From contig NC_091374.1 of the NCBI RefSeq assembly GCF_038502225.1, positions 8,937,201-9,001,200 of the forward strand: 64,000 nucleotides of DNA, written 5' to 3'. The stretch comes from Cherax quadricarinatus (taxonomy: Eukaryota; Arthropoda; Malacostraca; Decapoda; Parastacidae). Positions 1 to 64,000 of the stretch are shown here, in pieces. Every line of letters starts with the position of its first letter. Within the stretch, counting starts at the first letter, position 1. The notes under the pieces are model-generated. The model saw only the letters and a list, made by a program, of their open reading frames with translations. It ran no database searches and was not told the origin of the DNA. A program made the position numbers and the translations under genes.

Positions 1-906
1 GCCATGGTGTACTCAAAATACTTATTACTTTCCCTGACAATAGTTTCCATCAATGGCTGGTCAAAGAATAATTCAAAGAATTCCAGTTCATTGGCCGTGG
101 TTCCAAGGGGACAAGTAGGTAGAATTCCACTTTGAGAGTCATCAAAGTGGTGAGGCTTGGGAGCAAAATTGCGATTTTGCTGCCAATCCCCACATACGGT
201 TTGCTGGTGGATACTGGACATCATAGGCTTGTTGTGCTGGTGGTTGTGGTTGTGGTGGGCTGGTGGCTGACGCTCCGCTTTGTCCTTGAACTGACGAGTC
301 AGCAGCGTGGGTCCCAGCGTGGGATGGTGAGTCACGCATGGCGGTGCCACTACCATCACCACTACCACCATCCACTGATGCCTGTGGTCTATCCATGCCA
401 AGTGTAGCCACATCATCCTCACTATCACTACCTAAAACTGGTGTAGGGCCACGGGATGTACTCCGGGATGTACTCCGTCCCCTGGGCACAGCATAGGGTA
501 CACTACCCGAGCGCATGCGGTGGCGAACATACTGACGCTTCACTGGTGAATATGATTCCTCACTATCACTACTCGAATGATCGTCGAGCGCAATAAAATC
601 ACAATCCACATCACTATCATCATCATTACCGAAGTCAGAGGCCTGGCCACGCGAAAATATTAGTTTTCTCTTGCGTTGAGGCACAACCGACCGTGAGTCA
701 CGAGTGCCCACACCAGAGGTAAAAGGTTGAGGATCATCAGGGTTTTCTGCACTATTATCGATATCCTGGTCATTCCTTTCGGTCACTAACTGATCAAAGC
801 CATAGAATTCGTCTTCATTTCCACTTCCATCAGTGTCAGAACTATCAGATAGGAAGAGGAGAGTCCCAATTTTCCGGGGAGTGAGAGCTGACTTGCGACG
901 AGGCAT
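1..906 (-). pseudogene. piggyBac-type transposase, N-terminal part, frameshifted and partial
   Basis: Reading from the ATG at 904-906, the first ~255 residues are an acidic, serine-rich N-terminal region (repeated SD/SE clusters, RS-type stretch), as is usual ahead of the DDE_Tnp_1_7 domain. That frame stops at 142-144. A different frame over the same region and on to base 1 gives the start of the piggyBac catalytic domain, with the family-like runs KPHHFDD, ELEFFELFFD and a VRESNKY segment. The switch falls near a GGGG run around 187-190, so a one-base indel is likely (mutation or assembly error). The first catalytic Asp lies beyond the left edge. The family call is by motif recognition only. 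Confidence 0.75.
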
Positions 907-1126
907 GGTGAACAAGGGTAACTGAGCCGGCGTTCCCACAATGCTATGCGGGCGCCTAGATTTTTTGTTTATGGCGCACACCCACCACGCAGACCCGTTC
1001 TCTCACATGTAGGCCTATGAGCGCTTTCGCACTAAATTTGACGGCGCTAGAATTTTGGCGTAGATCTACGGTTTGGACACTCAACGTGAAGCCATAGATC
1101 TATGGGACGGACCCTGAAAGGGTTAA
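1..1126 (-). mobile_element. piggyBac transposon, 5' end (truncated by window edge)
   Basis: The element reads leftwards. Its outer end abuts a TTAA at 1123-1126, the target site of the piggyBac superfamily, followed inward by a CCCTTTCAGGGTC-like terminus. The subterminal region holds two perfect palindromes, CCATAGATCTATGG (1092-1105) and CGTAGATCTACG (1059-1070). A transposase reading frame starts at 906 and runs off the left edge. The other terminus is outside the window. Confidence 0.8.
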
Positions 1127-1311
1127 GGCGGTTTGTCTTATGGTGTTCCGCTAACACGGACATTTCAAATTATGACCAAAACTCGCTATACAGTTCCCTC
1201 CACCGGACTTTCTAATACGGCCACTGCACCCCACCCAGTTTGTTAACATTCTCCGTGAGTACTCTCTCTCTCCATTATGACTGGAAGCTTTCCGAAATTT
1301 CAAGTATATAA

Positions 1312-1900
1312 ATACAGTGGAACCCTGGGTTTTGTCTGGTCCGGTTATCGTACAATTCAGTTTTCGACCACTTTTTTCGGCGAAATTTTCCTCGTTTTCT
1401 TACGTCTGCTCGGAAATTGTCCATACCAGATGAGTCCGTCTACCGGCGGAACGTAGCCACTTGTAGTTTGTGACTCTCTCTGCCTTTGTTACTTGTAGAG
1501 GGTGGTAGTGATGGTGGTAATGATGGTGGTAGAGGGTGGTAGTGATTGTGGTAGTGGTGGTAGTGGTTGTGATGGTGGCAGAGGGTGGTAATGATGGTGG
1601 TAGCGGGTGGTAGTGATGGTGGTAGAGATAATCTCTCCTCCCACTCCCCTCCTCACTGTCTTCCATACGCCAACAAGAATCTTCAATACAGGTAAAAGTG
1701 ATTTAAATGTTCATTTATCCATTTCATTAGTGTTTTCTGTATGTAAAACTATAGTTATTCTCTATAAAATGAATTTTTTGTTAATATTTTTGGGTGTCTG
1801 GAACGGATTGATTTGGTTTATATTATTTCTTATGGGAAATATTACTTAAGCTTTCGTACAAGTCGGTTTTCAGCCGACCTTCTGGAACCTGTACCTAAAT
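1312..1900. mobile_element. Degenerate MITE-like remnant with GGT-rich insertion
   Basis: The left end reads CAGTGGAACCCTGGGTTTTG, resembling pogo/Tigger-type termini. The right part, with TTTCTTATGGGAAATATTAC and a CCGACCTTCTGGAACC segment, resembles the far end of the same kind of element. The middle is occupied by the GGT-rich repeat at 1497-1628. Boundaries are uncertain and no coding capacity was seen. Confidence 0.35.
1497..1628. repeat. (GGTAGT/GATGGT)n triplet-rich repeat
   Basis: About 130 bp of imperfect GGTRRT-type triplets. It is open in several frames only because of its three-base periodicity and is not a gene. Confidence 0.85.
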
Positions 1901-2101
1901 AAACTTACACATTGTGCTGGCATGCAGGTACACATTAAAATAACTAAGAATGACTTACTAGTCTTGAGGATGCCATATTGATAATAATATAATAATAATA
2001 ATACCCAATGATAATAACTGAGGCGCATTAAATGTCGTATGTATATTACGTTAATGTAAATATTTAAATTAATCCATCTATGATATTTTTTGTAAAAATT
2101 A

Positions 2102-2424
2102 TACAGCTTTTCCTCACTTAGTGACGTACTCGTTTACCAACGATTCAGACTTACGATGGGCTCTCTGACAAATATGCATACCTAAATAATGTATATTAGA
2201 GCTGATTTCCTCTGTTCTATTTATTACAATCAGTACACTACTGTATGAACATTTAAAAATATACCAGAAATGTTATAAATAGTGCAAAGGTGACATTAAA
2301 ACAATATTAAACATGGTTGACACAAACCCACTACCATTATAATATCCTCCTCACTTAGCGACGAATTCGTTTACCGATGTGGTCTTAGGAACAGAACTCC
2401 ATCGTTAAGTGAGGAGAGGCTGTA
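2102..2424. mobile_element. MITE with ~22-bp terminal inverted repeats
   Basis: TACAGCTTTTCCTCACTTAG at 2102 is mirrored by a CTAAGT-like, GAGGAGAGGCTGTA-ending terminus at 2424, with TA at both edges. The ~320-bp interior is AT-rich and noncoding and contains partial copies of the terminal motif (for example near 2347-2365). This is consistent with a Tc1/mariner-type nonautonomous element. Confidence 0.65.
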
Positions 2425-2499
2425 TATTAAGAGTGGGTGGGGTGGGATGGGCTGCTCTGGGTGGCCACCATACCTCCCACACCTGACTTACTACAAATA

Positions 2500-3492
2500 A
2501 ACACTAAGGTGATGAAGGTATCAAATGATTTAGATAAAGAAAAATTGGATATCAAATTGGGGAGGAGGAGTATGGAAGAAGTGAATGTTTTCAGATGTAT
2601 TTGGGAGTTGAAGTGTCAGCGGATGGATTTATGAAGGATGAGGTTAATCATAGTATTGATGAAGGAAAAAAGGCAAGTGGTGCGTTGAGGTATATGTGGA
2701 GACAAAAAACGTTATCTATGGAGGCAAAGAAGGGAATGTATGAAAGTATAGTAGTACCAACACTCTTATATGGGTGTGAAGCTTGGGTTGTAAGTGCTGC
2801 AGCGAGGAGGCAGTGGAGATGTCCTATCTAAGGGCAGTGTGCGGTGTAAATATTATGCAGAAAATTCGGAGTGTGGAAATTAGGTGTCGAGTTAATAAAA
2901 ATATTAGTCAGAGGGCTGAAGAGGGGTTGTTGAGGTGGTTTGGTCATTTAGAGAGAATGGATCAAAGTAGAATGACATAGAGAGCATATAAATCTGTAGG
3001 GAAAGGAAGGCGGGGTAGGGGTCGTCCCCGAAAAGGTTGGAGGGAGGGAGTAAAGGAGGTTTTGTGGGCGAGGGGCTTGGGCTTCCAGCAAGAGTGCGTG
3101 AGCGTGTTAGATAGGAGTGAATGGAGACGAATGGTATTTGGGACCTGACGAGCTGCTGGAGTGTGAGCAGGGTAATATTTAGTGAAGGGATTCAGGGAAA
3201 CCGGTTATCTGTACATAGCCGGCCTTTAGTCCTGGAAATGGGAAGTACAATGTCTGCACTTTAAAGGAGGGGTTTGGGATATTGGCAGTTTGGAGGGATA
3301 TGTTGTGTATCTTTATTACATATATGCTTCTAAACTGTTGTATTCTGAGCACCTCTGCAAAAACAGCGATTATGTGTGAGTGAGGTGAAAGTGTTGAATG
3401 ATGAAAGTATTTTTTTTTCGGGGTATTTTCTTTCTTTTTGGGTTACCCTGCCTCTGTGGGAGACGGCCGACTTGCTAAAAAAAAAAAAAAGT
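2500..3492 (+). pseudogene. Non-LTR retrotransposon 3' end, degenerate (family shared with 58975-59840)
   Basis: Conceptual translation over 2570-3145 gives the thumb/C-terminal part of a LINE reverse transcriptase polyprotein: YLGVEVSADG-like, YGCEAWV, CGVN, LRWFGHLERM and a GRRGRGRPRKGW basic tail. It is broken by several frameshifts and a stop (TAG at 2978-2980). A more intact paralogue lies at 58983-59600. The noncoding 3' part (CAGGGAAACCGG, GTACAATG..CTGCACTT, GGAGACGGCC) matches that paralogue too. The copy ends in a 14-A run at 3478-3491. It is 5'-truncated, as is typical of LINE insertions. Confidence 0.8.
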
Positions 3493-3669
3493 AATGAGTG
3501 TACTGTGTGTGTATTTTACTTTTTTTATTGTTTTTTAATGCCTAGTACTATTGCTAACTTAATGTGTTAGTGTAAACTTGTTATCTAGCATTTATAAGTG
3601 GAAAAAAAAAAAGGGGCATTCCACTTTACAGCAGTAGCCTAGAATGAAATCTGCCATGTAAGTGGGGCC

Positions 3670-3745
3670 CTACTGTACATTTTTTCCCTCTTTTTCGGGT
3701 CGCCCTGCCTCCATGGTACACAGCCGGTGTGTTAAAAAAGATGGC
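3670..3745 (+). mobile_element. LINE tail fragment (same family as 2500-3492)
   Basis: TTTTTCGGGTCGCCCTGCCT followed by GTACACAGCCGGTGTGTT matches the last ~60 bp of the LINE copies at 3420-3475 and 59795-59840. Confidence 0.5.
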
Positions 3746-3931
3746 TTACCAATATCCACATGAGGAAAGTCCACCTTTTTCTCCTGCATCCACAACTCCC
3801 GATTCAAGAATTTCATTATCATCCGAGTCGTAGTCCATCCTGTACAATAACAAAGTATACTACACTATTAGCAAAATGGGGACATAGTATTACCAAAAAA
3901 CAGCAACAGCTGTGCAATTGCCAGTTCTTTA

Positions 3932-4138
3932 TACAGTGGACCCCCGCATAACGATTACCTCCGAATGTGACCAATTATGTAAGTGTATTTATGTAAGTGC
4001 GTTTGTATGTGTATGTTTGGGGGTCTGAAATGGACTAATGTACTTCACAATATTTCTTATGGGAACAAATTCGGTCAGTACTGACACCTGAACATACTTC
4101 TGGAGTGAAAAAATATCGTTAACCGGGGGTCCACTGTA
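3932..4138. mobile_element. pogo/Tigger-like MITE, 15-bp perfect TIRs
   Basis: TACAGTGGACCCCCG at 3932-3946 is exactly inverted at 4124-4138. TA is at both ends, fitting Tc1/mariner/pogo target choice. The 207-bp body is noncoding, and the CAGTGG-start terminus resembles pogo-group elements. Confidence 0.7.
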
Positions 4139-4446
4139 TTTGAAGAATTTAGTTTCCAACTGTATAACATCTAAAAATAATCCAGCTTCAAGAAATTGTA
4201 AAGAGTAAGAGTACAGTCTCCCTCCCTTCCTCCAGCTTTGTTTTCAGTGTTAGTGCCCTCCTGTTGCATATCTTCTATGGGTCAGATACAAGACTAGGAG
4301 AACAATTCAGTAAAGATTAAAGATTCTTTATTTCAGCACGGTACAATGTACAGAGATGGGTGACATAGGAGGGTATGCAGACAGCCCCTTAGTATGCAGA
4401 GCATTTCAGATACTGTAAAGTCATAATGACGACTGCAACTGCACGC

Positions 4447-4498
4447 ACGCACGCACACGCACACACACACCACACACACCACACACACACACCGCACA

Positions 4499-4581
<83 letters not shown>
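4447..4581. repeat. (CA)n microsatellite
   Basis: About 135 bp of CA dinucleotides interrupted by GCACGC and CCACAC variants. It is open in several frames on both strands but not coding. Confidence 0.97.
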
Positions 4582-4585
<4 letters not shown>

Positions 4586-4640
4586 AATCTTACAATGAAG
4601 CCGAGAAGGTAATGCTACTGTAAACAATGCTCTTGCCTCA

Positions 4641-4809
4641 CACACACCTGTTATCCCTGTTCATCTGGTGTTAGTCGACTGGTGTGGATTGCCTACTGGG
4701 GGACAAGATTGAAGGGCCCCAATGGAAATAAGACAGACAGTCCTCGATGATGCACTGAGTTTCTTGGGTTATCCTGGGTGACAAACTCTCTGGGTTAAAA
4801 ATCTGAATC
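4641..4809 (+). mobile_element. SINE, 5'-truncated, tail type 1
   Basis: It contains the core shared with 37755-38015: CACCTG..GTTCATC, GGTGTTAGTCGACTGGTGTG, GGGGGACAAGATTGA, GGAAATAAGACAG, a CTTGGGTTATCCTGGGTG segment and the ending GGGTTAAAAATC. The tRNA-like head is missing. Confidence 0.7.
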
Positions 4810-5417
4810 AATATTAAATTACTATTGTTTTGATGGTACATTGTAGATTTCACAATGCCCAATACAAAGCACTGTGAGCAAAGTGCACAGTATTATTATT
4901 ATAATAAAAAAGAAGTGTTAAACCTACAAGAAAGTGCATAGTAACCACCCACTCGTGTCACGAGCAAATTTTTACAGCCTTTAACAAAATCTGGGTAGAA
5001 GTAGGGTTATGGCATGCAAGTGAATTTGCACCAAGTGATACCAATTGAATTATACCCAATGGAAAATTGTTGGGATATCCTAGGTTAAGCTATCATAAAA
5101 TATCACTTTTTTTATATCCATAATGATCATATGGGCACACATGTATGTCCACATCTTTACTCTCAGTAATACCATACAAATTTGTAATTGTTTGTAATAA
5201 GAAAATCCATTTTCATAAATATAAACATACTTATAAAACCTTAAAATAGCTTCCCTAAATGTATAACATGGGTCCAATGAAGTCATAATATAGCACTTGA
5301 CTGGGTTATCCAAGGTTAATTCTACACAATTTAATACATGTGCATGCTCATATTATTATTTTGTACCCTCAAACCATTGTACACATTAAATACTATTAGT
5401 TTCAAAACTGTATTGTT
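4810..5417. other. AT-rich stretch with no recognisable feature
   Basis: No coding potential, tandem repeat or element boundary was recognised. Short open frames here have no recognisable protein character. Confidence 0.5.
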
Positions 5418-5580
5418 TATTCATTGGGAGAGCGCTAAACCCGTAGGACTCGTGCATCTCCCTGGGGAGGAGGAATGGGAGGCATTCAGGTTTGATCTAA
5501 GGAAGGGAAGCACATGTCCATTTCCTTGGATCAAAAGCCCCCCCCCCCTTGCTTTGCTTCAAGGAACCTCCCTTTGACAG
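5418..5580 (-). mobile_element. Bipartite LINE-derived short element (copy 1)
   Basis: Read on the minus strand it runs from AAAGGGAGGTTCCTTGAAGC through CTTTTGATCCAAGGAAATGG to TACGGGTTTAGCGCTCTCCC. These are the 5' and 3' signatures of the family described at 41503-41666. A 13-C run at 5540-5552 interrupts it. Confidence 0.8.
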
Positions 5581-5633
5581 GCTACATAAAAGTGGTCGTC
5601 GGGACCTAAGTTTAAGGTTCTCTTCACCTAATA

Positions 5634-5809
<176 letters not shown>

Positions 5810-6109
5810 TTATTTACATTATAAATATATTTCAAATTGCCTATAAAAATTGCTATTCTTTTGTATAATAAACACTGAAGATATAAACTACTTGTTAATT
5901 CATTCAAACCCAAAGCTGCACTTTTGGATGTATATTTTTAGTAAAAGTAATTTTTAATACGTGTTAATTAACATTAGAGTAAAAGTAGAACTTTCTTATG
6001 CAATAATAAGTGAACCTTGAAACACACTGCACGTTATATTAAGAATAATCCAAAGCTTCTAGCGGCTTCTTTAAAGGTAGTCCGCCATATGTATTTACAA
6101 TATTCTCAC

Positions 6110-6334
6110 ATGTGATTGGTGGGTATAGTATGATGTCATTGTTAATATCAGAATTTTCATTGGCTAGCTTTGCCATTGGCCCACGGACTTGCGACGTTAT
6201 CATTGGTTACAATTCCATGACGTCGTGAGATTTTCTGCGCAACGTCATTGATTTAACGTCCTGCCATTGGCCAGAAGATAATATTGATTTGGCGCCTCAA
6301 AGCAAGCTCAACGACGGAGAGTAGACGACGTGCT
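6110..6334 (+). promoter_or_regulatory. Putative slowpoke promoter: five inverted CCAAT boxes plus CRE-like sites
   Basis: Five ATTGG motifs (inverted CCAAT, the NF-Y site) lie within 156 bp at 6115, 6159, 6175, 6202 and 6266. Interleaved are TGATGTCA (6131-6138), TGACGTCG (6218-6225), several AACGTCA/AACGTC half-sites (6241, 6255) and TTTGGCGCC (6288-6296, E2F-like). There is no clear TATA box, and I could not place the start site. The block sits 150-370 bp upstream of the slo ATG, between a (TA)n tract and the 5' leader. That it drives slo is an inference from position and motif density. Confidence 0.5.
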
Positions 6335-6400
6335 ATGAGTCTGGCAGTTACTGTGGCTGTCCCGAGAGGAACTCACCCTTTCATATACCTGACGATGTGA
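6335..6400 (+). other. Upstream ORF 1 in slo leader (21 codons)
   Basis: ATG at 6335 opens a 21-residue frame closed by TGA at 6398-6400, ending 78 bp before the slo ATG. If transcription starts upstream of 6335 it would be met first by scanning ribosomes. No similarity was recognised. Confidence 0.45.
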
Positions 6401-6425
6401 TAGACAACGTACACTTTCTACTTTA

Positions 6426-6476
6426 ATGCACCTATTGCATTATTTGACTGCGAGGCAGAGTGACATGAAGTGTTAA
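6426..6476 (+). other. Upstream ORF 2 in slo leader (16 codons)
   Basis: ATG at 6426 runs in frame through a second ATG at 6465 to TAA at 6474-6476, only 2 bp before the slo ATG at 6479. The inner ATG gives a three-codon ORF. Termination so close to the main start would favour reinitiation or queuing effects, but this is speculative. Confidence 0.4.
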
Positions 6477-6478
6477 CG

Positions 6479-6808
6479 ATGTCCGACGATTCGGGTAAAA
6501 CCCATCTCTCGGAGGAGGAGTGTCTAAAAGTTCGAAAATGGTGGTGCTTCTTGCTGTCAAGTATCTTCACGTTCCTAGCAGGGATCTTCATAGTTCTGAT
6601 ATGGCGAGTCTTCTCCTTCCTCTGCTGCCGGAACAGGGATCCCAGCGAGTATCAAAAACAACAAGAAAAGGACAAATTGCTAGCGCAGCAGGGAAAGCCC
6701 CCTGGCCAGCCCAAGCCCAAGAATCTCATGGAGGGCAACTTTGTCACAGAAGCCAAAGACTGGGCGGGGGAACTCATCTCTGGCCAAACTACAACAGGCA
6801 GAATCCTG
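6479..6808 (+). CDS. slo: Slowpoke BK potassium channel alpha subunit, first coding exon
   Basis: Encodes the first 110 residues of the large-conductance Ca2+- and voltage-activated K+ channel of the plasma membrane. Residues 1-20 are the short acidic extracellular N-terminus. Residues ~21-47 (starting WWCFLLSSIFTFLAG) are S0, the extra transmembrane segment specific to Slo1 channels. A Cys-Cys pair (49-50) follows, at a position where vertebrate Slo1 is palmitoylated, then a charged, Pro/Lys-rich S0-S1 linker. Residues 91-110 form the highly conserved EAKDWAGELISG..TTGRIL block just before S1. I chose ATG 6479: it has A at -3, and an in-frame TGA lies upstream at 6461. The exon ends in phase 0 at CTG|GTAGGT (6809-6814), matching a donor site, and the reading frame loses similarity exactly there. 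The N-terminus is close to the insect protein as I remember it. S1 onwards is not in the window. Confidence 0.93.
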
Positions 6809-6937
6809 GTAGGTTCATTTGCTTTTTCACAGTTTCTCACTTGAACTTCCATTGGGAAGCTTAGCCTCCATTGAGGTACGATGGTCGCGGGTGGCCAACA
6901 TGTACTGTACTGCGATGATGTCACAGTTCGGTATTCG

Positions 6938-6986
6938 AAATTGCTGTATGACCCCTATGGGTTTTAGAGCTAATTAAAAGTACTTA
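6938..6986 (+). repeat. Fragment of bipartite-element tail
   Basis: TGTATGACCCCTATGGGTTT followed by AGAGC and an A/T-rich end resembles the TGTATAATCC..GGGTTTAGCGC tail of the bipartite elements. Similar orphan tails occur at 18060-18110, 19058-19110, 21354-21470, 23628-23665 and 26848-26930. Confidence 0.45.
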
Positions 6987-7000
6987 TAATTACCTATACC

Positions 7001-7110
7001 TAGAGGGAAGTACCTTGATGCTGGTGATGGGCTCTTGATCAAAGGAACTGAATTTACCATCCCCTTCCCTTGAACCTGAATGCCTCCCATTCCCCAGGCT
7101 CAAGATGTTT
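7001..7110 (+). mobile_element. Bipartite LINE-derived short element (copy 2, 3'-incomplete)
   Basis: AGGGAAGTACCTTGATGCTG, then GGCTCTTGATCAAAGGAACT and CCTGAATGCCTCCCATTCCC. The standard tail is replaced or diverged after 7100. Confidence 0.7.
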
Positions 7111-7255
7111 CCTGTAGGTTTAGGGGTCATTTCAAATTCCCAAAGACAAACAAACGTATATAATGTTAAAAAAAGTGAAAGTTTGGTTTTTACATATTTC
7201 TACGTTTCAGCTCATTGCTCACAACCAAAAAGACCAGGATTCTATATCAGGCAGT

Positions 7256-7422
7256 CCTCCCCTCAAGGGAGGTTCCTTGACGCTGGTGAGGGGCTCTTGA
7301 TCTAGGGAATTAGATCTGTGCTCTGATTCCCTGAACTGAGCCTGAAGACCTTCCATCCACCTGCCCCCCACATGCGCTGTATAACCCTACGGGTTTAGCC
7401 CTCCCCCATGATTATAATATGC
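7256..7422 (+). mobile_element. Bipartite LINE-derived short element (copy 3) with 8-bp TSD
   Basis: Complete copy from CCTCAAGGGAGGTTCCTTGA to GATTATAATAT. CAGGCAGT occurs immediately on both sides (7248-7255 and 7423-7430), an 8-bp target-site duplication. Confidence 0.88.
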
Positions 7423-7430
7423 CAGGCAGT

Positions 7431-8690
7431 GCAAATCCCTGATGACCCAGCAGTAAATATGTACCCAGGTGCTCAGAGTATTGTGGCTAGCTCTCTGTAG
7501 AATGGCAGTATACCTTAGGTAAAGCTGGGCTTTGATGTCACCTAAGGCAGGAAAATATCCTGTGAATTATATTGTATCCAGTGCTAATGATTTCAGTTGA
7601 AGTAAGTAAAGCAGAAAGAACGTTATCTTCGGTGTAGCGAATCCAGCTCTGCCTAAATATGCACAGAGTACGGGGCTACAGTATCTTAAGAGGGCCATCT
7701 TAAGAAAACATTATTGTATACAGAGGGAAATGCTAAACCCAGAAAGGTCATATAGGAGGGGATGATAGTTCATAGTACGTGAATTAAGAATCCTTTACCA
7801 GTATTTGCGCCCCCCTTCCCTTTTGAAGGACACAGGAAGTAGCAATACTAGAAGATGCTTCAGGAAGTATACTAAGTTTGTAAGGTAAACTACAGGCAAT
7901 TTAAGTCATCACATTTAACTCGGGGCCTGCACTTCTGATCTGAACTTAGAGAGCTGTGCCAGACCATAAGCAGTTGTTGGGTCGTACTGCGTAAAACTGA
8001 TGGAAGATGGAAAAGGGTCATGCTTTAGATAACTGGAGGTTCATACGTATGGGTATGGTGGCAAAATGTTTGTGTTATCAAGCTGGCGTTCTCATAGATC
8101 CCTATTCAAATCAACACAGTGGAGCTGTTAATTTCTAATTTAGTTTCAGATAATATCTCGTATAGCTGCAGTCCCACCGTCCATTTGAATCCCAGCTGTT
8201 TTTGCAGTTGTCTAGCCAGATAGAGGAGTTGTATCCTCAGATTTCACTATCTTTAATAGAGATAATAGTCTGTGAATGATTCGCAACTAACCCACGTTTT
8301 CGTCTCCAACTTGTGGTTGTGAATTGTTCCATCCAGAGTATTGTGACTTATGAACGAGTTTCTTCGTTAATGCCTCATGTTCCCTATACTATGATCGGGC
8401 TACATTATTAACCCGGTTCCGGACCTGCTCTCTGAAAAGCCCTATATACGAGGTCACACCGGGACAATTGCAGGGTCACACCTGCAATGACTGCAGAGAT
8501 CACAGGAAACTTAACTGGTACAGACCTTACCAAATACGGAAGGCACCACTTGTGAGAGAAGACACCAAAATAAGTTTATGATTGGCTGGAATAAAATACA
8601 AGAACTTTGTACATAGACCAGTTGAAAGAGGGTGTCTGAATTTTGTTTTTTCTTCCAACTTCTCGATTTTATTTTGCTCATAACTCAAAA
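7431..8690. other. Noncoding stretch, nothing recognised
   Basis: Mixed-composition intronic sequence without open frames of interest, tandem structure or a recognised element. Confidence 0.4.
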
Positions 8691-9599
8691 ACGCCTCATC
8701 CAATTGGCTTCAAATTTTCAACACTTGTACGGTAACTAGGACAAAATTCTTGGAACAGTTGTCATGTTGACGTACCCTATGATCAAAGTTGTTTAACCTA
8801 TTCCCAGCATCTTACGGAAATAGTTGGAATCAGATCAATTACTGGAGAATGCCTTGTCTGATCGGCTTCAAACTTTAACCGTTGGCGGACTTTATTAAAA
8901 CACAGCTTGCTGCCACACTGAGGTGTGTTAATTTCAGTTTGTCACTTTTACTAAATAAATTGTTTCTCGTGTAATAAAAAGTGAATTCCTCATTTGATCA
9001 GCTTCAAACCGTAAATTGTGTATCTCAATAGGAAGTATTTTTGTGTTAATTTTGGCTAATTGGGTGTAAATTTTCCATTTTTGTTTTTACCAGTTTTATG
9101 TTTTTATTTAAAAATAATCACATTTTTTCTTACAGGATTGCAGAGAATTGTACATAAAATGTAAATGAGGAAAACATGGGATAACTGAAAATCCGCGGTT
9201 TTATGGTGTTTTAAATTTAACGAGGATAGATTTCCCTATTTTCCCAAACAACTTTTTCTGCACTTTTTCGTTAGATTTCTCGCAAATTTTCATTTGTTAT
9301 TTGAGAGCACGTTATTCAATCGGCTTCAAATTTTCAGTGTTTGTGTAATGTATCTTGGGTAAGATCTGTGGAACTATTTGGAAGCCTAGTGCAGTACGCA
9401 CAATGCTGCATAAGCTGTTCCCAAATTTTTGTTTCCGTGTGGTAGGTAGAGACATGCTCCTTTGATGGCTTCAAAATCTCAACAGTCGTGTATCCTGCTT
9501 AGTAGAAGGTTGGTATATTTAATGCAGTGTGTAGATACCATTTTGCCACGTTTAATCTCGAAATGTTATACAATGTTACAATGTTGCATTACATTTTTT

Positions 9600-9732
9600 T
9601 CCCTTGATGCTGGTGAGGGGGCTTTTGATCCAAGGAACTAGACTATTCTTTGCTTGGATCGAATTTGAATGCTTCTTATTCCACAGGCGCTATATGTACC
9701 CTGCGGGTTTAGCTCTTTCATCTGAATAAAAT
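9600..9732 (+). mobile_element. Bipartite LINE-derived short element (copy 4, 5'-truncated)
   Basis: CCCTTGATGCTGGTGAGGGG, CTTTTGATCCAAGGAACTAG, then GGCGCTATATGTACCCTGCG and GGGTTTAGCTC. Confidence 0.8.
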
Positions 9733-9778
9733 AGAATTGTGATCGACATAATTCTTTAATGGCTGATCCGTCGTTTGA

Positions 9779-9920
9779 TTATATTCATGGGGAGCGCTAA
9801 ACCCGTAGGATTATACAGTGCATGTGGGGGGTGGGAGGCAATTCAGGGAACTGGAGCACAGATCCAATTCCCTAGATCAAGAGCCCCTCACCAGCATCAA
9901 GGAACCTCCCTTGAGGGGAC
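9779..9920 (-). mobile_element. Bipartite LINE-derived short element (copy 5) with 11-bp perfect TSD
   Basis: 142-bp copy flanked by CCGTCGTTTGA at 9768-9778 and 9921-9931. The perfect 11-bp duplication fixes both ends of the element: 5' GTCCCCTCAAGGGAGGTTCC and 3' TAGCGCTCCCCATGAATAT (minus strand). The direct repeat implies target-primed insertion of a discrete unit. Confidence 0.93.
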
Positions 9921-10237
9921 CCGTCGTTTGAAATGGATGGAACATTTCATGGGTTTAGGCTGTGTAGGCACAAATTTTGTTGGACTGTGCAATAATCGGA
10001 AAAATGCATCTTTTGGTCAGCTTTAAACTTTTAGTACGATGTGTTTACCACAAAGGAAACAATCTCCTGATGTTACCGTATGCCAATTTTAATTATGAAA
10101 TTAGTTTGTGAAATAATAGGAGAATGTCTCTTTACAGAAATAAGTCAGTTTGACTAGTTATGTGCCTATAACATGTGTGCCCTGAAAATCATTGTTAAAG
10201 TTTTGTATGTTATGTACGCTAAGCTTACATAAAACTT

Positions 10238-10422
10238 ATGTTCACCTAGCAGTAAGTAGGTAGTAGGTGCTTGGTGTTAGTAGACTATTGTGACTCATCC
10301 TGAATGGAGGGGGAATTAAAGCACTCCTATGGAAATAAGACTGATACCCCAATAATGCATGGATTCTCTTGGGTTATCCTAGGTGGCAAATCCTCCGGGT
10401 TAAAAATCCGAGCAAAAGCTTA
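10238..10422 (+). mobile_element. SINE, truncated, tail type 1
   Basis: CACCTAGCAGTAAGTAGGTA, GGTGTTAGTAGACTATTGTG, GGAAATAAGACTGA, CTTGGGTTATCCTAGGTGGC and GGGTTAAAAATCCGA match 4641-4809 and 37755-38015. Confidence 0.7.
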
Positions 10423-11214
10423 TTCCCTGAAAGGAATTGGACTTGACGACGAATGTTAAAACGACAAATTCCGAGTCGTCATTTGGCGAACACTGTCCTC
10501 AGCCTTCAGACGCCACCTATGGTGTTATCAGAGGAAATGGTTGGTCTTACATTCTTCGATAACTGGATTGGAGAAGAGAAGGCTGCTATTCAAGAGACTT
10601 GTAGTCTTCGGAAAAAGAAGGAAAGAACACAGCGAGAAAGGTGGAATGTGACCTGAAACTTTTAAGAAGTTTTGAAGTGATACCCAAATAGAATAGTAAA
10701 TTACGACATGGGTTTATAAACTGTATTGCCTTAAGGTTATGAGAATAATGTACAGAGAAAGTTTTTGTGGTGTGAGTCACATTGGTGACTGATACAACAA
10801 TGTCACAAAAGTACTGGCTATAAAATCCTCCTATTGTAATCTCTTTGGTTGAATGGTACAACACTGGACCTGCAACATGCATAAACCACAGTTAGCGTTT
10901 CTGTTCATTTATATTTGATGAACACTTGTCGTTGCTAAAAGGAAACCCACATGCAGGCAAGAAAACAATGGAAATGAGACTATTTCATTTCCCAGCTGGA
11001 GTCCTCCTCGGCAGACTGTACAAGAGGCAGGAGAGCAACATATATACGGGTATCAGTAAAAAATAAAAATGGAATTGCATGAGAAATTCCATGAATTTAC
11101 ACACATTTCAATGGTAGAGCACAGGGTTTACACACCCATAACCTTGGCTTTGATTCCTGTCCAATTTTACTTAAAAGTATTGTCGTTCGTTTACGCTTTT
11201 TCCGAGTACGTATA
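10423..11214. other. Noncoding stretch, nothing recognised
   Basis: The 67-codon frame at 10453-10656 has no recognisable domain, repeat structure or splice context supporting it as a gene. Confidence 0.4.
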
Positions 11215-11333
11215 ATATAATGACTGTCTTTGGTAGGTAAGACATATGGGCAGCAGTTACGCAACTTTATTCCGGAACGTTTCGCCTACACAGTAGGCTT
11301 CTTCAGTCGAGAACAAAAGTAGGCCTACTTTTG
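11215..11333 (+). mobile_element. Foldback superfamily, single-arm member
   Basis: Leader mini-hairpin TGTCTT..AAGACA (11225-11244), then ACTTTATTCCGGAACGTTTC and GCCTACACAGTAGGCTTCTT. This is the leader, ACGTTTCG core and short inner stem layout of the elements at 17288, 36504 and 54173. The opposite arm is absent, and a bipartite element follows directly. Confidence 0.6.
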
Positions 11334-11463
11334 TGAGGGGCTCTTGATCTAGGGAATTGGACTTGTGCTCCAGTTCCCTGAATTGAGCCTGAATGCTTTC
11401 CACCCCCCGCCATATGCGCTGTATAATCCTACGGGTTTAGCGCTCCCCAATGATTATAATAAA
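11334..11463 (+). mobile_element. Bipartite LINE-derived short element (copy 6, 5'-truncated)
   Basis: Begins within GTGAGGGGCTCTTGATCTAG and ends TAGCGCTCCCCAATGATTAT followed by AATAA. Confidence 0.88.
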
Positions 11464-11635
11464 AACTACAATTGATATTGCAGACTATGGTACTTGTTTT
11501 ATTTTAAATAATGTTAGCTCTAAACTCTTGTGGGTCATTCATCGCAAGACGTGGTGGAGGCTTGATCTTCCCATACCTGAGGGCGAGACACGCATTTCCT
11601 ATTTATCTCGCCTAATGTCTAACAGCCACTGAAGG

Positions 11636-12935
11636 ATAGTGTAACCACCACAGCACCAGCCTTACTAGTATAACCACCACAGCACAAACCTTACTAGTGT
11701 AACCACCACAGCACCAACCTTACTAGTGTAACCACCACAGCACCAACCTTACTAGTGTAACCACCACAGCACCAACCTTACTAGTGTAACCACCACAGCA
11801 CCAACCTTACTAGTGTAACCACCACAGCACCAACCTTACTAGTGTAACCACCACAGCACAAACCTTACTAGTGTAACCACCACAGCATAAACCTTACTAG
11901 TGTAACCACCACAGCACCAACCTTACTAGCGTAACCACCACAGCACAAACCTTACTAGTGTAACCACAGCACAAACCTCGCTAGTGTAACCACCACAGCA
12001 CAAACCTTACTAGTGTAACCACCACAGCACAAACCTTACTAGTGTAACCACCACAGCACAAACCACGCTAGTGTAACCACCACAGCACAAACCTCACTAG
12101 TGTAACCACCACAGGACCAACCTTACTAGTGTAACCACCACAGCACAAACCTTACTAGTGTAACCACCACAGCACAAACCTTACTAGTGTAACCACCACA
12201 GCACCAACCTTACTAGTGTAACCACCACAGCACAAACCTTACTAGTGTAACCACCACAGCACAAACCTCGCTAGTGTAACCACCACAGCACCAACCTTAC
12301 TAGTGTAACCACCACAGCACCAACCTTACTAGTGTAACCACCACAGCACCAACCTTACTAGTGTAACCACCACAGGACCAACCTTACTAGTGTAATCACC
12401 ACAGCACAAACCTTACTAGTGTAACCACCACAGCACAAACCTTACTAGCGTAACCACCACAGCAGCAACCTTACTAGTGTAACCACCACAGCACAAACCT
12501 TACTAGTGTAACCACCACAGCACAAACCTTACTAGTGTAACCATCACAGCACAAACCTTACTAGTGTAACCACCACAGCACCAACCTTACTAGTGTAATC
12601 ACCACAGCACCAACCTTACTAGTGTAATCACCACAGCACCAACCTTACTAGTGTAATCACCACAGCACCAACCTTACTAGTGTAATCACCACAGCACAAA
12701 CCTTACTAGTGTAACCACCACAGCACAAACCTTACTAGTGTAACCACCACAGCACCAACCTTACTAGTGTAACCACCACAGCACCAACCTTACTAGTGTA
12801 ACCACCACAGCACCAACCTTACTAGTGTAACCACCACAGCACCAACCTTACTAGTGTAACCACCACAGCACAAACCTTACTAGCGTAACCACCACAGCAC
12901 CAACCTTACTAGTGTAACCACCACAGCACAAACCT
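11636..12935. repeat. 29-bp minisatellite, ~45 copies
   Basis: The unit is GTGTAACCACCACAGCAC plus MAACCTTACTA (29 bp). Most variation is a C/A change at one position (GCACCAACC versus GCACAAACC), with rarer GTAATC, CTCGCT and GCGTAA variants. It is noncoding. Both flanks carry a tRNA-like B-box phrase (TTTGATTCCTGTCC at 11150-11163, GGTTCGATTCTTGTCC at 12955-12970). Confidence 0.97.
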
Positions 12936-13013
12936 CACACACGCATTAGCCTCAGGTTCGATTCTTGTCCAGTTTTATCTGATTACATAAATATATACAA
13001 ACATAAATACGTA

Positions 13014-13145
<132 letters not shown>

Positions 13146-13854
13146 GAGTGTAATTCTTGCTCTCAGCTGAATAGTGTTAGCTTCCTGGTAGCCTCCCAAC
13201 GAATGTTACAGAACATGTTGTGGTTTGTACCCTGTGTAAGCTCTTGGTCCTCTGGGTCCTGGCATATCGCCCACTTTCACAGCCTTCTCATCTTACGATC
13301 TTTAGTTTTTCCTACCAGTTTCCTTAGCACACCCTCCCTATTTCCCCTTTACACTGTTCATTAACTTAAAACCTGGACTCTTGATATGAAAGATTAGCAT
13401 GTGCTGAAATTAAATGCAAACATACTGCTTTGCAAGTTCACACTCGCCGTTACTTCTCCCATCTAGTTCCCTCCCACCTTCGCTGCTGCTCTGCCTTGTC
13501 TCACACTGAGCTACCTCGTTGTTCCTGCTGCTGCTCGCCTTTATTTTCTCATGTTTTCTCATCTTCCTCCTCTGTGGCGCCCGGCGGACTATCCTTTAAC
13601 TCGTCCGAGGTAAACTCCTCTTTTATTTAATAGATTTATGTTTATCTCGCATCCCTGACAAGTGGCAAGGCAATTCTACAGACTAGCGAGCCTTATTTCT
13701 GTCTCGCATTTTTTAGCTTGTATTATGTATCGTTATTCTCGGGTTGTCTCATTCTCTTGTGTTTCTGTACGTTTTCCTTTTTTCTTCATGCAGTGTCCAC
13801 AACTGTTTGCTCACTTCACAGAGCTGTTTACTCACTTTACGGAGTTGTTTGCTC

Positions 13855-14000
13855 AATTCACAGCACTGGTTGTCATCTTCACAGCACTGGTTGTCATCTT
13901 CACAGCACTGGTTGTCATCTTCACAGCACTGGTTGTCATCTTCACAGTACTGGTTGTCATCCTCACAATACTGGTTGTCATCTTCATAACACTGGTTATA
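13855..14000. repeat. 21-bp tandem repeat, ~7 copies
   Basis: Unit ACAGCACTGGTTGTCATCTTC, decaying at both ends. The length is a multiple of three, which keeps frames open on both strands. No gene is inferred. Confidence 0.9.
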
Positions 14001-14389
14001 CCCTTCAGTAGGATATCCGCTTAACATTCTGCCTACTAAGCGTTGTTCACAGCATTGTCCATTTCACACCAGTCTTGTCTTTTGTGAACTACATCCTTGG
14101 CAGTACGTCTAAGCACAGGGTGGTGCAAATTTTTTCACATTTACGTGTTCTTGGGTAGTCTTACCTTAATTGTTGATTTTTCGTGTAAATGTACGTTACC
14201 TTGGCTCATGAACTTAACTTTACAATGAGTTATTGCAGCTTTGTATTTCCATTATTTTATATTTACTAAAGCGGTTAATCATAATCATTAACGTTTTCTG
14301 TGTATACTGCCCGTTTTTTATGATAGTGTTTTTCACTATCTCATAATTTTATCTGCCTCAGTAAAAAAACATTAAACTCAAAATCGAAA

Positions 14390-14485
14390 GGACCCTTATT
14401 CGATTCCCGGACGGAACGTGATGTGGACGAGTCTCCTTACACTTGCTGTCCCCTGTTCACTTAGTAATAAAACGAAAAAGTTACC
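14390..14485 (+). mobile_element. SINE fragment with tRNA-like B box
   Basis: ATTCGATTCCCGGACGGAA (B-box-like), then GTCTCCTTACACTTGCTGTC and GTTCACTTAGTAATAA, as in the full SINE at 37755. Confidence 0.5.
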
Positions 14486-16035
14486 TACGAATTTGTGTAA
14501 TGTTTTGGGTTATATCCTGGAGGAGGATCCAAATGGAAGAAACCATACTGCTGTATTCTCTTTCATTCTCACTGTGTGCATCTATTATAGAAACCTTCCC
14601 TCTCATTCGTTGTATCTTCATCATAAATTTCTAATTAATTTAACTTTTCTCGTCGGTCTTGAATCTTGATATCCCATACTCTCAATCAATCAAGTTATTC
14701 TCTATAAGGATTACAATGTGGGGTTTACAGATTTTGGATATTGTGTGGTTTACATGTTATAAAATACTAATTACAGAGGGGGCCACTAGGACACCCTAGC
14801 ATGGCTAGGCATTTCGAGCAGACTTAGATTAATTCTTAGCCCTAAATTATTACAAATTATGGAGTAAGTTGGTATTATGGCTGAGTGACTAAATTATAGT
14901 TTGTGAGTTTAACAATGTGAATGCTTTTGTTTTGGCACAATACATAGTTTCTATATTGGAGTATTATGTGACTAAATGAAACATTGAATGCCTAACTAGT
15001 TTTTCCTCTGCATACCTGCTGGTGATGGCTTGCTCATGTATCAGACATTCCTGACATTAACTCGACATTCTCACTTCCTTCCTGACATCGTTGACATCAG
15101 CTCACCTCCTCATAACATGTTAACCTTACGTAATATAATTTTGTCGTGAGAGCTGATATTGCTGATGGCATTTATCACGGAGACGAATGATGGAGGGGAG
15201 GGGTGAGGGGAGTTGGGTAGCTCAGACTCCTTTGTCGAGGTTAATGACTCGCCCTAGAGATTTTATTATGATGAATCACATGCGGATACCTCGTGGAAAT
15301 GGCGTAATAAAAGCGGAGTACTGGTCCCTGGGTAATTGCAAAGGGTATGGAAGAAGGCTACTGTGCATCATCCATAAAACTGAAGTTCTCAGAGGGTTGA
15401 CTGAAGTGCATATACACTGATAAATATATCAGTCCATCCTACTCAAAGTCAGTGTTTTATTGTGGCGTAGACACTTGAATGTGTAACTGTGACTATATTG
15501 AAAAGTGATTATGTGACTATTTTACGTGCTCGCACTGGGTCCCCATTTTCTGTTAACGCTCCAAAAGTGTCTATCGCCTTTAAATGTTATTGCAATTTCC
15601 CTATATTGTGGCACAAACTTTCACACGATAGCTTTCCTGACACTTCTGAGCTCCAATTTTTCAAGAAGCGTCACTGAAGATATCTTTGGAAATACATAAT
15701 CTGATATTCTTTCTTCCGGTCTTGGAATGTTAACTGGGTAAGCATTACTTCGTTATGTAAAAAAAAAAAAATCTGATACTAGAATCGAACAGTTTTTCAA
15801 ATAATAGACCTCGTTGTAATGTTAAATTATTTTGGACAATCCATAAATATGTAAATGTTCTTTTTCTTTTCAGAAGCTTTTTATATTATACAAAATTGCA
15901 TACTATATCGGTAAACATTCATTTCATGCAAACATTGCCGGCAGAGAGCTTACCGAACTGGCTAGAGGGCTTTACTTGATGTTTACCCGCCACATATATA
16001 ATAATAGTATTTTTATTTTGCCGGAATATATGACT
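14486..16035. other. Noncoding stretch, nothing recognised
   Basis: Several short open frames but no domain, tandem repeat or element termini recognised. Confidence 0.4.
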
Positions 16036-16330
16036 AGTATCTCTCTCTCTCTCTCTCTCTCCCTCGAGTGTTACAACCTGGAGTTTACCTGGAGAGAGTT
16101 CCGGGGGTCAACGCCCCCGCGGCCCGGTCTGTGACCAGGCCTCCTGGTGGATCAGAGCCTGATCAACCAGGCTGTTGCTGCTGGCTGCACGCAAACCAAC
16201 GTACGAGCCACAGCCCGGCTGATCAGGAACTGACTTTAGGTGCTTGTCCAGTGCCAGCTTGAAGACTGCCAGGGGTCTGTTGGTAATCCCCCTTATGTGT
16301 GCTGGGAGGCAGTTGAACAGTCTCGGGAGT
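16036..16330 (-). mobile_element. LINE 3' end (minus strand) next to a (CT)n tract
   Basis: Minus-strand translation gives a C-terminal LINE polyprotein segment: LFNCLPAHIRGI.NRPLAVFK, LALD, VPDQPGCGSYVG, LRAASSN. The noncoding tail reads GGTCACAGACCGGGCCGCGG and CTCCAGGTAAACTCCAGGT. Related tails are at 50189-50250 and 61670-61930. A short (CT)n at 16040-16062 abuts the 3' end. Confidence 0.8.
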
Positions 16331-17274
16331 GAAGTTAATTTTCTAGCATTTAATTTAAAACATGTGAGCTACCGTCTTCTGCTCATTTCAAAGCCTGGCC
16401 TTAGCAGTATATTTATTGTTGAGTTAATTTATAATCATATACTTTATTTAATGTTAAACAACATACATGTAAGGTGTAGTCAAGTTTTATCCATCTGTGA
16501 GCCAAAGATTTCGTTTGATCACTTGATATGATTTCTCTAATATCTTTTGTTGTTTACGTATACGACAAATTAATTTCAGTCACGGAATGAATGATTGCTG
16601 ATAGAATTGCGTTGAGAATGGTACATCTGGAGTGTAACTGCTAACTACGCGTCTTATATACTAATTGCCTTCTAGCTGTAGATGAGGTAAGCCTAAGTAG
16701 CTAACCTTAAGAATAGTAGCTTCATGCATAAAAATATGACCACGGACATTTCTCCCGTTTTAATGGCCATTTCAGAAAGGCCAGTTTAAAACCTGAGATG
16801 ATTTGCCTTGTGCAGTCTAATTTATTAAGTAGTCAGATGGAAGGGGGCAAGCCATCCAAGAGTGGTGACTACAAGGTGAAAGTGAATTTACTCCTTGTAT
16901 AAATTATTGAAGTCTTTACTGCTGTCGATCGAATACAAGATGACATTTATTAACGCTATAAGACTCTTAGCTGTCTTGCTTGCAAAGTTCGCCACATAGT
17001 TCTTGATATTCATTGCAGAGTCTGAGTTTTTTTTTTTTTCAGGTTTTCAGCTTTATCGCTAAGTCTTCCATTCTCATTCCAGCTTCAGTAGTAATGTTTT
17101 GCTGCATCTGTGTTGTCTCAACAAATATTAACTGCCATCATTTGCTCCATGCAGATATAGTTAGTGATTGATGTACCTCAAGGCAGGGGAATATGTTCTC
17201 TTGTATAAGTTAGTATTAAGCCATCCGATAGCACGATACCAAATACTCCCTTGTAGTATACTGGTACAGATGAA
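16331..17274. other. Noncoding stretch, nothing recognised
   Basis: AT-rich sequence, with a T-run at 17027-17039. No gene or element recognised. Confidence 0.4.
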
Positions 17275-17287
17275 TCTACTCAGACTT

Positions 17288-17482
17288 GGAAATATAAACA
17301 TATGCAGTATAATGTGATCCTTTATTGACAACGTTTCGCCCACAGTGGGCTTTTTCAAGTCACAAACAGATCTGTTTGTGACTTGAAAAAGCCCACTGTG
17401 TGGGCGAAACGTTGTCAAAGGATCACATTATACTGCATATGTGTTTATATTTCCATTGTGTCGGTATTTTATACCATTTGTT
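17288..17482 (-). mobile_element. Foldback element FB-1 with 13-bp perfect TSD
   Basis: Flanked by TCTACTCAGACTT at 17275-17287 and 17483-17495. Read on the minus strand: leader with mini-hairpin GGTAT-AAA-ATACC, then two inverted arms of about 80 bp meeting at CAGA|TCTG (centre 17370/17371). The arms contain ATTGACAACGTTTCGCCCAC and CACAGTGGGCTTTTTCAAGT. They differ by three small indels of 2-3 bp. Sister copy at 54173-54333. Confidence 0.93.
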
Positions 17483-17495
17483 TCTACTCAGACTT

Positions 17496-18765
17496 ATTCT
17501 CATAAATATTTTATATTCCCTATATGCATTATGTATCCATTAGTAAGGCTTCATAGCTTCCATTATCCCATTTTTTTTTTTTTTTGAGACTTGGCATTCC
17601 AATGTATCCAGATTTTTCTGTCCACTACCAAATTGACATAGTCCTACGTTGTTTCCACATACGAAACTGCTGAACTACCATTGGAATATTTGAGAATATC
17701 CTCATCGGTCTACTGAATTCTCTTAGCTCCTCCGGGTGACAGCTTTCATTACCTATTTGTAAACCCATCCTGTGTTACAGAGTATTTCACAATAACCTTT
17801 TAAAATATATATAAATCTGGATAGCCACACAATGCGGTTGCACTTAAAAGATCAAGCAGACAAAATTAAGGGTAGCTCGAGATAAACTATTCAGTTTACT
17901 GTTCATGAATGTGTCCACTTATTATTTCATGTAGTGAAGTTATACAGGAACGTAGTGGTGAACTTCAAGAAATAGTTCGGTATAATGTCCATGAAATTCA
18001 GGAGCACCATAGCTGTTTTAGAAAACTCAAAATCAGCCAACTCCTCTGAAAACTCAGCGCTGTATGACCCTGGTGGTTTTGCGCTTAGTTTTGATTATAA
18101 AAATATTAATCCTCTGAAAACTGGCCACCAAATTTTGTGGATGAGCGGTGGCAACCGAGTAACTTTTTTTTTATGGCATCTGCAAGCTTTGTGGAAGATA
18201 TTACACTTCTAAACTCCCGCACTACTTCATAGAGTGATATAGGGATGTAACTATTGTATAATTTGTAATAAGATAAAATTGTTTTACAGTAGTTCAGTTA
18301 GAAGACTAAAGCGCTTTAACAAGATTACAAAAAACACTGTTTTTAGCTAGCGAGCAATGTCCCCACACTGTCCCAGAAAGCCATGCAGCTGGGTTTAACC
18401 CTGGCACTTTATCTACAACAAAAATCCTTCCCCTCTAGTACTAGTCTTCCCCTATCCCCCACTTCCCTCACTCACTCGTTTGGGTCTTACCTGTGAGTTC
18501 CGTTTTTGGTAAATTAATGAAATAATGCAGGTTTTAGGTAATTTAAGTAGATTACCAAATTACATACCATAATCCCTTTTACACTTGTTTTAGTAGAGTT
18601 TGTGCATTACTTTGTGGGTTTTAAGTCCTTCACATTCCTGTGACTTCTATTTTCTTAGAACTTTTATTGTTCACTTATATGAATCTGAATGTTTACACCG
18701 ACTCTCATCACACTATACTGTATAAGTTTCAGAAACTTGCTGCACTTCATAAGTTCAAAATTAGT
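17496..18765. other. Noncoding stretch
   Basis: Only an orphan bipartite-element tail is visible, near 18060-18110 (CTGTATGACCCTGGTGGTTT, GCGCTTAG, TTTTGATTATAA). Confidence 0.4.
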
Positions 18766-18767
18766 GC

Positions 18768-18912
18768 CGCCTCAGGGAACTTTGTTGATGCCGGTAAGGG
18801 GCTCTTGACCCAAAGAATTCGACTTCTCTCCTTGGATAAAAGTCAGTTGTTTCTTCTTCCCCTAGGTACTGTATGACCCTTATTGGTTTAGCACTCCCTC
18901 CTGAATGTAATT
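18768..18912 (+). mobile_element. Bipartite LINE-derived short element (copy 7, diverged)
   Basis: CTCAGGGAACTTTGTTGATG, GGGCTCTTGACCCAAAGAAT, then CTGTATGACCCTTATTGGTT and TAGCACTCCCTCCTGAAT. Confidence 0.75.
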
Positions 18913-19378
18913 CAGAAGCAGCCATTAAAAAGTCTTAACTGCTTTTCGATTAATTATTTTTACATTTTTTTTAATATAATGCATATTAAAAACCTTGTAT
19001 CACACTTCTGTTACAACTTAAATTATCGTGGAGGCTATTATGTGTAATACGCGTGCAATGCATGACCCTTACTGGCTTAGTGCTTTTTTGTGAATATAAT
19101 AATGTGTAATGTAAATTTAAATGTTTAAAGTTTTCTAGCTAAAAAGATAAACATGTTTCAGTATGTTAATTTCCATTTTTCCCCCCAGAAATTTTACATT
19201 ATGATTTTCTTTTCTTTTCAGGTGGGTGTTGTATGCAGTACCACGTAGCAGACTTTATATTCATGGTAGTGTGAAAATTTATTGTCATATATATATTTTT
19301 CTTTTACGCATCAATTTTACAGGCTGAGAGATGTTTTCCTAAATCATCTCATTTCAAAGCCCAGCCTTATCTAAGGTA
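18913..19378. other. Noncoding stretch
   Basis: Contains an orphan bipartite tail at about 19058-19110 (GCATGACCCTTACTGGCTTA). Otherwise nothing recognised. Confidence 0.4.
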
Positions 19379-19470
19379 TGCAACACCCCCTTCCCAGGAT
19401 GCAACCCACAACAGTCTACTAACACCCAGGTACCTACGTACTTACTAGTAGATGAACGGGGGCAGGTGTA
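19379..19470 (-). mobile_element. SINE core fragment (minus strand)
   Basis: CCCAGGATGCAACCCACAAC, AGTCTACTAACACCCAGGTA and AGTAGATGAACGGGGGCAGG are the reverse complement of the shared SINE core. Confidence 0.7.
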
Positions 19471-19484
19471 AACACACACGCACA

Positions 19485-19502
19485 CATTTCTCTCTCTCTC
19501 TC

Positions 19503-19568
<66 letters not shown>
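19485..19568. repeat. (TC)n/(TA)n microsatellite
   Basis: A short TC run passes into about 60 bp of TA. Confidence 0.97.
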
Positions 19569-19572
<4 letters not shown>

Positions 19573-19640
19573 AAATTCCAAGCGCTTTCGTGATTTCACA
19601 CACTATCAAGGAACAGCGAAAATAATAGGATAAGGGAGCC
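19569..19640 (+). mobile_element. Foldback superfamily fragment (FB-3 type, one arm)
   Basis: GATGAAATTCCAAGCGCTTT, CGTGATTTCACACACTATCA and AGGAAC match the arms at 48705-48745 and 58710-58735. The second arm is missing. Confidence 0.6.
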
Positions 19641-19883
19641 CCACACAAGGGACCCTGCCGATATATATAATGGAACCGTCACAATACGTACTACAAAAGT
19701 ATTGCACTGTTGGCACACACTGTGTTTCCACTTCCGAACTGTGCAAGTTTCAGATGACAGCGTGTTAAGGACAAAGTTAACGATATCAAGAGACGTCTGT
19801 CTGCAGCTTAGTGTTTATTCCAGAGAACCTCGAGAATTAATGCTTAGCAACCCCACACACCTCTACTACTCGCTTTGGAATTG

Positions 19884-20000
19884 TGGGTAAGCGCTAAACC
19901 CATTGGAGAATTGCAGATCGTGGGGAATAAGTGGTAGTTGGGTTGAATCCCAAGGGAACTTGTCTAATTCCTTGGATCAAGATCCCTAATCGGGAAGAAC
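19884..20000 (-). mobile_element. Bipartite LINE-derived short element (copy 8, partial)
   Basis: GTAAGCGCTAAACCCATTGG at the tail side, and AATTCCTTGGATCAAGATCC on the head side. Confidence 0.7.
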
Positions 20001-21687
20001 AGACGTCTTATGTGGAATTATTTTGGGTATTGGTTAAAAACAGTCGATGCTTTTTAAAGTAATATTACATGTGTGTTTAAAAATGTCAACACTAACACTC
20101 TACCTCACAATTGTGAGTTACTCACACATACACACACGGCCAGGAGCTATAACTTGACCCCTGCAACCACAATTAGGTGAATACACACAGGAAAGCACAA
20201 AAATAGGCACAACATCAAGTGCCTCTGAAAACCAGTAATCAACACAGGCCAAGTAATGAAGTAATGACATTATCACCTCAAAGAAATTAAGATATTTAAC
20301 ATTTAATTTTCCTCTGTTATTTAATATCCATTGTGCAATAAGTACTCCATATATATTGGACATAGTCATTATAATTTTAAAATAGTATCGGTCGAAAACT
20401 GGGTATCGGTATCGGCTCATCCCTATTGTTTACACTAGACTTCACCTACAAACCATTTAGTTTAGTCATCAATGTTATACCGCAGATAAAAGGAAAAAAG
20501 CTCGATAAGTACAATATTTGCATGTGACATCACGTGATACGCTAAGCATCCGGCGTGTTGGCGGTCTAGCGGCGCTTACCGGATGGTGTGTTGACCTCTG
20601 TATTCCAATGAAACTACGCGTATTTCGATCACTGTGCGATCCCAGATAGGTATCCGCGTGTTGCATAACCTCAGCTCCCTGTGCGTCCATGCACGCGATA
20701 GCAATAGTGAAGAGTGGAGTATAAGTTACTAACGCAGTAAAGTATTGAAACTGACGAAGTGAATCAGAAAAGATATTCAGAAGTCATCAAATGGATAATA
20801 TTCCAGTTTCTTCAATATAAATGGCAAATTCAGACATACACAGCCCTAAATAAATTCAAACCCTCCACTGAGAAACACCAGGATCCTTGAAGTCTCGCTG
20901 AAAAGGCCTTCTCTTGGACCAGTATCCTAAAATACATCAGCACATTAAGTATGAAGCAAATTGGCACGTACAAAGCCCAGATTCGATACAAAAATATGTA
21001 CCATAAAGATACATCATTTAGTATTTGAAGCTAATTAGAAGAGGCACTCTCTAGCTATTATATGGAGACTAATTCGTGTAATAAAATTGGCACTTTAAAA
21101 TATGCGTAATTTAAGGTAAAAACCAGATTTCTTTTTAATAAAAGCTAACCAACATTGAGAGTTTGAAGCCTATCAGAAAAATTATTCTCCAGTAATTGAT
21201 TTAACTTAAAGAAAAAGGTTTAGCGCTTTTTTATTATAATAATTAAAAAAAATAAAACTTCACATTCGCACCTACAGTCTAATTCTTTAGTTATTGAATG
21301 GGAATTAGTATCACTTTATTTAAAAAAAAAATTGTCTAACATTACCAAGGCGTTGTATGACCCCTATGGGTTCTGAGGTTTCCTTCGAATACGACAAAAA
21401 TAATACTTTTGAAAAGTTTCAGGCCTGACCCTTGTGGGTTGAGCGCTTAGTTATGATTATACTAATAAGTGTAAAAGCCTCAACTGGTTCCTGCTATATT
21501 TTATTTTTACATCTGTTGGTAGAATGAGGAGTGATTGGCTTGTTTGCCCCACGACTAGTTGATTGCGTTTCCAGACACTTTTTTTCTTGTTTGATTCGTT
21601 AAATGTAAATCTTTAATTTATATTGACAAATATAAATTGGCCTTTATAGGCCAACGCCATAACACATGACGTATTCCCCAGTGGTGG
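20001..21687. other. Noncoding stretch with reverse-oriented old repeat and two orphan tails
   Basis: Reverse motifs TTTGAAGC lie at about 21026 and 21166 (see 8695-10035). Orphan bipartite tails are at 21354-21410 and 21424-21470. No gene recognised. Confidence 0.4.
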
Positions 21688-21840
21688 TTATAACCTTAAT
21701 TTTTAAAGGGGTGGAGGGGTAACCAACGGAAGGCCTCGGTCAGATGACCAAAGGCTTCAACTGTGGATCATCATATGACTAAGACCCGCATCAGGAAACA
21801 CTTTTCTTGTATCCTGACAAACCATACCTAACCATAATAC
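21688..21840 (+). repeat. Dispersed repeat R1, copy 1
   Basis: AAGGCCTCGGTCAGATGACC, AAAGGCTTCAACTGTGGATC and AAGACCCGCATCAGGAAACA define the family. Other copies are at 36285-36412 (+) and 52030-52195 (-). Confidence 0.75.
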
Positions 21841-21884
21841 AATATGCTCCTAACAAATGATCTAGGATATGGTGATTATTTTTG

Positions 21885-22045
21885 CAGGTCCCTTAGCGGG
21901 GGGTGCCTTGATGCTGGTGTGAGGCTTTTGTTCCGAGGAATAAGACTTACCCTTCCCCTCCTTAGATTGAATCTGATTGCTTCCCCTTCCCCAGGTTTTG
22001 CATAACGCCTACCGGTTTAGCGCTTTCCCCTCTTTCGAATAAATA
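21885..22045 (+). mobile_element. Bipartite LINE-derived short element (copy 9)
   Basis: GGTGCCTTGATGCTGGTGTG, TTTTGTTCCGAGGAATAAGA, TTGCATAACGCCTACCGGTT and TAGCGCTTTCCCCTCTTTCG. Confidence 0.8.
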
Positions 22046-22550
22046 GTTTAGCGTTTTTATAAGAAATGAGTTGGCGATATATTATTGTTTATATTATTTC
22101 TGAGAATAGCGAGTATCCCAGTTTGGTTCGGTGGAAGAAATATAGGAAAGCTGGCAACTTTACTCAACCAAAATAATTATTGTACTGGATGTAGAGGCAT
22201 AATTCTGAGAAGTATCAGTATAAAGACAATATGCAGAAAAAGCTTTTATTGTTATGTATATTGTGGCTTATACAGTTTTGTATTTGTGTATTCTCATTGA
22301 AGAGGTTGATGCTTAACGCGTTCGTTTATATTCAGTAATAGTTATCTTTTAGATAGTCACTGCAAGATAGTGAACTAGCTAGTTAATATTTTTTTGTTTC
22401 TTCTATATATTAATTGTATCAGTAAAGTCTTGTAGACAATTTGATTGTGGAGGCGAGCGTAACCTATCAGAGGATGACTTAAAAGACCGTAACTGATTGT
22501 GGATGTAACTGATTGTGGATGACGATTTTCTTTCCTTAAATTTCTTAATA

Positions 22551-23402
22551 TACACTTTGGCCACTTGATTAGGTATATTCTAGTGCTGGGTAGGTCCCTC
22601 TTTTGCCACCAGAACAGCCTGAATTCTTCGTGACATGGATTAAACAAAGTGCTGGAAACATTCTTTGGAGATCTTGGTCCACATTGACATGATAGCATCA
22701 CACAGCTGCTATAGATTTGTTGGCTGCACATTCATGCTGGGAATCTCCCGTTCCACCGCATCCCATAGGATCAGAACTTAGGGTAAACCTATCTACACAT
22801 CACAGTAGAAATCGCAATTCGACAGACCAGGCGACATTTTTTCCAATCTTTAGCTCTCCATTTTGGTGAGCCTGTGCCCACTGTAGCCTCAGTTTTCTGT
22901 TCTTAGCTAAAAGGAGTGGTACCCTGTGTGTTACATCCACTTCAAGGTTCGACGTGTTGTGTTCAGAGATGTTCTGCATACTCGTAACACATGGTTATTT
23001 GAGCTACTGTCACCTTCCTGTTATCAGCTGGAACCAGTCTGGCCATTCTCTGAATTCTCTCATAGACAAATTTTTGGCCACATAACTGCGTGCCACTCAG
23101 TGAATGTTTTGTGTTTTTTACATAATCGCTGCAAACTCTAGAGACTTGTACATGAAAATTCCAGGAGATCAACAGTTGCCTTGACATTCAACCCACCCCG
23201 TCTGATGCCAACAACTGTTCCATGGTCTAAGTCACTCATTATATTTCTTCCCCATTCTGATATTTGATCTGAACAACTAAACTTCTTGACAATGTCTGCA
23301 TACTTTTATGCACTGTGGTGCTGCCACATCATTGGCTGATTAGATATTTGCATTAACGAGCAGATGTACAGGTTTACCTAATAAAGTGGCCACTGAGTGT
23401 AT
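22551..23402 (-). pseudogene. Tc1/mariner-type transposon, decayed and internally deleted
   Basis: Termini are inverted: GGCCACTTGATTAGGTA at the left and TACCTAATAAAGTGGCC at the right, each bordered by CACT/AGTG and TA. Minus-strand translation gives broken pieces of a Tc1 transposase: helix-turn-helix-like fragments near 23220-23030, then LLAKNRKLRL..AQAHQNGEL..W around 22920-22830. The reading then jumps near 22780-22800 directly to WDAVEREIP.MNVQPTN, and the AMLSMW..SKECF-like C-terminus follows. The segment that should hold the second and third catalytic acidic residues is therefore deleted. The noncoding right end resembles, to my recollection, Tc1-like elements abundant in teleost fish genomes. 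Confidence 0.85.
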
Positions 23403-23935
23403 ATTTTGTTGCGAGGCGCCCTCGCAGATATCCAGAGGTGACTCCACTATCAAAATCATGGAGACACTTTCGTATTTCTAGGTGTTACTACACTTGAGTT
23501 AGGATGTTACCGAGTGTTTCATAATTAACCACTCCTGATAAATGAACTTTGTAGGGAAAGCTTGGCTACGAGAGGAGTTTCTGTATCGTGATAACAGACG
23601 GTAAATCGATCCTCTGCCAGTCCTAATGCTGAATGACCCATACACGTTTAGTTCTCTAAAAAAAGACCCTTGGAACACTGCCATAAATCTAAAAACCTTA
23701 AGATAATGTGTCACGAAAAGCTACTATGTGCGAATACCTGCTCAATCAGTAGAAAATAGGCGATTACGAGCATTTACCACTGAGAAATTCTGGGGTTCTG
23801 CAACTATCAGTAATCCCTCTTCCCCCCCCCCCTCCCCTCGTCCTCCATTCTAAAAAAAAAAAAATGGCAGCAGCTAAAATGGTAATCCCCGTCGGCAGCG
23901 CGGCTTACTACCAAGTCTCCTAAATCCCGCATTGT
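23403..23935. other. Noncoding stretch
   Basis: Contains a possible orphan bipartite tail at 23628-23665, a C-run (23822-23832) and an A-run (23853-23864). No gene recognised. Confidence 0.4.
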
Positions 23936-23939
23936 CCGA

Positions 23940-24500
23940 TTGAAACTCCTATCGCTTTCTCGTGTGTACCCACCTACCCCTGTTTGTGGTTATAGGGGTC
24001 AGATCCCAGCTTCTGGACCTGCCTCTTCATTTCCAACTTGTCAGTTTACTCCCTCCTAGCCTTGTTGGCCTTGTCATACCTATTCTTATAACTGTGTATG
24101 GATCCTGCTTCCACTATCAATTCGTCAAGATCATTTCATTTCTGTCCACCCTGAGGATAAAGAAATATTCCTTGACATCCCTGTGACTCAACTGGGTCTT
24201 AAACTCCCCAACTATTTTCCTCGTGTACCTGTTCTATGCCTCTCGAATAAACTATCCCTATCCCCCCCTATCAAGTCCACTAAGTATTGTATATGTCTTT
24301 CTCATGTCTCCCCAGTTTTTATCCTCTAGTGTCATCTGATTCAATTCCTTTAGCGTCTCCTCATAGTTCATTCCCCTTAGCTCTGGGACTAGTCTCACTG
24401 CGTACCTCTGCACTTTCTGCGGTTTCTTAACATGCTGTATCAGGTAAGGGTTGCATACTGGTGCTGCGTACTCGAAGATGGGTCTGACTTATACCATATA
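23940..24500 (-). pseudogene. CR1/L2-like LINE 3' end (minus strand), degenerate
   Basis: Minus-strand translation starts in the RT thumb region, RPIFEYAAPVCNPYLIQHVK, then VQRYAVRLVPELRGMNYEET and LSGLDRGDRDSLFERHRTGT. Stops and frameshifts follow. The 3' end (23960-23995, on + reading GTGTACCCACCTACCCC) is shared with the fragments at 25230-26240. 5'-truncated, as is typical. Confidence 0.8.
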
Positions 24501-24585
24501 TAATTTAGCGTCGTGAATAACTCTTTACTGAGATGTCTGAAAGGTACTCTTACATTTGCCAAACAATCATGCCCTGCACAGGTTA

Positions 24586-24885
24586 TCAGGTGTTCTGTAG
24601 CTCGATTGCTATTGTACTCGGCTCGCACATTGAGGTCCGTGGTTCGATCTCCGGTACGGGTGGAAACATTAGGACATGTTTCCTTAAGACATTTGCTGTC
24701 CCTCTTCACCTATCAGTAAAATAGTTACCTGGGTGTTATTAGACTGGTGTGGGTCGCATCCTGGGGACAAAATTGACGTAATTTGCCCGAAATGCTCTGC
24801 ATAACAAGGGGCTTTCTATATTGTCGTATGCCATTGATATCAGCTAGGCCTGTATATATTATACATGTACTTGTAGAAATAATTA
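24586..24885 (+). mobile_element. tRNA-derived SINE, tail type 2
   Basis: Head with A-box-like TAGCTCGATTGC and B-box-like GGTTCGATCTCC. Next comes the core (ACCTGGGTGTTATTAGACTG, GTGTGGGTCGCATCCTGGGG), then a tail with TTGCCCGAAATGCTCTGCAT and TGTACTTGTAGAAATAA. The near-identical architecture at 62178-62480 supports a discrete element. Confidence 0.8.
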
Positions 24886-25227
24886 TTTGGTTAATGTGTA
24901 TCACTGGCGACATATCGGACAATATTCTCACCCCCTAGATCTTTCTCTTTGAGTGAGGTTTGTAGTCTGTTCCCCGAGGGTATATTCAGTTCAGTCTTTT
25001 TGCCTTTTCTCGAGTTTGCATAGCCTTGCATTTGCTAGTGTTGATTCAAAGTAACCACATATCTGACCAATCCTGCTGTTTGTCCAGTTCTATTTTGTAG
25101 TCTTTCTTTATCCTCCTCCGTTTTTATTCTTCTCGTATAATTTTAGATAATTTGAAAATGGATATATATATAACTGTATTTCTTTGCCATGTCATTCACA
25201 TATACCAGACACAGTAACATTGTCAAT

Positions 25228-26240
25228 ACTGATTCTTTGTGTGTACTCGCTTATATGTAGTCACCTTTTGGTAGTTGCAAGGGTCGAGTCTCGGCTCTTT
25301 GCCCCGCCCCTTCGCTAGCCTCTACTGGGTTCACTCTGGCTTCGAGAGCCTTTTCGTATCTCTTCTTTAAACTTCGTATAGATTCTGCTTCTACCACTGT
25401 CTGTCGTTCCACTACCTGGTTACTCTAAGACTGAATAAATACTTTCCAGCATCCTGGTGACTCGTCTGTTTTGTCAGTTTCCAGCTGTTCCCTCGTATAC
25501 CTGTTTACCATCTCTCAATCTGTCCTTGTCCACACTGCCAATTCCTTTCAGCATTTTGTACGTTATTATATCACCATTAGTTTTTTTTTTGTGTGTACTC
25601 GCCTAGTTGTGGTTACAGAAGTCGAGTCACAGCTCCTGGCCCCGCGTCTTCGCTGGTCGCCGCTAGGTCCACACTCCCTTCTCCGTGAGCTTTATCGTCG
25701 CCTAACATTATTGGTTCATGACTTTTCGGGCCCTGTCTTGAAAATGTGCATGCATTCTCTCCCTGTCTTCACACTGTGCATGGCATTAGCCTCCACCGCA
25801 TCACCTAGTCTCAACAATTATTTACCACTCTTGAGTTTTAAGAAATATTTTGTCAAGTTTTTAGTTCTAGTTCTGAGTGGTTCAGCGGTATGGTCCTGGG
25901 CCGGGACCATAGCGGTGTACTACTAAGAACAAGAACTAAAAATATTTTTAATCATCTTTGTGTGTCTTCTGTATTTTTAAGTTCATATATGGAACGCATA
26001 TTTGAACTGGTCCTATCTATCTACACTGTCAAATGATGAGTATCTCTTATGTTATAATCATGTCTTCCTTGGTCTTTCTCTTGTCTGCGATCGACAAGTT
26101 CAGTTTCTTTAGTCTCTCCTCATAGCTTAATGTCCTTCAGCTCTATGACGAGTCTTGTAAACCTCTGGAATTTCTCAAGTCCCCAAAATTTGACCACTTG
26201 TGGGGTTCCATAACAGATCTGTCTCTTGTCACATACAGTC
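25228..26240 (-). pseudogene. Cluster of CR1/L2-like LINE 3' fragments (minus strand)
   Basis: At least three partial copies of the 23940-24500 family lie in the same orientation: 25232-25470, 25595-25870 and about 26030-26240. The first two start (on +) with TGTGTACTCGCxTATxTGTxG followed by GGTTGCAGGGGTCGAG-like words. They carry diverged FERHR and RLVPEL coding remnants. Serial insertion of one family, or local duplication, is possible. Confidence 0.7.
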
Positions 26241-27030
26241 TTAAAAAAAAATATTTGTTAAGGGCCCTTAGATCTGCTCTAAGATTAGCAATCCTTACAT
26301 ATGCTGTCGATGTTATGCAGTTGATGTGCACTTCTGTGTGCGTGCGTGTGCTCACCTTTGCATCTGAACGTGTGTATTTGTGAGCAAAGATTCAGCGTAT
26401 GTATGTGTGAGCATTCAGGTCCTGTCCACACGGTTAAAATTGTTTAATACTAACAAAGAACAAAGGCTGTAACATTATTTGTTCAGAAAAACGAATGGAC
26501 AACATTTTACGCCAACCACACCAAATGCTGCAACATTTTTGCATGCTGCAACAATGAATTTTTGTGTCGGCTGATTTTTTTTTATTATTACTTTATATCT
26601 TTTAGATTGCTTTCAACTTATCTGATCATTCAAAATTGGAGTTTATCTCCGACTTGTAATTTCCAAGAATCCGAGATTCCGTGTTTGCCAGCAGTCTCGT
26701 AAAAGTTGGAAGTGGTCTCAAAGAGTCAAATGAAATTGGGGGACGGCAGGAAGCGGTGAATGAAACACGGAACGAGAAGGGAAGACCGGCAGGAGAGATT
26801 AGAATTTAAATAAATAGAAATAAGGAACTTATTTGATGATAATTTTACATACGGGTTTAGCGTTTTCTTGTGTAATAATCCATATGGGTTTAACCTTTTT
26901 TTGTGACTGCAATAATTTAATGATAATACAGTCATCGAAACAAGGAAAGGCAGTGATGAGAAGGAAAACAGGAAAGGCAGAGATAAGAATGAAAACATGG
27001 AGAACTATATCAGATAAAAAGCGTTTAAAT
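26241..27030. other. Noncoding stretch with orphan bipartite tails
   Basis: TACGGGTTTAGCGTTTTCTT (26850) and CATATGGGTTTAACCTTTTT (26882) are tail-like fragments. Otherwise nothing recognised. Confidence 0.4.
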
Positions 27031-27234
27031 TATTATTATTATAATCAAAAAGAAGCGCTAAGCCACAAGGACTATACAGCGCTGCAGGGCAGGAAGGAAG
27101 CGAGGGCATCAGGTGGCAAAAGGGAGATGGATGAGTAATAGGTTACGGATAACAGCGGGGCAGTGGATGGTGAAAGGGTAAAGGGCAGCAAGAGACTGAA
27201 CTAGAAAGGGCTGAGAGTAGTGCGAAAAGTATCA

Positions 27235-30200
27235 TCAGAGTTTGTGGAGTAAATCAGTCGTTGTCAAGAAGTCAATGAGAGAGTCAGGATTAAAGGAGGG
27301 TCCATCAGCAAGAAGGGAAGGTAAAGAGAGAGTAGTAGAACGAAGACGGCGTTGGAGGTAAATTCTGCGTGCTCGTTGATAGAGAGGGCAGTCTAACAGA
27401 ATGTGGCTAATCGATACTGGAACTTGACACTGCTCACAGAGAGGAACAGGGTGCCTCTCCATGAGATACCCATGAGTAAGACGAGTGTGACCAATGCGAA
27501 GGCGGGAGAGAGTGGTCTCCCAACCTCGGCACTGATGACAAGAAGATGGCCAGTAACCTATGCTCGGTTTAATAGAATGAAGTTTGTTACCGAGCAGAGT
27601 TGACCAACGTTGTTGCCAACGGGTGCGAAGGTGGGTAGCTATTGCAGCAAAATAGTCCAGAAATGGAACACCTCAATAGGAAATTGGTAGGTCATGTACT
27701 GCTGACCGCGCAGCAGTGTCTGCCTGTTCATTGCCCTGTACGTCGACATGACCAGGGACCCAACAAAAAACAATATCTTTATGTTTGGTAGAGATACGGC
27801 ATAACCAAAGTTGCATACGGAGAACTAGGGGATGAGATGTATCAAATTTTCGTATAGCCTGTTGAGCACTAAGGGAGTCTGAGACTACTACAAATGATGA
27901 CACAGGCATAGATGCGATACGAATAAGTGCTGCAAGAATGGCATACAGTTCAGCAGTAAAAATGCTAGCTGAAGATAGTAAATGTCCCCGCACGACGCTG
28001 TCTGGAAACACTGCTGCGAATCCGACGCCGTCTGAAGACTTAGAGCCATCTGTGTACACAGCGGTGGCATGAGAATGGGAGTGGAAGTGATCAAGAAAAA
28101 GAGAGCGGGAAGCCACCGTAGGCAGTTGAGCTTTCGAGCAAGGGAGTGAGAAAGAACAGACCCGAACAGCTGGAACTTCCCAGGGGGGTAGGGAAAAGTG
28201 AGATGCTACATGAACATATAAAGGTGGTAACTGAAGGGAAGACAAGAGTGAATGTAGGCGAAGAGAAAAGGGACGGAGCAAACAGGGGCGGCGAACGAAT
28301 AAAGAATGTCTACTAATATCGGTGACCATTCTATAAATGGAAGGGCTGTATAGTCCTTGTGGCTTAGCGCTTCTTTTTGATTATAATAATAATAATATAA
28401 ATGGAAGGATTGTGTAGATCGTGAGAGCATACATAGTAGCGAAGGCAATGGGCATCACGGCGATCAGACAAGGATGGAACATTCTCCATCCGCTTCTGTA
28501 TAGAGGCTCTCAACAGGGGAAGAGCGAAAAGCACCAAGGCACAAACGTAATCCTTGGTGATGGATAGAGTTAAGGCTAGAGAGAGTAGCAGGAGAGGCCG
28601 CGGAATAAATCTGGTCACCATAATCGAGTTTTGATAAAACGAGGGCTGAATGTAGGCGAAGCAGAGTTCGACGATCAGCTCCCCAGGAAAGATGAGCAAG
28701 GGTTTTAAGAAGGTTTAGCCGGCTGTGACAAGTTGCCTTCAGAGAGGTTATGTGAAGTTTCCAGGATAACCGACGGTCAAAGAGAAGGCCTAGAAACCTG
28801 ACTGTATCACGTTCGGGGATACGGGAGCCATAGAGATACAAAGGATGATCGGAGATAACAGAGCGTCTAGTGAAAGTAATTTGGTGAGTTTTGGTACTTG
28901 AAAATTTAAACCCATGCGTGGTGGCCCAAGTGGAAACACGGTCGACCGCATGCTGGAGAGAAACTGCAATAAGATGACAGTCAGCGCCTGCACAAGCAAT
29001 AGCGAAGTCATCAACATAGAGTGATGACCAAATATTGGGTGGAAGAACAGAGGCCAAATCATTTACAGCAAGGAGAAAAAGTGTTGCGCTTAGAACACAT
29101 CCCTGAGGGACACCTTCAGCTTGGACGAAGTCCGGGGAAAGAACATTATTGACTCGAACACGGAAATGTCTGTCAGTTAAAAAAGTTCTTAAGGAAGGAT
29201 GGTAGATTGCCTCGGAGGCCTAAAGAATGGGCCTGGGCCAAAATATTATAACTCCAAGTTGTGTCATATGCCTTCTCAAGGTCAAAAAATATCTGAGTGA
29301 TTATTCGCAAAGGCATTACGAACATACGTATCCAAGCGTAGTAAGGGGTCTATGGTAGAACGACCCTTAGGAAAGCCATATTGACTAGCGGAGAGACTGT
29401 TGTGTGTCTCTAAATACCACATTAAACGTCAATTTACGAGACGTTCCATCACTTTGCAAACTGCACTAGTAAGAGCGATGGGGCGATAGTGGGAGGCATC
29501 ATGTTCTGTAGTACCCGGTTTGCGGAAAGGGAGAACAATGGCAGATTTCCACAGCTGAGGAAGAACTCCTTGTGCCCAAATAAGATTGAAGAGGTGTAAG
29601 AGGACTACAAGGGCTGACCGATGTAAATGTTGTAACATACGAATATGAATGTCGTCAGGCCCAGCTGCCGATGATCGGCAAGCTGAGAGCGTTGCCTCCA
29701 GTTCTTGAAGTGTAAAAGGCACATTATACTGTTCTTCTCTGAGAGAAGAAAAGTCCAAGGGTACTAACTCTCTGGCAGACTTTGAGGAAAGAAACGAGGG
29801 GCATAGATGGAGCCCTCGGGAAATACGGACCAGATGTGTGCCAAGTTCAATGGCAACGTCGAGAGGGTTTGCTACATCAACACCAGCGACCCGTAGAACA
29901 GGAGCCGGGTCAGGAGAGTATTTACCACTCAATTTCCTCACTTTTTTCCAGACTGCACTCATAGAAGAAGCAGAGGTGATGGTGGAAACATAGTCTCGCC
30001 AACAAGTGCGTTTAGCTTCATGGATGACACGGCGAGCGATCGCACGCTTCTGCTTAAAATCAAGAAGTCTCTCAGCGGTTCTATTGTACCGGTACCTGCC
30101 CCATGCAGCACGTTTCAAACGTACTGCACGAGCACATGCAGGAGACCACCAAGGCACGCACTTCTGAGAATGCCTGCCTGAGGTTTGGGGTATAGAATGA

Positions 30201-31005
30201 GCAGCTGCAGTATAAACTGACGTCGAGAAGATGTGTAGGAGCTCATCAATGGAGGATGAAGAAGGAACCTCACTAAAAGCAGTGAGGTGTGAGTAAAGAT
30301 CCCAATTTGCCCAATCAAATTGCCAGCGAGGGCTACGGAAAGGTGGTGAATAGGAAGGAGAAGTAAGAATGATCGGAAAATGATCGCTGTCATGTAAGTC
30401 TGGTAGAACAGACCAGGTGAAGTCTAGTGCAGTGGAGGAAGAGCAGACTGATAGATCGATGCAAGAGAGAGTATGAGTACGAGGATCAAAATGGGTGGGA
30501 GTACCCGTATTTAAAACATGGAGGGGGTGAGAGGCGAGAAAAGCCTCCAGCTGAATGCCACGTGAGTCACAATGAGACCCCCCCCCCCCCAGAGGAAATG
30601 GTGGGCATTAAAATCACCAAGTAACAGAAGTGTTGGTGGTAAGGATGAAACAAGAAAGGCAAAGTCTGGGATAGAAAATGCTCGAGAAGGAGAGAGATAT
30701 AAAGAACATATTGTAAACCACTTATTCAAGTGGATACGGGCTGCAGCGTAATGCAGCGAGGTATGGACAAATAGTTGGCAGTACAGAATATCATTGCGTA
30801 GAAGAAGGGCACTTTCATTAAAGGTCCCATCTGAGAAAGGATCCGAAGAATACAATAAATTATAGCCTGAGATAGGTTGGAAAACAGCAGAGTGTAATTT
30901 TGGTTCTTGTAAGCAAGCACCAACAGGGGAAAACCTGGAAAGCAACATCTGAAGCTCACCCCAATTACCCCTGAGGCCGCGGATATTCCACTGTAAATAG
31001 GCCAT
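27235..31005 (-). pseudogene. LINE ORF2: endonuclease - reverse transcriptase - RNase H - zinc knuckle
   Basis: From ATG 31005: APE-type endonuclease with LQWNIRGL, ACLQEPKL and LLLGDFNAHH motifs (to ~30570). RT palm motifs follow: FRKPGTTEHDASHYRPIALT (29530-29470), SQYGFPKGRST, FDLEKAYD, VPQGCVLSATLF and YVDD (near 29015). RNase H comes next, with TDGS (~28045), the ELYAI block, SDSLSA and VPGHVDVQGNEQAD (~27730-27700). The C-terminal knuckle is CEQCQ..H..LDCPLY (27430-27380). Lesions: frameshift at the 13-C run 30578-30590, TGA at 29429-29431, frameshift at the A-run 29284-29289, frameshift near 28485, a 64-bp insertion (including TSD) at 28345-28408, and TGA at 27673-27675. Catalytic motifs survive. 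Both stops fit CGA-to-TGA change. Confidence 0.9.
28345..28395 (+). mobile_element. 51-bp LINE tail inserted into the LINE, 13-bp perfect TSD
   Basis: GCTGTATAGTCCTTGTGGCT, then TAGCGCTTCTTTTTGATTAT and AATAA, is the extreme 3' end of the same LINE family in opposite orientation. It is flanked by TATAAATGGAAGG at 28332-28344 and 28396-28408. It splits ORF2 between RT and RNase H. Confidence 0.95.
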
Positions 31006-31046
31006 GACTGGCGAAGAAAATATCAGGAATCTGTAGGTAAAGGCAC

Positions 31047-33004
31047 CTACAGACTAGAGGGGTTAGAAAAGTCAACGTGTGGTGGCATTGGAAGACGTTC
31101 AAGTAGCGAAGGAATGGAGCGTTGCGAAGAATGGGGTTGTGAAGATGGAGGAGAGGGAAGAGAAGGAACAGGAAGTGAATCAGTGTCCATTGAAGGTTTA
31201 GTCTCTGCAATATATTCTGAAATGGCTTCAAGTGTTTCTGAATTCAAAGATGTATGGGAGACCATATTGGAGATAGAAGGAGGAGGGTGAGTAAAGATTG
31301 GGACAGTAATGGACTGTACCAAAGTAGAGGGGGAGGGAAGAGTGTAAGGGACTGGAGATGAAGTGTGGGGGGGGGACAGAAGAGGCAGAAACCTGGGAGG
31401 TGGCAGAAGAGGGAGAAACTTGGGAGGGGACGGGGGTGGAAGGCATAGTACGAGGAGGAGGGTGAATCTCCACACTTGTAATAGAGCCAGAGAGAGGGGA
31501 AGAACTAGGTACAGAGACTGGAAAGGTAAAGTGTGGAGGTGGAAGAAGGGAAGGAAGGGGCAAAGAAGATTTGAGCAATGTGGATTTTTTGGACTTCTGA
31601 GTAGAGGGGGGATTGTTATTAGGTGTCGTACGAGGTCTTGTCGATACTGGGGCTTGTGAGGAAGGACGCGAAGATGTGAGAACAGACTGAGTTGTAGTCG
31701 GGACGTCAGAGCCAAGGACAGCAAAAGGATTAGATGCCGTAGTGGCTATGGGAGTGGTAACAACAGAGGAGGCTGCAGAAGATGGGACCCCAGAAGTGGG
31801 GGGATGTTTGGAAACACGAGAATAAGAAACACGGGGTAGTCTCCCTTGGAGGCAGAGATGAGTAACTGCCATAGCATAAGGGGGACCTTCTGCCTCTTTG
31901 AGGCAACGGATTTCACGTTCATTTAAGTAGACCTGGCAACGGCGGGAGTACGAAGGGTGAGCTTCATTACAATTAAGGCAAGATGGAGGTTGACTGCAAG
32001 ATGTATTAAAATGGTCGTCGGCACCACAGACTGGGCATTCGGCCATAGATCTGCAATATTTCACTGGGTGACCAAAATGCCAGCAATTTCTACATTGTTG
32101 CGGTGTAGGTATCACCTTTCGAACTTGTAACCGATGTCCCGCGACATATACAGAGGACGGGAGCGACATATACAGAGGACGGGAGTTCTCGGCTGTCAAA
32201 AGTTAAACGAGCCACATTGCAAGGGTAACGTCTCTGCCCCCGGGCAGGAAGGACATAAGTGTCTACTTTGAGGATTGGGAGATCCTGGAGTTCCAGCTGT
32301 TCAAAAATGTCATTGCCACATGACTGGAAATTCTGTTGGACTATGGTATGGGGCAGAATGACAGTACCACTACAAGAATTGAGAGAAAGATGTTTTTCAA
32401 TAGTGATAGGAGTAGTATCGATATTCGAAAGGAGAGAAAGATCATGAGCTTGGGTAGCATTCTGGACAGTGACGATGCGCATACCGCTCTTGAGAGCATG
32501 AAATGAAATATCTCTACCAACATGACGCAGGAGCGCTTTGCCAATACTATGGTCAGAAAGGTAGGCAGAAGAAGAAGTCGGTCTTAAAGTAAAGAATTTA
32601 GTCCATTGTGTGGTCCGAAACTGAGCGTGGAGAGGGAGTGCTTGACGTGTCAGTCTTTTCCGAGTAGAATGGGAAGGTAACGAAGGAGCATCATCAGGAG
32701 ATTGACGTTGGCGTTTAGGAGTAGGACCGGAGTTGGTCTGGCGTGAAATGGGCGGGCGATTCGAAAATTGCCGTACCGTAGAGGGAGAAGCCGGAAGCAT
32801 AGTCAAAGGAGAGCGGAGTTCAGACAAATCGAAGGAGTCAGTCGAAGCCCCGGTACCTGAAGCGGGTGAGGAAACAGCACCAGCAAGAGGTACAGGGGCA
32901 TCAGGAGTGTCCGAAGAGTGGTCTAAACACAAGGCAGGGTCAGAATGGGGTGCGGTATCAAGAAGGGGCCCGGGGTTAGTGGGTTCATGGACTAGGGCTG
33001 CCAT
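31047..33004 (-). pseudogene. LINE ORF1 (gag-like, three zinc knuckles), frameshifted
   Basis: Begins at ATG 33004 with a Pro/Ser-rich, low-complexity N-terminal half (33004-32650). A region resembling the RNA-binding domain of I-type ORF1 proteins follows (32650-32200). Three consecutive Cys/His knuckles lie at about 32105-31955: CRNCWHFGHPVKYC, CPVCGADDHFNTSC and CLNCNEAHPSYSRRC. The C-terminal third is Ser/Pro-rich. Two frame breaks are visible: an exact 22-bp tandem duplication at 32141-32162/32163-32184, and a 9-G run at 31367-31375. After correcting neither, the frames join logically and stop at 31047, 41 bp before ORF2. Confidence 0.88.
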
Positions 33005-33733
33005 GGTTAGGTTACTCCTTTGCTTTTTGTTTTTAAGAAAAAAAAAGAAAGAAGAAAATAAAATAAAAATAAAAAAAAAGAATAAAAAAAGGGGGGAGCG
33101 GGGAGGAATAGTTCCCAGGAGGAATGAAAGGGCCGGAAATCTCCCTCCACGCCCAAGAGGACCTCAACACCGCTAGTAGAGCAGATGCAGCATGGAACCC
33201 GTGCCATACCCTACCCTTCATGCCAGTAAACCAGCAATCCGGGATAGCAACCTCACATCTGCCGAGCTACCTCGGTGGACAAAAGAGAGGGCGGCTGGAT
33301 ATCCGCCACAAAGCATACCTCCTTCGGCCACCACCCCCGGAATCCGAAAGGTGGCTTCCAGAGATACACCCGTCGCCGGAAAGACACCCAAAGCTACTCC
33401 GGGATACCAGAGAGGGATCGGGACATCCCCAGGCAATCCAGATTCCACTGCAAACTACGCCACCGCCAAGAACCTCAACGGAATGGGATGGACCCCGGTG
33501 TCCTTTCCCCTACCTAGGAACTAGTGCGCCTGAGGGAGAAATCCCAAAGGCCAAAAAGAGGAAGGGCAAAAGGGAGGGGTGAGGAGGAGGAGGAGGAATG
33601 GAAAAAGGGGAGGATGGGATAGGGGAGGGGAGAATGGGGGGTAATTAGGTTCGGTCTGAGGAAGAAGAACGACAGGGCTAATTCCTCAGACCAAGAGCCT
33701 CTTCACCACGCCAAGGAGCCCCCCTTGAAGAGG
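33005..33733 (-). other. LINE 5' UTR, its first ~57 bases shared with the bipartite short elements
   Basis: The outermost bases (minus strand) read CCTCTTCAAGGGGGGCTCCT, then GAGGCTCTTGGTCTGAGGAA, which align to the head of the bipartite elements. Inward are pyrimidine/purine-rich tracts and an A-rich block at 33040-33090. A 152-codon + strand frame at 33124-33582 is an overlapping artefact. Confidence 0.75.
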
Positions 33734-33749
33734 TAAAATCGTTTAAAGA

Positions 33750-34344
33750 AACTGAAACCCTGAACTCGTTAGGAAACTTAAAAAAATCATATGAATGTAT
33801 TAAGATGGAGGATTAATTACAGTTAAGGAGAGATGTAAAAACGAAAAGAAATTATAGAAATGCAAAACGGCAGCAGTGACATTGAGTAGTAAATGAACAC
33901 AAATAACTGGAATAATATTACAGTAACAGAGAAGAGATATAGTATGAATACAAAAATAAGCAGAACTGACACAGAAAAGGAAATTATTGACAGAGGAAGA
34001 AGCTTAAGACATTGAAACAAAACAAATGTATGAGAATTCTTATATACAAAGAAGATTCCTGACAGAAGGAAAATCGTGGTAGATAGTTTCAGTGTAAGTT
34101 GTGGGTAGTTGGTTGGCAGGGACAGCTGTAAGTCTGCTCGCAAACATTGTGTTATGGACGCTCCAGTGTGGTTAAAAGCATAAAATTGCAAGCTGAAGAG
34201 GAAGACGTTGGCAGCCAGTCGAAAACAGCTGTCCAAGAGAACATTTGGGTAAAATATGATCCCTTTTGTGAGAGGCTGATGGGCATGTGTACCAGTGTCT
34301 GTGTAACACGAGAAGTAGCTAACACAAGTTAACACAGTGTCTGG
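33750..34344. other. Noncoding stretch, nothing recognised
   Basis: AT-rich. The 170-codon minus-strand frame 33823-34335 is low-complexity, hydrophobic and Phe/Tyr/Ser-rich, with no recognised domain. I do not call it a gene. Confidence 0.45.
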
Positions 34345-34495
34345 TAGTGATGTCAGGTAACAGTCTGGTAGTGACGTCAGGTAACAGTGGTAGTGACGTC
34401 AGGTAACAGTGGTAGTGACGTCAGGTAACAGTGGTAGTGACGTCAGGTAACAGTGGTAGTGACGTCAGGTAACAGTTTTTGGTAGTGACGTAAAT
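34345..34495. repeat. 22-bp tandem repeat carrying a consensus CRE in each unit
   Basis: Unit TGACGTCAGGTAACAGTGGTAG (22 bp). Perfect TGACGTCA palindromes start at 34372, 34394, 34416, 34438 and 34460, with degenerate outer copies TGATGTCA (34348) and TGACGTAA (34486). The 22-bp spacing is close to two DNA helical turns, so the sites would lie on the same face. Whether it acts as a CREB/ATF enhancer for slo is unknown. Confidence 0.9.
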
Positions 34496-35221
34496 ATAAC
34501 ACAGTTATCATATATACTATATTGCCAGAATCAGCGTAGAAATTCATAGCTTTTCGGAACAATTAAAAATAAAGAAAAACTTAGATTCTGATTTTACCTT
34601 GTAGGTTCAGATTGTCTTTAACTATATTCCTTACTTTCATTCTGATCGTAGAGTGGGCGGAGGCTGCTGCTGGGTAAGATGCAAAGGGGGCGAAGAGTGG
34701 GTTATGGAGAGGGAGGTGGGCCGGTCAGCCCACCCAATCGATTCACACTCTTTGGCCTCCTCTTACACCTTTTCATGTTCGACCTCTCTTAATGACTCTC
34801 TTTTGTTTGTAGTCACGAGCAGTGTGTGTCCAGAAACCTCCAGCTCGTTGATCTGCCACCAGCTGAGAGGATTTATAAACACGCGATGTTATCATACTTA
34901 TGACAATCTTTACTGAGGGGGGGGGCTCAGTGTATGGGAAGATTCCTCTTATGTTCCTCATTAACAGATGATCAAATACAAAGTAGCTAATCTGTTTTGA
35001 TATTGAAATATCTGGACACCATTGTGGTCATCATAGTGTTTTGTCTTTGTGTCTGTGGATATCAATATTGTTTTCGTAAAATTTCTCCTGAACTTACACG
35101 AAAAAAAAAAATAATTTTTACAACATTGTAGTATATACTGTTTACCTACGAGGTTTAAATTTCACCAGAATGTTAGTCGTTTTAACAAAATATACTAACA
35201 CATTCACAAATCACACTGATG
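34496..35221. other. Noncoding stretch, nothing recognised
   Basis: No gene or element recognised. Short homopolymers at 34915-34925 (G) and 35100-35111 (A). Confidence 0.4.
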
Positions 35222-35342
35222 TGAATGTCACACTGACTTGTGAATGGTCATAGTCGGACCGAAACGTCATAAGCTTTTCTCTCTATATGCGGGTTACTTG
35301 TGTATTGTTCCAGTCACTGTATCGTGCCTTGTTTGTTCTTCA
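35222..35342 (-). mobile_element. Foldback superfamily, single-arm member (FB-4 type)
   Basis: GTGAATGTCACACTGACTTG, GTCGGACCGAAACGTCATAA, ATATGCGGGTTACTTGTGTA and TTGTTCCAGTCACTGTATCG match the arm and leader of the element at 49861-50083. Only one arm is present. Confidence 0.65.
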
Positions 35343-35424
35343 GCATGTACTAACTCCTGTGTGTGCTGTTTAAGATTTTAGATAACACCTTTACATTGCT
35401 GTGAACTTTACAAGCTGTGTTCAA

Positions 35425-35640
35425 ATGGTGCAAGTGTAGAGGTGTGAGGCCGCCACCGTGATGCAGGTGTTGAGACGTGAGGTCACCATCTTCACGCAGG
35501 TATAGAGGCGTGAGACTACCATCTTGGTGTAAGTGTAGAAGTGTGAAGCCAAAATCTTGGTGCAGGTGTAGAAGTGTGAAGCTACCGTGGTGTAGGTACA
35601 GAGGTGTGAGACCACTGTTGTAGTGCCGGTGTGGAGCTAC
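35425..35640. repeat. Imperfect ~35-bp tandem repeat
   Basis: Recurring GGTGTAxxGGTGTGAxxCxACCATCTT-type units, about six copies and diverged. Confidence 0.6.
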
Positions 35641-35795
35641 CACCTGGTGAACCCCGGTTCGTGTCCACATCACTTGGTGGACCCTGGTTCGTGTCCACAT
35701 CACTTGGTGGACACTGGTTCGTGTCCACATCACTTGGTGGACACTGGTTCCTGTCCACATAAACTGGTGGACCCTGGTTCGTGTCCACATCATAT
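35641..35795. repeat. 30-bp tandem repeat, ~5 copies
   Basis: Unit GGTGGACCCTGGTTCGTGTC plus CACATCACTT (30 bp). The three-base periodicity gives spurious open frames on both strands. Confidence 0.9.
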
Positions 35796-36284
35796 TTTGT
35801 TTACACAGCTTGGGAGCATTCATCCGTCTTTTATGATTACAACATTCACCTCCTAGGCTCAGAGGTCATCACTTTTCCTGGCATAGATGATGTCACTTGT
35901 GTTGCTTTGGGCACGTGAACAACGGTCTTGTCACATTCCCAGAGTGTCTCCGACTACCCGCCCATTCCTGCCTTCCTGGGGAGCAGTGTGCAGCTTCTCT
36001 ATGGGTTGGTAGAGAGCAACCATCCAGGGAGGTATTACCGTTCTTTCATTTGAGTGTGAAACGAAAGCTTGATTGGCGTTTTACGTTAGCAAGATTGCTG
36101 AGCTTGTACCATGAACACGCACATGACGTGTAAATCTTATGAGCCTTTTATTTTCAGTATTTACCTTTAAATTTCTGTTTCCGAATAGTTCAGTAAGCTG
36201 GTACGCAGTAAATGAAAACATGTAAGCAGAGAAAACCTAAGAGATTATTAATTAATAATCTTAACTTTTTTTTAAAGTGGTGTA
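35796..36284. other. Noncoding stretch, nothing recognised
   Basis: No gene or element recognised. Confidence 0.4.
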
Positions 36285-36412
36285 CCAGTAAGCCAGAGGA
36301 AGGCCTCAGTCAGATGACCAAAAGCTCCAGTGGCGGGATATCATATGACTTGGACCCGCGTCAGGAAACAATTGTTCTGTTTCCTGACGAATCTTACCTA
36401 ACTTATATTAAA
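36285..36412 (+). repeat. Dispersed repeat R1, copy 2
   Basis: CCAGAGGAAGGCCTCAGTCA, GATGACCAAAAGCTCCAGTG and ACCCGCGTCAGGAAACAATT. Matches 21688-21840 and 52030-52195. Confidence 0.75.
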
Positions 36413-36503
36413 CCGACGGTTTGCCTATCCCAGTAATATTTCCTTTTTGATTTAGGAAGCCTGGTCTGAGACCGGGCCTCGGGAGCCATGATCCCTGGAC
36501 TAG

Positions 36504-36904
36504 TGTACGAAATGGTATATAATACCGACAAGATGAGAGTAAGACACATGTGCAACATCTGGGTATCTTTATTGTAGACGTTTCGCCATCCAGTGGCTTT
36601 ATCAATACAAATTCTAGGACATAACTTGAAGACAGTAGAACTATGTACAGAAGATGAGGTAATCAGTCCCTCAAACTAGGAGTAGGTGCGAACAGCACCA
36701 TAGTCGTGGAGATTCTGAATTCAGAATCTCCACGACTATGGTGCTGTTCGCACCTACTCCTAGTTTGAGGGACTGATTACCTCATCTTCTGTACATAGTT
36801 CTACTGTCTTCAAGTTATGTCCTAGAATTTGTATTGATAAAGCCACTGGATGGCGAAACGTCTACAATAAAGATACCCAGATGTTGCACATGTGTCTTAC
36901 TCTC
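36504..36904 (+). mobile_element. Foldback element FB-2: perfect 376-bp palindrome with 13-bp TSD
   Basis: Flanked by ATCCCTGGACTAG at 36491-36503 and 36905-36917. Leader at 36504-36531 with mini-hairpin GGTAT-ATA-ATACC. Then a palindrome spans 36532-36907 with two 188-bp arms and no loop (centre 36719/36720, CTGAATTCAG). I found no mismatch between arms where I compared them. Each arm contains TTTATTGTAGACGTTTCGCC and ATCCAGTGGCTTTATCAATA. Confidence 0.95.
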
Positions 36905-36917
36905 ATCCCTGGACTAG

Positions 36918-37425
36918 CCTTTCTCAAGATGGACCGACGGTTGGGTTGCTATGATCCCGTATGCCACGCTGCAACCTAACATCTTTTGCATCTTTTAATG
37001 AGCTTAGGCGTAACCTTAATTTACTTTTGCACCACATTTCACCAAAGTGTGACTATTGCGTTATAAGTTTTTTTTCTATGCAGTTTATTTCAATAGTCAG
37101 TGTTATTACAATTAACATTATATTAATTCTTCTTCTTAATACTTATGTTTTCGTTGTCTTAGTTATGATTTCTTTTACTTATAAATGTGTCCATAATGTC
37201 TTTCTATTCAACTGTAGCTCCAGATAATCTAAGCCTTATTTGCAAAACTTTAAAATCTCATTATTAATGACATTCAGTAAATCACGGACATTACTATATT
37301 TGTAACATTTTCGAACTCCGGAATAGGATACACAGTTTTGTAATATACTTCACGTAATTAGAAGCTTAGACGTAGCCTGATATTGGCTTTTCTATTAAGA
37401 GACTTCTTCGCTCTTAGGATGTGCC
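36918..37425. other. Noncoding stretch, nothing recognised
   Basis: AT-rich, no gene recognised. Confidence 0.4.
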
Positions 37426-37650
37426 GTGACGTGTGTTGCTATCATGATGAACCGTGATGCCATTGTTGCTGTGTGCTGCTCTCACGGTGAGCCGTGACGC
37501 AAACGTTCCTCTATGCTGCTGACACTTGGTAGTGTTTCTCTGTGTTGCTGTTGTAAGCCGTGAGCCCGGGGTTACTCTGCTGTTATCATGGTGAGCCGTG
37601 ACGCCAGTACTGCGTTGTGCTGCTCTCATGGTGAGCCGTGGCTCAATCTC
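37426..37650. repeat. Degenerate tandem repeat with GTGAGCCGTGACGC
   Basis: About five diverged units of ~45 bp built around TGCTGCTCTCATGGTGAGCC and GTGACGC. Confidence 0.65.
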
Positions 37651-37751
37651 CATGCAGCTAAACCCCGAGCTATGGTCTGAATTTATTCTTCGCTTCACGA
37701 GCCTCATGTTGTAAATTGTCTATTTTCTTGTAGTGACCTGCAGTTCAGTTC

Positions 37752-38015
37752 AGCTTCACACACGGAGGGCCCGGGTTCGATTCCTGGCGTGGAATCGACG
37801 CGTTTCCTTACACCTGTTGTCCTGTTCACCTAGCAGCAAATAGGTACCTGGGCGTTAGTCGACTGGTGTGGGTCGCATCCTGGGGGACAAGATTGAGGAC
37901 CCCAGTGGAAATAAGACAGTCCTCGATGATGCACTGACTTTCTTGGGTTATTCTGGGTGGCTAACTCTCCGGGGTTAAAAATCCAAACGAAATCTTATCT
38001 TAACCGAAATCTTAT
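37752..38015 (+). mobile_element. tRNA-derived SINE, tail type 1 (best copy)
   Basis: B-box-like GGTTCGATTCC at 37774, then TTTCCTTACACCTGTTGTCC, AGCAGCAAATAGGTACCTGG, GTTAGTCGACTGGTGTGGGT, GGGGGACAAGATTGAGG, a CTTGGGTTATTCTGGGTG segment and GGGGTTAAAAATCC with an AATCTTATCTTAAC tail. The A box is degenerate or lost. Confidence 0.8.
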
Positions 38016-39741
38016 CTTAACTCGGAAAGGCGGGGCGAGACGTATCGTATAGGCAATCTTTATCTACAACTCTGTTTCCAAACTAATACTTCCCTCGTTT
38101 CCAAACTACTACTTCCCTCTATTCTTTCTGAATCTAAATTTCTTCAACTTCATTGTTGTGAGTCTTGACTTGGTTAGACACTCTCAACAATCCAATTTTT
38201 TACACCTACTGCCCCTCCTAGCAACAAATTGATACGTGGATGTTAGTCGACTGTTGTGGGTGGTTATCTGGGAAGTGACAGTATAACTTAGGGCTGAACT
38301 TCAATATAAAATGAGGAAGGATAACAGTTAATGGAATGTGTAACTAAATAGCCTAGGTGCCTTGTGGCGAACAGATCATGACGTTGGAGCACAGTCCTGT
38401 TTTCTCTGAGATTGCTCATAGTAAGTAATACTGCTGTTCCTTGAAGCTGCAGATATATGGATTTCCCATTATTAGCGAAACTATTCATTACATGAAATGT
38501 TTCCGTAACAGCTATTCACGAGCTAAAAAGATCTTTCTAAGAAATACTTGATAATTTTGTTTTATCCTAAAGGTAAGGGATAATGAAAGGGCTGTTGTCC
38601 TGGTATTCTTTCACAGGATTCGGTTAGGTTTGGTTAAGTTAAATTGTCGTATAACACTACAACGCCGATAAATAAAATATAAACGCGGTAATTTTTTTTT
38701 TTTGAAGCGCGTACAGAAAACGTCAACCCACGGAGTGCAGTAGAAAATCGTGTCACTAAATTTAGGACTCGAGAACAGTCACCCGCTTGACTCTTTTAGT
38801 AACAGTGAAACACTGTTATTAAAAAGATGGGCTACTTGAGGCCACATTTTGCAAAGATATTTTCCTTTTTAACAACGTTACCATCGTCAGTTGGCCTCTC
38901 ACTAGTACTAATGTCGCCATTCCTTAGATTATTTGTAAACGTTGTTTACTGAAAATAATCTCCCTCACTGCTCGACCTCACACTAGGCCTTGTAAATTAT
39001 GAAATTAATGTAGAGAAGCTAACAGGAAAGCACAAAAATATTTATATCCAATTTAGATATAAGTTTGCATGTTATAAGACAGCCAGAAAAGACCAGGAAT
39101 CCTGCCAGAGTGCAAAACTTGTAACAAGTTTGTTTCCAACATACTATGACTTCGGGTAAAGACGACTCGAGTTACGAGCTCTTAAGGCAATAATATTTTA
39201 AGAAACGTTCTTGAAATCTAATATTTGTCTCAAAAAGCCTTTTCACCTCTATTTCGTGTTTTCAGAGAAAATTTTATCAGCCCTCTTCTAAGAAGTCTCT
39301 GCACTGTTTGTCAAGTCTCACCTAACAGCAAACATGTGTAATCTTGCTATTAATCTGGCGAGACTAAAAAAGTTACTTAATGATATCCATTACACTCGGA
39401 ATTACAAGAATAAGAATTTCATAACGTTTTTATTTTGAGATTTTGTCGCTCTAATTATACAGCTAATGGAAAGGAAAGGCTTTTGTTTCCTTGTACATTA
39501 TTTGAGCCAAGAAGTAGGTTACTAATTAGCGTGTGTGAGCATTACAGACGGTGGCTAAAGTGAGCAGTGTAAAGAGTCTGTGTGTGGGAGGAGAAATGAG
39601 CTGGAGAACAAGACGGAAATGCATTTGTTTATAACAAAGTGTATGGATAGAATGGCGTAATGCCAACAAGTATGAAGACGAGGAGAAGCTGCAGAACAAA
39701 CTTTTTGTGTGGAAAACGTTTATGTGTAAGGCTTTATCTGT
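38016..39741. other. Noncoding stretch with one SINE core fragment
   Basis: 38203-38275 resembles the SINE core (CCTAGCAACAAATTGATACG, TGTTAGTCGACTGTTGTGGG). Nothing else recognised. Confidence 0.4.
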
Positions 39742-39851
39742 TAAATGGTTCATAGAACCGATAGGATGCTGAATTAGATACTTGTGCAACACTTGGGTAT
39801 CTTTATCCACGATAAAGATTACAAAGTGTTGCACATGTATCTAATTCATCA
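39742..39851 (+). mobile_element. Foldback element FB-5, 11-bp TSD with one mismatch
   Basis: Leader mini-hairpin GGTTC-ATA-GAACC, then imperfect inverted arms ATTAGATACTTGTGCAACAC and GTGTTGCACATGTATCTAAT around 39800. Flanks GCTTTATCTGT (39731-39741) and GCTTTATATGT (39852-39862) look like a target-site duplication. Confidence 0.75.
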
Positions 39852-39862
39852 GCTTTATATGT

Positions 39863-41340
39863 ATAAAGAATGTAATATTATTTCAATGAAAGCCTTCTCT
39901 GAAACTTGTCTTTCTTATAATAAGGTCCCTCTCCTAAGTGCGAGTTTTGGGTGAATTATATCTTTGTCTTCAAAAGTTAATGCCGATATGTGTGAGAACA
40001 CGAAAAGGGTAAATGAGGTGACGAAGCAATGCACGAGGCAGTGTTTACATGGAGTACTATAAACGTAACGAACTTTGAGTGCAGGGTAGAGCTCAAGCTT
40101 CTGGCTTCGTCCTTTTGCTGTCAACCTACTGGAATAATTGGCTCATAGCCTCGATCATATCTACTTTTGGAACCATGTATACAGAGAGTTTGATTCAGTT
40201 GCTTCATCCAGCTTCCTAACATTCATGAGGCTTTTCAGAATTCAACTTTCATATGTATACACCATTTTGGAAAAGTTTTTGTTTTCCTGTACCACTTAAT
40301 TGAATAGCTGCTGCAACTGGACACCGACATCTCGTTTGGTCTGGTTCTTTAACACTGATTGCTTTATTCCAATTTATTGTCCAAAAATGTAGGTACTGGT
40401 GTATTTTGGAAGCATTTATTATGTTAGTTTTCCAGTCATGTGTTACATAAATCTTATGTTTAGGTCTCTGGACACACGTGTCTGCTGACGGAGGAGAGTT
40501 TTACGTGTATGTGACTGGCCCATATGTGTTTAGCACTTTATGTAATACAGCAACGTCCTTCATTAACCGGTGACTTTGGATGATGTTAAGATAATTGAAA
40601 GGTACATTAATATGTAAGTGCACAAATTTGAAGAAAGCTTTTGTAACACATCACTGAGAAACAAAGCCGATAATATGGTTAATTTTATTACTTTTCTTTT
40701 ATCAGAATGTCAAAATATGTTATGTGGATGTATTTAAAAAAGTTGAAGTCTTTATTAAATGATGTGGAAGTAGAGGAGATAATTTTGTTGATATATCTAC
40801 ATATATGAAACGAGCGAAAATGAAAATCTAAACAAGTTGTAGACGTCATTCATTAACCGAAGATAAAAAAAAATAAAGGAAAATATTTTGTAGAGGTGGT
40901 ATCATGTGGCGCGTGGCGACCTTAATACAGTCGCAGTTGAGGTCTGTGTAAAGACCACCTCACCTTTATTGGCCTCCGGGTTTTACAAGGACTTAACCCA
41001 CGGAGGCAGCACTCGACCATCCATCTCAAATGTCACTCTCTTCTGATCACTTCGCATACGTCATTGTACTCAGTAATGGTAAACGTGGTGAAACTTTGGG
41101 ATGATGAGAATAAGATACATTTTTTTTTTTCGTTTGGCACTGTAGCGTATTGTGCACTGGATATCCCTTTTGTAGAAGGATATGGAGTGATAAGGGATAC
41201 AAAAGGATACGGATATAAAATGCCTAGAAACTAACCTGTAGAATGCTTAACAGGAATATATTTGGGCATGTATAAATTTTTTTGTTACAAATAATTTTTG
41301 GATACGTACATGAAATTTCTGGCATCTTATTTTCCCCAAT
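39863..41340. other. Noncoding stretch, nothing recognised
   Basis: A repeat-like phrase at 41120-41290 (TTGTGCACTGGATATCCCTT) resembles 41360-41470. No gene recognised. Confidence 0.4.
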
Positions 41341-41475
41341 AAGATTAGATTAGATTTTGCCATCGAAGTGGCTAGTTTATTGTGCACCCCATATCCATCC
41401 TGTGGACGGCAGCGCAAGAGCATATGGATACACAAAAGGCCCAGGAACTAGGCCCCAAGGGGTTAACATGAATAC
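41341..41475. repeat. Dispersed repeat R2
   Basis: TTATTGTGCACCCCATATCC, ATCCTGTGGACGGCAGCGCA and AGGAACTAGGCCCCAAGGGG. A diverged relative lies at 41140-41290. Confidence 0.5.
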
Positions 41476-41502
41476 ATATGGATTTATATCTACATATCTA
41501 TA

Positions 41503-41666
41503 CCCCTCAAGGAAGATTCCTTGATGTTGGTGAGGGGCTCTTGATTTAGGGAATTGGATCTGTGCTCCAGTTCCCAGAATTAAGCCTGAATGCCTTCCAC
41601 AGCCCCCCCCCCCAGGCGCTGTATAATCCTCCGGGTTTAGCGCTTCCCCCTTGATTATAATAATAA
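41503..41666 (+). mobile_element. Bipartite LINE-derived short element (copy 10, reference copy), 12-bp perfect TSD
   Basis: TACATATCTATA flanks it at 41491-41502 and 41667-41678, so the unit is 164 bp. Head: CCCCTCAAGGAAGATTCCTT, GATGTTGGTGAGGGGCTCTT and GATTTAGGGAATTGGATCTG. A short hairpin GGGAATTGG..CCAGTTCCC is followed by a C-rich linker. Tail: GCGCTGTATAATCCTCCGGG, TTTAGCGCTTCCCCCTTGAT and TATAATAATAA. Head and tail align to the two ends of the LINE at 27031-33733. Confidence 0.95.
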
Positions 41667-41678
41667 TACATATCTATA

Positions 41679-41975
41679 GTTCACTTATCTGTTACAAGCA
41701 AATTTAGGAAATTTGGTTAGTATATCTGGTATCTTATTTTCATTAATAAGATAAAAAAAAAGAAGATACCATCTTTGACGTCATATAGGGTATTGTATTA
41801 TCTCAATAGTTTTCGGTAACCACAAGAATAACTGCATATTTCATATTTAGTTTGATTATCGTATATGCATATGCCTATCTGCCAGAAGTACTTGTAACCA
41901 AGTCTGATGAGGCTGTGACGCCACATGGCATTTTGAAAGTTGTCATTCCTTGTTGATATTTATGGTTCGTCTTTG
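41679..41975. other. Noncoding stretch, nothing recognised
   Basis: AT-rich, no feature seen. Confidence 0.4.
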
Positions 41976-42190
41976 TGTGTCAGCAGGACGGCTGCCGCCT
42001 CCCCTGCCACCTCAGTATCACTCTTCGTGTTTGTTCGAGTCAGCAGTGTGGCTACCACCACTATATCACTCTGCGGTGTTGGAGTCAGTAGGGTGGCTGC
42101 CACTACACTATAACATGTCTGCTAGTCAGTAGGGTGGCTGCCATCACTACGTAACGTGCCTGTAGTCAGCAGGGTGGCTATCATCACGAC
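41976..42190. repeat. Degenerate ~40-50-bp tandem repeat
   Basis: GTCAGCAGxxTGGCTGCCxxCACTATxxC recurs about five times with growing similarity to the right. Confidence 0.65.
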
Positions 42191-42939
42191 GTATATATAT
42201 ATCAACTTTCTCAAGCACCAATGCTGTATGACTTGAGATCAGTATGACAGTAATTTCAAACACCAATACCACACGAGTGATGGAAAATAAGCGGATGGCC
42301 GTAAAAATATAAGTGCTGCCATCTCTTTCATATGATGTAATCTCGTCCTGTTTCATCTTTCTACTAAATAACTGGCACAAGAGGCCAAGTCTTCTTTACG
42401 TGAAAGTAATTTCCGCCAAAATTCACAGGGATATTACGAACTCCCGAGAAAAACACACAATCTGGAGATCATTTCCGCCAATATCCGGAAGATTCTGGAA
42501 GTTTATAATTTTTTTTATTACTGGCGTTTACCCTCTGTCTTTATTTAGTTTTGTTTTCCGCTCGAACTCAACAGATAAAACAAATCGATAAATTCCTAAA
42601 TAAATTTAAGTATAAAGATAAGCGAAATCTCCACCTAAGGGTTATGTCAAGTTTATCTCAAGTATAGTTGATGATAACAGATTTAAATTGTGTCCTGTGT
42701 TGGCCTTTACACTCAGTATATAGCTAGAACACTCAGGTGGGTGAGATATATTAAATTGAGATCAAAGGTCACACTACACGTCTGTCGTGTCACCAGTAGG
42801 TGAATCTGTCAGTGATTTTGTAACCGTGGATAAAACATCGCTGCAAAAACGAAGCGAATTTATTGTCTATATTTGAAAAAAGTTTGTTTGTTATTACCCA
42901 CACTAAAAAAAAAAAGGCATATAAAATTTGAGTCTCGTG
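42191..42939. other. Noncoding stretch, nothing recognised
   Basis: No gene or element recognised. Confidence 0.4.
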
Positions 42940-43125
42940 CAGCTCCCCGGAGGGATTTAGGAAAACCGGCAGGCCGGATTTGAGTCCTGCACTAAAGGAG
43001 GGGTGTTATGTTGCAGTTTTATAACTGTAGTGTAAAGCACCCCTCTGGCAAGACACTGATAGAGTGAATGAGATGCAAGTTTTTTTAATTTTCGGGCCAC
43101 CCTGCCTTAGTGGGAATCGGCCAAT
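42940..43125 (+). mobile_element. LINE 3' UTR, 5'-truncated (family of 2500-3492 and 58975-59840)
   Basis: GGAAAACCGGCAGGCCGGAT, AAGGAGGGGTGTTATGTTGC, AAAGCACCCCTCTGGCAAGA and TTTTCGGGCCACCCTGCCTT match 59645-59840. Like that copy it ends AATCGGCCA and runs directly into (TA)n. Confidence 0.85.

Positions 43126-44704
<1,579 letters not shown>

Positions 44705-44752
<48 letters not shown>
44705..44752. repeat. (TA)n microsatellite at element junction
   Basis: About 47 bp of TA between copies A and B of the RLE-type element. Confidence 0.97.
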
Positions 44753-44755
<3 letters not shown>

Positions 44756-46161
44756 TCTGTATCTCCTCACAAGGTGTCTTACTATGCCAAGACTCACTTC
44801 CTGAGGTGTGCACCCTCTTTTGACAACCCAACACTCGATGAATATGACGCACACCTGAGATCAACTTTTAAGAAGGCACTGAACCTGTCACTAGAGGACC
44901 AGCAATGGGATCAGGCAACCCTCCCAGTGCGACTGGGAGGTATAGGGGTGCGCAAAGCAACCATGTTGCTTTACCTGCTTTTCTGTCTTTGTGTTCGGCT
45001 TCCAGTGCATTAGTCAAGAAGATAGTTCCCGAACGCTTGAGAGACGTGGTAGGAGCTCAAGACCCAAGGTTTACTGAAGCAGCGATTCGGTGGGACACCC
45101 TTACAGACTCCTCCAGTAGACCAGCTCCTCCCAAAGAGCACAAACAGTCCCACTGGGACAAACCGATCATGGAAAAAATCGCCAACACAATGCTCTCCAA
45201 TGCTTCAGGAAAGGACAAAGCACGTCTCCTGGCAGTGAAGGCACCACACTCAGGAGATTTCCTGTTAGCTGTTCCCAATTCCTCCCTGGGCACCCGCCTC
45301 GACCCACAGGCCATTCGGATTGGTGTTGCTCTTCGCCTAGCCGCCCCCATCCTCACCGAACATAGGTGTATTTGCGGCAGGGCGACAGCTGATCAATTCG
45401 GACTTCATGGTCTCGTGTGTCACACAGTAGAAGGGAAGTATGCCAGACATGAGGAGGTCAATGACATCATAAAGAGAAGCCTCGCCACAGCCCGTTGCCT
45501 AGCTCATCGGGAACCCCAAGTACAGAGGTCTGATGGAAGTCAAAAGCGTCCTGATGGAGCCACTATGCTACCCTGAAAGGATGGAAAGCAGATTGCCTGG
45601 AACTACACCTGTGCCGCCACATTGGCAGACACCTACTTGCCATACTCCGTAGTGGAAGGGGGTGGAGCTGCCAGCCACAGGGAGACCCAGAAGATCCGAA
45701 AATATGAAGACCTTCCCCCTTGCTATAACTTCATTCCAATAGGGTCGGAGACCCTTGGAGCATGGGGCAAGTGTGCTCTAAAGTTCTTCAAAGAGCTGGG
45801 TGAAAAGCTCATCATAGAAACCAAGGACCACAGGGCGGCCAGCTTCCTCTTTCAGAGACTCAATGTTGCGATCCAGAGAGGAAATGCCTGCAGCATTCTG
45901 GGCACGCGGCCCACCGCAGGGGAGCTGGACGAAGTATTCGAGATGTAGCTCTGAGTTACCTATGTTGTTTTATTCTCTGTTGTATTTTTGTGAATGTGTG
46001 GCCAATGTATTTTGTCTTTAAATAAAACATACTTGAAATATAGGGGGTGCCAGGAGAAAATTCTCAAACAGCTTCAGGGAAAACCTTGAGTTTTCCCTGA
46101 AGCAAATTTATTCTTTTCTCTGAGGATGAGGGTCCCCAGGACAGTTCTTGAGGTGGTATCT

Positions 46162-46165
<4 letters not shown>
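44753..46165 (+). pseudogene. RLE-type non-LTR retrotransposon, 3' part, copy B
   Basis: Longer 5' extent than copy A. It begins in the region after RT (RCAPSFDNPTLDEYD, LPVRLGGIGVRKAT), continues through SASSALVKKIVPERLRDVVG and HSGDFLLAVPNSSLGTRLDP, then a Cys/His knuckle (CICGRATADQFGLHGLVC) and the endonuclease KRPDG motif. A Trp codon of copy A is a TGA stop here (45574-45576). The C-terminal extension follows to TAG at 45946-45948, and the 3' UTR matches copy A and ends in (TA)n at 46166. A frameshift near 44970-45000 joins two frames. Confidence 0.85.

Positions 46166-46224
<59 letters not shown>
46166..46224. repeat. (TA)n at a tail-to-tail junction
   Basis: TA tract with TTTA interruption, between the 3' end of copy B and an inverted 3' end at 46225-46345. 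Confidence 0.97.

Positions 46225-48820
<2,596 letters not shown>

Positions 48821-48879
<59 letters not shown>
48821..48879. repeat. (TA)n microsatellite
   Basis: About 58 bp of TA between FB-3 and the MITE. Confidence 0.98.
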
Positions 48880-48882
<3 letters not shown>

Positions 48883-49266
48883 GTGCCGAATATGTAAAAC
48901 TGGTCAATTAGCAAGAACTCATTTAAAATAAAGTCTTTTCTAAAATCTTCTCTTATACGTTTAAAGATATATTTTTTTCATTAATATTGATGTAAAAATT
49001 TATAATTTTGCACCAAAAGAATCTTAGAAGATTTACCTAACCTTATTATAACAAGAACAATTTATTTTAGCCAAACCCAACTAAATATATTTTATATAAG
49101 TTTGCAATAAATTAATAATAAAGAAGCACAACGAAATATATTTTTTTCGTTAGATTCAGAATGATTTTGGCGAAATTATTGCATACACAAATTTTCGCTG
49201 TCGTATATGGCAAGATGAGCGTTGCTATTTAAGCCAAGATCTCAAGTTCTGCCTATTCGGCACGAC
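48880..49266. mobile_element. MITE-like element with 13-bp TIR GTCGTGCCGAATA, copy 1
   Basis: GTCGTGCCGAATA at 48880-48892 is exactly inverted at 49254-49266. The 387-bp AT-rich body lacks coding capacity and sits inside a (TA)n tract. A truncated reverse copy lies at 58334-58683. Confidence 0.85.
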
Positions 49267-49321
<55 letters not shown>

Positions 49322-49322
49322 A
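49267..49322. repeat. (TA)n(TG)n microsatellite
   Basis: TA tract followed by 18 bp of TG. Confidence 0.97.
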
Positions 49323-49514
49323 TCATACGGAGGAAACGTTTATGATCTTTGACATGGAGCCCGTATGACCTTTGTTAAATTTTCAATTTTTTTTATGAGA
49401 AATTTAGGAATTCTCTGGGTGTGACTTTGAATACACTTTCTGTACTTAATATGATGACATTCATTGTGTGTACTCATGAAGGTTGTTATTGCAACAGCAG
49501 ATTTTCTTGAAAGA

Positions 49515-49632
49515 AGAAAAAGGCACAATCCGTGACCAGAACAATACACAAATAACCCGCACATAGGAGAAAGAAACTTACGACGACGTTTCGGTCCGAC
49601 TTGTACCATTAACTAGTCTCACACTTCTGATA
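49515..49632 (+). mobile_element. Foldback superfamily, single-arm member (FB-4 type)
   Basis: AGGCACAATCCGTGACCAGA, ACAATACACAAATAACCCGC, GACGACGTTTCGGTCCGACT and TAGTCTCACACTTCTGATAA correspond to leader, core and one arm of 49861-50083. Confidence 0.7.
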
Positions 49633-49860
49633 AGCTTTAGTGGGCATTTTTTTTTAATTGTAGGTGAGTATTTTGCATTAAAGATAATTGTGGGGTTTAA
49701 TGACACGTGCTTACTTCAGCACCGAAGGTTGGGGATGACCCAAACTTATTATATACAAAGTCTTATGTATCCAAGAGGTCGATCTGGCATATACTTGGAT
49801 TTATATGTCTGGATACCCTTTCGTTACTTGAAAACATGTTTCCGAGGAAGATATAGGCTA

Positions 49861-50083
49861 TACAAAAATAACCCGCATATAGGAAAGAGGAGCTTACGAC
49901 GACGTTTCGGTCCGACTTGGACCATTTACAAAGTCACACTAACAAAAGGAGAGGAGGAGGGAGTTAGTGTGACTTTGTAAATGGTCCAAGTCTTACTGAA
50001 ACGTCGTCGTAAGCTCCTCTCTCCTACATGTGGATTATTTGTTGTATTGTTCCAGTCGCGGTATTGTGCCGTTTTTCTTATTT
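49861..50083 (-). mobile_element. Foldback element FB-4 with 13-bp perfect TSD
   Basis: Flanked by AAGATATAGGCTA at 49848-49860 and 50084-50096. The arms contain CTTACGACGACGTTTCGGTC, GACTTGGACCATTTACAAAG and TCACACTAAC. Between them is a short purine loop (AAAAGGAGAGGAGGAGG). The leader is on the right: TTGTTCCAGTCGCGGTATTG and TGCCG. One arm has TTACTGAAACG instead of GGACCGAAACG. Confidence 0.93.
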
Positions 50084-50159
50084 AAGATATAGGCTAGGCC
50101 CTGTGCCAGTGTCTCTTTTTTTTTTTTAGCAAACTTAGGAGAAAATGTTGATCAGGCTG

Positions 50160-50250
50160 TGATCCACTCGCGGCCCGGTCTGTGACCAGGTCACAGACCG
50201 GGCCGCGGGGGCGTTGACCCCCGAAACTCTCTCCAGGTAAACTCCAGGTA
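50160..50250 (+). mobile_element. LINE tail with 39-bp palindrome (family of 16036-16330)
   Basis: GGTCACAGACCGGGCCGCGG, GGCGTTGACCCCCGAAACTC and TCCAGGTAAACTCCAGGTA are the tail. It is preceded by its own inverted start, giving a palindrome at 50169-50207 centred on 50188. Confidence 0.75.
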
Positions 50251-51660
50251 ATACGTACTTGTATCGTTTTTTAATACATTAGTACTAATGATGCAGACTA
50301 AGAGAACAGTAAAAAAAAAAGGGGGGGGGGGGAATAAAGCGTGTGTGAAAATGTTTGTTAAAGGAACAGAATATTGTGGTGGTAATTTCGACTATGCAGC
50401 AGTTCCTACAGAATTTTTCCCAGACAAGGAAAACACAGTGAAATCATTTTTCTTGTAGAGTTTCCAGCCAGTGTTGTAGAGAGAGAGTCCATGTACACTT
50501 CCTGCTGCGAATATTCTTAGGTGTCTTTTTCAGGGCCTTCATTTACCTTTATTACCATGTACCATGTGCAATGAACATCTTACCCATTAACTGGCTATGT
50601 TACTCTCTACTTGATGCCTGATACTAGCATATTTAAAGTGCACCTTGATAACCAAAAAAAAATCTTTACAAATTGAATATGGACTGGGAAAGCTTAACTT
50701 TTTTTATTCACAAACCTCTATAAATAAAACAATGTGAGGAAGCGGCAAAAGAGAATAGTGTGTGTGTGTGTGTGTATCAGGTTCCTTATGTCTATTTGCG
50801 GGGTTGTCTTCCCAATAAACTTACTATGTTTCTGCCAACCGAATTTCGAGACGAATCTTATCAGGGAGATCAAGTAACTGTAATTAGAGGATTAGGTGTG
50901 ATGGGGGGAGGGGAGGATGAGGGTGTGCAGCAAGATATAGAGCAGTGTTGGCTTACAACCAGAATCTTTATAGCCACTCATGTACACATGTTGTAATTGC
51001 ATTATAGTCAATTTACGATGCATTGGTACATCATTTATCTACACTCTTGCTACTAGCATTTTTAAAATCTATAGACTGCCAGGGAGTCATTAAAACTGGG
51101 ATCAGCCTTGCTATTAATCGCCAAATATCCATTAATTCTTAATTGCGTTGAAGATTAAAGTAAAAGTTCTTTATATACAATGAAAAATACAGATGTGTAG
51201 CGCGGCTAAATCCGCGAAAAGGTCGGATATATTTACCTATGGCATACATTACCCATGTTTTCAAATTTTATCACTATGCACATGAATTTGATCATCAGAA
51301 TTTATGTTTGGGATAAACCAAGCAGTGTTATAATCATTATTGATTATTTTTCTTCGACCACCCTGAATAAACGTGGTCTCAAACCGTCGTAAGAGGTAAG
51401 GTTAACATCTGAGGTATAAAATGATCTCTGTAAAAGGGGAAACTCGCCCTCTAATAATCTGAGTTTGGTGTTCAAGAGTTTACCTACGAATATTCAGGCA
51501 AGAAGTCTGAGAGAAGTTTAACATTTAATATGCAAGAGGAAAATGCTTCGTGCAAGCTATTCCAATGTTTTAGTAAAGTTTTTAAAAGAAATTTTATCCA
51601 TTAATGTACTGTGCAAGGAGGGAGAGCGTATACGATACAAGGTAAAAGGTACGCTTTCGT
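50251..51660. other. Noncoding stretch, nothing recognised
   Basis: Contains homopolymers at 50311-50333 and a (TG)n at 50759-50774. No gene recognised. Confidence 0.4.
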
Positions 51661-51673
51661 TGGTGTTGCCTGG

Positions 51674-51957
51674 ATCGACACCATGCCTAACCCTTCTAGG
51701 ATAGGGTAGGTGCCTGAGCCCGAGCCTTTAGCTCATAAGACTGTCATTCCCATTAGCCCCCTTGGGGCGGGGATGGCAGACCAGAGAGACCTAGCTTGTG
51801 GCTAGGCCTGGGGACAGTTGGTCCCATAGATGAGGAGGTACTTGTGCCTCCTCCCATGGGAGACTTAGGGCCTGTTCCAAGTGGTGGCCCGGGCCACCAC
51901 TTGGAACAGGCCCGGGCCGGGAGAATACCGGCTAATCTTTAATAATAATAATAATAA
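51674..51957 (+). mobile_element. Short retroelement with (TAA)n tail, 13-bp TSD and 46-bp palindrome
   Basis: Flanked by TGGTGTTGCCTGG at 51661-51673 and 51958-51970. The 284-bp unit is GC-rich, ends GGCTAATCTTTAATAATAAT, and holds a perfect palindrome at 51868-51913 centred on GGCCC|GGGCC. No coding capacity. It is probably a LINE 3' end or a nonautonomous element. Confidence 0.85.
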
Positions 51958-52029
51958 TGGTGTTGCCTGGTTCAAAGTTGATACAACTTATGTCAAAATA
52001 AATTCATAAATGAAGCAAATTATGCTCTG

Positions 52030-52195
52030 GTTAGGTAAGGTTTGTCAGGAAACAGGACAAGTGATTCCTGACTTGGGTCTTGGATAATTATATGATGACC
52101 AGCAGCTGGAGCTTTTGGTAATGTGACCAAGGCCTTCCACTGGCTTACCGGTCCACCCTCTTTAAAAATTATAGTTATGGTCATAACCATTTAAG
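52030..52195 (-). repeat. Dispersed repeat R1, copy 3
   Basis: GGTAAGGTTTGTCAGGAAAC, AGCAGCTGGAGCTTTTGGTA, ACCAAGGCCTTCCACTGGCT and TTACCGGTCCACCCTCTTTA are the reverse complement of copies 1 and 2, extended on one side. Confidence 0.75.
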
Positions 52196-52221
52196 TTCCG
52201 TCTAGTGGCTCCAACATGGTA

Positions 52222-52300
52222 TAAAACTTATGGTGCTGGTGAAGAGCTCTTTATCAAGGGAACTAAAGCTATCCCCCCTTCCTATCCACCACAACCCCAC
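52222..52300 (+). mobile_element. Bipartite LINE-derived short element fragment (head only)
   Basis: TATGGTGCTGGTGAAGAGCT, CTTTATCAAGGGAACTAAAG and CTATCCCCCCTTCC resemble the head region. No tail seen. Confidence 0.45.
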
Positions 52301-52800
52301 CTCCTAATCCATACACCATTACTAACACCTTCCATAGAAGACACCAATACAACCCCCATTCCCCCTAGGCAAGCCTGTGACAATAAAAACTCAGTTTACA
52401 GACTGAGCCCGGCCCCATTGAAGGGTATACTAGAACTCGACCCCACGCAAGAAGCGACCCACAGTATTCGGCTAACACAAGAGTATATAATTATTGTTAG
52501 GTAAATAGGAACAGCACGTGTAAAATCTATCCATACGTATTCTTCCTCATATGAATCAAAACCGGAAAGGTGTATGTTTCTCAGTGTATATGCATTAAGA
52601 GTTTAATCCATATTTTAAGGATTAATCTAGGATATTGCCGAAAAGATAACACAGCCTTGATGACCCTTTGAGTAGTTTATAGGCTTTAAGCCTAATTAAC
52701 CAACATCATTCGGCTGTGAGCCGAATGATGTACCATTGAAGATAAATCGGTAGGTCATAATGTACTCCGTTACTGAATGGGTAATTTTAATAGGATATTA
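52301..52800. other. Noncoding stretch
   Basis: A short hairpin CATCATTCGGCT..AGCCGAATGATG at 52705-52731. Otherwise nothing recognised. Confidence 0.4.
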
Positions 52801-52804
52801 ACAA

Positions 52805-52948
52805 ACTTATTGGGAACGAGACGCTGGAGGACGACAGATTCGCTTAAGTCAGCACTCTTATGGCAAGACTGATGAATGGTGGTGCTTTTTTTTCGGGGGG
52901 GGGGGGGGTCACTCACCTCGGTGGGAGACAACTGGTGTGTAAAAAATG
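52805..52948 (+). mobile_element. Diverged LINE tail (family of 58975-59840)
   Basis: AGCACTCTTATGGCAAGACT, GATGAATGGTGGTGC, TTTCGGG, then CCTCGGTGGGAGACAACTGG and TGTGTAAAAAA parallel 59747-59840. It contains a 13-G run at 52896-52908. Confidence 0.6.
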
Positions 52949-53250
52949 TATGAACACGTTATTCTATATATAACAGTGTTTCATCACCTTTTAAGTCATT
53001 ATATTTATAAGAAAATTTAAGTTAAACTCAATTGTGAATATATTTGTTAAAGCAAGTTTTTATTTATAATAATCTGGATGTTGTTTTACAAACAGTAGTA
53101 TATGTTTTTAGGCCATTTATGCTTGTAAATTAGGCATATATATCTAAGCCTAAAAGGAACTGTTTATCTGATGCAATCCCTTGAGAATTTGCCCAGACCC
53201 GGGCCTGCACACTTTTCGCATTAAGTTTATCATTTTGTTTTAAATTATGG
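52949..53250. other. AT-rich noncoding stretch
   Basis: Nothing recognised. Confidence 0.4.
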
Positions 53251-53403
53251 CTCCTCTAGGAAAGGTGCCTTGAAGCCTTCGAGGGGGCTCTTGATGCAAG
53301 GACTTGCTCTCCCTTTCCTTGGATTAGCCCTGGATGCCTCCCATTCCCTGGCGCTATATTACCCGCCTACGGATTTAGCGTTTCCCTCTTGATTAAATTA
53401 TTA
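53251..53403 (+). mobile_element. Bipartite LINE-derived short element (copy 11)
   Basis: CTCCTCTAGGAAAGGTGCCT, GGCTCTTGATGCAAGGACTT, CTGGATGCCTCCCATTCCCT, GGCGCTATATTACCCGCCTA and CGGATTTAGCGTTTCCCTCT. Confidence 0.8.
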
Positions 53404-53900
53404 CATATATTGCAGACAGAGGAATATTCTCATTAATTCTTTAGTTGAACGAACGCCATAGGTTTAGTAATTTATAGAAAATAAATACAAGGGTGTGCAG
53501 CCTACATACGTATATCTTTTTCGTATTTTAGTGATGTGGGCTTATGAAAAATGCTGCAGTGTGAGCTTAGGCAGCCGTGGTTCTGAGTATCATGGTTGGT
53601 GCACTTGACCTCATGCATATTTCCCGAAGCTGGAAGCTGCGATATTGCAGAAGGAATTCAGGAGAAACTGCGTTATCCGAAGATTGTGAATTGTTGGGCG
53701 GAAAATTATCGATTTGACTTTTGGAAGACGACGTAATCTTCAAGATACCGGGTGGTCGGGAACGTTTCATGACCCTTAAAGACAAATAGAAATGTGATGT
53801 CATCATAGCCTCTTAGTATTTTTTCGTACTGACCTTTTTTTCGGTGATGAATAGACAAGAGTCTTGTGGTTTCACATTAAAGCACTTTGACTGGGGAGGG

Positions 53901-54000
53901 NNNNNNNNNNNNNNNNNNNNNNNNNNNNNNNNNNNNNNNNNNNNNNNNNNNNNNNNNNNNNNNNNNNNNNNNNNNNNNNNNNNNNNNNNNNNNNNNNNNN
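53901..54000. other. Assembly gap (100 N)
   Basis: Exactly 100 N, a conventional placeholder for a gap of unknown size. Frames that cross it are meaningless. Confidence 1.
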
Positions 54001-54172
54001 GTAAATTCTACAGTCTCCCTTCCTTTTTTGGACTGCTAAGCCCTGGATAGAAAAATCTAAAAAAAGTCTGTTTACACTGTGTCTTTTCGACAGTTTAAGG
54101 GTTGGCTGCAGCTCCTCTCCTGTTGACATTGATCAGGTGACTTAAATCTACTGATTCACAATTGTCAGCCAT

Positions 54173-54333
54173 GAAATAAATGGTATAAAATACCGAAACA
54201 ATAGAAATATAAACACACACGCAGTATAATATGATCCTTTATTGACAACGTTTCATCACAGAGATGAAGCCCACTATGTGGGCGAAACGTTGTCAATAAA
54301 GGATCACATTATACTGCATGTGTTTACATTTCC
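54173..54333 (+). mobile_element. Foldback element FB-1, copy 2, with 12-bp perfect TSD
   Basis: ATTGTCAGCCAT flanks it at 54161-54172 and 54334-54345. Leader mini-hairpin GGTAT-AAA-ATACC at 54182-54194, then AGTATAATATGATCCTTTAT, TGACAACGTTTC and the inverted arm GGGCGAAACGTTGTCAATAA plus AGGATCACATTATACTGCAT. It is shorter in the centre than 17288-17482. Confidence 0.93.
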
Positions 54334-54389
54334 ATTGTCAGCCATACTGGACGTGACTCCGTGCTAATTAGCATTCATAAAATTCATGG

Positions 54390-54525
54390 GGACTTGCTAA
54401 GCCTATCAGGGTCATATATTGCCTTGGGTATGCCAGTTAATCAGGTTTGATCCTAGAAAAGGGAAAGGCAGTGCCCAGTGCCTGAATCAAGAGTCCTGGC
54501 TTCAAGGCACTCACCATGAGTGAAA
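54390..54525 (-). mobile_element. Bipartite LINE-derived short element (copy 12, diverged)
   Basis: On +: GGACTTGCTAAGCCTATCAG at the tail side, TTTGATCCTAGAAAAGGGAA, CCTGAATCAAGAGTCCTGGC and TTCAAGGCAC at the head side. Confidence 0.65.
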
Positions 54526-54683
54526 ATTTCTGGTCTTTCAGGCCTTAGGCTAGGAAAACTTAGTTTAGGTCTATCAAAAATTTTAGAATTGGTCTTTCTA
54601 AATTGTTCGTTTCGTCATTCAGAATCCTTCATTAAGGGATACAGGGATACCTTGGATAGTGGAGGTATAGTGAGCTGCTGTTA

Positions 54684-57600
54684 TGTGGTACAATAGTGTT
54701 ATGCAACACACCACAATAATTACATAACACAGTACAGTATTAAGCAACACAACACACTACAGTGTTAAGCAACACAGTACAGTATTAATCAACACAACAC
54801 AGTACAGTATTAAGCAACACAACACAGTACAGTATTAAGCAACACAACACAAAGTACAGTATTAAGCAACACAATACAACACAGTACAGTATTAATCAAC
54901 ACAACACAGTACAGTATTAAGCAACACAACACAGTACAGTATTAAGCAACACAATACAACACAGTACAGTATTAATCAACACAACACAGTACAGTATTAA
55001 GCAACACAACACAGTACAGTATTAATCAACACAACACAGTACAGTATTAAGCAACACAACACAGTACAGTATTAAGCAACACAACACAGTATAGTATTAA
55101 GCAACACAACACAGTACAGCATTAAGCAACACAACACAGTACAGCATTAAGCAACACAACACAGTACAGCATTAAGCAACACAACACAGTACAGCATTAA
55201 GCAACACAACACAGTACAGCATTAAGCAACACAACACAGTACAGCATTAAGCAACACAACACAGTACAGCATTAAGCAACACAGTACAGCATTAAGCAAC
55301 ACAGTACAGTATTAAGCAACACAGTACAGTATTAAGCAACACAGTACAGTATTAAGCAACACAGTACAGTATTAAGCAACACAGTACAGTATTAAGCAAT
55401 ACAGTACAGTATTAAGCAACACACAGTACAGTATTAAGCAATACAACACAGCACAGTATTAAGCAATACAACACAGCACAGTATTAAGCAACACAACACA
55501 GTACAGTATTAAGCAACACAACACAGTACAGTATTAAGCAATACAACACAGTACAGTATTAAGCAATACAACACAGTACAGTAATAAGCAACACAACACA
55601 GTACAGTATTAAGCAACACAATACAACACAGTACAGTATTAAGCAACACAATACAACACAGTACAGTATTAAGCAACACAATACAACACAGTACAGTAAT
55701 AAGCAACACAACACAGTACAGTATTAAGCAACACAACACAGTACAGTATCAAGCAACACAACACAGTACAGTATTAAGCAACACAATACAACACAGTACA
55801 GTATTAAGCAACACAATACAACACAGTACAGTATTAAGCAACACAACACAGTACAGTATTAAGCAACACAACACAGTACAGTAATAAGCAACACAACACA
55901 GTACAGTATTAAGCAACACAACACAGTACAGTATTAAGCAACACAATACAGTACAGTATTAAGCAACACAATACAACACAGTACAGTATTAAGCAACACA
56001 ATACAACACAGTACAGTATTAAGCAATACAACACAGCACAGTATTAAGCAATACAACACAGCACAGTATTAAGCAATACAACACAGTACAGTATTAAGCA
56101 ACACAACACAGTACAGTATTAAGCAATACAACACAGTACAGTATTAAGCAATACAACACAGTACAGTATTAAGCAACACAACACAGTACAGTATTAAGCA
56201 ATACAACACAGTACAGTATTAAGCAACACAACACAGTACAGTATTAAGCAACACAACACAGTACAGTATTAAGCAACACAACACAGTACAGTATTAAGCA
56301 ACACAACACAGTACAGTATTAAGCAACACAACACAGTACAGTATTAAGCAACACAACACAGTACAGTATTAAGCAACACAACACAGTACAGTATTAAGCA
56401 ACACAATACAACACAGTACAGTATTAAGCAACACAATACAACACAGTACATTATTAAGCAACACAACACAGTACATTATTAAGCAACACAACACAGTACA
56501 GTAATGAGCAACACAACACAGTACAGTATTAAGCAACACAATACAACACAGTACAGTATTAAGCAACACAATACAACACAGTACATTATTAAGCAACACA
56601 ACACAGTACAGTATTAAGCAACACAATACAACACAGTACAGTATTAAGCAACACAATACAACACAGTACAGTAATAAGCAACACAACACAGTACAGTAAT
56701 AAGCAACACAACACAGTACATTATTAAGCAACACAACACAGTACAGTATTAAGCAACACAACACAGTACAGTAATAAGCAACACAACACAGTACAGTATT
56801 AAGCAACACAACACAGTACAGTATTAAGCAACACAACACAGTACAGTATTAAGCAACACAATACAGTACAGTATTAAGCAACACAATACAACACAGTACA
56901 GTATTAAGCAACACAATACAACACAGTACAGTAATAAGCAACACAACACAGTACAGTATTAAGCAACACAACACAGTACAGTATTAAGCAACACAATACA
57001 GTACAGTATTAAGCAACACAATACAACACAGTACAGTATTAAGCAACACAATACAACACAGTACAGTATTAAGCAACACAATACAACACAGTACAGTATT
57101 AAGCAACACAACACAGTACAGTATTAAGCAACACAACACAGTACAGTATTAAGCAACACAACACAGTACAGTATTAAGCAACACAATACAACACAGTACA
57201 GTATTAAGCAACACAATACAACACAGTACAGTAATAAGCAACACAACACAGTACAGTATTAAGCAACACAACACAGTACAGTATTAAGCAACACAGTACA
57301 GTATTAAGCAACACAACACAGTACAGTAATAAGCAACACAACACAGTACAGTAATAAGCAACACAACACAGTACAGTAATAAGCAACACAACACAGTACA
57401 GTAATAAGCAACACAACACAGTACAGTAATAAGCAACACAACACAGTACAGTAATAAGCAACACAACACAGTACAGTAATAAGCAACACAACACAGTACA
57501 GTAATAAGCAACACAACACAGTACAGTATTAAGCAACACAACACAGTACAGTATTAAGCAACACAACACAGTACAGTATTAAGCAACACAACACAGTACA

Positions 57601-58135
57601 GTATTAAGCAACACAACACAGTACAGTATTAAGCAACACAACACAGTACAGTATTAAGAAACACAATACAACACAGTACAGTAATAAGCATCACAACACA
57701 GTACAGTATTAAGCAACACAACACAGTACAGTATTAAGCAACACAACACAGTACAGTATTAAGCAACACAACACAGTACAGTATTAAGCAACACAACACA
57801 GTACAGTATTAAGCAACACAACACAGTACAGTATTAAGCAACACAATACAACACAGTACAGTATTAAGCAACACAACACAGTACAGTATTAAGCAACACA
57901 ACACAGTACAGTATTAAGCAACACAACACAGTACAGTATTAGGCAACACAACACAGTACAGTAATAAGCAACACAACACAGTACAGTATTAAGCAACACA
58001 ACACAGTACAGTATTAAGCAACACAATACAACACAGTACAGTAATAAGCAACACAACACAGTACAGTATTAAGCAACACAACACAGTACAGTATTAAGCA
58101 ACACAATACAACACAGTACAGTATTAAGCAACGCA
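54684..58135. repeat. 25-bp satellite array, about 3.45 kb (~130 copies)
   Basis: The dominant unit is CAGTACAGTATTAAGCAAC plus ACAACA (25 bp). A 30-bp variant has an extra ATACA, and 20-bp units lack ACAAC (55270-55420). Substitution variants cluster: AGTATT versus AGTAAT, AGCATT (55110-55310) and ACATTA (56440-56740). Local runs of identical units indicate recent homogenisation. Minus-strand frames encoding LLNTVLCC-type repeats are artefacts. Confidence 0.97.
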
Positions 58136-58333
58136 ACACAATACATATTAGACACAATATTTTAATTAAAAACAGCAATTCACTGTAAATTACCTAAAAA
58201 TTAGCGTCAGAAATATAAATTTTAGGTAATGTACCAGGCCAGGCTATGTTGATGAAACAACAGTGTAATACTAAATACACGAATATAACGGCCAGTCCTC
58301 ATTATCTCTCTCTCCCTCTTATATATATAATAT

Positions 58334-58683
58334 GTCGTGCCGAATAGATAGAACTTGCGATTTTGGCTTAAATAGCAACGCTCTTTTTGCCGAATAAGGA
58401 AAGCAAAAATTTGTGTATGCAATAATTTCGCAAAAGTCATTCTGAACCTAACGAAAAATTATATTTGTTTATTATTAAATTATTGTAAACTTATCTAAAA
58501 TATATTTAGTTGGATTAGGCTAAATTAAATTGCGCTTGTTATAATAAGGTTAGGTAAGTTTACTAAGGTTCTTTTGGTACAAAAATATTGATTTATACAT
58601 TAACATAAATGAAAAGAAAATATATCTTTAAACGTATAAGAGTAAATTTTACAAAGGACATAATTTTAAATGAGTTCTTGCTA
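58334..58683 (-). mobile_element. MITE-like element with GTCGTGCCGAATA end, copy 2 (truncated)
   Basis: GTCGTGCCGAATA at 58334-58346, then AGCAACGCTCTTTTTGCCGA, TTGTGTATGCAATAATTTCG and so on to ATGAGTTCTTGCTA at 58683, where copy 1 continues for ~20 bp more. It abuts FB-3 copy 2 directly. Confidence 0.85.
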
Positions 58684-58876
58684 AACAACCACTGTGAAAG
58701 AATCGAGAAATTCCAAGCACTTTCGTGACTACTCACATTAGTCACGAAAGTAGTTCCTTGTTAATAATAGTTAATAGTTCCTTGATAATGTGAGTAGTCA
58801 CGAAAGCGCTTGGAATTTCTCTATTCTTTCACAGTGGTTGTTAAGCATATTCTGAAATCACCTGTTTACTGTGATC

Positions 58877-58878
<2 letters not shown>
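58684..58878 (-). mobile_element. Foldback element FB-3, copy 2
   Basis: Arms AATTCCAAGCACTTTCGTGA with CTACTCACATTA, and TGAGTAGTCACGAAAGCGCT with TGGAATTTCTC. The centre is rearranged, with a duplicated TAGTTCCTTG block at 58749-58789. Leader on the right: GCATATTCTGAAATCACCTG and TTTACTGTGATC. Confidence 0.85.

Positions 58879-58965
<87 letters not shown>
58879..58965. repeat. (TA)n microsatellite
   Basis: About 85 bp of TA. Confidence 0.98.
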
Positions 58966-58970
<5 letters not shown>

Positions 58971-58974
58971 GGTG

Positions 58975-59840
58975 ATGAAAGATTGAATATCAGATTGGAG
59001 GGAGAGAGTATGGAGGAGGTGAATGTATTCAGATATTTGGGAGTGGACATGTCAGCGGATGGGTCTATGAAAGATGAGGTGAATCATAGAATTGATGAGG
59101 GGAAAAGGGTGAGTGGTGCACTTAGGAGTCTGTGGAGACAAAGAACTTTGTCCTTGGAGGCAAAGAGGGGAATGTATGAGAGTATAGTTTTACCAACGCT
59201 CTTATATGGGTGTGAAGCATGGGTGATGAATGTTGCAGCGAGGAGAAGGCTGGAGGCAGTGGAGATGTCATGTCTGAGGGCAATGTGTGGTGTGAATATA
59301 ATGCAAAGAATTCGTAGTTTGGAAGTTAGGAGGAGGTGCGGGATTACCAAAACTGTTGTCCAGAGGGCTGAGGAAGGGTTGTTGAGGTGGTTCGGACATG
59401 TAGAGAGAATGGAGCGAAACAGAATGACTTCAAGAATGTATCAGTCTGTAGTGGAAGGAAGGCGGGGTAGGGGTCGGCCTAGGAAAGGTTGGAGGGAGGG
59501 GGTAAAGGAGGTTTTGTGTGCGAGGGGCTTGGACTTCCAGCAGGCATGCGTGAGCGTGTTTGATAGGAGTGAATGGAGACACATGGTTTTTAATACTTGA
59601 CGTGCTGTTGGAGTGTGAGCAAAGTAACATTTATGAAGGGGTTCAGGGAAACCGGCAGGCCGGACTTGAGTCCTGGAGATGGGAAGTACAGTGCCTGCAC
59701 TCTGAAGGAGGGGTGTTAATGTTGCAGTTTAAAAACTGTAGTGTAAAGCACCCTTCTGGCAAGACAGTGATGGAGTGAATGATGGTGAAAGTTTTTCTTT
59801 TTCGGGCCACCCTGCCTTGGTGGGAATCGGCCAGTGTGAT
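58975..59840 (+). pseudogene. Non-LTR retrotransposon 3' end with open C-terminal reading frame
   Basis: The frame 58983-59600 is open for ~205 codons, with no upstream start because the copy is 5'-truncated. It encodes the LINE RT thumb/C-terminal region: EEVNVFRYLGVDMSADG, LRSLWRQRTLSLEAKRGMYE, LPTLLYGCEAWV, AVEMSCLRAMCGVN, LLRWFGHVERME and GRRGRGRPRKGWREGVKEVL. Stop TGA at 59598-59600. The 3' UTR runs through GGGAAACCGGCAGGCCGGAC, GGAGGGGTGTTAATGTTGCA and TTCGGGCCACCCTGCCTTGG into (TA)n. It is the best-preserved of the copies at 2500 and 42940. No catalytic palm motif is included. Confidence 0.88.
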
Positions 59841-60042
<202 letters not shown>

Positions 60043-60162
60043 ATTTAAGAGAAATACTTAATTTCCTGAAAATTTTAAAAACAATTGGAAAAAGTGAAAA
60101 TATTTATAGGGGAAAAATATATTTTTATTTCATTGGCAGCCCTCCCCCCCCCCCCACTCTGT

Positions 60163-60250
60163 AGGATAATGTACCGACCACCAGTGTACCGACCACCAGT
60201 GTACCGACCACCAGTGTACCGACCACCAGTGTACCGACCACCAGTGTTCT
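60163..60250. repeat. 15-bp tandem repeat, ~6 copies
   Basis: Unit GTACCGACCACCAGT, perfect in the middle copies. Confidence 0.95.
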
Positions 60251-60444
60251 GAACACGGCATTGTTTATAATGTTTGTTTCACGTATATTAAATTTTTAAT
60301 TCCATGCTTGGTCTCCGTCTTGTTATGTGATATTGTCAAAGTTATTATCTGCACATTGGTAAAACCAGCCACTGTGTCGAGTGACAGAATTGACTGTTGT
60401 ATTTGCAATTTCGTAAACCAGAAAAAAAAAGTGGTCTTCTATTT

Positions 60445-60560
60445 TTGGAGGGGAGCACTAAGACCGTAAGGGGTCGTACAGCCACTGGGGAATGGGTGGT
60501 AATCAGCTTTCATCAGGTCGACTTGGGAAAACAGCCAGGGGAGTGTTTGTATTTTTGGGA
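60445..60560 (-). mobile_element. Bipartite LINE-derived short element (copy 13, diverged)
   Basis: On +: GGGGAGCACTAAGACCGTAA, GGGGTCGTACAGCCACTGGG and GAATGGGTGGTAATCAGCTT resemble the tail and linker. The head is not clear. Confidence 0.5.
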
Positions 60561-61665
60561 AACGAGCCATTATCTTGCCTGGGGGAAGCTGGTTATGGCA
60601 TTTTGGAGAAGCTGACAGCGGCCTTTTTTTTTTTCTTAAATAAAAAAATATATTCACCAGTGTACTCTGGAATAATAGATCGCTGCTCTTTGAAAGGTAA
60701 GTCAGGATAAAATAGGCCACAGGTCTATAATATCTTAATGTTTTGTGACTCGACTTTTCCACAGAGCTGTTATCGAGGCTTTGTATGTTCCTCCCCCCGA
60801 CGCTGTATAGTTCATCTGTCAGCCTCACAGCAGCTGCAGCAGCAGTGCTGTGTAGTTCATCTGTGATGCTCGCAGCATCAGCAGCGACGCTCGTAAACAA
60901 GGTGACGTAGAGATTGCTGCATATATTACGACAGCCGCAACCTCACACCAGGCGCCATCTTCACTTTCACGAAAACCTTAACGTCTCTCCCTTTTATTAA
61001 ACATAGCAGCACACTGCTGATGCGTCTAGTTATCATGCTCTTATGAGGTTCCAGACTGTGTTCCGCGGAAGTCCAGGGTTCAGAGGAAGCCTAGGGTTTA
61101 GAGGAAACCTAGGCTTGAGCGTGAACTCTGCGCCTTTCCTTTGGTTTACATTGAACGTGAACAAATACTAAACAACAATGAGCACTGTAACATTACCTCT
61201 GACGTAAGGTCACTGTTGTGCTTCAACTGACGTGACAGATAAGTGATGATTGAATTAATATTGCTAGAATTACCGACAATGTTAGGCAAAGGACACAGGA
61301 GCTGTGTCAAGCCGACCTGACAACTCTCCTGGAGAGTGGAACGTTACCACAATAAAATATCACATCAGTAGCAACTGTGTCCTTTTATATAACAGCTCAG
61401 AAGATAGTCTGACAAATGCCGTCCCTTCAGAAAGTGCATCGAGTACCTTCGTAAGAACAAAAAATGTTCATTTTTCTTCGTAACACGATAGTTACGGCAG
61501 AACGGACGTAGATGAGTTAAAACAGTGTGCAGAAGATCTGGTAGAATGTATGAGAGATGGAAAAAATGCAGTGAAATTTATCGTCTCTTTGGATAATGGT
61601 TTCAAGATGCATTAGGGATGCGTCTGCTTTTTGGGGGGAAAAAGAATTAATGAGACGAGTAAAGC
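60561..61665. other. Noncoding stretch
   Basis: No gene recognised. A small imperfect repeat of AGGGTTCAGAGGAAGCCTAG type occurs at 61075-61115. A possible (GCA)n-like CAGCAGCTGCAGCAGCAG is at 60827-60844. Confidence 0.4.
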
Positions 61666-61669
61666 CGAG

Positions 61670-61932
61670 TTGGAGGCCTGGTCATGGACCGTGCCGCAGG
61701 GGGCGTTGACCTCCCGGAACACCCTCCAGGTAGACACCCTCCAGGTAGACACCCTCCAGGTAGACGCCCTCCAGGTAGACGCCCTCCAGGTAGACGCGCT
61801 CCAGGTAGACGCGCTCCAGGTAGACGCGCTCCAGGTAGACACGCTCCAGGTAGACACGCTCCAGGTAGACACGCTCCAGGTAGACACGCTCCAGGTAGAC
61901 ACGCTCCAGGTAGACACCCTCCAGGTATTAGT
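61670..61932 (+). mobile_element. LINE tail with its terminal repeat expanded to a 15-bp minisatellite
   Basis: GGCCTGGTCATGGACCGTGC and GGGGGCGTTGACCTCCCGGA match the LINE tail at 50189-50235. The usual end CTCCAGGTAAACTCCAGGTA is replaced by ~14 copies of CTCCAGGTAGACRCC (61725-61927). Confidence 0.9.
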
Positions 61933-62177
61933 TCATTGGGTTTCTCTCCTCCAGTGGATGAAGTCAGCGAGGTGGCAGAATTAACCAGGTCACTAGTGAC
62001 CGTGCGCCAGGTACACGACTGTTACAAGCCTCTGGCTACCAGATCCTCAGGTGAAGAAATATTCAATTTTTATAACTTCTTTCACGAAGAAACATGAAAT
62101 ATTCTGGTATATATATCCCAGTATATACACTGCTGCAGCCGCAGCTGCGGTAGGACAAACGCCAGGTATTGCGGCAC

Positions 62178-62490
62178 ACACGAACGGCATAGGTCAATTG
62201 CTCGCGCACTTAACTCGCACATTGAGGTCTAGTGTTCGATTCCCGGTACGGGTGGAAACATTAGAACGTGTTTCCTTAAGACACCTGATATCCATGGTCA
62301 CCTAGCAGTAAATTAGGTACCTGGGTGTTAGTCGACTGGTGTGGGTCGCATCTTGGGACAAAATTGGCCTAATTTGCGCGAAATGTTCAGCATAACAAGA
62401 GGCTTTCTATATAATAGTAAGTCATTGATGTCAGCTGGGACTGTATACCTTGTACATGTACTTGTAGAAATAGATTATTATTATTATTAT
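62178..62490 (+). mobile_element. tRNA-derived SINE, tail type 2
   Basis: B-box-like GTTCGATTCCC at 62233. Core TTAGGTACCTGGGTGTTAGT, CGACTGGTGTGGGTCGCATC. Tail ATTTGCGCGAAATGTTCAGC, TGTACTTGTAGAAATAGATT and (ATT)n. Sister of 24586-24885. Confidence 0.82.
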
Positions 62491-62514
62491 TATTACTATA
62501 GCTCCATATATTAA

Positions 62515-62602
62515 GAATAACCATTGTTATTATGTACAATAGACCTGCCTTGTATGAGCCAGTAGGCCTCCTGCAGTGTTCATTCTCACGTTTTTATGGT
62601 AA
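62515..62602 (+). mobile_element. CR1/L2-like LINE tail fragment
   Basis: AATAGACCTGCCTTGTATGA, GCCAGTAGGCCTCCTGCAGT and GTTCATTCTCACGTTTTTAT parallel 44112-44175 at the 3' end of the nested LINE. Confidence 0.65.
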
Positions 62603-62659
62603 AAGAAAATAAATGTTCTCAGTTAGGTAGTCAAAAAATGTTAATTTTCTATAAACAAC

Positions 62660-63131
62660 AGAACTGTCTTCAGTACAGTGTGTGTGGAGAACTGTCTTCA
62701 GTACAGTGTGTGTGTGGAGAACTGTCTTCAGTACAGTGTGTGTGTGGAGAACTGTCTTCAGTACAGTGTGTGTGTGGAGAACTGTCTTCAGTACAGTGTG
62801 TGTGTGTGGAGAACTGTCTTCAGTACAGTGTGTGTGGAGAACTGTCTTCAGTACAGTGTGTGTGTGTGTGTGTGGAGAACTGTCTTCAGTACAGTGTGTG
62901 TGTGTGGAGAACTGTCTCCAGTACAGTGTGTGTGTGTGTGGAGAACTGTCTTCAGTACAGTGTGTGTGTGTGGAGAACTGTCTTCAGTACAGTGTGTGTG
63001 TGTGTGTGTGGAGAACTGTCTTCAGTACAGTGTGTGTGTGTGTGTGGAGAACTGTCTTCAGTACAGTGTGTGTGTGTGTGGAGAACTGTCTTCAGTACAG
63101 TGTGTGTGTGTGTGGAGAACTGTCTTCAGTA

Positions 63132-63197
<66 letters not shown>

Positions 63198-64000
63198 AGA
63201 ACTGTCTTCAGTACAGTGTGTGTGTGTGGGGAGAACTGTCTTCAGTACAGTGTGTGTGTGTGTGGGGAGAACTGTCTTCAGTACAGTGTGTGTGTGTGTG
63301 GAGAACTGTCTTCAGTACAGTGTGTGTGGAGAACTGTCTTCAGTACAGTGTGTGTGTGTGTGTGTGGAGAACTGTCTTCAGTACTGTGTGTGTGTGGAGA
63401 ACTGTCTTCAGTACAGTGTGTGTGTGTGTGTGTGTGTGTGGAGAACTATCTTCAGTACAGTGTGTGTGTGGAGAACTGTCTTCAGTACAGTGTGTGTGTG
63501 TGTGTGTGTGTGTGTGGAGAACTGTCTTCAGTACAGTGTGTGTGTGTGTGTGTGTGTGTGGAGAACTGTCTTCAGTACAGTGTGTGTGTGTGTGTGTGTG
63601 TGTGGAGAACTGTCTTCAGTACAGTGTGTGTGTGTGTGTAGAACTGTCTTCAGTACAGTGTGTGTGGAGAACTGTCTTCAGTACAGTGTGTGTGGAGAAC
63701 TGTCTTCAGTACAGTGTGTGTGGAGAACTGTCTTCAGTACAGTGTGTGTGGAGAACTGTCTTCAGTACAGTGTGTGTGGAGAACTGTCTTCAGTACAGTG
63801 TGTGTGGAGAACTGTCTTCAGTACAGTGTGTGTGGAGAACTGTCTTCAGTACAGTGTGTGTGGAGAACTGTCTTCAGTACAGTGTGTGTGGAGAACTGTC
63901 TTCAGTACAGTGTGTGTGGAGAACTGTCTTCAGTACAGTGTGTGTGGAGAACTGTCTTCAGTACAGTGTGTGTGGAGAACTGTCTTCAGTACAGTGTGTG
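62660..64000. repeat. Compound minisatellite: 18-bp unit plus variable (GT)n, runs off the window
   Basis: Units of GAGAACTGTCTTCAGTACA are joined by (GT)n spacers of very variable length (about 4 to 35 repeats). From about 63650 to the right edge the spacer is constant and the unit is a uniform 26 bp. The 319-codon + strand frame (62682-63641) is an artefact of the repeat. The array continues past 64000. Confidence 0.97.

Follow-up and report, generated by a model that had tools for sequence, protein, structure and literature searches.

The stretch of Cherax quadricarinatus DNA analysed here, 64,000 nucleotides long and referred to below as the window, carries at positions 41503..41666 of the plus strand a complete short element of 164 bp. 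As the original prediction had stated, this unit lies between two copies of the 12-bp target-site duplication TACATATCTATA (41491..41502 and 41667..41678). The element belongs to a young subfamily, with 97-100% identity in the 40 copies scored out of 931 first-look candidates. Base 1 opens the 5' strand of a predicted helix P1 (CCCCTCA, 41503..41509), which pairs with TGAGGGG at 41531..41537. Between the two strands lie the 5' strand of a second helix, P2 (GGAAGA, 41511..41516, with one pair fewer than in the young consensus GGAAGG), and a P3/L3 region, CC-TTGATGTT-GG (41519..41530), with a weak P3 of two pairs that was assigned by eye and for which our structure descriptor picked a different register. 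P1 is followed by the P4 hairpin (41541..41583, strands 41541-41553 and 41571-41583), the joiner J4/2 GCCTGAATG (41584..41592) and the P2 3' strand CCTTCC (41593..41598). By its position in the fold, the C at 41585 or 41586 within the joiner is the candidate catalytic base. The unit ends in a LINE-derived 3' stem-loop with a (TAA)n tail (41614..41666).

The resident LINE, LINE A, occupies 27030..33733 on the minus strand and is full-length with broken frames, comprising ORF1, endonuclease, reverse transcriptase (RT) and RNase H. The enzymatic domains were identified by Pfam (endonuclease PF03372/PF14529, RT PF00078, RNase H PF00075) and CCHC-type knuckles in ORF1 by eye only. The RNase H part has a 95% identical counterpart, over 63% of the query, in a C. 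quadricarinatus protein. Its head (33636..33733, minus strand) has the same predicted fold as that of the short element, with P1 CCTCTTCA/TGAAGAGG, P2 GGGGGG/CCCCCC, P4 and the J4/2 joiner ACCTAATTA, and its 3' stem-loop and TAA tail (27030..27082, minus strand) are homologous to the short-element tail. LINEs of the I group (I factor and relatives) possess CCHC knuckles, endonuclease, RT and RNase H, end in 3' TAA repeats and leave duplications of about 12 bp. LINE A is like them in all these features, the knuckles again by eye, a likeness of parts rather than a placement by tree; we know of no such head in the I factor.

The first 300 bases of LINE A were 95-100% identical in 40 scored of 592 candidates, and an exact 34-mer of the LINE head occurred 4,523 times in the genome. 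Among the first 100 places listed, 15 of these 34-mers fell within 0.35 Mb (C1:41,103,480-41,453,092), whereas the genome average is about 1.1 per Mb; this cluster may be an array that arose by duplication or nesting. At L040:1267-1610, two LINE heads stand about 230 bases apart, one LINE A copy having either entered the 5' UTR of a second copy or become joined to it. Within the resident LINE and antisense to it, a 5'-truncated LINE A copy of about 50 nt, stem-loop and TAA tail, was found at 28332-28408 with a 13-bp duplication (TATAAATGGAAGG, by eye), suggesting that insertion requires no more than the tail.

Copies, subfamilies and abundance

The thirteen short-element copies listed for the window in the original prediction are all real, as a profile search recovered every one of them at E <= 1e-7. 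The profile was built from 29 copies including 12 of the 13; the remaining one, a minus-strand fragment of the 3' half (60437..60514), lay outside the training set and scored 7.6e-8. At E <= 0.01, the profile yielded no match in 20 block-shuffled windows or in the reversed window. By blastn with the 41503 unit alone (E <= 1e-3), 10 of the 13 copies were found, that at 21885 by its tail part only, while those at 19884, 54390 and 60445 were detected by the profile and not by blastn. Besides the 41503 unit, the plus strand carries copies at 6997..7139, 7258..7420, 9600..9736 and 11330..11466 (5' part missing) and old ones at 18765..18916, 21887..22045 and 53251..53403. The copy at 7258..7420 belongs to the middle subfamily and shows the P2 combination GGGAGG/CCTTCC, a G.U intermediate. 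Further minus-strand copies lie at 5416..5578, 9774..9920, 19873..19987 (partial) and 54373..54525 (old), and the profile also revealed a plus-strand fragment of the head part at 52231..52283 (E 4.3e-6). The predicted duplications of 11 bp at 9779 (TCAAACGACGG) and 8 bp at 7256 (CAGGCAGT) are both present, and duplications of 12-14 bp were seen in 8 of 11 young short elements, a count made with no shuffle control.

In total, 120 profile matches were obtained. The 35 full-length ones were aligned and, on the basis of score and visual inspection, divided into a young (11), a middle (9) and an old (15) subfamily. A tail-only copy at L006:564-613 bears the tail of the young short element, which therefore is sometimes 5'-truncated too. 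Another tail-only piece in the window (18043-18122) has a LINE B-like tail (TATGACCCTGGTGGTTTTGCGCTTAG; for LINE B see below) and is flanked on both sides by CCTCTGAAAACT (12 bp, as read by eye).

A 34-base core of the short element, with C or T allowed at one position, occurred 17,559 times in the genome searched (3.95 Gb, 7,334 contigs), and its reversed control did not occur. Within 322 kb, made up of the window and the fetched pieces with overlaps removed, 48 short-element copies were counted, a number that excludes 34 LINE heads, 22 tail-only pieces and 28 locus-defining copies. Depending on the group of pieces, the density amounted to 86-219 copies per Mb or 1.1-3.0% of bases, in a non-random sample in which pieces had been fetched for repeats and the LINE-flank group includes the LINE itself. 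Scaling of this local density suggests a genome total of about 0.34-0.86 million copies.

Both ends of the short element are homologous to the LINE

The profile of 29 short-element copies, from which LINE heads were excluded, matched the window LINE at both of its ends, at positions 9-112 with E = 6.9e-14 and at positions 6628-6710 with E = 2.5e-7, the database size being that of one window. The head of another LINE copy was matched at 1.7e-13. The head homology claimed in the original prediction is thus real and far above chance, while its length is about 100-108 nt and not the 57 bases given there; the claimed homology of the tail to the LINE 3' end was likewise confirmed. In alignments to the LINE A head, identical columns numbered 72/101 for the window copy, 73/101 for the young consensus and 79/100 for the old consensus. 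The proposed check on genome-derived ends gave the same picture, as the head similarity stays above chance with LINE and short-element ends taken from many copies.

Of such a LINE, the short element accordingly retains ~100-108 nt at the 5' end and ~52 nt at the 3' end, and the ~6.5 kb in between are absent. The joint of the deletion is a C-rich stretch immediately past the P2 3' strand (P2'), the last helix of the head, so that the unit consists of a ribozyme-like head, the LINE 3' stem-loop and the TAA tail. The deletion took nearly everything except the predicted fold and the tail. A derivation of P2' from the LINE 3' UTR, where some likeness exists too, was rejected, as the old consensus continues CCCATTCCCC in the way the LINE 5' UTR continues CCCATTCTCCCC.

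An ordinary pol III SINE, with a head derived from tRNA, 5S or 7SL and a LINE-type tail, would share with this unit its length, abundance, duplications and tail, all of which are SINE-like. However, the unit contains no tRNA, Rfam searched up to E 10 returned neither 5S nor 7SL, and some 100 nt of the head align with the LINE 5' end at 6.9e-14, leaving this origin with hardly any probability.

Could the LINE instead have acquired its head from the short element? If a LINE copy had obtained its head by capture from a short element unrelated to it, the likeness would say nothing on the origin of the latter, and LINEs are known to jump to other RNA templates at their 5' ends (PMC3414825). In all 20 LINE copies inspected, which lie at different places, however, the LINE starts with this head and is preceded by unrelated flanks; the spot had been located in each case via the head string, which makes this observation circular in part. 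The head also occurs in the decayed older LINE copies L040 and L097 and upstream of a LINE B copy (L101), and the thousands of exact 34-mers speak against a single event as well. The capture test that had been proposed to decide the matter was carried out on the 12 LINE copies with a tail within the 500 bp fetched: in 11 of these, a duplication of 10-13 bp directly adjoins the head (by eye), and none was seen in the twelfth (L014). The head therefore belongs to the LINE, and capture by a single LINE is refuted. Had the capture taken place in an ancestor shared by these LINEs, the homology of the tail would need a second cause. Recent capture is largely refuted, and we consider capture of any kind very improbable.

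With both ends homologous to one LINE, the middle missing and a head of other than tRNA, 5S or 7SL origin, the 164-bp unit is almost certainly a short internally deleted element (SIDE), derived from a crayfish LINE lineage with endonuclease, RT and RNase H. The homology of both ends supports the earlier reading of a nonautonomous element made from the 5' and 3' ends of a LINE after the manner of RIME and NARTc.

Parentage of the short element

Both ends of the short element differ from LINE A by roughly 20-30%, so that LINE A is a relative of the parent and not a recent parent. As a lead, the probable parent is an older member of the lineage and not LINE A in its present form. A sister family, LINE B, shared 45-73% identity with LINE A in those stretches of RT and RNase H that span at least 100 residues. 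One decayed LINE B copy was matched at 73-81% over most of the query by 39 other places among 4,295 first-look candidates, indicating that LINE B is old. LINE B was seen at L073:2191-3045 and L083-L098, and the copies inspected were mostly 5'-truncated.

LINE B was considered as a candidate direct parent, with mixed results. Its tail is nearer to the old short-element tail than that of LINE A (44/52 versus 40/52), but no nearer to the young tail (43 matches each). For one LINE B copy (L101), a head 82% identical to that of LINE A was found 3 kb upstream of the RT match; it was cut by the end of the piece and was no nearer to the short element than the LINE A head (61/84 columns versus 79/100). 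In nine other pieces fetched for LINE B heads none was found.

The head is predicted to fold like an HDV-like ribozyme

HDV-like ribozymes have the order P1, P2, P3, P1', P4, J4/2, P2' and are cleaved just 5' of P1. The helices of the crayfish head follow this very order. In HDV-like ribozymes, a P1 of about 7 bp starts at the cleavage site; here, P1 starts at base 1, which is fixed by the target duplications, and the first seven bases (eight in the LINE) pair with bases 29-35 (29-36 in the LINE). Between LINE and short element, P1 shows a U-A/C-G exchange, and the LINE has one whole extra pair. P2 is a pseudoknot in which the six bases following P1 pair with six bases beyond the long hairpin. 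Its strands are GGGAGG/CCTCCC in the old, GGGAGG/CCTTCC in the middle and GGAAGG/CCTTCC in the young consensus and GGGGGG/CCCCCC in the LINE, and pair without mismatch in all four if G.U is allowed. Through old, middle and young, the pairing changes from G-C via G.U to A-U, and the LINE has G-C at both variable positions; this path lies within the history of the short element itself. P4 shows compensatory changes on both strands between the old short element (TTGATCCAAGGAA/TTCCTTGGATTAA) and the LINE (TTGGTCTGAGGAA/TTCCTCAGACCGA). P4 and a joiner J4/2 of the CCTRA type, with its putative catalytic C, are present in all four consensuses. The same parts, including a flexible, mismatched P3 and P2, figure in a description of the R2 ribozyme (PMC3774820).

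Covariation was determined in an alignment of 17 hand-chosen rows, 16 of them distinct (14 of 35 full-length short elements and 3 of 30 LINE loci), which had been chosen after the fold was known. For P2 and P4 together, 92.0% of 299 cells were paired and 8 of 19 pairs had changed on both sides (shuffled mean 3.8), and neither value was reached in any of 500 shuffles; the number of further pair types, reached by 237 of 500 shuffles, was not significant. Control structures slid along the alignment had 38.7-61.9% of cells paired. P2 alone, in the 16 distinct rows, was paired in 95.8% of cells (shuffled 90.9%), with 9 cells changed on both sides (shuffled 3.0) and a covariation of 0.357 (shuffled 0.248), each reached by 0 of 500 shuffles. 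Weaker measures for P2 were the pairs changed on both sides, reached by 29 of 500 shuffles, and the further pair types, reached by 61. In an anchored descriptor search, three heads scored 28 each and none of 20,000 shuffles per head reached this score, while matches at any score occurred in 38, 36 and 33 of the 20,000; the descriptor was written with knowledge of the fold, so that this test was not a blind one.

Other observations fit the fold less well. Rfam searches with E up to 10 did not return any HDV-type family for the short-element head or the LINE head. Only two pairs of P3 are clear and P1.1 is weak if present at all; in its best parse, the descriptor places P3 in another register. 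P4 contains one mismatch each in the young and the middle consensus, and the 5' strand of the young P4 finds a better partner in the 3' strands of the middle and old consensuses than in its own. Strand swaps test P2 little, as the 5' strand of the LINE P2 pairs with the P2' of every family via G.U. Pseudoknot-free folding yielded P4, but neither P1 nor P2, and the window copy at 41503 has lost one P2 pair.

A structured head need not be catalytic. In a LINE-derived SIDE, it could be an internal promoter or another structured signal of the 5' UTR, with the 5' end marking the start of transcription at base 1. The Pr77 head of the trypanosome elements is also a promoter (PMC4035085), the negative Rfam result is compatible with such a role, and in 92.7% of cells the P2 5' strand also forms a hairpin that is purely local. 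As a replacement for P2, however, this hairpin was rejected: it covaries little, with one pair changed on both sides (expected 0.6) and a covariation of 0.226 (shuffled 0.192), which 11 of 500 shuffles reached, in contrast to the pseudoknot P2, which does covary. In addition, a promoter alone leaves unexplained the P1 at base 1 with its compensatory change and the HDV-like order of helices, and we regard a non-catalytic head as unlikely. The head shared by LINE and short element is quite likely an HDV-like self-cleaving ribozyme, as predicted from its fold, and what had been termed the promoter end of the LINE looks like such a ribozyme.

Discussion

The following working of the element is proposed. 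Transcription of the short element would begin at its own 5' end or proceed as part of a longer RNA, either a host transcript or a read-through product. The head would fold as an HDV-like double-pseudoknot ribozyme and cleave exactly 5' of base 1. The reverse transcriptase of the LINE lineage would then recognise the stem-loop and TAA repeats at the 3' end, and the RNA would be inserted by target-primed reverse transcription, leaving duplications of about 12-14 bp. By anatomy, the duplications and the LINE-type tail point to this route, and LINE and short element agree in the precision of their 5' ends and in the type of duplication. Taken as a whole, a SIDE with an HDV-like ribozyme head that works in this manner is the best explanation, and we hold it with fair confidence.

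By its anatomy, the crayfish SIDE may work like RIME, NARTc and the R2 SIDE, the likeness to the trypanosome elements being one of design. The R2 SIDE of Drosophila willistoni joins an HDV-like ribozyme 5' end, for which cleavage was shown, to a LINE 3' end, and its ends are 64% and 81% identical to those of R2, with compensatory changes in the helices (PMC3414825). The crayfish element likewise joins a ribozyme-like head to a LINE 3' end, with both ends diverged from the partner and compensatory helix changes. In contrast, the R2 SIDE has 529 bp with an unrelated centre of 197 bp and a single 28S rDNA site according to that report, whereas the crayfish SIDE has 164 bp and no such centre, is dispersed and far more numerous, and carries a ribozyme that is predicted only. 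SIDEs of non-LTR elements were called rare in the same report, with TbRIME and Ag-Sponge named. NARTc and RIME are truncated forms of L1Tc and ingi, respectively, and their 77-nt head is both a promoter and an HDV-like ribozyme (PMC4035085). As in the pairs RIME/ingi and NARTc/L1Tc, a nonautonomous short element keeps the head of an endonuclease-RT-RNase H LINE. Unlike RIME and NARTc, the crayfish element resides in another host kingdom, has lost its centre almost wholly and ends in a stem-loop with TAA repeats.

High abundance has a precedent in Persaeus, a high-copy CR1/Zenon SIDE of Lepidoptera that makes up 1.48% of host genomes on average and is stated to be an exception among mostly low-copy SIDEs (PMC6740152). 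Like Persaeus, the crayfish element is an abundant SIDE made from LINE ends and has no pol III head. Persaeus differs by its CR1 partner and a taxon-specific central region, and the word ribozyme is absent from the text of that report.

Within the literature covered by our search, which excluded supplements and most subscription journals, no published report of the crayfish element was found, and the DNA words of the element were absent from it. The kind of element is thus known, while this host, this partner and this abundance were not found in print. SINEs have been described as rare in decapods (PMC10454600), and 0.17% is given for SINEs in the published C. quadricarinatus assembly of 5.26 Gb and 100 chromosomes (PMC10106460). 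As 1.1-3.0% of bases fell to this element alone in the DNA sampled, there appears to be a gap in annotation; our guess is that the element was filed under LINEs.

The finding adds a SIDE that is reduced to little beyond a ribozyme-like head and an RT-recognition tail and is very abundant without a pol III head. The source of RNA for such an element, self-cleavage from any host transcript or its own promoter, is now testable, and for a cleavage assay the subfamilies together with the LINE offer a naturally occurring set of variants of the fold. More speculatively, and with the balance somewhat against it, the genome may hold hundreds of thousands of dispersed self-cleaving ribozymes, many young ones still active and many within transcribed genes. 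New elements would then be born by excision from host transcripts, and host RNAs would be cut genome-wide.
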